This document shows, in pieces, positions 1 through 64,000 of a stretch of DNA of 64,000 nucleotides. The first letter of the stretch is position 1; every line of letters begins with the position of its first letter. The notes beneath the pieces are model-generated. The model saw nothing but the letters and a program-made list of their open reading frames with translations. It ran no database searches and was not told where the DNA came from. The position numbers were made by a program, and so were the translations under genes. Origin of the DNA: Polymyxa betae (lineage: Eukaryota; Endomyxa; Phytomyxea; Plasmodiophorida; Plasmodiophoridae); assembly GCA_003693705.1 (NCBI GenBank), contig RBZT01000146.1:1-64000 (forward strand), given 5' to 3'.

Positions 1-240
1 GCACATGATAACGAAAGTTATCAAGTTGAAAACCTCAAGGAATGTCGTTTAAATGCAGACACAAACCAACCAAAAGTATTAGTAGAATGGAGAGGTTTTT
101 CATCTGAAGAAGACTCGTGGGAGCCACTGAAGACACTATATGAAGATATTCCTGTGAGAGTAGAAAAGTATGTACAAAAATTAAAGTCAGAAGGCCATAA
201 ATTGGCTGATGAAGCATCTGGATTTTTGAAATCCAATTGA
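1..240 (+). mobile_element. 3' end of Ty3/gypsy (chromovirus-type) polyprotein: chromodomain, partial
   Basis: The reading frame is open from the first base to a TGA at 238-240. It encodes a chromodomain (VLVEWRGFSSEEDSWEP, the hydrophobic/aromatic cage pattern) followed by a short helical tail. Chromodomains of this kind end the integrase of chromovirus Ty3/gypsy elements, where they target integration to marked chromatin. Only the last 79 codons are in the window. Protease, RT and integrase core would lie to the left. A host chromodomain protein is possible, but the position at a gene end beside other transposons favours a retroelement. Confidence 0.7.
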
Positions 241-426
241 AAGTCAATAAATATATTCATGCTTTTATCCCAATGGATTTTAATGCGAATTATTTATTTA
301 GAATGAGTAAAGAATGGATAGAATAATGAGGTCCAGAAAAGTTGAAGATAGATGAACTAATCTCAGAAGAACCTTTTTACATGAAGAATATAGAAAGAAG
401 ATGATGGCTAGCCGAAGACAGAAGAC

Positions 427-514
427 AGATGGATGTAGACAGACGATCAGATGGATGTAGACAGACGATCAGATGACTGTAGACAGATGATCAGATGATG
501 ATAGACAAATGATT
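427..514. repeat. Four-copy 22-bp tandem repeat
   Basis: Two identical copies (427-448 and 449-470) of a 22-bp purine-rich unit beginning AGATGGATGTAGACAG are followed by two degenerate copies (471-492, 493-514). It lies in 241-796, a stretch after the chromodomain stop with no gene. The rest of that stretch is AT-rich and shows nothing else I can support. Confidence 0.85.
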
Positions 515-796
515 AATTAGATGACAGAAGACATATGACAAAAAATTGAAATCAAATGACTGACGATAGAGATACTTTTTGACCAAACCCTAAAACCCTA
601 CAACCCTGACAGTGATATACAGGTTTTCGAGACTAGACCAGGCCTCCTTAATTTTGGTATTTACCAAATTTAATAAAAATAAGCTAATTTTGGTACATTT
701 ATGGACCTTATTTTGTTTAATTTTGGCATTTCTGTAATGATCAAGGTTGTGCTATCTAAGCAACACGAAAAAGCCGAAATCCGTTTATTTCAGTTG

Positions 797-1619
797 TTAG
801 AGCTGATCAAACTGTTTAGCCTTCAAAACGCCTTCTAGTGAGATGTCTGATAATGACTCTCGATTCTCATTCTTCTCCCATCCCAAGACGGAAAAGTCGG
901 ATTCGACAGAAGAAGTATTCGGAAATACTGTAAACAAGGCCCCGGCAAACGACCGAAGTGTCGAGAATCGTCCATCAAGAGCGTTAATATTCCAGTGTTT
1001 CTCGAACGAATCACCGTCGCCACACTGCTGAATTGCCTGTTGAAATGCAGTGTCATTTTCGTAAGCCTTAAACAATTCCGTTTGCTCAGAGGTGATTCGA
1101 TGTAAAACCGTCGCGAAGCGTTCTCGGTATCTCACAAGCAGCGGACCGAAATCTCTGCCCCGTAACTTGGACAGGAAACTTGGAAACAGCGAAGGGAAAT
1201 CATCTTCGATCGGGCGATTTCCTGCGTCCCGCATCGTACAAATACGACTGACGCCATCTACGAACCCAGCGATTAGTTGTCCAACCTCTCTTTTCACCAA
1301 CAGCTGGTTGTCTTCAGACAAAGTTTCGACTATGTCATGAATCCACAGTCCTTGGTCATCCAAGAAGCCGGTGATAGATTCATATGATATTGTCCAATCT
1401 CCAAAGACTCGTTATCAAGCTTTGTTTCCAACTGCTCATGCGTCAATGGACCTTCCACTTCAGTCATCCTCTTTATGCGGTCAAGCATGCTGCAAATTTC
1501 CATTCTCTGCTGGGTCATCAACAGACTGAATTTTGCCTCGATCTGAAGCTTGAATTCGAAGAATTGCTACACCAGTTCGCTCTGGGCATAGAACCGTGAT
1601 CTTCCGACTTCGGATTCCG
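797..1619 (-). pseudogene. hAT-family transposase, C-terminal part, broken
   Basis: The minus strand encodes about 190 residues ending in a hAT C-terminal dimerisation region (FPNTSSVESDFSVLGWEK followed by SLEGVLKAKQ). Upstream coding sequence continues to about 1619 but is broken twice. A frameshift near 1380-1390 separates LDNESLEIGQY from YESITGFLDDQ, and a TAG lies in frame near 1567. No BED zinc finger or catalytic core is recognisable, so this is a truncated and decayed copy. Family assignment rests on the dimerisation motif only. Confidence 0.6.
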
Positions 1620-1770
1620 ATGTCTCGGGGGCATCTCCTTATTTGATAATTACACAGTAATAAAATGACAGACGGCATGGATCTAAGCTAGCGTCACTTA
1701 GAGGGTGGTTCAAGTAAAAAAAGTTAGTGTTTTCAGTCTCAGTGTTTTTGATCAGACGACTGCACGCAAT

Positions 1771-1789
1771 CGGTATAATCGTTATACCG
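1771..1789. repeat. Short perfect palindrome (8-bp arms, 3-base loop)
   Basis: CGGTATAATCGTTATACCG is a perfect inverted repeat about 120 bp upstream of the Harbinger transposase start. It could be a subterminal transposase site, but I see no matching terminal repeat on the other side. Confidence 0.5.
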
Positions 1790-1911
1790 ACAAAAGATCA
1801 GAATATTGGAAACACTAAGAATCTTCAGTCACACTCGGCCGCTGAGATACCGACGATATTCGCTGATTAAACCGACCCTTTATTTACAATTTCTTGTGTT
1901 TGCAATTGAAT

Positions 1912-3011
1912 ATGGAGTCCTTCAACGATGCCGAGGATCGCGTGATATTGGCTGCTGCACAAACATTGTTCGAGATGATAGTAGCTGTAGCCGGTGATGA
2001 TGGAAGACGCCATCGACGTCCTAGACAGATTGAAAAGGCAACCGTTCGCAACAACACTTGGGAAAATGTCGAAGCAGGGCCCAACGACGGATGGTATCGC
2101 GCGAATCTACAGGTGAATCGGGCGACGTTCAACCAAATTGTGGAAATGATCGAAGATTACGCCATTAGCGCTGAAATCCAAATGCCTGCTGCTAACGCTT
2201 ACGTTGATCTACGAAAGCAAGTTGCAATGACGCTGAAGTATCTTGCTCAAGAATCAGGATTTCAAGACACGGCAACAATCTTTGGGGTTGTAAGTAAAGC
2301 AACGACGATAAGGGCGATCAATAGAATTTTAGACATTTTGTATACTCTATCTCCTTCGGTCATCAGGTATAGGTTTAATTCCGAGTTTTAATCGTCTTTG
2401 AATAAAATCCATAGTTTTCCTAAAACCGAAGAAAAATGGAAAGAGATAATGGAAGGATTCTACCAAACGGAGAATTACCCTGGAGTCGTTGGGGTGGTTG
2501 ATGGCTCTCTTTTTGCAATTGAAAGGCCAACTGATTACGAAGGGTGCGTACTTTATTCGATGTTAAACACAAATCGTTCTTATGATCTTTTTCAGGTGGA
2601 TATGCAGGAAAGGGTTTGCTGCAGTTAATATGCAAGCGACGGTAGATCATAATGCCAAATTTATGGAATACTCTCTGCGACCAGGTTCGTCCAGTGACAA
2701 AAATCTCTGGTCGAAGTCCAGTCTAGGAAAGAATATCCAATCGATTCTTCCGCCTACAACGCATCTATTAGGAGATGCCGGATACACGATTTCGGAATAT
2801 TTGATGATTCCGTATCCCATCACCAACGACATGTCGGAGTCCGACAGACAGTACAATAGCTACCACTCAAGAACTCGCATTACTGTAGAGCGAGCATTCG
2901 GATTGTTGAAAGGTAGATGGCGCATTTTGAAAAAGAAACCAGTGAGTCAGCCACGCTAAGCTTATTATATCTTCATGCATGAAGCTACCATTGTGCCGGA
3001 ATATGGTCATG
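1912..3011 (+). pseudogene. PIF/Harbinger transposase (DDE_Tnp_4), introns retained, 3' end decayed
   Basis: Start ATG is at 1912. Exons 1912-2366, 2415-2543 and 2596-2941 join in phase across 48- and 52-bp introns. The DDE triad is visible: GVVDGS, HLLGDAGYTI and RITVERAFGLLKGRWR. Before it lies the usual helical N-terminal region. After the third exon the frame becomes unclear. A 43-bp intron would add a short tail (PLCRNMVMVC, resembling the family's VMVCAVLHN motif), but an in-frame TAG follows at once and the LHN motif is missing. I therefore call it decayed or non-autonomous. The Myb-like partner protein of this family is not seen. 3024-3352 holds no gene. Confidence 0.75.
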
Positions 3012-3352
3012 GTATGCACTGAATAGTCCCTCACTCCATTGCTGAAATGCACTAGCTCGAAGACACCATACAAAAGCACGAAAAATAATCAAAGTTGTTT
3101 AAACGGATCTTTGCAGAGAAACTAGTTTTTACGAGAGTGTTTGGCTCGAAAAACTGTAAAACGACGGTTTTGGCCTTGGTCGTTGCCAAGCGCACTCTAA
3201 CATTCAAAAAAACTTCTTAAATAAAAAAGATTGTGAAGGCCGGTATTTGAAACCAAATGAAGACTTTGTGGATAGATGACATAGCACGATACTTTATGAA
3301 TTACTGGAAAAAAATTATAGAGGACGTATAGGTAACCCAAGGGCCAACGACT

Positions 3353-5440
3353 TCAAGGATTTTTTGATGATCTGTATAAAGCCTGATAAGCAGCTGCAGT
3401 AAATAAATATGCTGGTCCTGTCTTAGCCAATGCTGGTAAAATGCCTTTATAAAGACCTTGTAATCCCTCACGCTGAACTATAGTATTGGCAATATGTGAC
3501 ATAGAGCGTAATGGTTGCTTTTGTAATAATCCTATCTGCATACATCGTGATATAGTACGAGCTGGATATGTTGCTATCAAACTTGTCATAAAACTTAATA
3601 ATCCACCTAATTCGGGTCGAAATATTTGTGTCAGATGTGGCTCAGTCAATAAATGCATTGATATAAATGTTGTAGCGCCCTAAAACCAATACAGTAAGTA
3701 GCATGGGATGGCATGCAATATGGGACATACGAGGACATGGGGCAGTACACCCCGGGACAGGCCCGGTATAAGTCCATGGATCCGGACAGAGTTCCATAGG
3801 TAGCGAGAGATGCCGCCGGGCGCCGTACTGGCCGCCATCTGGGTCTGAGCAACATCTAACGGATAGGTAATGAGTGTTGCGAGTCCGGTGGCCATGATTA
3901 GAGAGGAATACTGTCCCTGAGTGAGATGGTCATGATTACAGGTTATGAACTGGATATATGCATAAGGTAATAAGCGAGCTGTTAAGACAGATAATAAGAG
4001 CGGTATTACAGATCATTTGTTATATACACATGACATACCTAGATTAGCTGAATGTCCTTTATATAACTGTTTAGTTATATTATGAGAGTTTCCATTAACC
4101 TGCTGTCTAATCTGTAATGTCTCTATAGGTCCAATTACAGTACGTCCAATAGCAGTAGCAATGAATGCAGGTATTAGATTTGGATATTGACAGTGACGAT
4201 CTTGATTTCGACATGTAAATAATAGACCAATTGATTCAAATCCAGGTAATAATGATACAGCCCAATACATATCAGATGTATGGTCAGCATGTACAGATAC
4301 TTTTCTATGTCCATCATCTATATAATATGCAGTACCATATCGAAATTGGGCCAGTAGCCAATCTAGAATAGGTACAGAATGATTATGATGTGTGGACTTA
4401 GTCTCTGGCCTGATTTTCAACTCAATACATGTTGTGAATAATGGCTGACCATTGCGACATATTTGTACCAACTGCTGATTCATACCCAAATAGAACATTA
4501 AATAACGATCATGAACTGAGACATGATCATTACGAACTCGATCTATATTGATATTGGCCTGTGCTTCCATACTCTCAATATATTCGTTAGCCATTAATTC
4601 CTCATCTCGACTACGACAATATGCAATAAGATTCTGTATGAAGGCCAGATTCAGCTGTTCATGCCCTAATAAGATATCACTCTCATCTAATAATGGAGAG
4701 ATGCCCATCTTCAATATAGTAGATATAACAGCTTGAGCTCGTGATAGATCATCATTGAAATGATTAGGTTTAGATACAGGTAGACTAGATGAAGAAATAC
4801 ATTTCAATAACATGAGATATAAACGACCATCTTGCAGGTCTGTACTGAAATTTGTCATTCGAACTGATGTCGCTGACAATCTATCATTAACCCAGTTAAT
4901 AACCAACTGCTTATGTTCATCTAATGATTGCTTCTGTCTTGGAGATCGGTTTAATCCAGTACGTATTCGTAATTGTCGATCTAGAAGTTGCCATAGTAGA
5001 CCTAGAACTAGACTGACATGATGTCTGGCATCAATTAGATCCTTATCTCCAATATTGACCACAACTAATCCCATATTGACAGCTGCATCAATATATAAAC
5101 GCTGATTGGCCTGCATTTCGAATGTGTTCAATGGCCTTCCTTTCATCTTTGTACTGATAATCTTATGTAATGGAATACTATCAGGTGCAATTGATCTAAT
5201 AAATGCACAGTGAAGAACACCATCACATACTTTATCCAGTAGATCAATATCATCAATGCGAATAGGTAATAAATCAGCAACTAGGTCATCATGTGCTAAC
5301 TCATGGTTCAAATGTCGTGCTAGACCTTTAATCTCAGCAGAGACCAGATCCTGTTTCTGGGGTTTATCAGACTTTGGAGAACCAGAGACTAGTTTCTGTT
5401 CTAACTCGGTAATTAGACCGACATGGTCAGATAACGACAT
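3353..5440 (-). CDS. Tandem calponin-homology (fimbrin-type) / SLC25 mitochondrial carrier fusion protein
   Basis: Exons 5440-4039, 3978-3731 and 3679-3353 give 658 aa in phase (introns 60 and 51 bp). Residues about 60-165 and 178-275 are two CH domains laid out as in a plastin actin-binding domain (CDGVLHCAFI, LVLGLLWQLL; INWVNDRL, NFSTDLQDGRLYL, LNLAFIQNLI). A linker of about 140 residues follows. From about 420 come three carrier repeats with variants of the PX[DE]XX[KR] signature: GPIETLQIRQQ, YPLDVAQTQMA and YPARTISRCMQ. The last repeat also carries LYKGILPA. The CH domains, linker and first carrier half-repeat share one uninterrupted exon, so this is not two genes merged by a guessed splice. 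No targeting peptide is apparent. The transported substrate cannot be inferred. It follows Raptor in tandem with 145 bp between them. Confidence 0.88.
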
Positions 5441-5585
5441 CTCTCTATCACCAAGATATCACAGCACGAGTCGTTGTGAAAGACCGATATTTTGTAAGTA
5501 CCTATTGTATATGATATCTACTGAAATCATAGATGGATACCATGAATACATAAATAGATATATTGATTAGATAATAGATCAATAC

Positions 5586-8500
5586 CTACATAACAATTAG
5601 CTGTAATATATAATATAATAGATCAGATAACCTATTAGGAATATGCTCATGAAATAGAGGTATGTGCTTATCATTAGATCCAATAGCTAATATTGGATAT
5701 CGTTCATGGAATGTGAGACAGTTGACATTGGCAATACGTTGACCCAAAAATCCATCATAATGTCGTATGGTGTTCAATACTGTACCGCTCAATGTTCCAA
5801 TCTAAGACAAATTAATTTCCTGAATATAACTTCAATATAGATTACAACATTGATGGATTGCTTCACAGATGCGCCTGCATACAGATTTCCACATTCACTG
5901 ATAGCGAATGTTCTCCATCGATCCGATTTCGAGCCAGATTTTGAGCCCTAAACACAATCAATGATTGTGATGGAGATAAACGATAGAACCTGAAATGAAT
6001 GCAAGATTTTGGTTGGTATACGGAGATCTGAGATATGAATAAAACCTCGATCTGAGCATGATACTAATAATGGAGATGATGTATGATGTTGACTATATAC
6101 GCCAATAATATCATCATCATGAACACATAGTGACTGAATCTGTTCATTTGCAATTAGATTCCGAGCAACAGTACCAATATCGGTCAAGAATTACGGCATG
6201 CTGGCCCAGGCGAACATCATTGAGCTGAACGTGACGGTCATCATGTGCCGTAAAGACGATATTATCACCATCCGAGCACAAAGATCGAATCCCGTCTCCG
6301 ATCATCTCACAGAAGCAAAGCTCATGGTTTAGATCCCAAACCTAAGTGGATCAGTATTATGAGCGCTGCAATCTTGTTCATTGGCATACGGTTATGATAC
6401 CTTAATCGGACTGGATCTGGACCCAGATATCAGTCTCAACTGATTGTGTTGCCACTCGGTAAATAGATAATCATGATGAGAAGCATTCATTGTCGGATAC
6501 GCGACAAAGGCCGATCGCATCATGATATCGTCTGGTGCCATACTGGACCAAATTCGAATAGAACCTGAGACCTAAATTAGAGCAAGCAGTAGAGTTTGAA
6601 TTGGATCAATACCATCATTAGATGCTGCTGATATCAGCGAACTGTGCCTTGGATTAATCAACACCAATGAAGTGATCTCTGATTCTGAGAAACAATCAGC
6701 ATAAAGAAAGAAAGCGAGGTAGAGAGAGACCAGACCTGGTTCGTTGCCATTATTAAAGATAGGACCGGTGTGCATAGAGTTGTAATTAAAAAGACAAATA
6801 CGACTGGAATCGGTTGCAAACAGGACAGGTTCGTACGGATGCAGTTTCATGTTGGTCGTCGTATCGAACGGAGATGTCAACAAAGCAATCTGTGTCAGGT
6901 TCAATCAGGAATATAATTCCAGCAGCAGAAATTTGGGGCCCGAACGCAATGGTTCAAATCACCAGCTTTATCGATTTTTAATGCTTCGTTATCGATTCGA
7001 TCATACCGATGTTGACGGGCGAAACGACTGCACTGGGATAGATCACCTGCGATATGAAACTTTTGATGTTTGATGCAATAGCTCGGTAACAATTAGATAC
7101 ATGATAGATACGACATCTCATCATCAGCACCATACAAACGAGATCGTTGATCTGAAGATCGACGAATCAAGTCAGAAGAAAACTATCGAATTAAGCTTAG
7201 CTGTTAATGAGAAAGCATAAAGAAATCAGATTCGGTATACCTGGAATAATGAGGACTGAAACAGATCTGCACTGGGTTCATGATACGACCAGGTCTCATT
7301 TTTCTGTATTTGATATGAGCAGAATCCGGCAAACAATAATATTGAAATGGTGTTACGTCATTTGATCTGCCTGATACAACTTGACATAATCTTAACACAA
7401 ACCTGTCATCAAATAGTGGTTAACAGGAATTCAATTCCTACCTTTGAGCTAATTGTGATACAGCAGAAGCAGGATCCTGACATGCGCATTTCAAAACGTT
7501 CATTAGAAATATTCGTTCCACTGTAGAATGAGTTAAACACACACAGGTCAATAATCGCAAGTGATTGCAAGTTGTACTTTGAAGTTCGTCGTCAGTGTCA
7601 TCTTGTTCCTGGGACTTCATGAAGGCATCCTGGTAACGGGAAGAAGGATCAGTACGGCAGAGAAATATGATCCCAATACCCATTACAAGCTGATCTTGGA
7701 TGAGAGCAGCGATGCAATGTATAAGCTGCACTCGCACTAGAACACAGATATCTTTAACTAATACAGAGAGTTTCTTCACCATTTCAATATTCACAGATAT
7801 CAACTATATTCAGAATAAGCCTAACAGGCAAATCTGATCTCAACCAATCATCAAACATCAACTTGTAACGATTTGTGAAAAATCAAAGCTGAAAATAGGA
7901 AAGAGATGAAATACGAAAGAGCAGTACGTGGCGATCAGAGATAGGATTGGGATCATGTCTTGATAGAAACATAGTAATAGCATAAAGAGCTGAAGCTCGG
8001 GTCTAACACAATATGTAAGTGTCACTTATTGATATAGTTAAGAGAGACATTAAATGGATATTTACCAATGGAAGTTGATCATTTAGTGCAATATCTATCA
8101 CCATATGAACAGCAGTCATACCATAGAGTTCATTAAAGATAAGGCCTAACTGCCTTCCATTACTATTAGATCTCCATACATTGCCCAGACACATCAATGC
8201 CATATGTCGAGCTAATGGACTCTCTGATTCGGATCCCGACAACTTATTCAGTAATAATCCGAACCCATTCGCCGATAGAATTGCCATCTGGCCTAAAATA
8301 ATTCGCTCGTTAATCAGTGCTTGACAACTTGAGACAATCGCATCTGACCCGGATGATAATTATCAGCAATAGCAGCCAGAACGAACAGAGCCAACGATCT
8401 TTGTAATGGTGATGATGATTGTGATGATGCTGCAGATATGAAATATAAATGATATTGATCCTTCACCAGCTCACGTTGACACGACTAATAGAAAAACAGC

Positions 8501-10598
8501 AATCAGCTTCACAATATTTGCCAGAGGTTGATCAGCGAAATTGACAGCGGAACACGAAATATGGAAATAGTTACCTGATCCAGGGCGATAATCTTGGCCC
8601 AAATAAAAACCAAGACGTTCCTTAACTCATGTGTTGGACTCTGTAATAACTTAAGTATGTATGGAAATATGCCAACAGAGAGAGCCTATAACATGATTAG
8701 AAAGAGATATGAATAATACGAAGAGAATATGAGACCTGATTAACAGCCCATGGTCCCATATCAATAAATTTAGCCAATAACTGCAGAGCTCGTAATCGAT
8801 GCGTCTGACTCAATAGTACCTAGAACTCACTATATCATTACATCGCTCAAAGCTGTCCTATGGTCCATTCCAGACCTGCAGTACGACCGGTAATTGCAAT
8901 GGCCGTTTCGATTCGGATCCGAGATCAAGCCAGATTTCGAACGCTGCCAATTGATCGGTAAAGAACGAACTGGACTAAATCGGATATTAAGAGCGTTATT
9001 GCAGCGAGAAGTGGAACCAAATTAGACCTGAAACGTGAATTGTTCGGGATCTTGAAGGTATCGACGTGTTTGTATACAGGCCCAATCAGCAATAAGATCC
9101 CATTGTTGCCACATACAATGTTGTGATGTCTCAGGTAGAGATGGTTGAGATATGGGATGACAGCCGAACTCTTGCATTAAACGACAAGCTAACAGATAAT
9201 TACGGAACTGAGACGCCACTAAAAGATCTTGACGAAATAATCGTTGAAATAAAGCGCAAGGTAATGATGACCAGGCGATGGCTGCTCAAATTACAATCAG
9301 AGCCACAAACGACGTTAAACAGCAGTGTACGAACTATCAGTGACGGCTGTAAAAATCCAGTTTAATTCGCCAATTGGAGTTTTACGATCGTTCGGTTGTC
9401 CAGGAATTTGATCAATCTGCGAATATTTAAGTAAGTAGAATGACTACCAAGAAAGCTTTACAACGCATACTTGCTCAAAAGTGATTTGACGTAAGAACGG
9501 TGGTGTAGTGAAGAGAAACCATCGTAATGCCATCTGTATCTATAGACAGTCGATAATAAATGTGATTGCAAAGTCATAAGCACAGAAGAAAGAAACAAAA
9601 TAACGATGTCAAACGAAGGAAACACAATTATGGAATGACGAATACAGGCGTAGTAAGACATGAAGTGAAGACATCAGCAACACCAAGATCCGGATTCATA
9701 GGGATGTATTCCCCAGCTGAACCTATCATAAACATCTGTAACAGGTAGAAATAATTAATCAGTATGATTACAAGCTGCTAAAATAATGGTGTCATTCTGT
9801 AATGAAGATTCGGTCTCAGCTCGTTGATGTTCATAAGAAGCGAATGCAGCCGGTATCATACCAGCATTATTGCAATCAAATACGTAGATAGTAGGAGATT
9901 GTAACCATGATACAAGTTCGTATACAGAGAGAGGAACGTATTGTGTGTAGTTCTTGTTAAATAGCCAGATTTCACCATTATCAGTAGGACGAGGGACCCC
10001 ATGACCATTATAATGGAACAGAATACGTTCACCTTTCGATGAACGACGTAATGAGATACAGAGCTTCCGTATATCATCGACTGTCTGATCTAAACTGGTT
10101 ACATAACGAGCTCGTGGCTGCCATCTTTCATATTGCTGTTGTAATCTGAGGCCAATCTGCACGAAATTTCAATGAACCAGCATTTGATTTTTAAAGTTAT
10201 AAAAAATATATATATTTGTAGCCGACAAAGTTGGCAGTATCAATGTTCTAAATATAAAATCAAAGGAAAGAAGACAAGTGAATTATGAACCGTTGCAAGA
10301 GCCTTAGTAGCAGGTAATGATTTCGGGTCAATCCAGCATTGAAGTGTAGCAGTTGGATGTGATCGAAATTGATCAGGTGGATCTACTCCTATATTTAAAC
10401 ACATAATCAGCGCTACACTAACAGTTCTCATCTGCATAGCCGTTCTTCATTAATGCCAATCTAAATTTCAGAAAGTCAACGTACGCGCCCTTTCATTCTC
10501 CAATCGATAACCGAGCTCTGATCAAATTCATATAGGCCAGCAGCGAATAGATCATGATTGGCAGTGAAGGCAATGGCTTGACTGCCATCCTGGGTCAT
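5586..10598 (-). CDS. RPTOR: Raptor, regulatory subunit of TOR complex 1
   Basis: Raptor is the substrate-presenting scaffold of TORC1. The start ATG (10598) opens [12 protein letters not shown], then [14 protein letters not shown] and the caspase-like RNC domain, which keeps the His-Cys dyad ([19 protein letters not shown]). Armadillo/HEAT exons follow ([37 protein letters not shown]), then C-terminal WD40 blades ending [16 protein letters not shown] and [13 protein letters not shown]. Resolved exons: 10598-10485, 10431-10291, 10156-9772, 9722-9646, 9539-9471, 9416-9335, 9281-9028, 8974-8876, 8819-8736, 8685-8575, 8484-8349, 8292-8066, 8002-7928, 7803-7442, then 6889-6736, 6684-6613, 6564-6401, 6341-6195, 6139-5990, 5947-5846, 5801-5586. 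Phases agree on both sides. The poorly conserved linker at 6890-7400 contains exons I could not place. 10599-11120 is a divergent intergenic region facing the next gene. Confidence 0.93.
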
Positions 10599-11120
10599 TG
10601 CCCTGATATAGTCGGAAATCACAGCACTATTAATCCCGCATCAACACTACGTACAATGATAAACATCCTCCCGCCCTTCCTTACCTATACGATTTAGATT
10701 GCAAATTCAGCTTTACAATGTTCTGAAGTTTTTTAGTCGTTCTTACAAGCTCAGAACCTCATATTTTCTTTTGGAATCATCGCCCCCACATACAAGTTTA
10801 AAAGTAATAAGCTTTGAAAGTGAGTGATAATATTTTTTAGATTGTTGACATTCGACACAGCTATAATGAGTGTGTATTGTATACTGTGTAATATTTGGGA
10901 CAGGATGATCGAAAACTCAGATAGGCCTTATACAAGTCCATAATGATTGATTGAAGGACGAGGTATTGGATCTTACTCATTCCTATACTGAAAGTCAATG
11001 ACCTATTTATCAATGTGTAACATTATATCTGTACATACTGTAGTATTGCTCTAATAATGTTCAGCATTTTACTGTGAATATTTGACAGGACCACGGCATA
11101 CACATATGATAGATATATTA

Positions 11121-13425
11121 ATGGGGTCTGAGATTATTATTGATATACGACATCTATCCAGTCCTTGTTGTCTTCTATCAGCATTCCTAACACATACTAT
11201 CAAGAACGATCTTAACCCAGATCTTTATCAACTTGTTTGGCAGCGTAATCATGCTGTTGTCCCTCTCCATTGCCAAACTCAGATCCTCGATGACCGGGCC
11301 ATTCTTCGACCTAAACGTAATAAATTGTCAAGCATCCAGTATTAACATTATTCAGTGGCTAATAGCTGTAACTTCAATTCGATTACGTCAGTGCCGGTTT
11401 GCTTTGCAATGTCAGGGGAAGAAAATCGAAACCGTTTACAGCACAAGGCAAACGTTCTGGTAAAATAATACGAACCATCAACACCTGTTTCTATGAATTA
11501 ATGTGAATATTAGGGATATTCTTTTATCCAATGATATTGCCTATCAGATAATCGAGGGTGATGTTCAGATTGCTGATGTTAGAATTGATGGTGGAACACA
11601 TATTTCTGATCCCTATCTTCTAATGCATACCACTCTGGTCTAAATATTGCTCATCAATGAACAATATATCTATTAATCGTTTGTTTTCAGGAAGCGATTG
11701 GATTGGGCATGATATCAAGCATTAAGCTTCATGTCAACTTCGTGCCGTCCACCTTATCTGTGGGAATTTGCTGCAACTGGTTATGTTCTGGCTTTAGCTT
11801 CGTTTAGGAGCAATATCTACAAGATACGTACAGAAAGGCAGCAGAATGGCGATTCAAATTGAAACCATTGGAAGTTCCCACTAACTTACGCCCCGCTGTG
11901 CTTGAAGACTCTGACAGCGAAGATGATCTTGATCCATCTGGTAGCTCAGATTTACTAATTATTTCGTCTATTCATGGCATACTCAATGTTGCTTCTTGGT
12001 TGCAGATTTCATCAATTTCAGAAATTTTGTGGATTTAAAATCTGGGAAAATCGACCGGTTGTTATGGTAATCGACTTTCTCAAGACTACATGGTTGCTGA
12101 AATTTCCGTGTAGTGAGCTTCGCAAGGAATTGCTTCTCGCGAAATTCCGCGACGTTTTAAAGACTCTGACGTTTGTCGTTCGTAATATTGTCAAGGACCC
12201 GAGTGAGATTAAATTTCGTGTGCTTAAGACAACAAATCCAACTCTAACCGAAAACGTGAAATTTATGCTGGTTTCATGTATATGGTTGTGGTTACATAGT
12301 TTTACAGTTGTTTCAATACGAGGAAGTTGTCGAAATACTTTCCACATTGGGATTCATTCACAGAGATGAATGTTATGAAATGGGAGAACAAATAGAGACT
12401 CCACTTCTAGAACGTACGCTGCTTTTGTTGCAAAGGTATTGTTTTGGGTTCGTCGTATGTCTTCACACGGAACTCATGTTTGTTTGTAGGCAGTATAATC
12501 GCTCCCAAAAGACGATCTCGTCCTTGCAGAGAATGGTATCAATTTTGTTTTCATTTATATCGTTGCCTAAGCGATACAGGTTGAAGCCGTTGCCAAACGA
12601 GAAGCGAATGATGAATCCCAGCAATTATCTGGCCCTGTTGAAAGGAATCTGACGATTTTCGATGAATCTCTTGGGGTCCCTCAAAATCGTAGGCCATCCC
12701 GGGATTCTGCAATTTTTAAGTCCCTAATTCGACGTTGCAGCACAATTAGTGGATGGTGGTTCTGATGATTATGTCGATGGTGATCTGGAAATACTGTCAG
12801 CGGCAGCTCGAGATCTTCATCGCCGAGTTAAATATGCAGAAGTGCTCGTCCCGCAATCATTTGTGAAGCAGCAGCTGCAGGCTACAAGTACCTATCTTAA
12901 ACCTACAGTACTGCTACATATTTCCTGCATGTTTAATTTAATTTATGTTGCGATTTTAGCATGCAAAGATTCGTGTTCGGATTCAACGGCACATTATAGT
13001 GCAAGCAAACTTTTCAGCTCAAGAGAAGCTGCGTGATGTTTCAGATGTTGTTCGTAGCGTGCTAAAAGACCCTCAACGACGATTCCACTTTGTTCTCCCT
13101 CCTGCTACTGTTTTTAATGATGTAAAAGATATCAGAGCCGTTGTGTTGTCTGTATAATGCGTTTTAGGGTGCATTAGATCAAACTCTGTTGGATTTGAAG
13201 ATGGCACCAAGTGCATTGATGTATGCTGAGTTTAGTGAAAGTATTCCACTAAATGAGCTCATGACTGACGAGGCACTAAGCAGCGCCAAAAAGCTAGAGT
13301 TCCAGGAATGCTCTCAGTCTGTATCAGAAAATGCAAGCAACAACATGATTACGGAGGTTCGACAGATGCCGGCCCGATCATCGAGAAGCGGTGGTGGAAG
13401 AGTACCTGCCTGGTTTAAACAATAA
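11121..13425 (+). CDS. ASPSCR1: TUG/ASPSCR1-like UBX protein with two ubiquitin-like domains and a PUB domain
   Basis: Thirteen exons (11121-11316, 11366-11459, 11514-11637, 11691-11759, 11808-11940, 12006-12066, 12114-12255, 12308-12435, 12490-12535, 12580-12688, 12741-12907, 12960-13121, 13168-13425) give 562 aa in frame. The N-terminus matches the first TUG ubiquitin-like fold (LNPDLYQLVWQRN), and the second follows (RFALQCQGKKIETV, TLEAIGLGMISSIKLHV). Residues from about 225 carry a PUB-like helical domain (RDVLKTLTFVVRNI, KFRVLKTTNPTL, LSTLGF). A UBX domain (KIRVRIQRHIIVQANFSAQE, LKMAPSALMY) and the TUG-type terminus GRVPAWFKQ end it. TUG proteins bind p97/Cdc48 and tether vesicles. Metazoan TUG lacks a PUB domain as far as I know. 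The first exon could extend further upstream. AATAAA overlaps the stop. Confidence 0.82.
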
Positions 13426-13629
13426 AACACTTTGATGAATGGGATGAAGGTGCTACTGGTTGCTGCCATTGTCCATGTTGATAATTAATTACACGGAGAG
13501 GTAACGCGCTTAGGAATAGGTTGCGCCAAATATGTTACCTGAAGGTCTAATGGAGGGGTAGACTTGGGCCCATCCTTTCTATTTATTATCCATTTCATAT
13601 ATCTCATCTGCTAAGCTACTTTACATCAC

Positions 13630-14411
13630 ATGACTGATAGTCAGCATTTTGAATATCGCATTGTCAGCAATATGTCAACGAATAGCGTGTATTGAATGGC
13701 TGAGTGAAGTATTTAGGTGGTGCTGGGAGGCGGTGGTGTTGGTAAATCAGCACTCACTATCCGCCTGGTTACTGATAATTTTTTGGATGAATATGATCCC
13801 ACTATTGGTAATTTTATTCTAATTCTTATTTTGTTCAAGAAATGAATATGATATGTTAGAGGACAGTTATCGGAAACAGGTTATGGTTGACGATGAAACT
13901 GCTCTATTAGACATTCTGGATACAGCGGGACAGGAGGAATTTGCATCGATGCAAGATCAATGGATCAGAGATGGAAAAGGCTTCCTCCTAGTTTACAACA
14001 TTACTGAAAGGTATCCGATTAAAAGTCTTCAATGCAATGTTCAAACAATTTCTAGAAACACATTTGCAGAAATTCCTTCTCTATATGACAAAATCCTTCG
14101 AGCGAAGGATCAAGAAAGAGTGCCTATCGTTCTCATAGGCAATAAATCAGATCTAGTTGATGACAGACAAGTAGCAACATCCGAGGGCGAAGAATTAGGT
14201 CAATTGTATTATCTGGATTTAGTTTTTGCTGAGTGCTGATTATCTGTAAATTGCAGCCGGTCAATGGAAATGCCCATTCTTTGAGACAAGTGCTAAAATG
14301 AAAATCAATAACGAGGAATGTTTCTTTCAAGTTGTGCGAGAAATTCGTAAAATGGAGAAGAAACCACAGGCTGGATCCGGCCATCGGAAGAAAGTCTGCA
14401 CCATTCTATAG
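13630..14411 (+). CDS. Ras-subfamily small GTPase
   Basis: Exons 13630-13662, 13717-13807, 13860-14010, 14056-14198 and 14257-14411 give 190 aa. All G boxes are present: GGGGVGKS (P-loop), YDPTIEDSY (effector loop), DTAGQEE (glutamine-61 equivalent retained), NKSD and ETSAK. The C-terminus is basic and ends CTIL, a CAAX box whose final Leu predicts geranylgeranylation. Sequence is intermediate between Ras and Rap, and the Gln after DTAG favours Ras. It acts as a GTP-switched membrane signal transducer. The third intron (14011-14055) is 45 bp and free of stops in frame, so retention would not truncate the protein. Confidence 0.93.
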
Positions 14412-14569
14412 ATCTTTATCGAATCGAATGAACCCATCTATGAACAGATACATCGTAATAATAATCTCCATGTATTCCCTTATTTCCTTCCCATGGGTTT
14501 CTGTAGCATATTGAAAAGACAGAATGTGGTCTTGCTTGTATCACAGCACAAATCAGGAACGTTCGTAGT

Positions 14570-14860
14570 TTAGTGACCCTTTTTAGATTTTTCTGGAAGT
14601 ATCAATGGATGCCATTGCATGAGCCAGGTCATCACCCACATAAGCCACATACAGAATGTTGCCGTCGTGATTAACGTGATTGATAAACTGTAATCAGAAG
14701 AATGTCAGAGTCGAGTGAGGAGTTAATGAAACCCAGGATTAGTCGACCTTAACTGATTATGTTTGCCTTTAAAGCGGAGAGCAGCACTGATTAGACATGT
14801 GATGAAGCCCAGAAGGATGAACGTCCCGGTTCCGGCCAGAACAGGTCCAGGTATTGACAT
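14570..14860 (-). CDS. ATP6V0E: V-type ATPase V0 subunit e
   Basis: Two exons, 14860-14733 and 14687-14570, joined across a 45-bp intron, encode 81 aa, the size expected for this very small subunit. There are two transmembrane helices. The first runs from TGTFILLGFITCLISAA to a basic loop (FKGKHNQ). The second (ITLITTATFCMWLMWVM) is followed by the family ending pattern HPLILPE, comparable to NPLFGP in animals. The protein is part of the membrane sector of the proton pump. It is convergent with the Ras gene, only 158 bp away. Identification rests on length, two-helix layout and the terminal motif. Confidence 0.75.
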
Positions 14861-15002
14861 TGCTGATCAAAGACCTGAATGACGACCTTAGTAATGACAC
14901 CACCTTATAGTTCAGGATATCAAAAGGTTGCCACAAGATGGTAACATTACATTGGGGCGCACTCTCCTTTAACATCAATTGCAACTGTTTGAAATTTGAA
15001 AG

Positions 15003-15511
15003 GGATTCATTACGACTCGTTATCTCAAGGTAACATTCAAGAACGTTTTGAGCACTGGCTGAGGCCTTTGATTGCTCGATGGATTGGATTTGATTCGACT
15101 AGTTCGTTGTCATTGTTTGGTAGATGCTTCTAAAGCAGGTATGAGACCAGAAGACTGATAAACAGTGCATCGAGTTCTAGATATGCAGGATCCATTCAAC
15201 TTTATAATTTGTGCCAGAGGCACTATTCGCACTGATACTTTACTTCGTTCCCACAACGAAGTTGTAATTTAGGTTGCAATCCAACAACTCCCGCAACATG
15301 AGAGTTATCTGATTGCATCTATCATAGAATTTGGTCGCGTCAATCCAGAGAATGTTCCATACTTGCTGTCTAGACATTTGGTACTGAATCTAGCCAGATG
15401 TCGTGTCGCTAGCGGTTAAGATCATGAAATGGATATCTAACAACAGGGGCGCTATTGGCTGAGGCTTACAGATTGAAGCCTGATGGTGTTTTCTACTTGC
15501 TGAGAAATTAA
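15003..15511 (+). CDS. Unrecognised small multi-exon gene
   Basis: Coding-like segments 15003-15119, 15181-15260, 15273-15399 and 15447-15511 join in phase to read ERFEHWLRPLIARWIGF, DPFNFIICARGTIRTDTL, HESYLIASIIEFGRVNPENV and WALLAEAYRLKPDGVFYLL before TAA. The 61- and 47-bp introns have normal GT-AG borders. The second and third segments are separated by only 12 bases (GTTGTAATTTAG), in frame but with a TAG. That is either a real stop or an exceptionally short GT-AG interval. The 5' end is not resolved and overlaps the V-ATPase e promoter. I recognise no family. Confidence 0.4.
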
Positions 15512-15595
15512 AAGAATAGAACTTGGTATAGAATGGTTTGCAGATATCTGATGCAGCAATCTCACTGTAAAATAGGGTCCCTGTTTCTTTATAAA

Positions 15596-15960
15596 CTATT
15601 CACAAATATAATCTGCAGTCTGATTCTGTAATCGGTATATCAGAGCAGAGAGCGATATTACACCAAATCCAATGTCCATGCTGAATGGGGCAGTTGATCG
15701 ATACCGTTTATCGTTAGGTTTAGATCTGCCCGTGTTGATCACGCCCCGGTTCTGATGATAAACTCGGACGATTTTGGTCGATGACTTGTGGTTCAACACG
15801 AGCGTATTGCTGATCATAATCGTGACAAGTATGACTAGAATACTTTATAGGTCGCGATTGAACATACAAAGACAGCTGGTAGCGTTTGGAACAATCAAGT
15901 ATCGATGGAACTGGCTTCAATTCATGGCAATCGTGTCGAAAGATGAAAGCAGTTAAGCTT
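15596..15960 (-). other. Unresolved minus-strand coding-like segment
   Basis: Two overlapping frames look partly coding. One ends MDIGFGVISLSALIYRL...ADYICE at 15596. The other reads YARVEPQVIDQNRPSLSSE between 15720 and 15920. They could be exons of one small gene, but I could not find a satisfying splice. No family is recognised. 15961-16257 shows no gene. Confidence 0.2.
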
Positions 15961-16257
15961 GACCAAAACGAAGTACAACAAGTTGATTGGCAGCATTGAG
16001 ATTTGGATACGGGATGGCCTTGTTTGAGACTCAGAGACGATTTCGGAATGTGACGTTATGATCGGATGGGTTGTCTCATTAATTCATGGAAATATGATCG
16101 CTCTATTAGAAAAAAGTGAACACTGAGATGAGCAGTAACAAATCAATCAGCTGCAGATGATTGCTGTCCTGGAAACCATGGCGTTTTGCCACTATATTTT
16201 GGTAATGGTCTGACAAAATGTAATAAGGTAATTGATGACAGACAGAACTGATATCAA

Positions 16258-17875
16258 TTACCTAACGAAAGGTATAGGAACAGGGCATTTTCTTAAAGAT
16301 TCTTCCCAAACTTGATCAGGATCCGGCTCGACAGTTTTCCCATCTAAACGATGTCCCACATTAAGGGCAACTTGACGAACTGGGACCAGGACGCCAATCT
16401 CGAAATTATTGATGGTTAGATGAGAAGCTGATTGAGCGATCCCGCCCCAAGCAGCTCTGGTAAAGTTGTGTGAACCAAAGTATATCCAGCCAATGGGTTC
16501 TCCTACTGATACTGATCTATTTACAGGTAAACGACCAATAATCACCTATACAAAAAACATTTAAATTCAGATTAAAAGAAATAAATCTCACGAGCACCTT
16601 TGAATGCATTAAGGTTCCTGATCTAATACTAATGCAATCTCTGATAATCTCTTTGGGAAATGTTGATGCATTCCAATGTGATGGATTAAATCTGATAGAA
16701 CCTCCACCACCAAGCTGTCCTGCTAATGATCCCAATACTGTCTCACGAGTCGGGAATGCAACCTGAATTGGTGGAAGCTCTTGTTTGCGTACAAAGGGGA
16801 TCTCAGGAGCACAAGCATGAAAATAGAAGTCGCTTAGCCACGATCGATTTAATGCTCCTAATGATGAACATTGACATTCTAATTGTAGTGCTTTTAAGCG
16901 ATATTCCGATTCTGTCAGATTCAGATTCATGTGTGTGATTGCTTTCTTGAGTGAATATATTCCATATCTATCTCTATGCTGTCCTGGAATTGAAGCTACA
17001 ATACGAACCTGAATTGCGATATCAGAGGGATGGCATCAATTTGACATTAAAATCTACTAACAGTAGCAGCAGAGAAATTATACAAGTCTAATAAGTGAAT
17101 TAGTTGTTCGGGGACGGTTAGCTTATTGAGATAATCTTTGAGATCATCTCTAAAGGATGCGGCAGCCTCTGATAAAGATACTGAACCTAATTTCGGTAAT
17201 ACTGGGAAATCTTGTACAAATACCAAGTTCTGTAAATAGCAATGAGAAAGGATCAGAGCGGAACACAACATGAACCTGCCTCCATCATCTCATAATCGAC
17301 TTGAATTAGATTACCGGATGAGATCACCACACGAATATATTTGTCATTGGGAGAACGCTCATGAAATATAATCATAAGCTTGGGGTGAATACATCCAAAT
17401 CCAGTTACAATAGGTGGATGAATGTATTTACAATTTGGGTATTCAGATTGAAATATTCCTCTCTATAATGAATTAAATCAGTTATTCAATCCAATGCTGT
17501 GTGTTATATTTGTACCTTCTCCTGATCTTGTTTAGTCCAATGCTTTACCAGCCATACCTTAGCTTGTTTATTATCAATCTGGTCAAGAACCCAGCCAACA
17601 TCGACTACGAATGAAGATAGGATAACAGTCTTGATGGTATTTGATGAAGCGAATAGATTATTAATTGATATGATGGGAGATGATATCTGAATAGGACTGG
17701 CCATAGTTGGTGTTATACCAATATGACCATTGGCATAGGTTAATGATGAATCTGTCACTTTCCTTGACATCTTATTGCTTGCAGGGCTATCCGTTAAGTC
17801 GATGACGTCATCTCGCTGGCGTTTACCAGCCAGGCGGGCTAGTCGTGCCGCTTCCATCTCAGCTCGGGACTCCAT
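16258..17875 (-). CDS. TDP1: Tyrosyl-DNA phosphodiesterase 1
   Basis: Exons 17875-17516, 17462-17280, 17229-17062, 17008-16592 and 16545-16258 give 471 aa. TDP1 hydrolyses 3'-phosphotyrosyl bonds left by stalled topoisomerase I. Both HKD half-sites are intact: HPKLMIIFHE with SSGNL, and MHSKVL with GSHNFTRAAWG, matching the two His, two Lys and two Asn of the active site. The N-terminus has a charged helix and VIDLTDS, a consensus SUMO-interacting motif. The second intron needs a GC donor (GAG|GCAGGT at 17280/17279) to keep frame and give DYEMMENLVFVQDFP. The first in-frame ATG is 17875. It shares a 265-bp divergent promoter region with the coiled-coil gene. Confidence 0.92.
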
Positions 17876-18140
17876 CACAATACAAAATGGCGCACAATCA
17901 ATTCAATTATTGTATTAACTAGTAGTAGATAAACAACTGACACAATGAGTTCGTCACGTCTTAGTTTCCAGTGTTGAGCTGTCTCAATCAGAGAGAGTTT
18001 CTTTCAGTAATGGCAACTATCTGAAGAGAGATAAATGTTGTACGATATCACGATAATGATGGGAATACCTTGGGGGGACTAAGAGGTTACCAATCGATCT
18101 TAATAGTACGAACTTAAGGTGAATCTGTTCAAGCTGCAAC

Positions 18141-19028
18141 ATGAATAGCAATGCTCGGATGAAATGGAATCCACCAACACCCAGTGTTCAATCATTGGCA
18201 TCCCTCACGAACTCGGCATCCAAGATCATGTCGCTTCCCAGCAGCGACATTCTTCTATTGAAAAATAATCGTATGCAGGCTGAGATATCGGTTCAACTTA
18301 TGGCCAACAGAATAGCATTATTGAAGGTCCTCGATTTAGAAACTGATTATGAAGAAACTCTGAAACAGTGATAGGCGGAGGAGGAGAGGGCCAAACGACG
18401 TATAAGAGCAATGAATATAACAGTTGAGGTATGTGAATGATACAGCTTAAAGACATTGTTTATAGAGAACGATTTAGAAAGTCCAAATCTGTCAGAAAGA
18501 GGAACTGGAATTAAGAAAACAGCTGCAAACAGCGAGGCAGCAAGTGCAGAAAAATATTGAAGAAACCGCCAATCGAGTTAAACAGCAATCGATAGAAGCA
18601 AAACAGAAATTGAAATTGAGGCTCGAGAACGAACTTCGGAAGAAACAGATGCAGGTGAGAGAGGATCGCGAAAAATCGTTGCTATTAAAATCAGCTCGAG
18701 AACAAATTGAGACTTTCCCTGGAGAAACTGTCGAAGGAATTCGACAGATGAAACAACAGCTGAGAAAAAGGAAAGAAGAATCTGAGGTTAACCTGGTTCT
18801 GAAATCACGAAATGCATTGCTGAGAATATTCTGATATAGGAGCGTTTGAGACAGAAACTCGAGGAGAAGCGCGAGCAGCGACTCAGGTCTGAATTAAACA
18901 AGCGAAATCAGGCCGAGAAAAGATTAGTCAAAATGGCTGAATTAGAACAGCGAATGTTGGAGAATCTGATGAATACCAGAAGCATGCAAAAGAAGGTTTA
19001 TTCTCAATATGAAAGACTGTTTAGATAA
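18141..19028 (+). CDS. Coiled-coil protein, family unknown
   Basis: Exons 18141-18326, 18375-18428, 18478-18786 and 18840-19028 give 245 aa (introns 48, 49 and 53 bp). After a low-complexity N-terminus (about 50 aa, Ser/Pro-rich) almost the whole protein is charged helix with heptad character (ERAKRRIRAMNITVE, KQKLKLRLENELRKKQ, EERLRQKLEEKREQRL). No globular domain is recognised. Structural, cytoskeletal or kinetochore roles are all possible and none is shown. The first intron contains TGATAG in frame, which is why unspliced reading stops early. The acceptor of intron 2 could alternatively be 16 bases upstream but would bring a stop. Confidence 0.7.
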
Positions 19029-19099
19029 TAAAGTTATACTTGCGGTAAGAACGCTTTGTTCAAACAGCAATACAGAAACTATAACAACAATGTCTTCGT

Positions 19100-19666
19100 T
19101 TATAAACCCAGTATTCTCTTTATACCAGCACGAGCAAATGGTATAAACGAGAGCGAATACCAAAGGGCAGCACAGAACTGACCCAGAGTGCAAAGGACGA
19201 CAAGAAGGATAATAGGGGGATTCTTAAAAGCAGCAAATAACGTCATTATCATAAAGAAAACATAGATAGCTGCCGCAACCCTATTCAAACAATGACAAGT
19301 TGCAATGGAATGAAAGCAGATTTAAATCACCATCTATTTGAACTGGTCATTGATTTGAATTGGCGGACAGGTCCTAGTAGGAAGAATGTGCCCCCCAATG
19401 ATGACACATTCCCTAATGTGTACAAAACAGCGAATCTCTTGGGAGAGAGAGCCGATAACGAGACGAAGCTCAGAAAACTAATCAACCAGCCGAATCCGAA
19501 GCAGACTGCAAATCCAATGATCCTCTATAGACTGTTCAAGGTGCAGATGCAGCAATTGACGTGGCCAGCAAACCTGTTGGTAGGTGAGTGTGCAGCAGCT
19601 GAGATCTGGAAGCTGCTGTTCGGTGTTGGACGTAGACCGGGATAGAGCCGATCGCAATGATTGCAT
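19100..19666 (-). CDS. SFT2: SFT2-family vesicle transport membrane protein
   Basis: Exons 19666-19574, 19524-19331 and 19280-19100 give 155 aa, the usual family size. There are four hydrophobic segments. Family features include TLTYQQRIIGFAVCFGFGW, KRFAVLYTLGN, LGPVRQFKSM and, near the end, FCAALWYSLSFIPFAR. SFT2/Got1-type proteins act in Golgi vesicle docking and fusion. The short N-terminus is polar. It converges with the coiled-coil gene, whose stop lies 71 bp away. I am confident of the family; the Golgi role is taken from the family. Confidence 0.9.
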
Positions 19667-20193
19667 TGGGGAATGTGAAGATATTTGTAATATGGGGAAA
19701 TAGTTGATGTGAAATATATTGAAGATCAAGGTCAATTGACCCGTTCTATTGACCTTTATATACAGATATAATGTTACATATTGATAGATAGGTAATTCAT
19801 TTTCAGTATGGGAATGAGTTAGAGTAAGAGTAAGAACTATAACGAGTATGTAAGACCCAAATACATCGTTCTAATGGGAATTTGGCAAAATACATTCGTT
19901 GCATGTACGTATAAATATTGTAAGAGCACGCTTTGACAAATTCCAGATCGTTTGGATGCAAAAAAACACAAAAATGATAGTCCGCAATGATTATTTTCTA
20001 TTGAGCTTGAAAAAGCGCCATTCGTTGGTAGTATGAGACAGCAATTCTTCTAGAGTTTGACGGTCATGCATGGCTCCTTGCACAGGTATTGTGCGGCATA
20101 CCATCCTGTTGCTAGGACAAGAAAGTCTGCAACATCGCCGTCATCATCATCGATGCCGCAAGCTTCAAAATTTCCAGAGAAGACAGCAGAGCC

Positions 20194-20511
20194 TTATTTA
20201 AAGTATCCGCCCAAATACTTAGAGCTGGAAATCGTATTTTGCAGAAAATCTTGCAAAAGGTCTCCAAACACGTTCCTTTTTAAAGAGAAAAAACAATTTT
20301 GCAAAATCTTTCCCGGAAGTTTGCTAAATTGCATGTATCCAAATTCGTCAGGTTTCTCAATTTGCTTCCGATTTGTGTGTCCCGCAAAATTGGCGTTTTC
20401 GTGACTTTTGCCTTTTGGAAGTCTTCCAAAAAACAATAGCGGAACGGACTTGTGCGTACTCATTGTGGAGATTCTGAACGCCACAATATTTCCTTTACGA
20501 TCAATATGCAT
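20194..20511 (-). other. Orphan open frame of 105 codons in the repeat island
   Basis: An ATG-started frame (20511) reads MSTHKSVPLLFFGRLPKGK and FGYMQFSKLPGKILQNCFF. It has no recognised domain and no partner exons. The plus strand over the same bases is also open, so coding status is uncertain. It may be a mobile-element remnant. 19667-20193 shows no gene. Confidence 0.2.
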
Positions 20512-20750
20512 GGACGTTTTCTTTTGCGGTGGAGATGGTAGAGTGTAGATATACAGTATAGAATTTCAAACGTGCTACTGTATCCTTGAAGCAAGATATG
20601 AATGTAAAATTTTGTTAAATTTTGAATCTAATCAGAGAAAGCCATTTCTAGTTAAAATAGATAGATACAGTGGTCAGCTGAAAGTGAAGATGATGAAAGG
20701 CTGAGATGACTTCTTTCTCGTTTTGAAGCCTTGAATTTTTGGGGATTTCA

Positions 20751-20766
20751 TTAGGGTTTAGGGTTT
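20751..20766 (+). repeat. Two-unit TTTAGGG-type telomere-like motif (telobox-like)
   Basis: TTAGGGTTTAGGGTTT lies inside the repeat island, not at a chromosome end. 20767-21060 contains only short open frames I cannot support. Confidence 0.6.
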
Positions 20767-20999
20767 GATCTTGTTTTTTATTGGTTGGCCCATTTGTCGG
20801 CGGTGAAGATTTGATTTTTTTTTATTTTCCACTTTAAGGTTGTTTGGGAATCGCCGAAAAAATATACGGGCTGCATCACTTTTGAAAAAGAAATCAAGAT
20901 CGGATAACAGGAAATCATTGGTCTTCAAATGCCGTGCCAATAAGGCACATGACCCCATCAAAAAGGAGGAGCAGACGGTTAGCTTCCCCCCAATTTCAG

Positions 21000-21385
21000 G
21001 GACACACTCTGAAAGCAGCGTGGTAGTGCGAGATCTCGGGGAATAGAAGGCACCTTGGAGGATGTAGATGAGCTTGCTCTCCCTGTCATGACCTTGTCCC
21101 GACTTTGATTCACGATACAGAAAATATCTTCTGTGACTGTTTACATTTATATCTTTTCACTTAATACAGCTTTGCCTATATCGGACTGAAGGCCCGGAAC
21201 AGCCTTCAGTCCGATCAACGTGCTAATCTCGTTCGTCTCGTCTCGTCTTCTAGCATCCTATTCGTCTAACCTCCCTTCTACCTTTCTCTTCCAACTCTCT
21301 CCTATCTTCTCTTGATTACTTATCGATCTCTTTATTCCTTATTTAGCGTGTGTTAGTTCATAACACTCCCTACCGACCCCGCCTG
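21000..21385 (-). mobile_element. Probable 3' LTR end of a minus-strand LTR retroelement
   Basis: Read on the minus strand, a purine tract (GGTAGGGAG) is followed at about 21368 by TGTTATGAACTAACACAC, the layout of a polypurine tract and a TG-starting LTR. The following 300 bases contain the hairpin described separately and a TATA-like GATATAAATG. The upstream side (21386-21520) is GC-rich with small inverted repeats such as GTCGGG/CCCGAC. I could not find the other LTR end or a second copy, so the borders are approximate and the call is an inference. Confidence 0.35.
21180..21215. repeat. Perfect hairpin, 14-bp stem with 8-base loop
   Basis: ATCGGACTGAAGGC and GCCTTCAGTCCGAT are exact reverse complements around the loop CCGGAACA. 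It sits within the LTR-like segment and is followed by a long pyrimidine-rich tract (21216-21340). It could shape a transcript end or be a transposon-specific structure. Confidence 0.85.
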
Positions 21386-21699
21386 TAACAGCAGAGCGGG
21401 CTTAGGGAAACCCCGCAATGACGCTGTGGTGACAGTCGGGTTAGCCCGACCGGTCATCGGCATCAGGGCGGAGGTCGGGGTTGGACGGGCCCTACGCCCG
21501 GCCTTCCAACAACACACAGAGCAGAATTTTTTATGTACATAGTTTGCTATGTAACATACCTCAGACTCAATGAATTTTCATACAACGATTGCGCAAGCAA
21601 ATCCCTCAACAGTCAATTCAAAAGAAACTTACTCGGATCACGGAGATCACAGAACAGATATCCCTCAATCTCCTCATAACAGTAATATCACTGCCACAG

Positions 21700-23460
21700 C
21701 ATCCGGCAAATGTGCGGAAATGACCGACCCACGATAGACGACAGAATAGACCGCGTTCATTTTATCCCCTCGATGAACAAACGACCACGGTCCACCAGCC
21801 CGACAATGCCTGCCCGAACGAAGAAGGCTGCAAAGGCAGAAGCACCCAGTTTCAAGAAGGCAGCGTCCCAAAATCTAACGCTTGCAGCACTCAACAACAG
21901 CCTGGTCCCAAAATACGAAGAACGAACCGAAAAGAATCATCATAGAGTGGTGATAAAAGCGCAAATGTTAGACTGCAAAATGCTAAAAGGAGATGCTGCA
22001 TGCTGTAGTCATCAACAATTTGAGCAGCACTGCTCGCTTTCTGAAAAACTACGACTTTCGAAACATGACAGCTGATGATGAAGACATTATACTACGCGAT
22101 TTATTGGCAGATCATAACTTGAGACAACAACATCAACTACAGGGCATTATCTACAAATCAAAAAAGCAGTAGAAGAATTTTTAGAATCATAATTTTCCCA
22201 CATCATCCCGCCAAATCTGATGAAGACCGAACCCTGGCTGTTTCGAACTTCCAGAAATTATGGTCGATTCTTTCGAATCAACAATCCGCGCCATTTGCTC
22301 ACTTGAAAACCCGTCAAAATTCATCAAACTTATTGCGAAAAACGTTTACATAATCGTTTTCAATAGCAAAGAGGAAGAAACTAGAGCCTTATAAAAAATC
22401 CAGATCTACCAAAATCTCTTCACTGTTGCCAAACCAAAGGAGCGAATTGCAAATATATGTCAAACCTGCAAAACAATCGAATGCGAGCAGAAAAATCGAT
22501 GTTGCAATCACCTATGCGGAGAATGTGGAGAAAGCCATCGTATTTCCGCTTGCACGGAAGATCGGGAAAAAACAATATATATGTGCGTGGTCTGCTACAA
22601 CGCAGGCCAGTACTTTACCAAATGGCCGCTTGTCCATTACAGTTGATACACTACCGGGCGACGAGAATGAGAATACACCTAAAACACCAAAAACATAGAC
22701 AAAAACATAGACGACAAAATACAGCTCCTTCATTCCTTACGAATAATATGCCCATTGAAAATTCTCCAATGGAACGCTTGCTCGCTGAACGCCGAAAAAG
22801 ATCACAACTCGAACTCCTGGCTTCCCAAAGCGAATATGACATAAATACTTAAGACGACCAGGGGGTCGGAAGACCAATTACAAAGAGAGACGAATTTGAG
22901 ACGAAATAGACACGTGTTGAGAGAGAGACAAAGAACTCTAGTTGTATTATTAGAAAGGAGAAGCGGTTGCGGTGTCCGCAGAGAGGTTAGGGGGAACCTC
23001 ATATATCAGTAGCAGAATAAACAATTAAAAAGTAAAAATTAAAACTTCGCGTCACAATACTTTGTTTTTCTGAAATGGGAAACTATAGGAAAATTCGAGG
23101 CTTTCAGATCTACTATCATAGCAACGTTGACACACAAAGTGCAATTTTCTGGAGGGATGGTCTCAAGATTAAGAAAAATTCAGACAGAATTTGGTTGCAA
23201 CATGAGCGAAAATTGACAGAGTGTATAAATATCAACAGCGAACTTCTCATAATACACACATATATAGCTCCAGACAGAACCCATAGAGCCAGAAAAAAAT
23301 ATTGGCAAGACGTTCTAATATTCATTGAAGAGTGGTGCAATGAAAAATCGGTGCATAAAACGATCATTACTGGAGACTTGAATACACGCGATAAAAGGCT
23401 CGGAATCAATCATAAGACACTAGCGACAGGCCCTGATAAAGCTGCCGCCATTTGGATGTA
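21700..23460 (+). mobile_element. Non-LTR retrotransposon (LINE) 5' fragment: ORF1 zinc knuckle plus AP-endonuclease start
   Basis: Around 22457-22630 one frame encodes closely spaced cysteines and a zinc knuckle (CGECGESHRISAC: C-x2-C-x3-H-x4-C), typical of LINE ORF1 proteins. At 23075-23460 a second frame reads like an exonuclease/endonuclease/phosphatase domain: SELLIIHTYIAPDRTHRARK, then TIITGDLNTRD, the GDLN catalytic motif. Between them the frames are interrupted. The endonuclease ends abruptly at 23460 and no reverse transcriptase follows, so this is an internally truncated, decayed copy. Basic, Ser/Pro-rich sequence at 21770-21900 may be the ORF1 N-terminus. Confidence 0.6.
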
Positions 23461-24310
23461 GCTTATATCAGGACATGCCAGTTCGGATAAACTTTCGAAT
23501 GCTTCCCGCGACGACAGGTGGTGCCAAGCCTTGATGTAACTTGCTGATTGGCAGTAGCAACATTAGCTGCCCCTGCGAGCAACCAGGCTTCAAATGCAAC
23601 AGCCGACGCATCTAGATTAGCAGCTTGATCATGAGGCATTGCCGTATAGGCGAGCCAGGAAGACCCAATGCCGCATGCACCACATTCGGATCACCTATTT
23701 CAACGACAATTCCAGGACATGTCTTTCTTGATCGATCCAGCGATGCGGTTTTACAAGCGCAAAAGTATCGAACTCCAGATTATCAACTCTGTGCAGGATG
23801 TTCGGCTTTAGCTGGGGAGATGCATCTTAGGGCTCCGATCGGGTTCGGGTAGAGGGTCGATCCCCAACCCCACTCACTACCCGACGGTACCCGGCCCTAA
23901 CAAGGACTGAATAAACCGCCACGGACTTGCGGTCTTCTCACATTTCCCTTTCTCGTTAATCAGCATCATTCCAATGGTCATGGATATGGAACCCGGATTC
24001 GGAAAACTGCTGCCTCGTCGTCTGTAGAGCTAATGGTTTGCCGATCGTCGACTCGCCTTATTATGTACCTGGTTGCCGTCCTTTTGAATCCAAGTTGTTT
24101 ATCTTCAGAAGAGGATCTCGATACTGATTACCCCGACCTTGTCAATCAATCAGACGATTTCTTTTAAAAAAAATCTGGTTGCAGATAAAAAGGTTTTTGG
24201 TCATGCTGGAGAGGAAATTATTATTAAGTCGGGTAGATACCCGACCCAACCCTCAGTCAGGGGCGTACGTTTCAGTCGCGCAGATGCGTGACGGCCGTGT
24301 AACGTAACAT
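23461..24310. other. Gene-free, partly GC-rich transposon-associated stretch
   Basis: No coding frame is convincing. Two GC-rich segments (23828-23900 and 24225-24310) carry short inverted repeats such as GTCGGGTAGATACCCGAC. On the minus strand, purine-rich AGGGTGGGAA followed by TGTTACGTTACAC near 24311 looks like the polypurine tract and LTR start expected downstream of the Copia fragment. Confidence 0.35.
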
Positions 24311-24443
24311 TCCCACCCTGTGCCGGCGCGGGCAGTGGATGAACTCGCTTTCCAGTAAGTCCAACTTGTGTTCAGGCAAAGGTTTCGTCATAGCGTCTGC
24401 AAGCATTCTTTCAGTTGGACAGTAATGATCTCAATTGTCCAAT

Positions 24444-25213
24444 TCATGACTGCTTCTTATGTACATATTGATACTTTTCGATATGTTCGCTTCTTCGATT
24501 CGCCTTTATATTTCTCGCCAACATAAAGGTACTCTGACTGTCTTGTAAGACAGGAATCGGACTTTTAATCTCTTGTCCAAACTCCGCAGGTAGGTCTCGT
24601 ATCCAGGCAATCTCCTTCGTCACCTCACATAGTGAAATGTACTCTGCCTCGGTCGTCGAGAGTGCTAGGCATTGCTGCAGGCGACTAGCCCAGCTGATGA
24701 CAAATTGAAGTAATGTTACCGGAGGTTGGACGCCGCTCCGATTTATCTCTGGCATAGTCAGAATCAGCATATGATTGAAGCCCTCCATTTCCACGCTGGT
24801 AACGTATTCGGTATTCCGGCATCGAGGGTCGATTTCAAGTAACGTAAAATGTTTTACCACGCCAAACGTGTTGTGGTCCGGGGTTGCTGCAGAATTTCGA
24901 TAATAATCCGACTGAATTGTTAGGACGGCGGTAGGAAGTTGCGAGTTTATTCTCAAGGGACGGCGGGAGCAGGGTAGAGAAGGAGTTGGCAGGAATGGAC
25001 AAGCACAGGTTTCAGGATCAGACGCCGTACTCGCTGCGCATTGCGCGGGTGGTTGCGTCTGAGGGTTACGCTGGGACCGACTGGTGACTGTACTGTTGTG
25101 GACGCATAGGCGGGCCTAACATGAAAAGCAAGGTCCGGGGGCGTGTTCCGAGCATAAGGCATATCAGGCTCCCGATAGCTTGAGCGTAGGGAAAATTCTC
25201 CGGACTCCCTCAT
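24444..25213 (-). pseudogene. Ty1/Copia polyprotein fragment (RNase H end)
   Basis: The minus strand encodes the Copia RNase H region: ISWASRLQQCLALSTTEAEY, SLCEVTKEIAWIRDL, PIPVLQDSQSTFMLA and RRSEHIEKYQYVH. This is a near-consensus C-terminus of a Copia Pol. Upstream coding (24957-25213) is frameshifted relative to it, and the RT core is missing. At 25430-25700 the minus strand has Gag-like scraps (VELRVKRKLWWQ) in broken frames. 25214-26312 otherwise shows no gene. Confidence 0.75.
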
Positions 25214-26049
25214 GTTTTGCGTAAATTGCTCCGGCGGCCATCATGTAGTGCGTGGCCTGCAGTTGCCCATATTGTAACGCTCCAATACCTCTAGAACTTA
25301 CTTTACTACCTAGTTTTCCTGAGTTAATGTAATAGTACCGGACGGTAGGTCGCGCTCAACTTTGATGCCTAGGATAAACTCCAGGTCTCCCACAGGTGTT
25401 AATGGCCAGGTTTGTCGTCTCCATCACTTTTGGTCTTATTACCCTTCGACTAGCTGTTTAAACTTTCGGTCGACTCTGCCACGCCTGCCCTTTGTGGATG
25501 CTCTCATTGCAGTCTCGGGTTCCTTGCTGCCACCATAATTTCCGTTTCACACGAAGTTCGACTGCCTGTAAACGCGCAATCATGTCCGTCCATGAGAGCA
25601 TAGGACGGTTTGAGAAGGCACCGAGGAGCGATGTTGAACTTCTGCAGGTGTTTGACGGCGTTCAGAATTGTGACAAAGAAATCAACCTCTGAGATTTCGA
25701 CTTTTCCGCACTTTTGATTTGCGGGCCAGCTCCTCCATGTAATAGACGAAATCTTGTACCGTCCGGCTTTCTTTCATCTGCTTTAATCAAAACATTTGAA
25801 ACAGATTTTAAATGCCGTAATAATCATAAATTTGGAATACCATATAAATCTAACAGACAACATTTTATTGGTGAAAAATTCCGGTGCTCGGCTTGCACTG
25901 AGGATTTTGATATTTAAAAACAGAAAACGAAATAATGATTTTATTAGAAATGCAAAAAGATATTCAAAAGAGAAAACAATGGTGGGAGTGATATTTTTGG
26001 ATTTTGGATTTGTCATTTTTGGTTTTGGTGAAATTTTTGCTTTTGAAAA

Positions 26050-26065
26050 TTAGGGTTAGGGTTTT
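26050..26065 (+). repeat. Telomere-like TTAGGG motif
   Basis: TTAGGGTTAGGGTTTT lies about 250 bp upstream of the next gene. It is an interstitial short repeat, possibly a telobox-type promoter element. Confidence 0.5.
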
Positions 26066-26312
26066 TGTGGTATGGCCGGATGGGCGTGGGATTGATTTTA
26101 CTGATTCGGTATGTGTGGTTTGATTAGGGTGTTTGGGATAGGTGGGATTGATTGTCATTATGGGGTTTTTTGAGGAATAAAGTTTCTTTGGTGATGATTA
26201 CCGACAGGTTATATTTTCCCATCACATAGTGCGTTATCTGTTATCATTATAAGGGGCACTGCTATTTACTGATTATCTACTGCCTTGGTACTTTCACTAT
26301 CACTGTACTTTT

Positions 26313-28532
26313 ATGGCATTGCAAAAGATTCAGATCGTGGCCGAGACTGTTGCCGGCGAAGCCAATCTCGAATCTGCAGTTAAGACGTTTGAAGCTAATG
26401 ACTGGATCGGGAAGACTGAAGATAGGGGCGAGGCCAGAACGACACCCGATCTGACTCTCAATGTTTCGGGCATATTCTGGACTGAGGTTGCCAAAATCCA
26501 TAGCAGAACAAAGCCAGCAGGATCAGATCAGTTGCTGGTCTGGGATGATTTCAGTGAATTTCCTAGCGATGGTGAACCGGTTAAATGTCGCCGTGCTCCT
26601 TTAGGCTTACCCAATTGGAGTGGACCCTACAAGGAAATTACGACTGCATTGAACTCAGTTGCTGATGTTGATGACGCCAAACAAACCGTTCTAGAGATTA
26701 TCCGGGCAGAGCAGGCTCATCTGAGAAATTGTATTGAACAGATGCACTCGACGAATGCTGCTCTGCAATGGATCTCAATGAACCCTGCTAATGGCCATTT
26801 TCAACTCACACAACTGGTCAATATCAATCATTGGCTTGAATGCGAGCGAAGCCAAGTTCGAATCACTATCCAGAAACTCAAATCAGATGCTGAACAACCG
26901 ATTTCAGAATTTACAACACCGGATGATCAGGTTTCTTATTGTATTGTTGATTACAAAGCAATCCTAAATAAGCAATAGAAATCAGACGCTGGTGCCCCGG
27001 AAAGCCGATCGAATTTCTCGACCCCGAACATCATCCGGTACGATGTCCTTAAAATCAATCGCGTTAATCGAAACTCGCGGCGCGTCTTCGAAATCGATGT
27101 TCGTCAACATTGTTTGGCGATTGTCAGACTGGAGTACGAAATGAATTAGGATCGCTGTTTTCTCACTGTTTACTTAGAACTGTGATTTTGTCCTCTCCTC
27201 CAGGATCAGTGCACTCACGACATTCGCAATCTCAGACAAGACCTTCAACGATGGGATCTCAAAGAGGTTTCTGATCGCAACTTCTGATCTTGCTTGCTAA
27301 CAGCCAATGCTTCAGATTTGTTTTCCTTCTGCGACGATTCTGATAATATTTTACTTTCCAACACGATGATTATTGACGTTCGCCTGATCTCGCCGCAGAC
27401 ACCATCAGCCAGGAGATCTCCAACAGCCTCTCCCCGTGCTGAAATCCATATTGAGTATTTAACTAGCTCAATGAGGAAATCGAAAATATTCAAAGGTATC
27501 ACTATCTTCAATACCTTGGCTTTGTCTGATTATTACAGGTCTGATGGCAAATGTTGCTGAACGTGACCAGCTTTACAAGCACATATGTCTTTACGTTTTG
27601 CAGAAGCCGAATCTTCTCATCGCGACATTGCCTAAGGCCTGCGACACGTTAAAATCCACTGCTCCAATTGGCACAATTAGGGCGAGTGTCACAGCACGAA
27701 GAGCATTTTCTGCTACTGTGTTCGTATTCACCTTCGTACTGATTAACTGTGATTTTATATTGCTTCTATAGCGACTCTCGTATTCTTTCCCGCTCTCTGC
27801 TATCGGAATCCCATGCTCCTTCTTTAGAACAAGAGGCTCCTATTTTACCAATCCGGAGAATAACTGAACGTGCTCATTCGAACTGGGCTCTTGAAAAGCT
27901 TGCTCAAAAGTGGACCATGAGCAAGCGAATCGATTTGAATAAGAAGATACATACCGAATTGGTGCCATTTAACGAGTAACCATCATCCCTATTGTTGATT
28001 TTCGCTTTTGTTCTCAAAGTATATTTTAGGCTGACACAGGAAGCGCAGTTGTTTAAAGTTGAGTCTGTTCGCAGAATAATCGATTCGATTTGCGATTTTG
28101 GATACACGATCCAGTCGTCCGAATGCGATCCAACCGAACAAAGAAATGCCTTGGAATCGTCAGATAGGCAACAGCTACTCTCTATATTGGCAGTGACTCT
28201 TCACGAAACGTTGATTATTTATCACATTCGATCTGATATGCTTGCTGATTATTGGAAACTAGGTGGATCGATTCAGCAGTTAGTTCTGGATGGCGGTTTG
28301 GAAGCCACTTCGACGAGGTTGCAAAGCGTCATCCGAATTTAACCCCGTTTAGGTTATCTTTTTGTTTTGTTTTGTTACAATACCAATTGTGGTGCTCAGT
28401 TGCCTGGATGTGCTTGCTAGCACTGAATATACCAACCAAGCACAATTTGTTATTGATGCCATTTCCGAACTCGGTTTGTTGATCCAATACAGTCATAGAC
28501 ACGCACGAGCAAGCAGTCGTGTCCAATCTATG
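26313..28532 (+). CDS. Orphan multi-exon protein with a possible PH-like segment
   Basis: The first exon (ATG 26313 to 26927) is open for 205 codons. Intron 26928-26978 (51 bp, containing the TAG) leads in phase to KSDAGAPESRSNFSTP and then IIRYDVLKINRVNRNSRRVF with EIDVRQHCLAIV, a strand pattern reminiscent of PH-like domains. Later exon-like segments read DIRNLRQDLQRWDL, a DDSDNIL block, SPQTPSARRSPTASPR, AERDQLYKHICLYVLQKP, a Ser-rich stretch with WALEKLAQKWTMSKR, and a helical C-terminal region (LLSILAVTLHETLII). Exons after 27070 are only approximately placed and the 3' end is a guess. No family is recognised. Confidence 0.45.
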
Positions 28533-28869
28533 TAAATCGTCAGTATTATCTAGCGGCAAGCATTACAGCAAATGTCTACGGTTGCCCTAATGTAATAAGT
28601 CCATGTCAATAAGAGGGTAGTTTGCATATTTAATTATTTATTAACGATAATTCCGAATTTACCTATTATAATATTAAACCGAATTATCTTTCATAATCTA
28701 TTGCATTCCACTGCCATACATGAAAGCCAATTAGAAGATCGCTGCAAAAAAGCAGTATCGTTCTGTAGGTGATGGACTCAGGTATAGATTCAACAGCATT
28801 ATCTTTGGGAAATCAGCATAAGCAGGAACGTTGATGTGCGACACAATGCGGTCAGCTAGATTGAAGTCC

Positions 28870-30115
28870 TTTTTTCATGCAGGTTTCACTAAAACAGCGT
28901 TACTGGATGTCCTCCAAAACTGATTCATCTCCATCGCTTTGGATCTTGAAGATGATCGTTACGACAGGTATTCCATTGCCAGCAAATATTCCCCCCGCCT
29001 GTTTCACCTTCTCCATTGTCGACGTCTTTGACCCTGAAGTTTGAATCGTTGCATAACCAGCTGGTCCAGCTGCAGCAACAGGTCACCCAAGCATGATTCT
29101 CACAGCACTCATTTAGTCCTCCTGATCCGCCCAGACCACCAACGTTGAAGGGCGATGTGTCTATGGGAAGCTCTAATCGCTCATGATATCCTCGTCTGCA
29201 ATCACTCTTTCCAAAATAATCCTCTCTACTTGGCTGCCGATCGGCTTCACCATCATAGAGTCTCTCAATACGATATCCTTCATGATTTAAACCTCTTTCT
29301 AATAACCACTATCCGGATTGGTCCAGAAACTCTGCAATCCCCCTTGATGAATCTGCGTCAATTTGATCTTTCAACTCTCACTGAATACAAATCGCGTTTA
29401 AAAATGTTGTGTGTCCAACCTCGATTGGTGAGACAAAACCAAAGCGGATCAACTTCGTGATGGTCTCTGAGATCGATTTAAATCTTATGATCAGTGAAAA
29501 GTGTCGTGACAGATCCTTCACCAATCTCGAATGAAGTCGCTTATACCGTGTTCGACTTTACAGCAAGTTTCTCGACACACAATCTAATAAACCAGGGTAG
29601 CTAACACTCATCAGGCAAATGCAGACCTCGTCAGCTCCTGCCGCATGCTCTAAGCTGACACGAGGAACGTTTGCGTCGAAAGCAGTTGAATCTATTTGGT
29701 GATTGTGCCAGCTCAGGCCATTATAACGACTTTGTCCTAACAGATCACGTTATTGGCATCACATCGCCCTTTTTACAAAGTTCTACAACCAACTTAACGA
29801 TGGATCTTCAGCCTATACTGGATCTGTGCTTTATGGCAATATTTCGTATTGGGAATGATTTAGTGTATGTTGATCTTGTGATTGACAGCGGAGCTGGGCC
29901 GTCTCTCCTATCTAACTCTTTCGTTCACCAGCATCGCTTAAGCACGCCGTTAGCTCACCAACTTTCGCTCTCATCGTTCTGTGGCAGATGCAGTGATGAG
30001 TCAAGTGCCGTTATTAACTGTAACCAGGAGATATATAACTAACAAGGCATTGATTCATGGTTCTGACAAATTGTTATTATAATGTCATATTCGGTATAGA
30101 ATGGCTTTAAGCTGC
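28870..30115 (+). mobile_element. Ty3/gypsy gag-protease remnant
   Basis: At 29830-29960 the sequence encodes a retropepsin-like segment (VYVDLVIDSGAGPSLLSN, with the DSGA catalytic motif) and, about 140 bases later, NVIFGIEWL, equivalent to the VILGMDWL strand that ends such proteases. Upstream, 29155-29460 and 29671-29720 are Gag-like with a decayed zinc-knuckle remnant (FGDCASSGH). Frames are broken and no RT follows, so this is a truncated copy. Borders are approximate. 28540-28870 has no gene. Confidence 0.55.
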
Positions 30116-30644
30116 CAACCCCATATGACGAGATAAGTTGATGTGTTCAAGAGATATGATCGGCTGGCTACTGACAACGCTGAACACAATCAAATCGAAG
30201 GAGGTCAATCCTGCAAAGATCCCGTTCTAAGATCCTTTGTTTAGTAGTTATGATAGGTCGATAATCACGGCAGGGCTTCCTTATGGCCAGCGGCATTATC
30301 GTCAGCGCTACGAGGCACTGTTCAAGGAAACAGATCCAACATTCAATGATGAAGATGTAAATGAAAACATTCAACCAATAAGAGACATTGCAGGGATATC
30401 TCTCTCTAAGTCTTATAAACAAATGATAACAGCACATTTAAAAAAGTCAGAGCAATCAAGCAATGTAACGTAATAATGGCGTTGTAACGCAGCATCTTCA
30501 AGTTTGAAAATATTCCAAAACTGGCTGTTTGCAGAACGGAGTTTTTGCAGGATAGATTCCGGGGAATCAATCCTTGGCTCCGGATCGCATTTCCAGACTC
30601 GCATATCCATCTTCATTTCGTCAAGTTCTAGTAATAATCAAGGC

Positions 30645-31401
30645 ATGTCTATTGCACAGGGTGAGCAACAGCAGTTGTCCTGCTTCGTCGATCGTGTTGA
30701 TGGCGATGAGGGCAATAGTACACATATGCTCTTGTCCAAATGGACCCTCTGGTTTGATGCTCCTAGCCAGCAAAGACAATCGGAGAAAGACTGGACCTCA
30801 AATATGAGCGAGGTCTTCTCATTTGACACCGTCGAGGACTTCTGGCGGTAATTAGTAACTCTCTAATCTCATCAGCTTGATGTTTCTAACCGCATATACT
30901 CGCTCAGATTGTTCAACAATGTTAAAGCTCCTTCTGGATTAGTGTTCTCATCGAACTATCACCTGTTCCGTCATGGTGTAAAACCAGCATGGGAAGATCC
31001 CATGAATGAACATGGTGGAAGATGGAGATTTGAATTGAAGGGTAATCCCGCTGAATTCGACAACTGCTGGCGTCTTCTGGTAGCTATCACGTTGTTATGT
31101 ATCGAATAGTCACTAACCTCAGCTATATAGACAGCTGCTATCGTTGGAGAGCATTTTGATTTTAGCGAGCACGTCTGTGGTGTTGTTGGTAATCCTCGTA
31201 AAAACTTCCAGGTTACAACTCTCCACATTGTATATTGCCGTTTGTTGATTCTCTTTCCAGCGCATGTCGATTTGGCTGAAAAATGCTCATGATGAGAAAG
31301 CCGTTCAGGCTGTTGGACGAGCTTTGAAGGAAGCTTGCAAATCCAATGCGAGCTGGGATTTCGAAGGCCACCATAAAAACGCATTGACCTTCAAATTGTA
31401 G
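30645..31401 (+). CDS. EIF4E: Translation initiation factor eIF4E
   Basis: Exons 30645-30847, 30908-31079, 31131-31211 and 31261-31401 give 198 aa. eIF4E binds the mRNA 5' cap and recruits eIF4G. The cap-sandwich tryptophans and acidic residue are present: DWTSNMSEVFSFDTVEDFWR, PAWEDP and SIWLKN. The HGGRWRFEL strand and the C-terminal helix (EKAVQAVGRALKE) are also present. The N-terminal extension is short and hydrophilic and the C-terminus ends LTFKL. The start is the first ATG before the folded core. Conserved throughout, so a functional copy is likely. Confidence 0.95.
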
Positions 31402-31643
31402 ATCAAACTTATACCTCTGTCAAGTACTATTGATGTATTTTAATCTACGTTCCAAACCAATCAATATACAATTATCATTTCTGATGTTATTTCCAGCTTG
31501 CCTTAGAGCGTCATTTAAATACTCAGAGTTGGGTCAAATACATTAACTTCTCTGGCATACGCCTTCAAGGCGTCGCGTGCCGCCTCCATACTGCCCTCGA
31601 GGTGCTACCTGAGTTATTCATTCTGAAAACAGACCTGAAAGCC

Positions 31644-31954
31644 ATGTCGAACTTGTTGATTGCCGTTTGCTCCATCTTAGCCATATTCAATGGCGTCACT
31701 GCTCAGATGGTATGCTTATGCTTAACTCAAAAAAGTCATGCTTTGCTTGGTGTTGAAATGGATTGAAACAGCACCCAGAAGCTCGACTAGTACAAGCAGC
31801 AATCTATGTCGGACCAGGAGAACGTTGTGGTACTGGTCTGGTACCAAGGCAGATCTGCGATGCTTCAAGCTATGACAACATTGCGTGTGGCAGCGAAGGC
31901 TTCTGTGTTTGTCTGCCGTTAGGTTCCGCCTGCTACAAGTCTTCCTATCCTTAA
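31644..31954 (+). CDS. Small secreted cysteine-rich protein
   Basis: Exons 31644-31709 and 31772-31954 (62-bp intron) give 82 aa. The first 20 residues are a signal peptide (MSNLLIAVCSILAIFNGVTA). The mature part has six cysteines in about 60 residues (ERCGTG, RQICDA, NIACGSEGFCVCLP, SACYKS), which suggests three disulfides, with CGSEGFCVC a compact core. I recognise no family and assign no activity. The start ATG and the intron inside the signal-peptide junction fit a secreted peptide gene. Confidence 0.7.
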
Positions 31955-32051
31955 ACGAAATAAAATCACTGTTTTTCAGTTCAATTTTGAATATCTTAGC
32001 TAATACCGAGGTGAGCTTATAACTTGTATAATTCATGCCGTTAATACACAA

Positions 32052-32885
32052 TTAGCAATTGCAGTTGTTAGCACCAACATTTCCAGATTCTCGCCGAGAA
32101 TGCAGTTCTACAGTCTGCCGTGCGCGAGCAGCATCCGAGGGAGCTTCTTTGGGAAGACGCTTAGCGATCTCTTTAAACATTAAGTCAATATTATGTCCGG
32201 TTTTTGCAGAAGTTTCAAAGAAGAGAATGTTATGTTCTTTCGCATACGCCTCGGCATCGGTACGAGAGATTTGTCTGCTTGCCTCCAAATCACACTTATT
32301 CCCGGCTCTGAGTAAGTTAAAAGACAGCATTAATGACAAATATGTACAGATAATTAAAATAAAGTACAAGCCTATCACAATATCATGAGATCCATGTCGC
32401 TGCAGCTCAGTTATCCAGGATTTAGCGCCTTCAAAGGTAACCTTATCCGTAATATCATACACAATTAAAGCTGCTGCAGCTCCACGATAATACATTGGTG
32501 CCAAACTTCGATACCTTATAATAACATTGGCACTCTTTTGAATTGTCTAACAGGCAAAACTGACCTTTCTTGCCCAGCAGTGTCCCATATCTCGAATTTC
32601 TAATAATTGTTGTGTTAACCACGCTTAAATGACTACCTCATAGAGCACATACCACTGTGTATCCATCTAGGTCAACAGTTTGAGTTAAAAAGGCAGCACC
32701 GATAGTAGGCTGGCCATGCTCCTCAAAAGACCGCTTAACAAACCGCGAGCACGAGCTCGATTTTCCGACAGCCGAATCGCCTATGGCCAAGAATGAGCAG
32801 GCGTGGCTGGCCTAACGCTGAATGGACCTAATAGGACCAGCTTGAAGGAAATCAGACGTGGCAGAGCCTGTGTGTTGCTTGTCAT
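32052..32885 (-). CDS. RAB5: Rab5-type small GTPase
   Basis: Exons 32885-32828, 32780-32653, 32599-32565, 32514-32368 and 32307-32052 give 207 aa. Signature sequence is Rab5-like: [59 protein letters not shown] and ETSAK. The C-terminus NNCNC carries a C-x-C prenylation motif, unlike the CC-type ends of animal Rab5. Rab5 controls early endosome fusion. The first 19 codons (exon 1) contain the FKLVLLG strand that leads into the P-loop, so the start ATG is well supported. Confidence 0.93.
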
Positions 32886-34281
32886 TGGGGTGCAATATTT
32901 TATTGTGAATATGTATAGCGTAGATGTGAGATAGATTCAAAACCCGGGCACGGACCATTGTCCCATATCGTCATTACCTGCCTAGGCGTATCAACATCTC
33001 TGCAAATATTTCTGCAAACATGCACATTCATTCACCAATCACCAAAGACTCGACGTTGTAATAGGGCTGCTGCTGCTGCTTTTGAAGTCAAAATCGGGCT
33101 TGAAATAACCTATGCTATGACTCAAAATGCAATTACAGCAATGCTGAGCGCTTGCTCGGTAACTTGCGTTTGGTTGCATTGAGATCGGTATTATAACTTG
33201 TCTGCTTATACACGGTGGTTTTATTCCCAAATCTGTGCTGACTTAAATCTGTCGAGCCCTGGTAATCATAACTAGCACCTGATTCAAACTAAACCTTAAC
33301 TACAGCTCAAAGCCTGACCTCTTTTCCTTGCAGTGATCAATATCGGTGTCATTCCAATTTCCATATGCTGGATAAATCTAATCGAGATGAAGTTTTAAAC
33401 GGAATGCTTACGTTCGTTTCGGTAAAAGTGAAAAGCGTCCTTCATCTTGTTTGAATTGCTTCTTTGTATGTCAAAGGATGTTTTTGTCAATTGTACAGGG
33501 TTCTTAGCTCCTTGTTGGCAGCGAATGTCCAGATAATCTTGCCCATGATCAATCTGTTAACCAGCGTCATTTAAAGTTTCTACGCATCGACCACGAGTTC
33601 ACCTTTAAAGCAGGAGTGTTTGGACACCGAACAAATAACGCTCCTACAGTAGCTGACTTCGTATCTGCAATTTAGCAAAGCTGAAATCATCGTTTGTAGT
33701 AACCTATGATAGCATACTTGGTGAAGAGCTTTTTCCGGTTGAATAGCGCCTTTTTCCGGTTGAATAGCGCGCCATATCATTTGGAAGATGTTTGGGCAGG
33801 CAAATCTTAGTTGCTCTAGCATCATACTTGTAGATCATGTCATCTATCACAAACAGATCAAGATCATGGCCATGAATAAACTGTCCAGATGATTCTTCTG
33901 AATCGCGGTTCAGCTTGATCGGCACGAATTAAATCATCAAAGGCAATCACCAGAAACTAGGTCTTGCGAGTGACGCCGACACGCATCCTGGAGCAAAGTG
34001 ACGACGCAGGCAGCAGCGCTGTCGTCATGTTTATCCATCAGCAAGATTAGAAAAAGAATGAATGAGATGATTGTTTGGTAAATGACCATGACTGAATCCC
34101 ACTGAGATACGTTTCATTGATGACAACCCACTTCATCCTCTAATTAGTATTAATCACTTCTCTATTCTAACCTACATCCTTAGTCATTTCTCTCTATGCT
34201 GCTTATAATACCATGTTCCTAACACAAACAATCTGTATTGACACCAACAGCAGTAAAAGCACACCTAGCGATAATGTAGCA
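32886..34281. other. Gene-poor stretch with a decayed element
   Basis: No gene is supported. Minus-strand frames at 33580-33925 (FVIDDMIYKYDARATK, ARYSTGKSSSP, EVSYCRSVICSVSKHSC) vaguely resemble the region before a gypsy integrase zinc finger, but they are in different frames and too degraded to call. Confidence 0.3.
33729..33770. repeat. Perfect 21-bp tandem duplication
   Basis: CTTTTTCCGGTTGAATAGCGC occurs twice in direct succession (33729-33749 and 33750-33770). Being a multiple of three, it keeps the surrounding minus-strand frame open and duplicates AIQPEKG. Confidence 0.9.
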
Positions 34282-35007
34282 TCAGCGGGACCGCCCGCCT
34301 TTCTTCTTGCTCTTATTCGCAAGCTTCTCTTTCAGAAGCGCAGCACGATCCGGCTGAGATTTCTTTCGTTCTTCAGCTTCATGTTTCTGTTGCGCTTTCA
34401 GCAACCGGGCTTCTTCGCGTTCTTTCTGAAGTTTCTGGATTCGCTCTCGTTCTGCAAGAGCCGCCACCTCAGCTGCACCATTATCAGTATAATTGACATG
34501 AACAATGGCTGCCTACGAACCTGGCTCGAGCTTTCTTTCCTCAATTGAAGTAAGGTCCATTTCAAACTGTAATGATGCATTGGGAGGAATAACAGGTTTT
34601 GAACCAGCTGAACCATAACCATATCGGGACGTACACCTCATGGTGCATTTTTCTCCAAGACGCATTGTAGCAACGGTCATGTCCCATGCTGGAATCACTT
34701 TACGTCGACCTGATTACAATAATAAGCACATACTGCAATCAATCTTGAAAGGCTGCTACAAACCGAGATCAAAGGCAAAGTCTCTTTTCGACCTGTCGAA
34801 CTCCTCGTTTGAAGGAAACAGAGTGCCAACGTATTTTACAAATACTCGATGGACATTAGGCTGAGGAATCAGAGCATCGTCGCTCCCGTGGTTGATAATC
34901 TGCTTTATAACAGATCCATCATCGTTCACTTTTATCCACTGATCATCTAGAAAGGAGCCCTGATTAGAGACCGATAAGACAAAGCAGCGATTACAAACCC
35001 GAATCAT
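34282..35007 (-). CDS. FKBP-type peptidyl-prolyl isomerase with basic C-terminal tail
   Basis: Exons 35007-34764, 34709-34521 and 34472-34282 give 207 aa. The single FKBP domain has the expected landmarks: VFVKYVGTLFPSNEEFDRS, FDLGRRKVIPAWDMTVATM, EKCTMRCTSRYGYGSAG and PPNASLQFEMDL. FK506/rapamycin-pocket positions (Tyr, Asp, Phe, Val-Ile, Trp, Tyr) are largely present, so isomerase activity is plausible. After it comes a charged helix (EREEARLLKAQQKHEAEERKK) and a Lys-rich end (KLANKSKKKGGRSR) that looks like a nuclear or nucleolar signal. No TPR domain. The chosen ATG overlaps the neighbouring gene's stop by 17 bases, so a later start is possible. Confidence 0.85.
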
Positions 35008-35330
35008 TGCCGATCAAAGCATTGAACATGGAACGCCAACCGACAGACCTCGATTTGATGTAATTGATTGAATGGGCAGCAATGATAAACAAGTTGTACG
35101 TAATTGCGCCAATAAGACCGCAGCCATCAATCTTTCCGGCCAAGCCCTTATGTGTGACGAGACCATGGTCTGTCGCACGCTCTGCCTTCCAGAACAATCT
35201 TTTGACACGTCGTGCCCGAAGTTTCTCAACCAATGCACCTAGCGAAGCGCTCAAAAAATCTCATTTTCGTTAGTATTGTTGAAGCCACAAAAAAGGCAAA
35301 ACGGAATACTGCTTTGTGCTTGTTTAAGTA
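34991..35330 (-). CDS. Unrecognised small membrane-protein gene, 5' end unresolved
   Basis: A minus-strand frame ending TAA at 34991 reads RARRVKRLFWKAERATDHG, KIDGCGLIGAITYNLFIIAA and SVGWRSMFNALIGNDSG. The second block looks like a membrane helix. The frame has no ATG of its own, so an upstream exon is needed. A candidate at 35240-35330 reads KHKAVFRFAFFVASTILT and MRFFERFAR, but I could not fix the splice. A small peroxisomal or ER membrane protein is conceivable. I do not recognise it. Confidence 0.4.
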
Positions 35331-35590
35331 CTCAATTTTACTACCAGGGACTACTAGTCTTCGTTGATGCTATTTTTTACAATATCAAAGACAACGGGTC
35401 CAAACAAAAGAACACAGACGAGTTTCCTTATACTCTTATAGTGTTCTAGTTCAATATTGAAAACATGCCTCGATTGTCATGCACTGCGATCACATGACTG
35501 ATTCAGATTTGCTGTCCATTCTGTTCGGATTTGGAATCTAACCAAACGCAGAAGTCAAAAGGTCACGCAGATTTCTCTGAAGTTTCGAAA

Positions 35591-37698
35591 ATGTCCATCG
35601 AGCTTGCTCTCGATGATATCGCCTCTTGTCAACATCGGCAGCTGATTCTAGGTAAATTAATTCAACATTATTTAGTGACACTTACACAACTAAAACAGAT
35701 CGCTTAAATCAATGCAAACAATCCAGCATAGCTCCATTCGATTTGCTAAATGCCTTACTTTATCGTATCGTGCAATCAGACACAAATTCTGTTGAAGTTT
35801 CCAATTACGTCTTCGCTGTTGGTTTATTTTGTACTTTGGCAAGATCGTGGTCATCAGCCGCTGAAAGACATATCGATAAAATTGTCAGAGCATTGCATTG
35901 TGTGCAAAGGGATTATGAAGCAAATGAATTGAAATGGGCCTTGTTCTCGTCGTGCTCCAGATTAGTAACATTATCAAAGCCAGAACATGCTTCAAGTTTG
36001 CATTCAGAAATGATCGCTCTTTTATTGCCTATTGTACAAACGCGAGCCGAACTTAGAGACGAAGAGGTCATGTTGCTGATTAAGGCGATTCAATACGTCG
36101 ACCAGATTGTTTGTTTTTTGCCTGAACTGTTATGCGAATCTAGCAGCACTCCTGCTTTATTTTCCTACATTTTCAATTTGATATCGAATTCTGAACATTC
36201 CGAGCTGACTCGTGTGGCTGCTCAATGCAGCTCGAGATTTATTGAATTGACCATTGCTGATTTCACGCATCCCGGGCTGCATTTAGTTGAGCCAATTTGG
36301 TTCAATGATGCTAATGATGATAACAAAATTGACGAATCCCAGCGTCAAGAGCTTGTAATGTCAGCTTTATAATCTTTGTTAATGTTCCTGATAGTGCTGT
36401 TCCAGGAAAAGCAACTGTTGGCATTCAAATTATACGATGTATCTGCTGCAGCCAAATCGTTGACCGGATCGCGCGAATTCGAGCTTGACATTAATATGCT
36501 CTATTTTTTGGCGCTATTAGCTAAATCACAAGATCCAGAAAATTGCTGTGTTGCTGGAATATATCGATACTGCTACAATGAAATCCTGAATCTAATCGAT
36601 TCTCCAGCTGTTCGTCGAAAGAAGTCCTTAAGGTCAGTAAACATAGGAAGGTCTGGCTGCTTCTTTAATCGCTTGTTTAGAAATCAAGTCTCTCAGATGA
36701 TGAACTTATTGGGCAGTTTGATCTCTCTACTTTCCAAGGAATCCATGTCTGCGGTCTTCGGCGATATTCAGATTCTCTTTAAAGAATTGAACTCGAGGAA
36801 TCTTCTGCTTGCCTCTATTCGAGGTAGTTTACATCATTGCTTCTCCCGTTATTTGCTTTCAAATCCGTCAACTGATGATCCAAACCTGGAATCGACGATA
36901 TCATTCTGTCTGGATAATCTTGCAAATCCAATTGTTACCAGCGATTGTGTTTTTATCGCTCGACTGAATCAAAAACTGTTATCATCGATTGCAGAGAAAG
37001 TACGGGATGTGATTTGTCTTGCATTAGAAGGTACCCAATTGTTTTATGAATAATTCCAAACGATGCTGATTGATTTCTTTAAAGACAGGCGCCAAGAAAC
37101 GATTGAACATGGTCTAGAAGCTGCTGGTCGAATCGCTTGCTATTTATTCAATTCTGACCAACGGATCGTTACTGATCTGGTTACTGCTGTTAACGATCTG
37201 CTTGATAAGAACCCTTCGCCTATTGCCTTGTTATCTGCTGTCCGGTTAATCACTCATACTACTTGCGAGCCGGATCAGATCGCCAGAACGCTCTCCAAAC
37301 TTATCGATCTTGCTCTGTTAAGATCTTGTTTTGATGCCTCGGCTGACGATGGAACAGACTGTGGTTCCGAGCTGCAGATTGCCTCGTTATTAGCTCTTAA
37401 AACTGTCTTTACTTGTGGCATTATCTCTGGTGAATTATTATCTGACCAAGAGGGATTCGTTAATGATCTCGTGAACGAATTGGTACTAGCTCCCTGTATA
37501 TTTGAAGACGAAGTAGAAATTCGTCTTCTAGCATTAGATGTCATTGGTGCTGTTGCTGAACGATATACCATATTCGATTGGAAACAGATTATGTATCTTC
37601 TGACAACTGTCGGTAAAGAAGCAGATATTGGTCGAATTTTGGATGGAGGCCCGTTACAAGATTTGATCAATACCATCAGTACATTATTTAAACAGTGA
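35591..37698 (+). CDS. Alpha-helical HEAT/ARM-like protein, family unknown
   Basis: Exons 35591-35651, 35699-36354, 36406-36632, 36681-37030 and 37085-37698 give 635 aa in frame (introns 47-54 bp). The sequence is almost entirely amphipathic helix pairs, as in HEAT/armadillo solenoids (ELKWALFSSCSRLVTLSKPE, MNLLGSLISLLSKESM, LALDVIGAVAERYTIFDW). No transmembrane segment, coiled coil or catalytic motif is visible. It may be a scaffold or transport adaptor. A profile search would be needed to name it. Confidence 0.75.
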
Positions 37699-37797
37699 AT
37701 GATACAGTTTATTCGTCTCGATCGTTATAGATCGACAGTATAATAACTATAATTTAACTTAAGGCCAAAATATTCAGACATTGGTTATTCCTATAGC

Positions 37798-38808
37798 TTA
37801 TTGCTGATGCAGCAACCTTTCAGCTTGACTCTCATGGAACGACATGTGCTTAGTGAGTGATGTCCTCTCAGAAAACCTTTTGTCACATAGCGAACATTTA
37901 TGAGGTCTTGGAATCTCATGTGCCCTCATATGGAATGACAGACCGCTTCTTTGCCGGAACTGTTTGAAACATATATGGCATTTGTACTTTTTCTCTTGCG
38001 AATGTGTCAACAGATGCACAGTCAGGTTGTCCTTTCGTCGGAATCGTCGCTCACAAATGTGGCATGCGAAATTCGCCGGTGAATGCTTCTTGGCGTGTTT
38101 CAGTAACGCGTCCGCCATTTTGAATTTCTTAGGGCAGTTCGGGCAATGGAAATCCTTCTCTAATCGATGTGATGATTGATGACGAGTACGTGCTGTCTTG
38201 GAGAAGAATGCCTGACCACATCCAGGATCCTGACATATAAATGGACGTATACCTGTATGTAGACGATAATGTAGAGTTAATGAGTCCTTCCGTTTAAATA
38301 TTAATTCACAACTAGGACATGCATGTTGCTCGGAATTTCTTGCTGATGGCTCGCCGGTCTCAATCCTGATTGCTGGAGAGCTATTAATCCCCAAATCAGG
38401 ACTGTCGGCCTGTTCCGAACAGTTAAAGAATGATTCCAGCGCTGCGGAAATCGGGTCGAAGTGCAAGTCGGGAATTGTTGGTAAAGGGCTAACAGGCGGT
38501 CCTTCACTTTCTAATTCGATCAGATACGGCGTCACCTGAATAGCTTTAGCTTGTGAGCCCAACCTGGGCGATGTCTGCCGGCCAGGTTTCTTGACCTCCC
38601 GGTTGACATTACTTCCTGGTTGGCCTTCGCATGAATCCGGAAATGCAATCTTACTTTCAGTTGTCAAATCCAGAAACTGATCGGCGAACGACAGCACGGG
38701 TGCGTACTGCGACATGGCCATTGGATCGTGGTCGTGCCGATTCAGTTCTGATAATGACTTCTCTGCAGTGTGGTCATAGGCCCTGGATTCACACATCCCA
38801 CTTACCAT
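37798..38808 (-). CDS. C2H2 zinc-finger protein with six fingers
   Basis: A single exon of 336 codons. The N-terminal 170 residues are acidic and low complexity. The C-terminal half has six consecutive C2H2 fingers: CPSC...HYRLH, CQDPGC...HQSSH, CPNC...HAKKH, CHIC...HLLTH, CHIC...HMRAH and CSLC...HMSFH. A TGEKP-type linker is visible only in degenerate form (HTGIRPF, HEIPRPH). This is probably a sequence-specific DNA-binding regulator, but its target is unknown. ATG at 38808; a second ATG four codons in is also possible. 38809-39310 has no supported gene. Confidence 0.9.
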   Translation of the reverse strand: MVSGMCESRAYDHTAEKSLSELNRHDHDPMAMSQYAPVLSFADQFLDLTTESKIAFPDSCEGQPGSNVNREVKKPGRQTSPRLGSQAKAIQVTPYLIELESEGPPVSPLPTIPDLHFDPISAALESFFNCSEQADSPDLGINSSPAIRIETGEPSARNSEQHACPSCELIFKRKDSLTLHYRLHTGIRPFICQDPGCGQAFFSKTARTRHQSSHRLEKDFHCPNCPKKFKMADALLKHAKKHSPANFACHICERRFRRKDNLTVHLLTHSQEKKYKCHICFKQFRQRSGLSFHMRAHEIPRPHKCSLCDKRFSERTSLTKHMSFHESQAERLLHQQ

Positions 38809-39310
38809 CAGTCGGATGTTTCCGAAATATCGGCTGGGCTGCGGCGGTGCCCACTCATTGGGCTCACAGTTTGCGTGTTGGCAAGTGGCGGTCGTGTCCT
38901 CCTGTGATTTTCTCTGGCGTGACCCTCCCTCCTGTTTCTATCACATTTCTGTCTCTTGGCGGTGCCTCCTGCCAACTGACACGTCTCATTCTAACTCGAT
39001 CTCATTTGTTTCCGTCTAATGTTGGGATTGTCGGTCGCCATCGTTGCTGTCTTCGAGTAAAGCGGGCTTGCGACGACCACTCATCGGGTTTGCCAGGCAC
39101 TCCAACGTTCTGGCCGTATCTGCGAATGTAATGCACTACTTTCGACAAGCGTCGTTGCACTTGATCAATTGTGAGTCTCTGTCTGAATTTCGTGTACGTG
39201 CACCCGTCTCGGAATTCACTGTTTCTAGTTTTATGTATCAAAGTGCATTGTATGCAGACTGAGTGTATTTTCATCGAAAATAAATTTTTCCGCCGCTGCT
39301 TTATCTTAGC

Positions 39311-39952
39311 TCAGATGTTGGCTGCGACAACAGCAAGAACGGCGAAAGTGATGACAGAAGGCAGCGTTGACGTGGCGGAACTCGAGTCTCCAAACCAGGA
39401 GTTTTTGTTGTCAGTAGTACCTTGCGCTGTGGTCTGACCAGCTCCTGGCGATTTTGGGGCTGCCGCAACCTTCTTACCGCCTCCATTGTTTGCAGCTGTC
39501 GATGCAGGTTTCGCGTAGTATTGCTGTTTTGGAGCTGGTGGTGCTTTATATGCGGTTGGTTTTACAGGAGCAGCATAGACATTTTTCTGGGGGGGACGAC
39601 GTTGAGGAGGAGCTACATACATGGTGACTTTGGGTTTTGGTGGTGAACAAGGCTGAATCATGTTTGGTTTTTGATACATTGTTGGTCTTGCCGAAGGAAA
39701 AGTTTTAGGTGGTGAGGGTGGTGGTCGAACAGTTCGAACAGCTGGTGGTGAATACAACGCTGGAGATGAATACAATGCAGAAGCCTGTACACGATTTACA
39801 GGCGGTCTCCCACCAAGTGGTTGTTGAGGCGATTGCAAGTTCTGAGGGCGATTGCGGTTGTTGTTGTTGTCAGCCTTGGACAGGAACATGGTAGTGTAGC
39901 TAAGCATCAACATGAAGATCAGCATTGCTTTGGTATAGCTGACAGTTTGCAT
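39311..39952 (-). CDS. Proline-rich GPI-type surface protein
   Basis: A single exon of 213 codons. The N-terminus has a hydrophobic signal segment (AMLIFMLMLSYTTMFLS). The middle is proline-rich with repeated PPxxPP and Tyr-Ser-Pro blocks (ALYSSPALYSPPAVRTVRPP) and almost no hydrophobic core. The last 18 residues (STLPSVITFAVLAVVAANI) after a small-residue stretch look like a GPI-anchor signal. Probably an extracellular matrix, cyst-wall or cell-surface protein. I recognise no family. Confidence 0.7.
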   Translation of the reverse strand: MQTVSYTKAMLIFMLMLSYTTMFLSKADNNNNRNRPQNLQSPQQPLGGRPPVNRVQASALYSSPALYSPPAVRTVRPPPSPPKTFPSARPTMYQKPNMIQPCSPPKPKVTMYVAPPQRRPPQKNVYAAPVKPTAYKAPPAPKQQYYAKPASTAANNGGGKKVAAAPKSPGAGQTTAQGTTDNKNSWFGDSSSATSTLPSVITFAVLAVVAANI

Positions 39953-40450
39953 CGGCGTTGATTTGGTTTTGTGAATTCGAGCTGGTGAGATACCACGACG
40001 GTTTTTTGGAATGAGAATTGGCGATGGAAACTCTTTCGATTTGGCCTGGAAACTCTCGGAAGTTCGGAAGCAATTCAGACGTCATGGTACGCGTGAGTCA
40101 TTGCTGCTTCTAATCATTTTTGCTACATAACAGATTGACTTCCTTCGTCTGGTTCCGGTTCCGTCTTCGGTGCCTGCGAAACCCTTCGACTTTATGCTTG
40201 AATTCTGTAGCAAGGAACGTCAACGACGTGGTCGCTTCATGAACCAGCATCATCTTCTCACGTTTTGATCACGATCTCGAACATTATTCTGGATTAGACA
40301 TGATATACAAAATAGCCTCTCTACTGTAGTTATCGGTATTCTAGATTGTTTCTATCCTCTTTTTAAGATGGGCCAGTCCGACCCAGACAGCCATTCTGCA
40401 ATCACCTCCCAAACCGTTTCTACAAATCATTCACCAATCGATAAGCCAGC

Positions 40451-41253
40451 ATGAACATGAAATGTATCATTGCGATCTTTGCTGTAATTGGATCTGTGGC
40501 CTCAGCTGAGATGATTACTGGACGTGTTACCCCAGCTAACAATATCTGGAGAATGAATTATACAGTTGACACAACTGCATCCATGTTTCATGCAACAGTT
40601 AGTTGCCGAACAAAAGGATGGATCGGTATGGGACTATCATATGATGGTCCATCAGGTCATGCTAATACCGACTCAATACTCGCCTTCCATTCAAATGGCA
40701 CACATCATATCCATGATCAGTTCTCCAACACTGGTTCCAAACCCCAGCTGGATACCTCGCTAGGCGGAAAGAATGATCTCACCCTTACAGGATGGAGTCA
40801 AGTTGGCAATGTCTCCTCAGTAACCTACATGCGTCCATTAAACACCAATGATGGATCTCGTGATGTTGTTATTGAGAACAAACCTGTGTATGTTAGTTGG
40901 GCATGTGGTAATAGCGTTCCAGTAATGAACTCAGATGGAACTGTCACCTATGGTATCCATCCAAATGGACAATTTGGTGCGCTTCAAGTCAATGTAAGTA
41001 TTAATTGTATGCAATTATCATATCACATTACTTACATATAATATAGCTATGGGATAACCAGAACCCATCATCATCATCACCTTCTCAATCAGGTAATACT
41101 GGCTCTGGTGGGAATACTGGCTCTGGTGGGAATACTGGTGGTTCATCTGGTTCATCTGGTCCTACACCTACCACCAAAAGTTCTGCTCTATCAATATCAT
41201 CCTGGTTTCCATTTGCTACAGCTGCGATTCTGGCTATTGCTGCCTTCTTCTAA
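40451..41253 (+). CDS. DOMON-domain GPI-type surface protein
   Basis: Exons 40451-40993 and 41047-41253 (53-bp intron) give 249 aa. After a signal peptide (CIIAIFAVIGSVASA) comes one DOMON domain: KGWIGMGLSYDGPSGHANTD, then THHIHDQFSNTG, then MRPLNTNDG and the VSWACG strand. DOMON domains bind haem or sugars and often take part in electron transfer at the cell surface. A Gly/Ser repeat linker (GNTGSGGNTG) and a hydrophobic tail ending AAILAIAAFF indicate a GPI anchor. Cytochrome b561 helices are absent, so it is not a full b561 fusion. Confidence 0.88.
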
Positions 41254-41410
41254 GTCTTGTTCTCTGTAATAAAAAAGCGTTGATCGTGCTCTTTGTACCA
41301 TTAGTGCATCATTCACTTCGTATTGAATTTGATGAGCTGAATTCGTCTATTTACTGTTATCCCTCGATATGGGCTTTCGACATCATGATAAACAGGTCGG
41401 TGTTACGCGA

Positions 41411-41530
41411 TTATTTTTGCTCTTCTAACAGTGACAAGATATCATCTTGGTAAACTTGCCGATCACCTGTCATTCTCATCATCTGTTGGTATTCTTGCAT
41501 TAACTGATATGTTCGATATACAGTATCCAT
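41411..41530 (-). CDS. Possible small protein, 39 aa
   Basis: An ATG-to-TAA frame between two plus-strand genes reads VYRTYQLMQEYQQMMRMTGD and DDILSLLEEQK, helical and charged. It might be the 3' exon of a tiny gene or a chance frame. There is no other support. Confidence 0.25.
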   Translation of the reverse strand: MDTVYRTYQLMQEYQQMMRMTGDRQVYQDDILSLLEEQK

Positions 41531-41600
41531 GTTTATATAGTCAATGATCATATTGTTGTACTATTGATCTTTTATTTGAGATTTGTATTAGGTCCATGTC

Positions 41601-43460
41601 ATGTCCACCAACAACAAACCATTACGAGGACGTCAATCGGAATCAATCGATATTTTCGTAGGAGGTTTTGTTCTATATCATCCGTATCGTCAAACGCCAT
41701 CATTCCGATGGCTCTATGTCGATTATATCAATAATTTCATTGTCTGGAATGAGAAGAAGTCAGGTGGTCGTCTGTCCCGTCTATTTCGTCCCAGCTGTAA
41801 GGCCAGTATCTCTAGTCTAATAAGAGCTGAGGCAGGACGTGGTGGTCGACCAATTTCACCCGATTATCCGATGGGCGATGATGTCGTTCCATCCGTGTTC
41901 TCTTTAATATTCGCTCCCGATGAGCGCGTCTACACATTCCAGGCCAGATCTGAACTTGAGCGGGATATCTGGCTAAAGGGGTTCCAGGACCTCATTAATG
42001 GTGTCGTTAATGTTCAGCATATTGCTCATGTATCACCTCTATTTCAATGGACTGGATCAGAATCTGTTCAGGATGCATTTGAGCTTGGCGAAAAGATCGG
42101 AGCAGGTAAACCTATTCATAGGATGGGATCAAGATTCATCACGTTTTATTGACGATTTTCTTGTTTCCTCAAAATTGTTTGAAGGCGTCGTTAGACATTT
42201 CATTGCTTGCAAGATTCAAATGTAAAATTCCCATAATTGCACATTTAGGTTCATTTGCTGAGGTCTACAAGGGATGTCATAAAACCACACAGTTTCCATT
42301 GGCTATCAAGATCGTGAACTTCACCGCTAATAAGCGATCCAGGTCGCCATCTCCATCACCCGAACCTCAATCGACCTCTCCGACACCAATCAAACGCCGA
42401 TCCAAGACGCCAGACCCTGTATTCATACCCGACTCGCAAACACCCATCGAAATCGAAGAGAAACTTCTGTTGCAATGTCGTCATCCGAACATCGTCACAT
42501 ATTTTGGGTCTCTTCGAGACAATCAAAGTCGATTGGTAACGATATTGGATACCGAAAGGGTTTTGGGTTTCTTATTGTCATACTTAGTGGATTCTAACAG
42601 AATTATGTGATGCTGGTAGTGTTCTAGATCTGATTCAGCATATTCCAATACGGTTGTCGGAATCTCAGATATCAAATGTGATAAGATCCACATTAATGGG
42701 ATTATCTTATCTGCATGCTAACAACATCATTCATAATGATATCAAATGCTCCAACATCTTGCTGAACGCCAACGGAAATGTGAAACTCGCCGATTTCGGA
42801 GTCTCGAAACAGATTGACCACGAGACGCTCAATCGTAAGAGTCGTTCGGCTGGAACATTATTATGGATGGCTCCTGAGGTAGACTAAAACACCTGTACGT
42901 TGATTGTCTATCAGTTGCTGATATATTTGTAGGTGATGGAAGGCGCTGTAAATAGCAAATCTTCAGATATTTGGTCATTGGGGATTACAGCTATTGAAAT
43001 GGCAAATGATGGAGCTGCTCCATTCAGCAATGAAACTATTGTGGATGCATTAGCGATGTTAAGGTCAGGAGAACCTCGTCCAGCATTACCAGATCACGAG
43101 CCTCGGTATTCGGCTGCTTTTCACGATTTTGTCGAGCTCTGCTTACAGAGGGATCCATCAGCCAGACCCCAGGCTGAACAACTTCTCCTGCATGAATTCG
43201 TCCAGGATTCGCATGGCCAGCCGCTTGAAGATGTTGTTAAATATCTTCTCAGAAGTCAGCTGAACGAACAGATCCGGTTGGTAGATGAGGCTGCCTCGGT
43301 CAGGGATAACCTGAACAAATTCAAAGACGATCATCGGCAGCGAATTCGCAAAAGTGAAGCATCGTCGAACACGAAACCGCAACGCAAGCCTTTATTACTG
43401 GACGTATTCGGCTCTGAAGAAACAAAATACATTTTATCACCTTCGGATAACAATCTTTAA
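41601..43460 (+). CDS. PH domain plus Ste20-like protein kinase
   Basis: Exons 41601-42105, 42249-42566, 42601-42878 and 42933-43460 give 542 aa. Residues about 15-145 form a PH domain with the terminal helix tryptophan ([12 protein letters not shown]). The kinase begins [15 protein letters not shown], has LAIKIVNF (ATP lysine), [15 protein letters not shown] and [12 protein letters not shown], a Ste20/MST-type pattern. The catalytic loop is [13 protein letters not shown] replaces HRD while the catalytic Asp is kept. A roughly 45-residue Ser/Pro-rich basic insert separates beta-3 from helix C. The C-terminal tail is helical. Intron 2 would be only 34 bp. Activity is probable but altered regulation is likely. 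Confidence 0.88.
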
Positions 43461-43632
43461 TTAACAAAAAAAGACAAATTCGCTCAGAGACTTGATTGTC
43501 TTTAAACTGAAATGGTGGGCGATATGCTATGCACTCACCGAATAGAAGCAGCACTGATGTCAATTCATTCAAACCAATTAATTTTCCTTTTGAAAAAACT
43601 GACAGCTTCACAGGTAACAGAATCGCTGTGAT

Positions 43633-45876
43633 ATGATATGTTTGGGGTCACGGGGTGATGGGGCCGGGGTTGTGAATGGGATAGGGGGTCCCGCCTCCAG
43701 TGGGATGTCGTTACATCTGGTATCATTATCTCTATCTGAATCCATTCGTCGTCTTATTCCATCATTATCTGAAGCTGAACTTACCATCTTATCTCGATGT
43801 CGCCCTGTAGAATCACGAGCTGCTCGATCTAATACCCACTGGCAATGCAATGCTGCATTACTTCTCTCGTCGGCACAGTTTGCTAAATACCGACCACCAT
43901 CATCCAAGCACTTTGCTGACCAGGTCGTTCACGACTTAAATCTACATAGGCCTGCAATGGTGGAAAGGTTACTGCTGCATTCGCCGAAAACGCCTTGCTC
44001 ATTTTGCAACATAGCGCTGTCGTTTCAGGTCCCGGCTTTATCACCATGACTGCTGATAAGTCCTGGCTATCACAGCAAATATTATCATCCAACAATATCG
44101 TTTCTGCTACGGTTCTACCGAGTAAACGCGAAAATTTCCTGGAAAGTTGTTGCTAAGACGGTTGATGCTAGGAGAGCATCATAAGAAGATACTGATCGAT
44201 ATGTCATCTCCTAACATTGCTAAAAGTATGCATGTTGGTCATATTCGATCAACAGTAATCGGAGAGGCGTTAGCCAATCTTCTGCAAGCGTAATAAGGCT
44301 ACTCTATCCGACCGCCTTTCTGTAATCTATCTAGCCAGGGGCATAAAGTCGTTAAAATCAACCACATTGGCGATTTTGGTACTCAATTTGGGATTCTTAT
44401 GGCAGCCATCAAGTCCAAGTCAGAATATTATTAATACTTGCTATATATGTTCAAATCTAACTTTCGCCAGATGTGTTGATTTAGATAAGCTCGATATTGG
44501 TGACCTCGAGGAACTCTACAGATATGGAAAGCAAACTAAAGACCACTCCTTCCTATCGCAATGCCATCAGTATGTTTTACGTTTACAAAATGGAGATCGG
44601 GAGATTACGGCTCTATGGAAAAAAATCAAGGAGATTTCTCGAAAACACTATGAGGAAATCTACAGAAGGCTTGGTATCAAATCTCTAATCGAAAGGTAGA
44701 GCGTCTTTTAATTTTACTTCTGCTAATCTTCTTCCAGAGGTGAATCGTTTTATCTTCCATATCTGGAATCGACAGTTTCGGAACTACTCGATCGAGACAT
44801 TGCTCTGCACAGCCAAGGCGCAGTTTGCATTTTTGAGGAATCAGTATGAACTTTGTTTTGAAGCTCTATTTCTGTCTAAGCGACATCTAGGAAGACTTTC
44901 CATTGATCATTCGAAAATCAGATGGCGGATACACTTATGACACGACCGATTTGGCTGCACTGCGTTATCGATTTGTAGCTGACAAAGCAGATCGAGTCAT
45001 TTACGTTGTAGATAATGGACAAGCCAAGCATTTTGAGAAGGTAGTTCATGGCTGGGATGTTCTCGTAGGTTCAGTAATACTGGATTATTAGGTCTTCTCT
45101 ACAGGCAAAAAAGCGGGCTGGATTCCATTGAACGCTCAGTGCGAGTTTGTGGGTTTTGGTAATTCATGTTGGTTTATGAGATCGGTGACAGTTTATTCTT
45201 CAACATCAGGTGTAGTGCTAGGACCAGATGGGAAACGGTTCAGAACCAGACTTGGAAATGTCATGCCTTTGTCAGAGTTATTAGATGCTGCATTGCAGAA
45301 AGCGAAAGAAGTTCTTATTGAACGCAATTTTCAAGCTGATGGAAACTCTTCTCAAAGCATTGCAGAAGCAATTGGCATCAGTGCAATCAAATACGCAGAC
45401 CTGAGCCGTCAACGTGATTCCAATATCGCTTTCGATATGGATGCGATGCTGGATTTTAGAGGCAACACATCGGTGTATCTTCAATACACTCTCTGTCGCG
45501 CTTTAAAAATCCCGAATGATTCTGAATCAACCAGTTTTAATGCAGATAATCAGTAAGAATAACGAATAACCGTTTCTGATTGTATTCACAAATTTGCAGA
45601 AGTGTTCAGATCATTGCTGATGACTTTGAACGAGATTTATGTGTTGTGATTCTGAGATATAAAGATGCAATTGACGATGCTGTGTCTCGATTGGAGCCTC
45701 ACATTTTCTGCCAATATCTCTATTCGCTGGCCTCAGCAATGAATTCGTTCTACAACAATTGCCCGATACTAGGACATGAACGGCAATCGGTGCGCGTCGC
45801 CATTCTCCGTCGTGCTGTGCAGGCTCTGGAGACTGGATTCAAGATTCTGGGCATCTCGGTTATTGATCGTATGTGA
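43633..45876 (+). CDS. RARS1: Cytosolic arginyl-tRNA synthetase
   Basis: Class I enzyme charging tRNA-Arg. Exons run from the first ATG (43633; a later ATG at 43705 is equally plausible) to TGA at 45876. Landmarks are the N-terminal Add1-like region ([14 protein letters not shown]), [26 protein letters not shown] (HIGH box as HVGH), [25 protein letters not shown] and, in place of [16 protein letters not shown]. The anticodon-binding domain follows and the protein ends ISVIDRM, as family members end RM. At least eight short introns. Splices at 43968-44014 and the 52-bp intron after [11 protein letters not shown] were checked in phase. Others are approximate. Confidence 0.93.
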
Positions 45877-46294
45877 TTATAAGAATAGAATTCTGAACTG
45901 CCGAAACCCATCGTGACTCTTAGCAGTGGTCTTAAACAAATATTATAGCAGTACATCCCACATAAACTTAAGAAAAAATCCAGAAATTCGCCAGGTTTAT
46001 TCAGGTTTACGAATAACCTAGGTATGCACAATACCATGCATAAGGGAGCGGATGCTCTGGGATTAAGCCGCTCAGGTTTCTCTCCCGCTGTTTACTGATG
46101 TTCTTCTTGCAAAGAATGGCGCGAGAATTCTCAGCGATTCAGTATGCTCCTTGTCTTAGATACCTAGACTCTGTGTGAACTGTCATCGAGTTGAGAACTC
46201 AAGTTACGCTGTATTACCATAGGGCTGCATGAACATAATCAAAGGGGACATAAAGGGAGTGAACAGTAGGCCTTGTGCCATCAATCACCAAATC

Positions 46295-48353
46295 ATGATC
46301 CTTGTTATCTGCACATTAATTCTTATTCATGTCAGCTCAGCTTGGCGATTCCCTCTCAGCTTTTCACCCAGATCTGAACGCGACCTTGAGTTTTGTGGAC
46401 ATCAATTCATAGAAACATGGCATCAACAGCCTGTAGATCATGTCAGCGTCATTCAGCAGCCCCCAATTCAAAATAATGACTTGTTTGTAAATTGTAGTTT
46501 AATTTTCAAGAGCATTTGTTCTTCCAGCAACGTGTATTGATCAACAAGGACCATTTCAATCAACACGAACCGGTCGTCTTTTTCTATACAGGAAATGAAG
46601 GGGATATCGAGGTCTTTGCCAATAACACAGGCTTTATGTATGAAGCTGCTACAGAACTTGGAGCCATGCTTGTATTTGCAGAGCATCGATACTTTGGGAA
46701 GTCAATGCCATTCGCAAGCGATTCCTATCAACAAAAGAATCTGGGTGAGAAACAGCTTGGAGCTATACTCGCACTTCTAACTCTTCAAAGGCTATCTGAG
46801 CGTTGAGCAAGCTATGGCAGATTTCGCTCAGGTCATCTCCAACATTAAACAACAATATAATGTTCCAGACGCTGTTACTATCGCTTTTGGAGGCTCATAT
46901 GGTGGCATGCTCAGGTATTCATTTATAGTTTCAGTTGATTGTGGTCGCTCTAAACTTGTGCTAGCGCTTGGATTCGCATAAAATATCCACATGTAATTAT
47001 ATATAATGGATCTCGTCTGGTCTAGCTGATTGTCATCAATTTCTGTAGATTGTTGATGGCGCGATTGCATCATCTGCTCCCATCTTACAATTTACTGGCA
47101 TGGTGCCTACCGACACATTCAATGATATTGTGACGCACACGTTCGAATCGAGCTGTTCTGGATGTTCAGCAAGGATCCATGAGATGTTTGATTTGATCAG
47201 AAACAGCTCTCTGGAGATACTCACCAATGAATTCAATCTTTGTGAACCTCTACAAGATCGAGACACCTTAATCGACTGGATTTCAAATGCTCTGGTTTAT
47301 GAAGCTATGGTTGATTGTATGTGTCATGGAAAACCGCTACAATGCAGCTTATATTCTGTACAGATCCGTTCGAAGCCAACTTCATCCAAGTACAGCAGTT
47401 TGTCTTTACCTTTTGTATGCCTTAATGCCTTTATAGCCACTTCCTGCATGGCCGGTTAATGTCACTTGTTCTGAAATAACCAATGATAAGTGCAGTGACA
47501 AACCACTGGAATGCTTCGCTGCTGGTGTTAACGTATTCTACAACCATACAGGTTTTTCAAATGTTCTTGTGCATTCACGTTCTGTTTCCACTCACCTGTG
47601 TAGGGGATGCTGGTCAATGCAATGATATCAAAGGGCCTGTGTTGAAATCGTTGAAAAAAGACGGGTGGAACTATCTTGCTTGCACTTCAATGGTAATACT
47701 TAGCATGGGAGATGGGATTCTTCCAATTGCCATCTAGGTTATGCCAATGAGCTCAGGACCGAATTCGATGTTCCCACAACAGAAATGGGATCAATTGGAA
47801 AATGAAAAAGTAAGTGCATACTGAGCACGCCAAATCGAAATTAAATCTCTGTCAGGTTTGCTATTCTTTATATGGGATCATGTCGAATCCTGGATTCGCA
47901 AAAGTCCAGTATGGTGGCGATCGTATTTGGACTGCAAGCAATATTGTGTTTAGTAATGGCAAACTAGGTAAAGTGATCGTCTTATGGCCAAACACAAACC
48001 ACATAAATTGCAATCAGATCCCTGGAGTGGAGGAGGTGTACTTCGTTCTCCATCGCCGAAAATTGAGACGGTTCTTATCGAAGGGGCTGGTAGGTGATAT
48101 CGTGCACAGCACAGCTGCATTTTCTAACCATAGAATACAGCCCACCATCTTGATCTACGAGCATCAGATCCGGTATGATGTCTGTTCATGATACTTTCCC
48201 TGCTGACTGCTGCAGACTGATTCTGAAAGCCTAAAGCAAGCTCGTGATGTTCACAGGCGAAATATCAAGAAATGGATAGATGAGGTTCGAGAAAGGTACG
48301 ACAAGGCCTGGACATTCAGCATATTAGACAACACAAATTATATTTATCAATAA
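46295..48353 (+). CDS. S28-family serine peptidase (lysosomal Pro-X carboxypeptidase/DPP7-like)
   Basis: A signal peptide starts at the ATG 46295 (MILVICTLILIHVSSA); an upstream in-frame ATG at 46229 would precede it. Conserved blocks are VVFFYTGNEGDIEVFANNTG, VFAEHRYFGKSMPF, AFGGSYGGML (nucleophile Ser), KYPHV with IASSAPI, ITNDKC, YGGDRIWTASNIVFSNGKL (Asp region) and EGAAHHLDLR (His). The catalytic triad is complete. Family enzymes release residues after proline in acidic compartments. Several introns; exon borders are approximate except around the Ser motif. Secretory or lysosomal location is inferred from the signal peptide. Confidence 0.88.
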
Positions 48354-48740
48354 AAGCAAGTCAGACAGAGGATTAAAGATGTTTTCTGAACAATGTCACT
48401 GAAATAAGGCTTCGTACTGATAATATTGGTGCAACGTTCTGAGCTAATCACGAAGAGCACCGTTCTAGTTATTTACATTGCTGGATTAAGCTGACTCACG
48501 AATTGCAGACAATCCAGTCCATGGATCCATGATGACCGGCATCCGAAATCAAATTCACATTACTAAATTACAATCCTCAATCGTCACGAAGACGATGCTG
48601 CTACCTTATCTGATTATCAGTGCGAGCGGCAAGGTGACGAAACAACTACTGAAATATATTATGGAGACACTGTAAACCTTATAAATTAAACCTGGGGTGA
48701 GTCAGAGCATAGAAAACAGAAATGACGACACCAATGCCAT

Positions 48741-49400
48741 TCAGATTGATTTTTTTTGCTGAAGCCATTCTCTAGCAATTCGTTGGAATTTTCGCCGGGT
48801 ACCTATCTTGGTCATACCAAGTCCAATCAGATCATTGTCGCTGAGGTCACCAATGCAATCCAAATCGATATCTTGCTCGACGAACTTCTCCATCCAAATT
48901 TCCAGATCTGCCTCTCTGAGGAACTCTACTAATTCCCGACTGGATTCTTTAGATTTTCCTCTGTTGTCGACGTTGACTAGCTTGTCGGATGTCGAGCTGA
49001 GACCGCAGTCAGAAGCAACAGGTGAAGAGCGAGTGTAAGATGCCACAGAGCTATTAGGAGAATCCATATTAACTAAACCATTCCTGGCAAAACTTAACCG
49101 TTTCATTGTCGAGCAGAGACGTGCCGTTTGTAAATGTGCCTCGATGTTGGAGGAATCCTCATCATCATCACTAACCCAGGCGCTGGCCTCTTGTCGCTCC
49201 CAGCTGGTATCAGCCACGCCTTGAGACATATCCTGAATAAAGACAACATCTGGCTGGACAGCGTCGAAGATGCTACGCGACTTCGAGTTTGTATACAGTT
49301 CGTTCTCCGGCTTGGCGACAGGGACTGGGGGAGTGGCTTTGCTCATGCTAGTAAAGCGCAGGTTAAGCGGGATAGACTGTTGCTTGTCGACGGCAACCAT
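48741..49400 (-). CDS. SAM-domain protein
   Basis: A single exon of 219 codons, ATG at 49400. The first 150 residues are polar and disordered with an acidic stretch (SDDDEDSSN). Residues about 155-215 form a C-terminal SAM domain (LVEFLREADLEIWMEKFVEQ, LSDNDLIGLGMTKIGTRRKF). SAM domains mediate protein-protein or RNA binding. The five-helix pattern is intact here. No other domain, so no function is implied. 49401-51216 is gene-poor. Telobox-like AAACCCTAAA lies at 50001. Confidence 0.88.
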   Translation of the reverse strand: MVAVDKQQSIPLNLRFTSMSKATPPVPVAKPENELYTNSKSRSIFDAVQPDVVFIQDMSQGVADTSWERQEASAWVSDDDEDSSNIEAHLQTARLCSTMKRLSFARNGLVNMDSPNSSVASYTRSSPVASDCGLSSTSDKLVNVDNRGKSKESSRELVEFLREADLEIWMEKFVEQDIDLDCIGDLSDNDLIGLGMTKIGTRRKFQRIAREWLQQKKSI

Positions 49401-51216
49401 ATTCTGACACTATTGATAGCAATATGAGAGAGCGAGCAATGCAATGGAGAGTGTGCAGTGTTCTGACCAGACAGTTGTCTGCGTTATGTGTTTGAAGGTT
49501 ACCGCAATGGCCCCGAGACCCCGAGACCCCAGGTAGAGAGACCAATCAGCAGCCGCAATTTTCAGCAATTGTAACATGAGATAGTCAGTAGGCTGTCTGT
49601 TGATGATGTCATAATCACTTCTGAACATGTCTCACACTCGTACTGTATAATCACTGTCTATTATATGGCAATTTGTCAACTTGCCAAGAATCCAACCCCA
49701 TCCAAGGTACCGAGGTTCCCATACTCGCCTCCTCCGACTTCCAACGAAGTATTAGGAGAATTCAAAAGCAGCAGGCTGTTTGAGAAGAGAATAACCTGAA
49801 TTAATACTGCAGTTTTTCGGAAAGCAATTTATAAGTATAGGTACGGTATATAGAATAAAAGAAGGTATATTTTCTGTTTCATTTATTTTTTCTATATCGC
49901 CTGTTTTTGAAGCATCCAAGCTTGCGGAATTCTACCACTTCACCCAGACTTTGAAACTGAGTAATTTCAAAATCAATCTCAGCGCCCGAATTCGGCAGGT
50001 AAACCCTAAAACTCTTCAGCCCGTACCCTAGAAGCCCTGAACTTTCCTAACCCTCTTGCGATTACTGCCACATACATTGCTAATTGCCATCAGTACTTCA
50101 ATAATTATTATATGTGCTTAGGCTACAACTGTACATGAATTATTAAATGCAAATTTGTATTTTTACTAAATCAAAGAAGCTTTTTTTCTAAAAAAAGTAT
50201 ATTTTTTCCTTTTGATACTTTTTTAAGATAAAGAGATGTTGCCATTTCACAGATCCATTTCCTTTAATGTGATCAAATCTTTGCCTTCTTTTGATGGTGT
50301 CAAAGTCGAATTATTCGTCAGCGTCCAGGACTAACATCATCAGCAAATTGATTTCACAGTTAGCGCAAGCCAATTTGATGGCGGTTTGAAGAAATAATAT
50401 TTGCCAAGTTCGGTCGCTGAAGTGATTGTCGAAAGGGCAGAGCTACATACCACCAACGACGACAATCAGAGCGAAGCTAATGAGATTGTAGCATTGACCG
50501 ACAACAAGCCGATGACAGCTAACAAAAGGAACGTCAATAAAATCGCAGAAGTCCAAAACTATATCTGAGATGAATCACGGATTCGCTCTTCCCTTTAGGT
50601 TAGACCGTTAGAGGGTTCATGGGTCGTTCCTCAAATGCTGGACCTTAACAAGAATCAAACGATGGCAATCATATTAACGAGTCGGGTATCCACATGACTG
50701 CTGCGACTTTCGATTTGATTACGCCTGCCTCAAACTTTCGAAATAATTCGGACACTATGCGTTTGTTCTCAACATGCGGTTACTCGCCGATTGCAACCTA
50801 TCGACATTTCTTCTTTACAATTTTCAGAATCTGACTTTGTATACATGCTGCTGGCACTGGATTCGTGACCGTGAAAGACAACGTGCTGTAAATCAAGATC
50901 GAGAACCGATCATCCAGAAACACGGTCAGCTGTAATGACAGCAAACGCAACGATGAGCTCAAAATGAAGGCCAGAGAGATCCCGTCGATACTCAAACTTC
51001 CACAAATCAAAAAGCAGCTTTCTGCCCCCTCCTCTTGAATCACAATTCCATTTTCTGTATTGGATCGAAGAGACGAGCCGGATCATCACGCCCATCGACG
51101 TAAATAGTTCCACATCCCAAAATAGCTTACACATTTTACTGAAAGCTGCTTTAATGTGAAATACCGATTTGACCAGGATAAATATAAATTTGCTTGAATA
51201 AATAACGCAGCACATT

Positions 51217-52600
51217 CTACTTTTTAAACAGCTCTTCATACGAAGGCGGAGGGGGTAAATTATCAATCTCGTCGGTTGGCATGGGCGGCCTTGAACATGA
51301 TGCAGATGAGGCATTGCTGGCGTACATTGGCTGGCCTACAGGAGCAATATTGCTGGAATACATTGAGGAGCCTATTGGAGATGCATGGCTAGTAAATGAT
51401 GACTGGCTTATTGCAGTACTCGAGTATGACTGATTTCCTGGATAACCTCCTTTCTGAGCCACATAGCCCTGTTGGGAAGCCTGTCCTCCTATATAACCAA
51501 GCTGGGGGCTTATCACCTGATTAGCATAGCCTTGCTGGGAAGCTGACATCCCTAATTGAGCTGCTTGATACTGTGCTCCATAGCTTACAGCTGACGCCGG
51601 TTGGGCATTGCCAGCCCCATAGACGATTCCGGAATACACACCGGCCGATCGCTGAGGTTGCTGAGATTGTTGAGGTTGCTGCTGGTACTGCTGAGCTTGC
51701 TGAGGTTGTTTCGGGTATTGTTGAGGTTGCTGCTGGTATTGTTGAGGCTGTTGCTGATATTGCTGAGGTTGTTGATGGTATTGCTGAGTTTGTTGTTGGT
51801 ATTGTTGAGGTTGCTGCTGGTATTGCTGAGGGTTTCTAGCCGGATTTGAAGATGCTGTTGCAGATACAGAGACATTGAAAAATGAGAGCTGTCCAATCGG
51901 GCGGTTGAACAGCGAAGCCGTTGCAGGTTTTAGATCGACCTTGAACTTGCTGCTTTTTAACAACTCTTGAACATTGAACTGGCAATCACCGAGATGATCG
52001 GGATCTGTCCCTGATTCGCCATCAGAAAGGATTAGAAAAACCAACCGATGATGTACAAACCCTCATCGTAATCAAAGCACCTTAACAGAATGGGCCGGTT
52101 CCGGTCTCCATAGCATAAAGCATCAAGAGATATCGATAATCCAGTCCAAACTGGCTTCAAGGTTTTAAACTGAACTGGCGTTGAATGGACTTTAGTCCAT
52201 CCGTTTTGTTCTAATCTATAAAACTCCAGATACGGATCGGATTTGCCATTCTAAGAGCATAATTGAATGTCCAAGCTGACCCGATTATTCAGGAATTCTA
52301 CCCAATCCGCAGCCTTGAGCTTTTTAGCTATTGCAACTGTCATTAACTGATGGGAATAGTGTACAAAGTTGATACCTTTAATCGAAAGCTGTAGAACTTG
52401 GTTATTACTAATAGAAGGTTGTTGCTGTACAGTCCCTTGTACAACGGGAGCCTGTTGCTGAACAACGTAAGCCGATTGTGATTGTTGCTGCTGGTGTAAC
52501 TCTGAAGCCCTTTTCACCTGATTTAAGCGATGGATCTGTCCTGATAAACGAAGTGTTCAGTTTGTGATTCCCCCATAAAAACGGTGGAATACCAGGATAC
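51217..52600 (-). CDS. C2-domain protein with Q-rich repeat tail
   Basis: The N-terminus is Gln-rich (SELHQQQQSQSAYVVQQQ). A single C2 domain follows, similar to copine C2 folds (AIAKKLKAADWNGKSDPY, FKTLKPVWTG, LLRCFDYDEGTDPDHLGDCQ) and keeping loop aspartates (DWNGKSD, DYDEGTD) that could bind calcium. Next come QPQQYQQ-type repeats (51650-51835), then a Gly/Ser/Tyr/Ala-rich tail and a final PPPPSYEELF, a PPxY-like motif that binds WW domains. Two short introns were checked in phase. The start codon is unresolved. Confidence 0.75.
51650..51835. repeat. CAG/CAA-rich minisatellite encoding glutamine-rich repeats
   Basis: About 12 imperfect copies of a 15-18 bp unit (GAGGTTGCTGCTGGTATT-like on the plus strand) inside the C2 gene. 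Encoded minus-strand repeats are QQ/PQQYQQQ. Copy number probably varies between individuals. Confidence 0.85.
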
Positions 52601-52856
52601 ATCCGGTTAACAATCAAGACGAACGACAAGAACCTCCTAAACTACCTGTAAAGGGATCACAATTTTGTCAATAAGAATGTACGTAAGTATGTACAATAAA
52701 AGTCCGCATTCAGTCCCAGGTTTTCATGTCTAGAAATCGGGCGCGGCCAGCTACCGCCAAAAGAGAGTATTGTTTTTGTGAAACTACAGTATGATTTTCC
52801 AGAATGAGCAGAAGTACCGATAGATGAATAACAATGTATTGAGTGAAGCGATGAAT

Positions 52857-54637
52857 TTAAGGAGCGCAACGTCCAACGAACCGTGGGTATAAACAAGCCT
52901 CACGAATGTGATGCAAACCCATAATCCAGCAAAGGAAACGCTCCAATCCCAGTCCGAATCCACCATGGGGACAGGATCCATACTTGCGAAGATCATTGTA
53001 CCAGAAGTAGGGCGTCGGGTCCAACTTCTTTGCCTCATAGTTGCGCATGAGCAACTGAAGGTCCCAAACACGCATACTTCCACCAACGATTTCACCGACA
53101 CCAGGCATCAGCAAATCAACGCTCTGGGTCGCCCTTGGATCACTGTCGGCAGGTGGCATGTAGAAGGGCTTCTGTTCCACCGGGAATCCTAGGGACAAGT
53201 AAGAAAAAATTAGAAACGAAGCTATATCCATACCATGCATCAAGATCGGACGGCCGATCGTGTCACACATGCGCCTTTCAGGAGCTTCAGGAATATCATC
53301 ACCAAAAACGAATGGCTTCTGCGTCTCCTCGTTAATGACGCCATTTTCATTCAGCCAAACGATGGCGTCGGCATAGGACATGCGCAGAAACGGACGCTGA
53401 GGAGGCTTAAAGTCGGGGTTCATGGCCTCCAGCATTGGACCAGCACGGGCTGCAATCTGCTCAGACACTGTGCATACCATATCTTCAAGGAAAGCCAGCA
53501 TTTCATCAAATGTGAAAAAGGCCATTTCCTAATAAAACATCAGATCCTGATAAAAACTCGCCAATCTAGAAGCTGGAATGGAAACAGAAAGCGTGGTTTA
53601 AAATCAATGCGTACTCCTTCAACATGAGTGAATTCGGAAAGATGTCTCCTAGTACGAGACTGCTCTGCACGGTAAGATGGCAGGATACAGAAAACGCGAC
53701 CCATTGAGGGAATCGCCGTCTCCAAGTACAGTTGCGAGCTCTGAGTAAGGTAGGCTGGTTCGCCAAAATAGTCGACATTGAATAGATCCGATCCACCCTC
53801 AACCTAGCAACAATATGTAAGCAGCTTCAAAACGACAGATGATAGCATCATACTTCGGTTTGGACTAAAGTGGGAGGTGTCACCTCGAAGAAGTCCTGGC
53901 TGAAGAAGTATTCACGCATGCACTGAGTAGCAATGGAGCGGATCTTGAAAATGTTTCCGAATCGACTGGATCGCATGTCGAGGAACCGGTTGTCGAGCAA
54001 GACATCAGCTGGAAAAAATTATAAGCATTATCCCATTACGCAAAATAACAGCTTACGATGCGATTCCTTGTTGAATCGGTTCTCAAGGTCGACATCACTA
54101 CCTCCAATCAGAGACCAGTAATCTACCCTCAGCTCAACACCACCGGGTGCACGCTCATCAGCCATGATAGTTCCATAAACATGGATGGTCGCTTCGCGAG
54201 TCAGCTCTTTGTTGGCTGATTTAGTCTTAGCAAGATCACCGACCAACACCATTTGAAGGGGAGTCGAAGGTAATCCAGATCCATCTCTCAAAAACACAAA
54301 GATCATAGACCTGATTATAATGTCATTCCAAGTCTTCGGCAAATGTGACAGCGTTAGGATACCCTTGGTTACGACGGTTGTGAACCCATCCACGGGTTTG
54401 AATTCGCTGTCCAACAAAATCCTTGGCATCTTTGACGCGAATCATAGAAGGCTCGGGCAGGCTGGTGTCAAGCTCGACTTCAGGCATGTACTCAGGTTCA
54501 GATACCGGCTGCTGGGCGGCGGATTGAGCAGCGGCTTCACGAGCGGCAGCCTTGGCAGCTTTCTGGGCCTGAATTTTGGCCATTTTCTCCTCTTTCTTAC
54601 GCTGACTCTTGGACATGGTAGCGTCAGGGTCCGACAT
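52857..54637 (-). CDS. NARS1: Cytosolic asparaginyl-tRNA synthetase
   Basis: Class IIb enzyme. The N-terminus is a charged Ala/Lys/Glu-rich helix ([18 protein letters not shown]), then the OB-fold anticodon domain ([19 protein letters not shown]). Class II motif 2 is [18 protein letters not shown]. Motif 3 is [16 protein letters not shown], and the C-terminus is [28 protein letters not shown] and YGSCPHGG separate AsnRS from AspRS, so Asn is assigned. The gene is interrupted by several 45-60 bp introns (for example near 53190 and 54035). It is convergent with the C2 gene. Confidence 0.93.
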
Positions 54638-54929
54638 TCTGGAGACCGACTAACGGAGACGACGATATGACAATGAGCTGTAGAACAACGGAAATTTTAC
54701 ACAGGGAGATGTGGACTTACGTCTATATTTAGATGGTTCGCCCCCTCATTGCTCTCCAATGTCATTATTGCGCGACCTTATTTCAGTTCCATCATCCATG
54801 CGAAACCTGGATATGTGGCAGTTTCTTATCAATTTGAACTGACACTTCAGCTTTTATAAAGCTAGAAGGAACTAGCAGCCTGTGTTAATAATGGTTTACT
54901 CATATATTTAATTTGATGACCTAATCTAC

Positions 54930-55817
54930 TTAATTGATTCGCATCGTTCGCTGGCTGTTCGGCTTAGTGAAGAACATGAATACCTGTTGCGGATGCTCGT
55001 AAACCGATTCCGACGAGAACCATTGCAGGAAGACTAAGACGCGAGTTTTCGGGTCATTAGCATCATCCAGATTGTTAGGCAGAACTCGGTTCTTGGCTTT
55101 CACTACAGCAAGCATATGACCATGGCTGAAAGATCCAGTAGCTTGCCATTCATGAGCGTCTTCATGGTCTTGATGAGCAACTGGGGCACTTGCATTTTGT
55201 CCTATTGGGCCCATGGCGCTTTGGGTAGGCATATCGTTTGGAGGTAAGATAGCCGGTGTCTGAACAACGGCTGGTTGAGGAGTAGCAGCTACTAGGATGT
55301 CAGACTGTGGTAATGTTGCAGCAGGTTGAGGAGTAGCAACTACTGGAATTCCAGTCTGTGAAAATGCAACAGGAACAGCAGCTGGTAATACAATGGGCGT
55401 TGGAGTAACAGCATTGTCTGGAACAGTTGCATTGGGGCCCAAAGTTCCAGGTGCAGACGTCATTGTGCTAGATGGCCCGGCCGTTGCTGGGGCTGACGTC
55501 GGTATGGTGGTAATAGGTTCTGATGTCGGAGCCGTGGAAGTGCTGGCCGACGTTGGCGCTGGAGTTGTGGCAGGAGCGCTAGTCGCCGCGGTAGCAGGAG
55601 GATTGGGGCTAGATGATGAGACTGCAGGAGCGCTGGTAAAAGCAGGGACAGGGTTGGAGGTTGGTGAAGCGAAGTAATCAGACACACGACAGTTGCCCAG
55701 CTCATCGTACGGGCTCAATGACAGCAATGGGATGACGATGGTCTGCCCTGACCGACAGACAGATATTTCTTGAGCTCTAGCCATGGCGATCACAACCAGA
55801 AGAACTAGCTTCAGCAT
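54930..55817 (-). CDS. Ser/Thr/Pro-rich secreted protein (mucin-like)
   Basis: A single exon of 295 codons with a signal peptide (MLKLVLLVVIAMARA). After a short cysteine-containing region (VCRSGQ, GNCRV) the protein is almost pure Ser/Thr/Ala/Pro, with an imperfect 25-residue duplication around VVATPQPAATLPQ/VAATPQPAVVQTP. Such sequence is normally O-glycosylated. The last 90 residues form a more ordered segment (LVFLQWFSSESVYEHPQQV). No anchor is seen, so it is probably secreted or wall-bound. No family recognised. Confidence 0.7.
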   Translation of the reverse strand: MLKLVLLVVIAMARAQEISVCRSGQTIVIPLLSLSPYDELGNCRVSDYFASPTSNPVPAFTSAPAVSSSSPNPPATAATSAPATTPAPTSASTSTAPTSEPITTIPTSAPATAGPSSTMTSAPGTLGPNATVPDNAVTPTPIVLPAAVPVAFSQTGIPVVATPQPAATLPQSDILVAATPQPAVVQTPAILPPNDMPTQSAMGPIGQNASAPVAHQDHEDAHEWQATGSFSHGHMLAVVKAKNRVLPNNLDDANDPKTRVLVFLQWFSSESVYEHPQQVFMFFTKPNSQRTMRIN

Positions 55818-56101
55818 CGTGAATAAAACGATTGAGTAAATAAGTTAACAAAATTAGAGTGATGCCTACGTTGGCAGTCTGACGTTGACTTTGACCATGA
55901 TTCAACGCAGAGATTCGTAACCGTTGACTCATTTCGTCTTTTCTAGCTAGGGTACCGGCAACAGTCAACCAATATCTAAATTATTTCTATGTTAAGGAGA
56001 TGATAAATCCTCTGCTAAAGAATCACATTGCTAGCCCACTAATAGCATAAATTAAGATTGTTCATACAATAATGCAACGTTTGAAGAACCTAGACGGTAG
56101 A

Positions 56102-56605
56102 TCAACGGCGGTCAACAGCGAAATTCCTTGTAGCAGCTGGTAAGCGAATCCGGATGCCATTCATATCAGGCGTAACACGAACTTGACATCCTAAACGAGA
56201 CGTCTCTGATAATCCATACGCCATGTCCAACCTAATATATTCGTCAATTAGTGAGGTAGCAGGCCGAAGACGGAATCTAAGCGACATGTCGTTCTCTTCG
56301 TCGGAAGGCTCTGGTAGACGATCATAAACGTCGCGCTCCAAGATTACATGACAGGTCGAACAAGCTAGCGAACATTCGCAAGCGCCCTCGAGATCAATAT
56401 TGTTCTCATGGGCAGCTTCGAGAAGGTTGGCGCCAACGCGAAGACGAGTTTTTATCTCTTCTCCGCTGGGCTCAATCCAGGTGGCCTCAATCCTGTCATA
56501 AAGCTCGCTGAGAGTAGGCCCCGAGACCGGCGTGGACGAATACGTTTGAGCGGCATTCGACGCGAGACGACGCCTGAAGAGGATCCGAGAGACAGAACGA
56601 ATCAT
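56102..56605 (-). CDS. FDX2: Mitochondrial [2Fe-2S] ferredoxin (adrenodoxin/Yah1 type)
   Basis: Exons 56605-56286 and 56231-56102, joined across a 54-bp stop-free intron, give 149 aa. The cluster ligands are intact: CECSLACSTC then RLGCQVRV. The start carries a basic, Arg-rich matrix presequence (MIRSVSRILFRRRLA). DEENDMLDMAYGL across the splice is near-consensus and supports the intron; without it an 18-residue insert results. This type of ferredoxin supplies electrons for mitochondrial Fe-S cluster assembly and haem/steroid chemistry. FDX1 and FDX2 cannot be separated by eye; the DEENDMLDMAYG pattern is common to both. Confidence 0.9.
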   Translation of the reverse strand: MIRSVSRILFRRRLASNAAQTYSSTPVSGPTLSELYDRIEATWIEPSGEEIKTRLRVGANLLEAAHENNIDLEGACECSLACSTCHVILERDVYDRLPEPSDEENDMSLRFRLRPATSLIDEYIRLDMAYGLSETSRLGCQVRVTPDMNGIRIRLPAATRNFAVDRR

Positions 56606-56989
56606 TGTATGTCAAGTGCACAAGACAAGCAGGGAACTGAAACGGTCTTCAGATACACCTGTTAATCGTGTCACTGATTTCACAATGATGATTGATGACA
56701 GCACTCAAAATGTCATAAACTTTGAATCCGCGGTCCGCGCACAATTTTTAATTGACACTTTTTTTCCAAATTTTTTTCATGAGCGTGTTTTACAATGCAG
56801 AATTGCTTGCCACAAAATTATTTTTAATGCAAGGTTCAGAGACAAGACAAATCGACAACAACGATTCGTCCACGCCTCTACCAACTGTCCTTACAAAAGA
56901 GAGCTGTGTTATATAAGTTACCGGACACAAGCTTCTTTGAGCTTATGTTCTATCAAGCTGAAACCGTTAGATAGACATCATTAGTCCGT

Positions 56990-57560
56990 CCTTGGCCGAC
57001 TTCATTCCATCTCAAAGTTGAGGTCATCATATCCAGACAGGCGCGACCGAGAGCCAACCAATCCGTATGGAACGAATGATGTTTGGTAGGGCGAGCAAGT
57101 TGATCGACGTATTGCGTCGTTCCGATACCAACTTGTCAATAAACTATTGCTTGGAACACAGCCCTCTTACTCATTTCCGGCCGTCTTGGCAGAACACATG
57201 ACATTCGCTGGACGGATATCCCGATGAAGAATCGGCTGCGACAGCAGGTAACCAGTGCTTCGATCGCATCGTTCATGAACTTTAAATGCTGGGAGAAATG
57301 ATCACTGCGAATTCAGGAATAACATTAGCAAATGTGCAATAACCAGAATCGCAACGCCACTTTCTGGTTCGAATTCGAACCGCAATATCGGAACGAGGCG
57401 ATCGTCGGCTAAAAGACGCCTCATCGCGAATTCGTTTGATGCTGAAGGACGCCTTGAGCACTTGAGGACCGAAATGCCACCATGACAGCAATGCAATGAT
57501 AATGAGCTGTTTTCGGTTGTATATCTCCTCATTAGCCGGTACAGATCCGATATGATGATT
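56990..57560 (-). pseudogene. Degenerate protein-kinase-like fragment
   Basis: Minus-strand segments in shifted frames show a lysine strand (QVLKASF or VLKCSRRPSAS), a LRFEFEPESGVAIL beta pair, a catalytic loop ILHRDIRPANVM and, later, SFHTDWLALGRACLDMM, comparable to the conserved Asp of subdomain IX. The pieces lie in the order of a kinase but need frameshifts and a stop readthrough. HRDIRxxNV loops occur in kinases attached to transposon-like effector families. A spliced gene with unseen introns is not excluded. 57561-58810 has no supported gene. Confidence 0.4.
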
Positions 57561-58810
57561 TCGCCTTAGATCCAGTCTGATAGGTTTCGAAAGGTGCTGC
57601 TGTGCAACCGAAGTTGCCGTTGCAGACGTGTTCCTGCCTTCACTGGAAACTGTTCATTGAGAATGCAGTTAGTCGAAATCACGGCCAACCAACTAGTGGC
57701 AGGATCTGTGGAGCTGCATACTGCCTTTCTGTCCTCTCCATTGGTGTGTCATGCTGCTGACCAGATCAGGAAAGAACAGTGAGTGGTCGAATACACAGAA
57801 TGATAGGAATGGTGATTATTGCAGTGGGACGATTTATACACAGACCAGATGAGTGATGCAGTTCAATAAGAGATGAAGCTTGCAACTGTCAAAATCGGCT
57901 GCGTGTAAAATTTCTTTTCAGGAAAAGAAAGAAGGCCGTGTGGGCTTTGAGAATGCATGCAACAGACTTGATTCAACGAATGTTAAGCGACGTCAGTTAT
58001 CGGCCCGAATCGTGTCTGCAGTCGTGCTGTAAATAAAGATGGCAAAGGACTGATGGGATATCTGGCGCAGCTCGAAACAACAAACGAATGACCCATTCTG
58101 GCACTTTGATTAAAGCAAATGGTATAACCAAAGGTCAATGACCTTGTTTCGCGACTAACGAAAGTGATTCTTGGAAGACGCGGTTTGATTTATCATTTGA
58201 AATCAGCGCTCTGTACATGGATATTTACTGAACCAATTTTTGTTTGCATTCTTTATGTCTAAAAAAGTGAAGAATGCTGACTGCAAATGGCCAACAGGAG
58301 CGTCTTCTATCGAAAATTGATAAATTCCAGCAAGCTGGGAGTGCAAGCAGAGAACATCTCTCCATCCACGCCTGACAGATGGAATCTGTTTGCTTCACTC
58401 TCAAAAACATTCTGTGCAGAATTTAAGCCATTAAGTATCGATAAAAGCAGGATTATTTAACAGATGATTCGGGTAGGATTCAGTATTTTGTGCAGCTGCG
58501 AATGGAATTCGACTGAGCCTACAGCGCAACTGGGACTCATGATTTTACAGCTGATATCGAAAAGCAATAAAGCACGGGATGTAACTGGTATCTGTACCGT
58601 CTTCCGGCTTGAGATCCCGACGGAAACCAAATAAGCAATATGAAGGAGAAATTGAGACCAACAGGACATTGAAAGCACGAAAAATAAAAATAACGAGAAA
58701 ATTTTTCAAAATTATGCGCGATCAGCGGAGTCCGTGATGGGAATCTGAAAGCAGTTCCAGGCTAAGAACTGAGATCGGCTGCCCTACATTAGCTTGAAGA
58801 TTTTCATTCA

Positions 58811-59497
58811 ATGGGGAAAGCTCGCAAAACGAGGAAGTTCGCTCAAGTCAAACGTCTTCTGAACCCCAACGATGCCCGCCTGAAGGCCAATGCGGCCAAG
58901 CAAGAAACCGAATTAAAAAAGAAGAAAGAAAGTACGGTTAGAAAAGTCGAGCAGACGACTCGAGCTTTGTTCTTCAGCTACAACACAGCTTTAGGTACAA
59001 TTTGTTTATCGTCATTCAAGATTCGTATTCAACATCATTAATAGGCCCTCCTTATCACATTCTGATTGATACCAACTTTATCAATGCATCCATCCAGAAC
59101 CGTCTAGATATTGTGAAGGGCATGATGGATTGTTTGCTGGCCAAATGCACCCCTTACATCACCGATTGTGTTATGGGAGAATTGGAGAAGCTCGGTCCGA
59201 AATACCGCCTTGCCTTAAGGTCAGATTTTTAACTTCTCTTATTGAATTTTCTCATGTTCGTGCAGAATCGCTAAAGATTCACGCTTTAAGCGTCTCCCTT
59301 GTCAGCACAAGGGAACTTATGCAGATGATTGTCTTGTCTCTCGAGCGGAGCAGCATAAATGCTATATTGTTGCTACTTGTGATAAGGATTTGAAAAGGCG
59401 CTTAAGAAAGGTGCCAGGTGTCCCTATCATGTACATTCAGGCTCATAAATATTCGATCGAGAGGTTGCCCGATGCTCTCAATGCTCCGAATTTCTAA
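58811..59497 (+). CDS. FCF1: FCF1/Utp24 PIN-domain rRNA processing nuclease
   Basis: Exons 58811-58994, 59045-59219 and 59266-59497 (introns 50 and 46 bp) give 196 aa. FCF1 is the PIN endonuclease that acts on 18S pre-rRNA in the small-subunit processome. The basic N-terminus ([17 protein letters not shown]) is followed by the PIN core with acidic catalytic residues: [45 protein letters not shown] and [12 protein letters not shown]. Length and order match the family. Nearly invariant, so function can be assigned with confidence. Confidence 0.95.
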
Positions 59498-59659
59498 ATC
59501 GATTTATGTCGTCATAGTATTTATAAATCTATTTCGCTTTACAAACTGTTTCCCATCTTATATAGCAAAAGCATCGAATTTTAGAATTCCATCTTAAACA
59601 AGAGTGCTCAAGTTTATTATTAACAACTGAAGAAGAATAAATACCTTCGCCAATGCTTT

Positions 59660-62292
59660 TTATTTCTTCAAGGGGTTCAGGCTGGCAGCCATAATAGCAG
59701 CGACGAATGTCATAATCTGCAAAGTATAAATTTTTCCGGTGCCAATACGAAGTAAGAAACGTACCATCTTGTCTTTAATTTCAACGATGTCTTCAGGCAA
59801 AAGGAAGATGATACTTCCGATCTTACGAGCAACAGATATGGCATATCGAGCATTGAGAAGCTGATCGTCTTTCGTCTGCGCAGGAGTAACAAGCTATCAA
59901 AACAACTTAGTAAAAAGAAGACATTAGTGACCTCGGGTCTCACCTCCCAGTTGATGATGCGGTTCTCAACAGCATACAACAGATCGAAAAAGAACTCGGA
60001 CGTTTTTAGGGACGGGTCCTTGAATGATTGCATGCGAGTTGACCTAGCAGCATTGGCAACCTGAATGATCATTTGTTTGAGTAAACGCAACGCGGATTGT
60101 AATGATCAAACCTTATCATTGGCCCATTGAATGATCTTCTCGTCGGACATGACAACGCCGCCTCCAAGTTGCGTTAAGAATTTAATGATATGGCGACGCA
60201 TCAGTTGCCTGATCATGAGCTGTCTTAGAGCAAATTCGTACATAAAAAAAGGGGACACATACCAGGTGAGGGCCAGAACAAGTTTCCTGTTTCCATCAAC
60301 GATATCCGTTCCGCCAATACCGACCAAGCTGAATTTCAATTGCTTCCCAAGCACAATTACATAGTTCGCATTGCTGATCCGCTTAAACCTTGGATGCAAT
60401 ATGAGCATACGCTTATTCTCTGGCAGCATAGCACACTCACTTGTTACTTGGCTTTTTCTCAACCTTGCTCCAATCCACAATTCCGGGTTCAATGTGGTCA
60501 ATCACTAAGACAGAGAATGGATATGAATGGATTATAATCGTTGAACAGCTACCTTTAAGAAGGACGAGACCATCCTTGCAATCCTCGTAAAGAGCGTTTA
60601 CGTAGACTTCGTGCAGGCCGAGAGTATTAATCCACATTCGGAAAGCTATAGTTATTTTCAGTGAAAACAGAGCAGAAAATGACACAGAATCAAACCTCTT
60701 TCTTCTCGGCTGTCACCAAAGTCGTCATCCATCATTCCTGCTAACTCCATTGCCTGCAAATGTGCTTTAGAAACCGCGACTTAAGTTCGAACAACAACAA
60801 GACCTCTTCCTCAGTCAGAGGGTCCAATCCTGGGCAAGTGTTGAAAATTGAGGCAGTAAACGCCAAGTTTAATCGAGCATTGCCCTTAACAATGTCTCGA
60901 GCCTATGTCATATGTTAGTTCGACAATTATCCAGAACATTATGGTAATATGAGTTGAGTGGCACAGAACCTGAATGAAAGCATGAATGTCAAGCTTCTCT
61001 GCATTGCGAAGGACTCGGTCGGCTCTCTTGGTTAGATCCTTTTCTTCCAGCGCCGATTTGTCACAGCGTTGAGGTGCGATTTGATTGAGCAAGACTGTGT
61101 ACGCTTCAGAGTCCTAGACAATGTTATAAGACATGCAACAAATGTTATGGAACAATATCAAACCTTCACATCAGTAGCGAAGTTCGTGATGCGTTTAGAA
61201 AAGCCAGCGTTTTTTAGATGGTAGTTGAACCAACGAATCAAAAGTTGATCGGGAGGAAGTTTCAACAAATCAGCAAGCTCTTCGCCCTCTTCAAGCAGAC
61301 GAACCAGCTCTGGATGGTTCTTCAGGTTGATCGTGTTCAAGAGTTGCAATTTGACTAAATGCGCTTCAGCTATCAACCGCTAGCGATATCAGAATCAGCG
61401 TTACCGAGCTGCCACACCAGACCAAGAACAAGATGCGGGTGCTTATCACCGCTAGCAAGCTCACTGGCTCCCAAGTTCACTGTCTGGATACCAATAGCTT
61501 TAGCTGAAGCAATCACCAAGTTAAGGTTCTCATTGATCTGTTCATAGACTGCTCAGGTACAGCTCTTCAAAGATGACCCATGATCTAACCTGGAACAGAG
61601 AAAGAGGTTTGTTGTTCTTTTGAAGGTTCAGAGCACGAACATCAATGGTGTCTTTGACAGCTTTGTTAATGAATTTTGAAAGAAGAACACCATCGTTGAC
61701 TTTCTTCGCCAGCTCCTGGCCGTTAACATCGATGGGCAACAGATATCTGTTTAAAGTTTAGAATCATCGATCCGTTTGAGATCCGTCGTACTTGAGATCT
61801 GAGTCCTCTCCAAGAACCTGGTTGATATGTAAAGCGAAAGCAGTCATTTCTTCTTGTGAGAACGAGTGAACACCACCTGCATGGCCTTGAACTTGAATCA
61901 GCTCTTTCTGCTTCTCATAAACCTAATGAAATTTCAGTTTCAAGCAGATATGAGCGAACTCCATTTGATCAACCTTGGCAAAGCCAGCAGCACCAGCTGT
62001 TTTCCCTGTCCGAATCGAAGAAATGATAGCCAGAAACTCATTGAATTCGATAGTTCCAGATCTATCAGTATCAACCTAGATCCAGCATTGGATTAGAGCT
62101 TCGTCAACGTTTAAGTAAAAGCCCAACTTCGGAGATCAATGTCTTCAGCTGAGAAGCATCCTTGAACTCGTTGAGATTTCGGAGGACAGTCTCAAGCTCA
62201 AGAACGTCAATAGAGCCGTTGCCGTTTGTGTCGAATGACGCAAACTCATGGTGGAATTGTTGTAGCTCTGCAGGGGAGAAGGTGAGAGCCAT
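59660..62292 (-). CDS. PLS: Plastin/fimbrin, EF-hand and four CH domains
   Basis: Start ATG at 62292 ([13 protein letters not shown]), stop at 59660. Two EF-hands come first ([12 protein letters not shown] and [12 protein letters not shown], all calcium positions filled), then two actin-binding domains of two CH domains each: [38 protein letters not shown] with [46 protein letters not shown] with LVLALTW, and a final CH with VARKIGS. It bundles actin filaments, with calcium weakening the bundles. At least eight short introns. This is a normal member of the family and a paralogue for the CH-carrier fusion. Confidence 0.93.
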
Positions 62293-63245
62293 GACTGTGA
62301 TAGACAGAATCAGAAATGAGCGAGTCTCCACCGAAGCACACGATCTTTACGGCAAGACGCGTGCTTCTTAGAATATCTACCATGATTCAAGATGGATGCA
62401 GACAACGGCGCCATCTGACTGAAAAATCTGCCTGAGTCCAAAAGAAGAAGAAGTGTGTAAGCTCTTGTAATACGAGGGAACCAAGAATCGCCAAACGCGT
62501 ATTATCTTGTTACATACAGTATGAGCATGAGATGGTGGAAGGCTGCACCGCAGATTGGGATTCCGTCGTGCTCTTTTGTCACTCACATTGACTATCAGCA
62601 TCGCAGTACTCGATTCTATTGGTAGGTTGGGTTTCGAGCTTCAGGCAACGATAACGGTGTATTGGGGCATCTGTGTGCCTGGCCCGTTTCGAATGGAGTA
62701 ATCCAAACCGATCATCTATAAGCAAACAAACAAGAATAGCATCCTTTCATGTTAAGCGAGCAAAAATCGCGTTTCTCAGAGATACATCCGACATAAATAG
62801 GTCAATTATTCGGTGATATTTAGAAATGAGAGTAGAGTAGGAAAGGCTTTTTTACTGTGTGAATGAACGAGCCGGGTTTTATCAGCAAACCAGACAGTCT
62901 GTAAGCAATATGGTTAACGTTGCGAATCCTTGCGGCTATCTATACAGTATGTTGACTCCTCGACCAACAATTACCTTCCGCGATTCTAAAAAGAGAGTAT
63001 ATCAAGTTAAAGTGGCTTTTTAAACATCTCGAAGTCGAGTCGAGTCGTTTGTTGACTTTGTTCGGCCTCACACTTGTTGATTGGCTTTCGTTTTTTTAAA
63101 TCTTCCGAAATCCACTGTACAGGGTAGGGCACAGCCACCGACGCTATTTATAGTTCTGAATGTTTCTCGGATTGCGTTGACCTTATCAGAAGGCCGAAGC
63201 GAAGGCCGCCCGTAGTCGTACGTTCAGGTCACATTGTTTGAGCAC
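62293..63245. other. Divergent intergenic region
   Basis: Lies between the plastin start on the minus strand and the next plus-strand gene. No coding frame stands out. A pyrimidine/GC-mixed segment near 63040-63220 may be the plus-strand promoter. Confidence 0.4.
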
Positions 63246-64000
63246 ATGTTACAAATTCGTAACATTACTCCTCTCATTGTCTGGCTGTTTCTGTGTCTTC
63301 ATTGTATACAAACTTGTGATGCTGTATATCACTTGAGGCCCGCCTTCATTAGCGAAAGAGCTGTCGATCAATTACGGGCGTTCTCAAAGGTTATCAACGG
63401 ATTGCCTTCGGGGCCGCTGACTATTTCGACATTACATCCTGTAGCGAGATCTGGATTGCCTGAGATAATCTCGCTTCTATCGTTAAATAACGACAATGTC
63501 GGATGGACTGTCTGTTAACTATACTTTTCTGAGAATCGGTAAAATAGGATTGTCTGGAGCGCATTCGTCGTAAACCATTACGAAGGCGTCTTGAGCTGTT
63601 GCGAATTGCCGATTATTTAGATATGAGTATAGCTCCACCAGGCCGGCGCTCATTTCTGGAGCTTATAAGCGATATGTATGTGAGAACCTTAACAAAGTCA
63701 ATGAAAGGTGTCGGAAGTCTTTTGAGGTACCGGCGCCAACGAGAAATCGAAGACGAAGAATACCTATTTTCTGTGATTGCAAACGCACTGCCCAGCAGCG
63801 CGCTTTCATCGCCGTCATCTTGCGAATCATGTGTGGAATTACTGCCTTATCTTACAAGGGAATCCATTGATCGCATCTACCCACAAGCTCTTGCATTAGC
63901 CAGGTGTGTGAAGTTTCTGCTGTACTTTAACAGCGGTCTTCTATTACACGAGTTTTTCCTATTAATGTGCATTTAGAAGTGTCAAAAATCGCAAATCGTC
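63246..64000 (+). CDS. Unknown secreted/membrane protein, truncated at the window edge
   Basis: Exon 63246-63497 starts with an apparent signal sequence (LIVWLFLCLHCIQTCDA). Intron 63498-63547 (50 bp) leads in phase to exon 2, which stays open to about 63900 (ERIRRKPLRRRLELLRIADY, SSPSSCESCVELLPYLTRES). A possible donor lies at 63902. Four cysteines are scattered. No family is recognised. Only the 5' part lies in the window. Confidence 0.5.

Follow-up and report, generated by a model that had tools for sequence, protein, structure and literature searches.

A predicted gene of Polymyxa betae joining a fimbrin-type calponin-homology pair to a divergent SLC25 carrier domain

Mitochondrial carriers of the SLC25 family normally have both of their ends in the intermembrane space, and actin is mainly a cytosolic protein. 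To our knowledge, single proteins that link mitochondria to actin are few. According to the excerpted text of PMC12410006, the matrix gate of the carriers is made of salt bridges between acidic and basic motif residues, and the SLC25 fold is known outside transport only from a few proteins of the outer membrane, three of them human. SLC25A46, in which the motif is not conserved, is presented in the excerpts of PMC10052876 as an outer-membrane protein for which a conventional transport role is considered unlikely, and those of PMC5009808 describe its N-terminus as unusually long. Most of its disease variants fall, according to the same two excerpts, within loops said to face the intermembrane space (PMC10052876, PMC5009808), T142I lying between helices 1 and 2, from which we infer that both ends of SLC25A46 are cytosolic. 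The peroxisomal SLC25A17, in contrast, is described in the excerpt of PMC10822792 as having both ends facing the lumen. N-terminal domains on carriers are already known, the EF-hand carriers being an example in the available part of PMC6283063, and what would be new here is the combination of calponin-homology (CH) domains with a carrier. The preliminary description of this DNA knew of no such fusion, and none was described among the matches listed from open-licence PMC articles, as judged from titles, term counts and abstract starts.

The window analysed is a stretch of 64,000 nucleotides from the genome of P. betae (24.43 Mb in 541 contigs). Its minus strand carries the predicted CH-carrier gene, the product of which is called the query below, and a canonical fimbrin gene:

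4039..5440, minus strand: exon 1, one open frame (residues 1-467) with the N-terminal tail, CH1, CH2, the linker and the first half of carrier repeat 1
4961..5335, minus strand: predicted CH1 of fimbrin type, about residues 36-160 (phmmer matches to fimbrins, modelled fold)
4613..4918, minus strand: predicted CH2, residues 175-276 (Pfam CH at 55.2 bits, Pfam on the joined protein, modelled fold)
4184..4612, minus strand: linker, residues 277-419, of which about 361-406 resemble protein P0001
4039..4183, minus strand: carrier repeat 1, helix 1 and PIETLQ, residues 420-467 (profile and alignment)
3979..4038, minus strand: intron 1, 60 nt, phase 1, GTATGT...AACAG
3731..3978, minus strand: exon 2, the remainder of repeat 1 with most of repeat 2 (PLDVAQ)
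3680..3730, minus strand: intron 2, 51 nt, phase 0, GTATGT...TTTAG
3353..3679, minus strand: exon 3, the remainder of repeat 2, then repeat 3 (PARTIS) and the stop; Mito_carr at 44.4 bits by itself
59660-62292, minus strand: canonical fimbrin gene with EF-hands, four CH domains and many introns

The exon coordinates proposed in the preliminary description (5440-4039, 3978-3731 and 3679-3353) proved exact, and the three exons join into 658 residues without a stop. Exon 1 consists of 467 codons plus 1 nt, and its single open frame does run, as had been claimed, from the CH pair through the linker into the first carrier repeat, CH2, linker and carrier helix 1 all lying within this one stop-free exon. 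Both introns are of the GT-AG type and, in line with the earlier reading, in phase: splicing of intron 1 restores the SLC25-like stretch YKGHSANLARLLPYAYIQF, splicing of intron 2 likewise restores carrier sequence, and leaving intron 1 unspliced brings the frame to a stop eight residues past exon 1. The linker is open over its 143 codons, whereas none of 20,000 base shuffles of it was stop-free, and in this frame its codon use comes closer to the CH part (cosine 0.85) than in either of the other two (0.60 and 0.51). At the level of the DNA sequence, the predicted CH-carrier fusion is well supported.

The CH-carrier gene is flanked by Raptor and by pieces of a DDE transposase. The gene for Raptor, a TORC1 subunit, lies directly upstream (about 5590-10168, minus strand), bears introns and has its N-domain, PF14538, at 9755-10168 (5.5e-49). 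The transposase pieces, presumably of the Harbinger type, lie downstream (1870-2959, plus strand) and match PF13359 at 98 bits, with HTH_Tnp_4 just below the cut-off. Elsewhere in the window, an open frame at 24444-25115 (minus strand) resembles by eye the end of a copia-type polyprotein and has no Pfam match at 0.01, while 40445-41041 (plus strand) encodes a DOMON domain protein (PF03351, 1e-19) that by eye looks secreted. A true fimbrin is encoded separately by the organism, on the same strand and 54 kb from the CH-carrier gene; seven gaps between its exon pieces look by eye like GT-AG introns, each about 35-70 nt long. The intron-bearing Raptor and fimbrin genes mark the DNA as eukaryotic, and an SSU motif looked for with up to one mismatch was absent. 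Cercozoa have an extra residue at the junctions of ubiquitin repeats; in the C318 array of ubiquitin repeats the spacing is 228 nt, or 76 codons, and the extra junction residue is therefore absent there.

Searched with the two profiles recommended in the preliminary description (PF00307 and PF00153), the joined protein matched CH at 86.1 bits in two stretches (cut-off 26) and Mito_carr at 78.7 bits in three (cut-off 22.3), the latter score being 86.4 bits for the carrier part by itself. The three Mito_carr stretches run contrary to the refuting outcome named in the preliminary description, a lack of carrier profile matches after about residue 420. Pfam revealed no EF-hands in the joined protein at E 1 and no match for the linker at E 10, and the two PDB matches of the linker (E 0.64 and 0.83) were taken as chance. 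Residues of about 30-281 are supported as a fimbrin ABD1-type tandem CH module by phmmer matches to fimbrins and by the modelled fold, in agreement with the fimbrin type assigned earlier to this predicted pair. The modelled pair keeps the entire tandem CH fold, and its closest structure in one structural comparison was an actin cross-linker; since the 20 rows of the alignment used for modelling were mostly fimbrins, this likeness and the sequence match do not count as independent. A model built from a two-row alignment was useless (mean pLDDT 33), and the linker was modelled poorly, with blocks under pLDDT 35 from residue 331 onwards. Over the CH region, the query is 44% identical to P0001 (230 columns), 34% to the organism's own fimbrin (245 columns) and 28-31% to the 11 remaining rows; its CH pair sits on a long branch.

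The profile matches identify residues 420-658 as a carrier-fold membrane domain with three predicted repeats, which is nevertheless divergent, its top PDB match reaching 37.1 bits. Hydropathy peaks exceed 1.0 for only four of the six carrier helices (1, 3, 4 and 5). The preliminary description had found all three signatures recognisable. PIETLQ, PLDVAQ and PARTIS do align with the matrix motifs of carrier repeats from the same genome, but the claim was overstated in that each is devoid of one or both charged residues: the motif PX[DE]XX[KR] is complete in none of the three repeats, the acidic residue being kept in repeats 1 and 2 and the basic residue in none. Among other carriers of this genome, by comparison, 14 of 16 repeats keep the motif. 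These 16 were chosen by hand from 89 matches because, in the carrier loci retrieved, they extend as far as the motif position; seven of the nine loci contributed. One of the two exceptions has PIWLIK, and the other runs through stops ahead of its motif. Other carriers of the genome lie at L015-L020 and L023-L025; by its sequence, the gene at L023 resembles an ADP/ATP carrier and that at L015 a mitoferrin. At the cytoplasmic gate ([FY][DE]XX[KR]), the acidic position is occupied by N, P and Q in the query, the acidic residue being missing in 3/3 repeats, and the basic position of repeat 3 hinges on a one-residue gap in the alignment. Repeat 1 is without most of its matrix loop helix. The longer motif seems to retain two glutamine braces (PIETLQIRQQ, PARTISRCMQ), which speaks against the gate having decayed completely. 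The loss of residues from both the matrix and the cytoplasmic gate argues for a carrier-derived membrane anchor rather than a transporter, and the proposal that a transporter tethers actin here was accordingly not sustained; to judge from its residues, the carrier part resembles a device for anchoring actin to a membrane more than it does a functioning transporter.

A first protein search, in which 8000 candidates were scored, returned 23 proteins, 22 of which cover 20-39% of the query, as expected for the CH pair alone, whereas P0001 (465 aa, source Logan) covers 61%. A profile of query plus P0001 gave 29 proteins at E 0.01 among 7052 candidates and no further P0001-like relative; P0003 was aligned over 64% of exon 1 and the others except P0001 over at most 55%. 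Mito_carr was listed for none of the 30 proteins from the full-length and profile searches. The carrier region (345-658) had no match at E 10 among 3054 candidates, a search whose candidates were limited to proteins 0.55-1.75 times the length of the full query, so that few ordinary carriers came within its reach. P0001 shares the CH pair and a piece of the linker, but no second complete CH-carrier fusion emerged from the three protein searches (full-length, carrier-region, query plus P0001 profile), and no further relatives came from viral_contigs (searched with P0001 or A1) or genome_contigs (A1). The query and P0001 form a group supported at 100/99 in trees of 16 and 14 rows and at 100/100 in one of 12 rows, from which two long branches were omitted. 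The rows of these trees were loosely trimmed, P0001 has a long branch and deviating composition, and the two larger trees carry a warning of long branches meeting near the query. By eye, conservation between the two is strongest in CH1. A two-residue CH1 insertion that both share was rejected as a mark of their kinship, since an insertion is also present there in the fimbrin of the organism and in some of the other rows.

Behind the CH pair, the linker piece at about residues 361-406 matches P0001 with a score of 58, which at most one of 1000 shuffles attained (0 or 1, depending on the slice), while residues 283-345 show no similarity to P0001 (357/1000 shuffles reach the score), nor does the last part when left free to slide (417/1000). 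Anchored behind the linker piece, LIPAFIATAIG of carrier helix 1 meets LIPSLASGLLG of P0001 (402-412), a weak match that is only suggestive because 622 and 500 of 20,000 shuffles equal the score. The likeness ends where the carrier starts (residue 412 of the 465 in P0001), and the last 53 residues of P0001, which look unrelated, may be the start of an intron. An extra membrane helix at linker residues 392-410 was doubted, its P0001 counterpart looking hydrophilic.

Could the joined frame be an assembly chimera, or two adjoining genes taken for a single one? The codon make-up of exon 2 does differ, with GC3 at 46/82 (0.56) against 135/575 (0.23) in exons 1 and 3 (Fisher 8e-9). Yet the exon 2 stretch has no second match in the same genome, both splices restore carrier sequence, CH2 is joined to carrier helix 1 within a single stop-free exon, and the linker piece beside the carrier recurs behind the CH pair of P0001, so that such an artefact is very unlikely. 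That the chimeric gene is real but decaying and without function is more improbable still. The lost gate motifs and the long branch are what decay would leave, but the frame is open over its full length, the splice sites are plausible, and CH pair and linker piece have been kept in a distant organism.

Other readings accept the fusion and differ in what it does. If the CH pair no longer bound actin, it might be a scaffold at the surface of an organelle to which another partner docks, with the carrier part as anchor; an identity of 28-34% to fimbrins on a long branch, and conservation with P0001 that peaks in CH1 whatever CH1 binds, would suit this unlikely reading, to which are opposed the retention in the model of a complete tandem CH fold that has an actin cross-linker as its nearest structure, and the want of any pointer to another partner. 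Quite unlikely, too, is an inner-membrane carrier whose CH pair is regulatory in the intermembrane space, in the manner of the EF-hand (ATP-Mg/Pi, AGC) carriers: the usual placing of SLC25 ends favors it, but the charged gate motifs are lost and actin is mainly cytosolic. The excerpt of PMC6283063 does provide a precedent for an N-terminal domain fused to a carrier, against which stands the harm of a leaky gate in the inner membrane, as stated in that of PMC12410006.

We give an even chance to the reading that the locus is one gene for an actin-binding protein of the outer mitochondrial membrane, the non-transporting carrier part of which ties actin to the mitochondrion. The carrier part would sit in that membrane with both ends cytosolic, as in SLC25A46/Ugo1, and act as an anchor rather than a transporter; the CH pair would bind actin on the cytosolic side and may fasten its filaments to the mitochondrion so that the organelle can be positioned, divided or inherited. 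The preliminary description had argued from topology for the outer membrane, the peroxisome or another organelle. It was right as regards the outer membrane, because SLC25A46-type proteins sit there; a peroxisome with cytosolic CH domains was set aside, since the luminal ends of SLC25A17 (PMC10822792, excerpt) imply that the CH pair would be hidden in the lumen. On the strength of SLC25A46-like gate loss and topology, together with the luminal ends of SLC25A17, a cytosol-facing CH module on an outer-membrane anchor is therefore best supported by these excerpts. More tentatively, and somewhat short of an even chance, there may be a protist family in which a transport-dead SLC25 fold anchors a fimbrin-type module at the outer mitochondrial membrane as a one-protein actin tether, the organism of P0001 having a second member. 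If true, the fusion would show the SLC25 fold recruited as an actin anchor, and would offer both a way of testing how mitochondria are placed and passed on in protists and a clean test of the role of the carrier fold after gate loss.

Fimbrin/plastin ABD1 (CH1-CH2) shares the tandem CH fold and its order with the query and supplied the top sequence and structure matches, but fimbrin/plastin goes on to have EF-hands and CH3-CH4, whereas the query has two CH stretches, no EF-hands and an attached carrier domain. MTCH1 and MTCH2 presumably have no CH domains, unlike the query. Compared by description, they are divergent outer-membrane SLC25 proteins (PMC12410006, excerpt). The EF-hand carriers (ATP-Mg/Pi and aspartate/glutamate) have, like the query, an extra N-terminal domain and a linker before the SLC25 part (PMC6283063, excerpt), but with EF-hands where the query has CH domains; the query has also lost its gate motifs. 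SLC25A46/Ugo1, as portrayed in the available excerpts, has in common with the query the carrier fold, the loss of PX[DE]XX[KR] and a long N-terminal extension, likened by description rather than by sequence, which spans about 100 residues in SLC25A46/Ugo1 and is a CH-CH-linker of 419 residues in the query.
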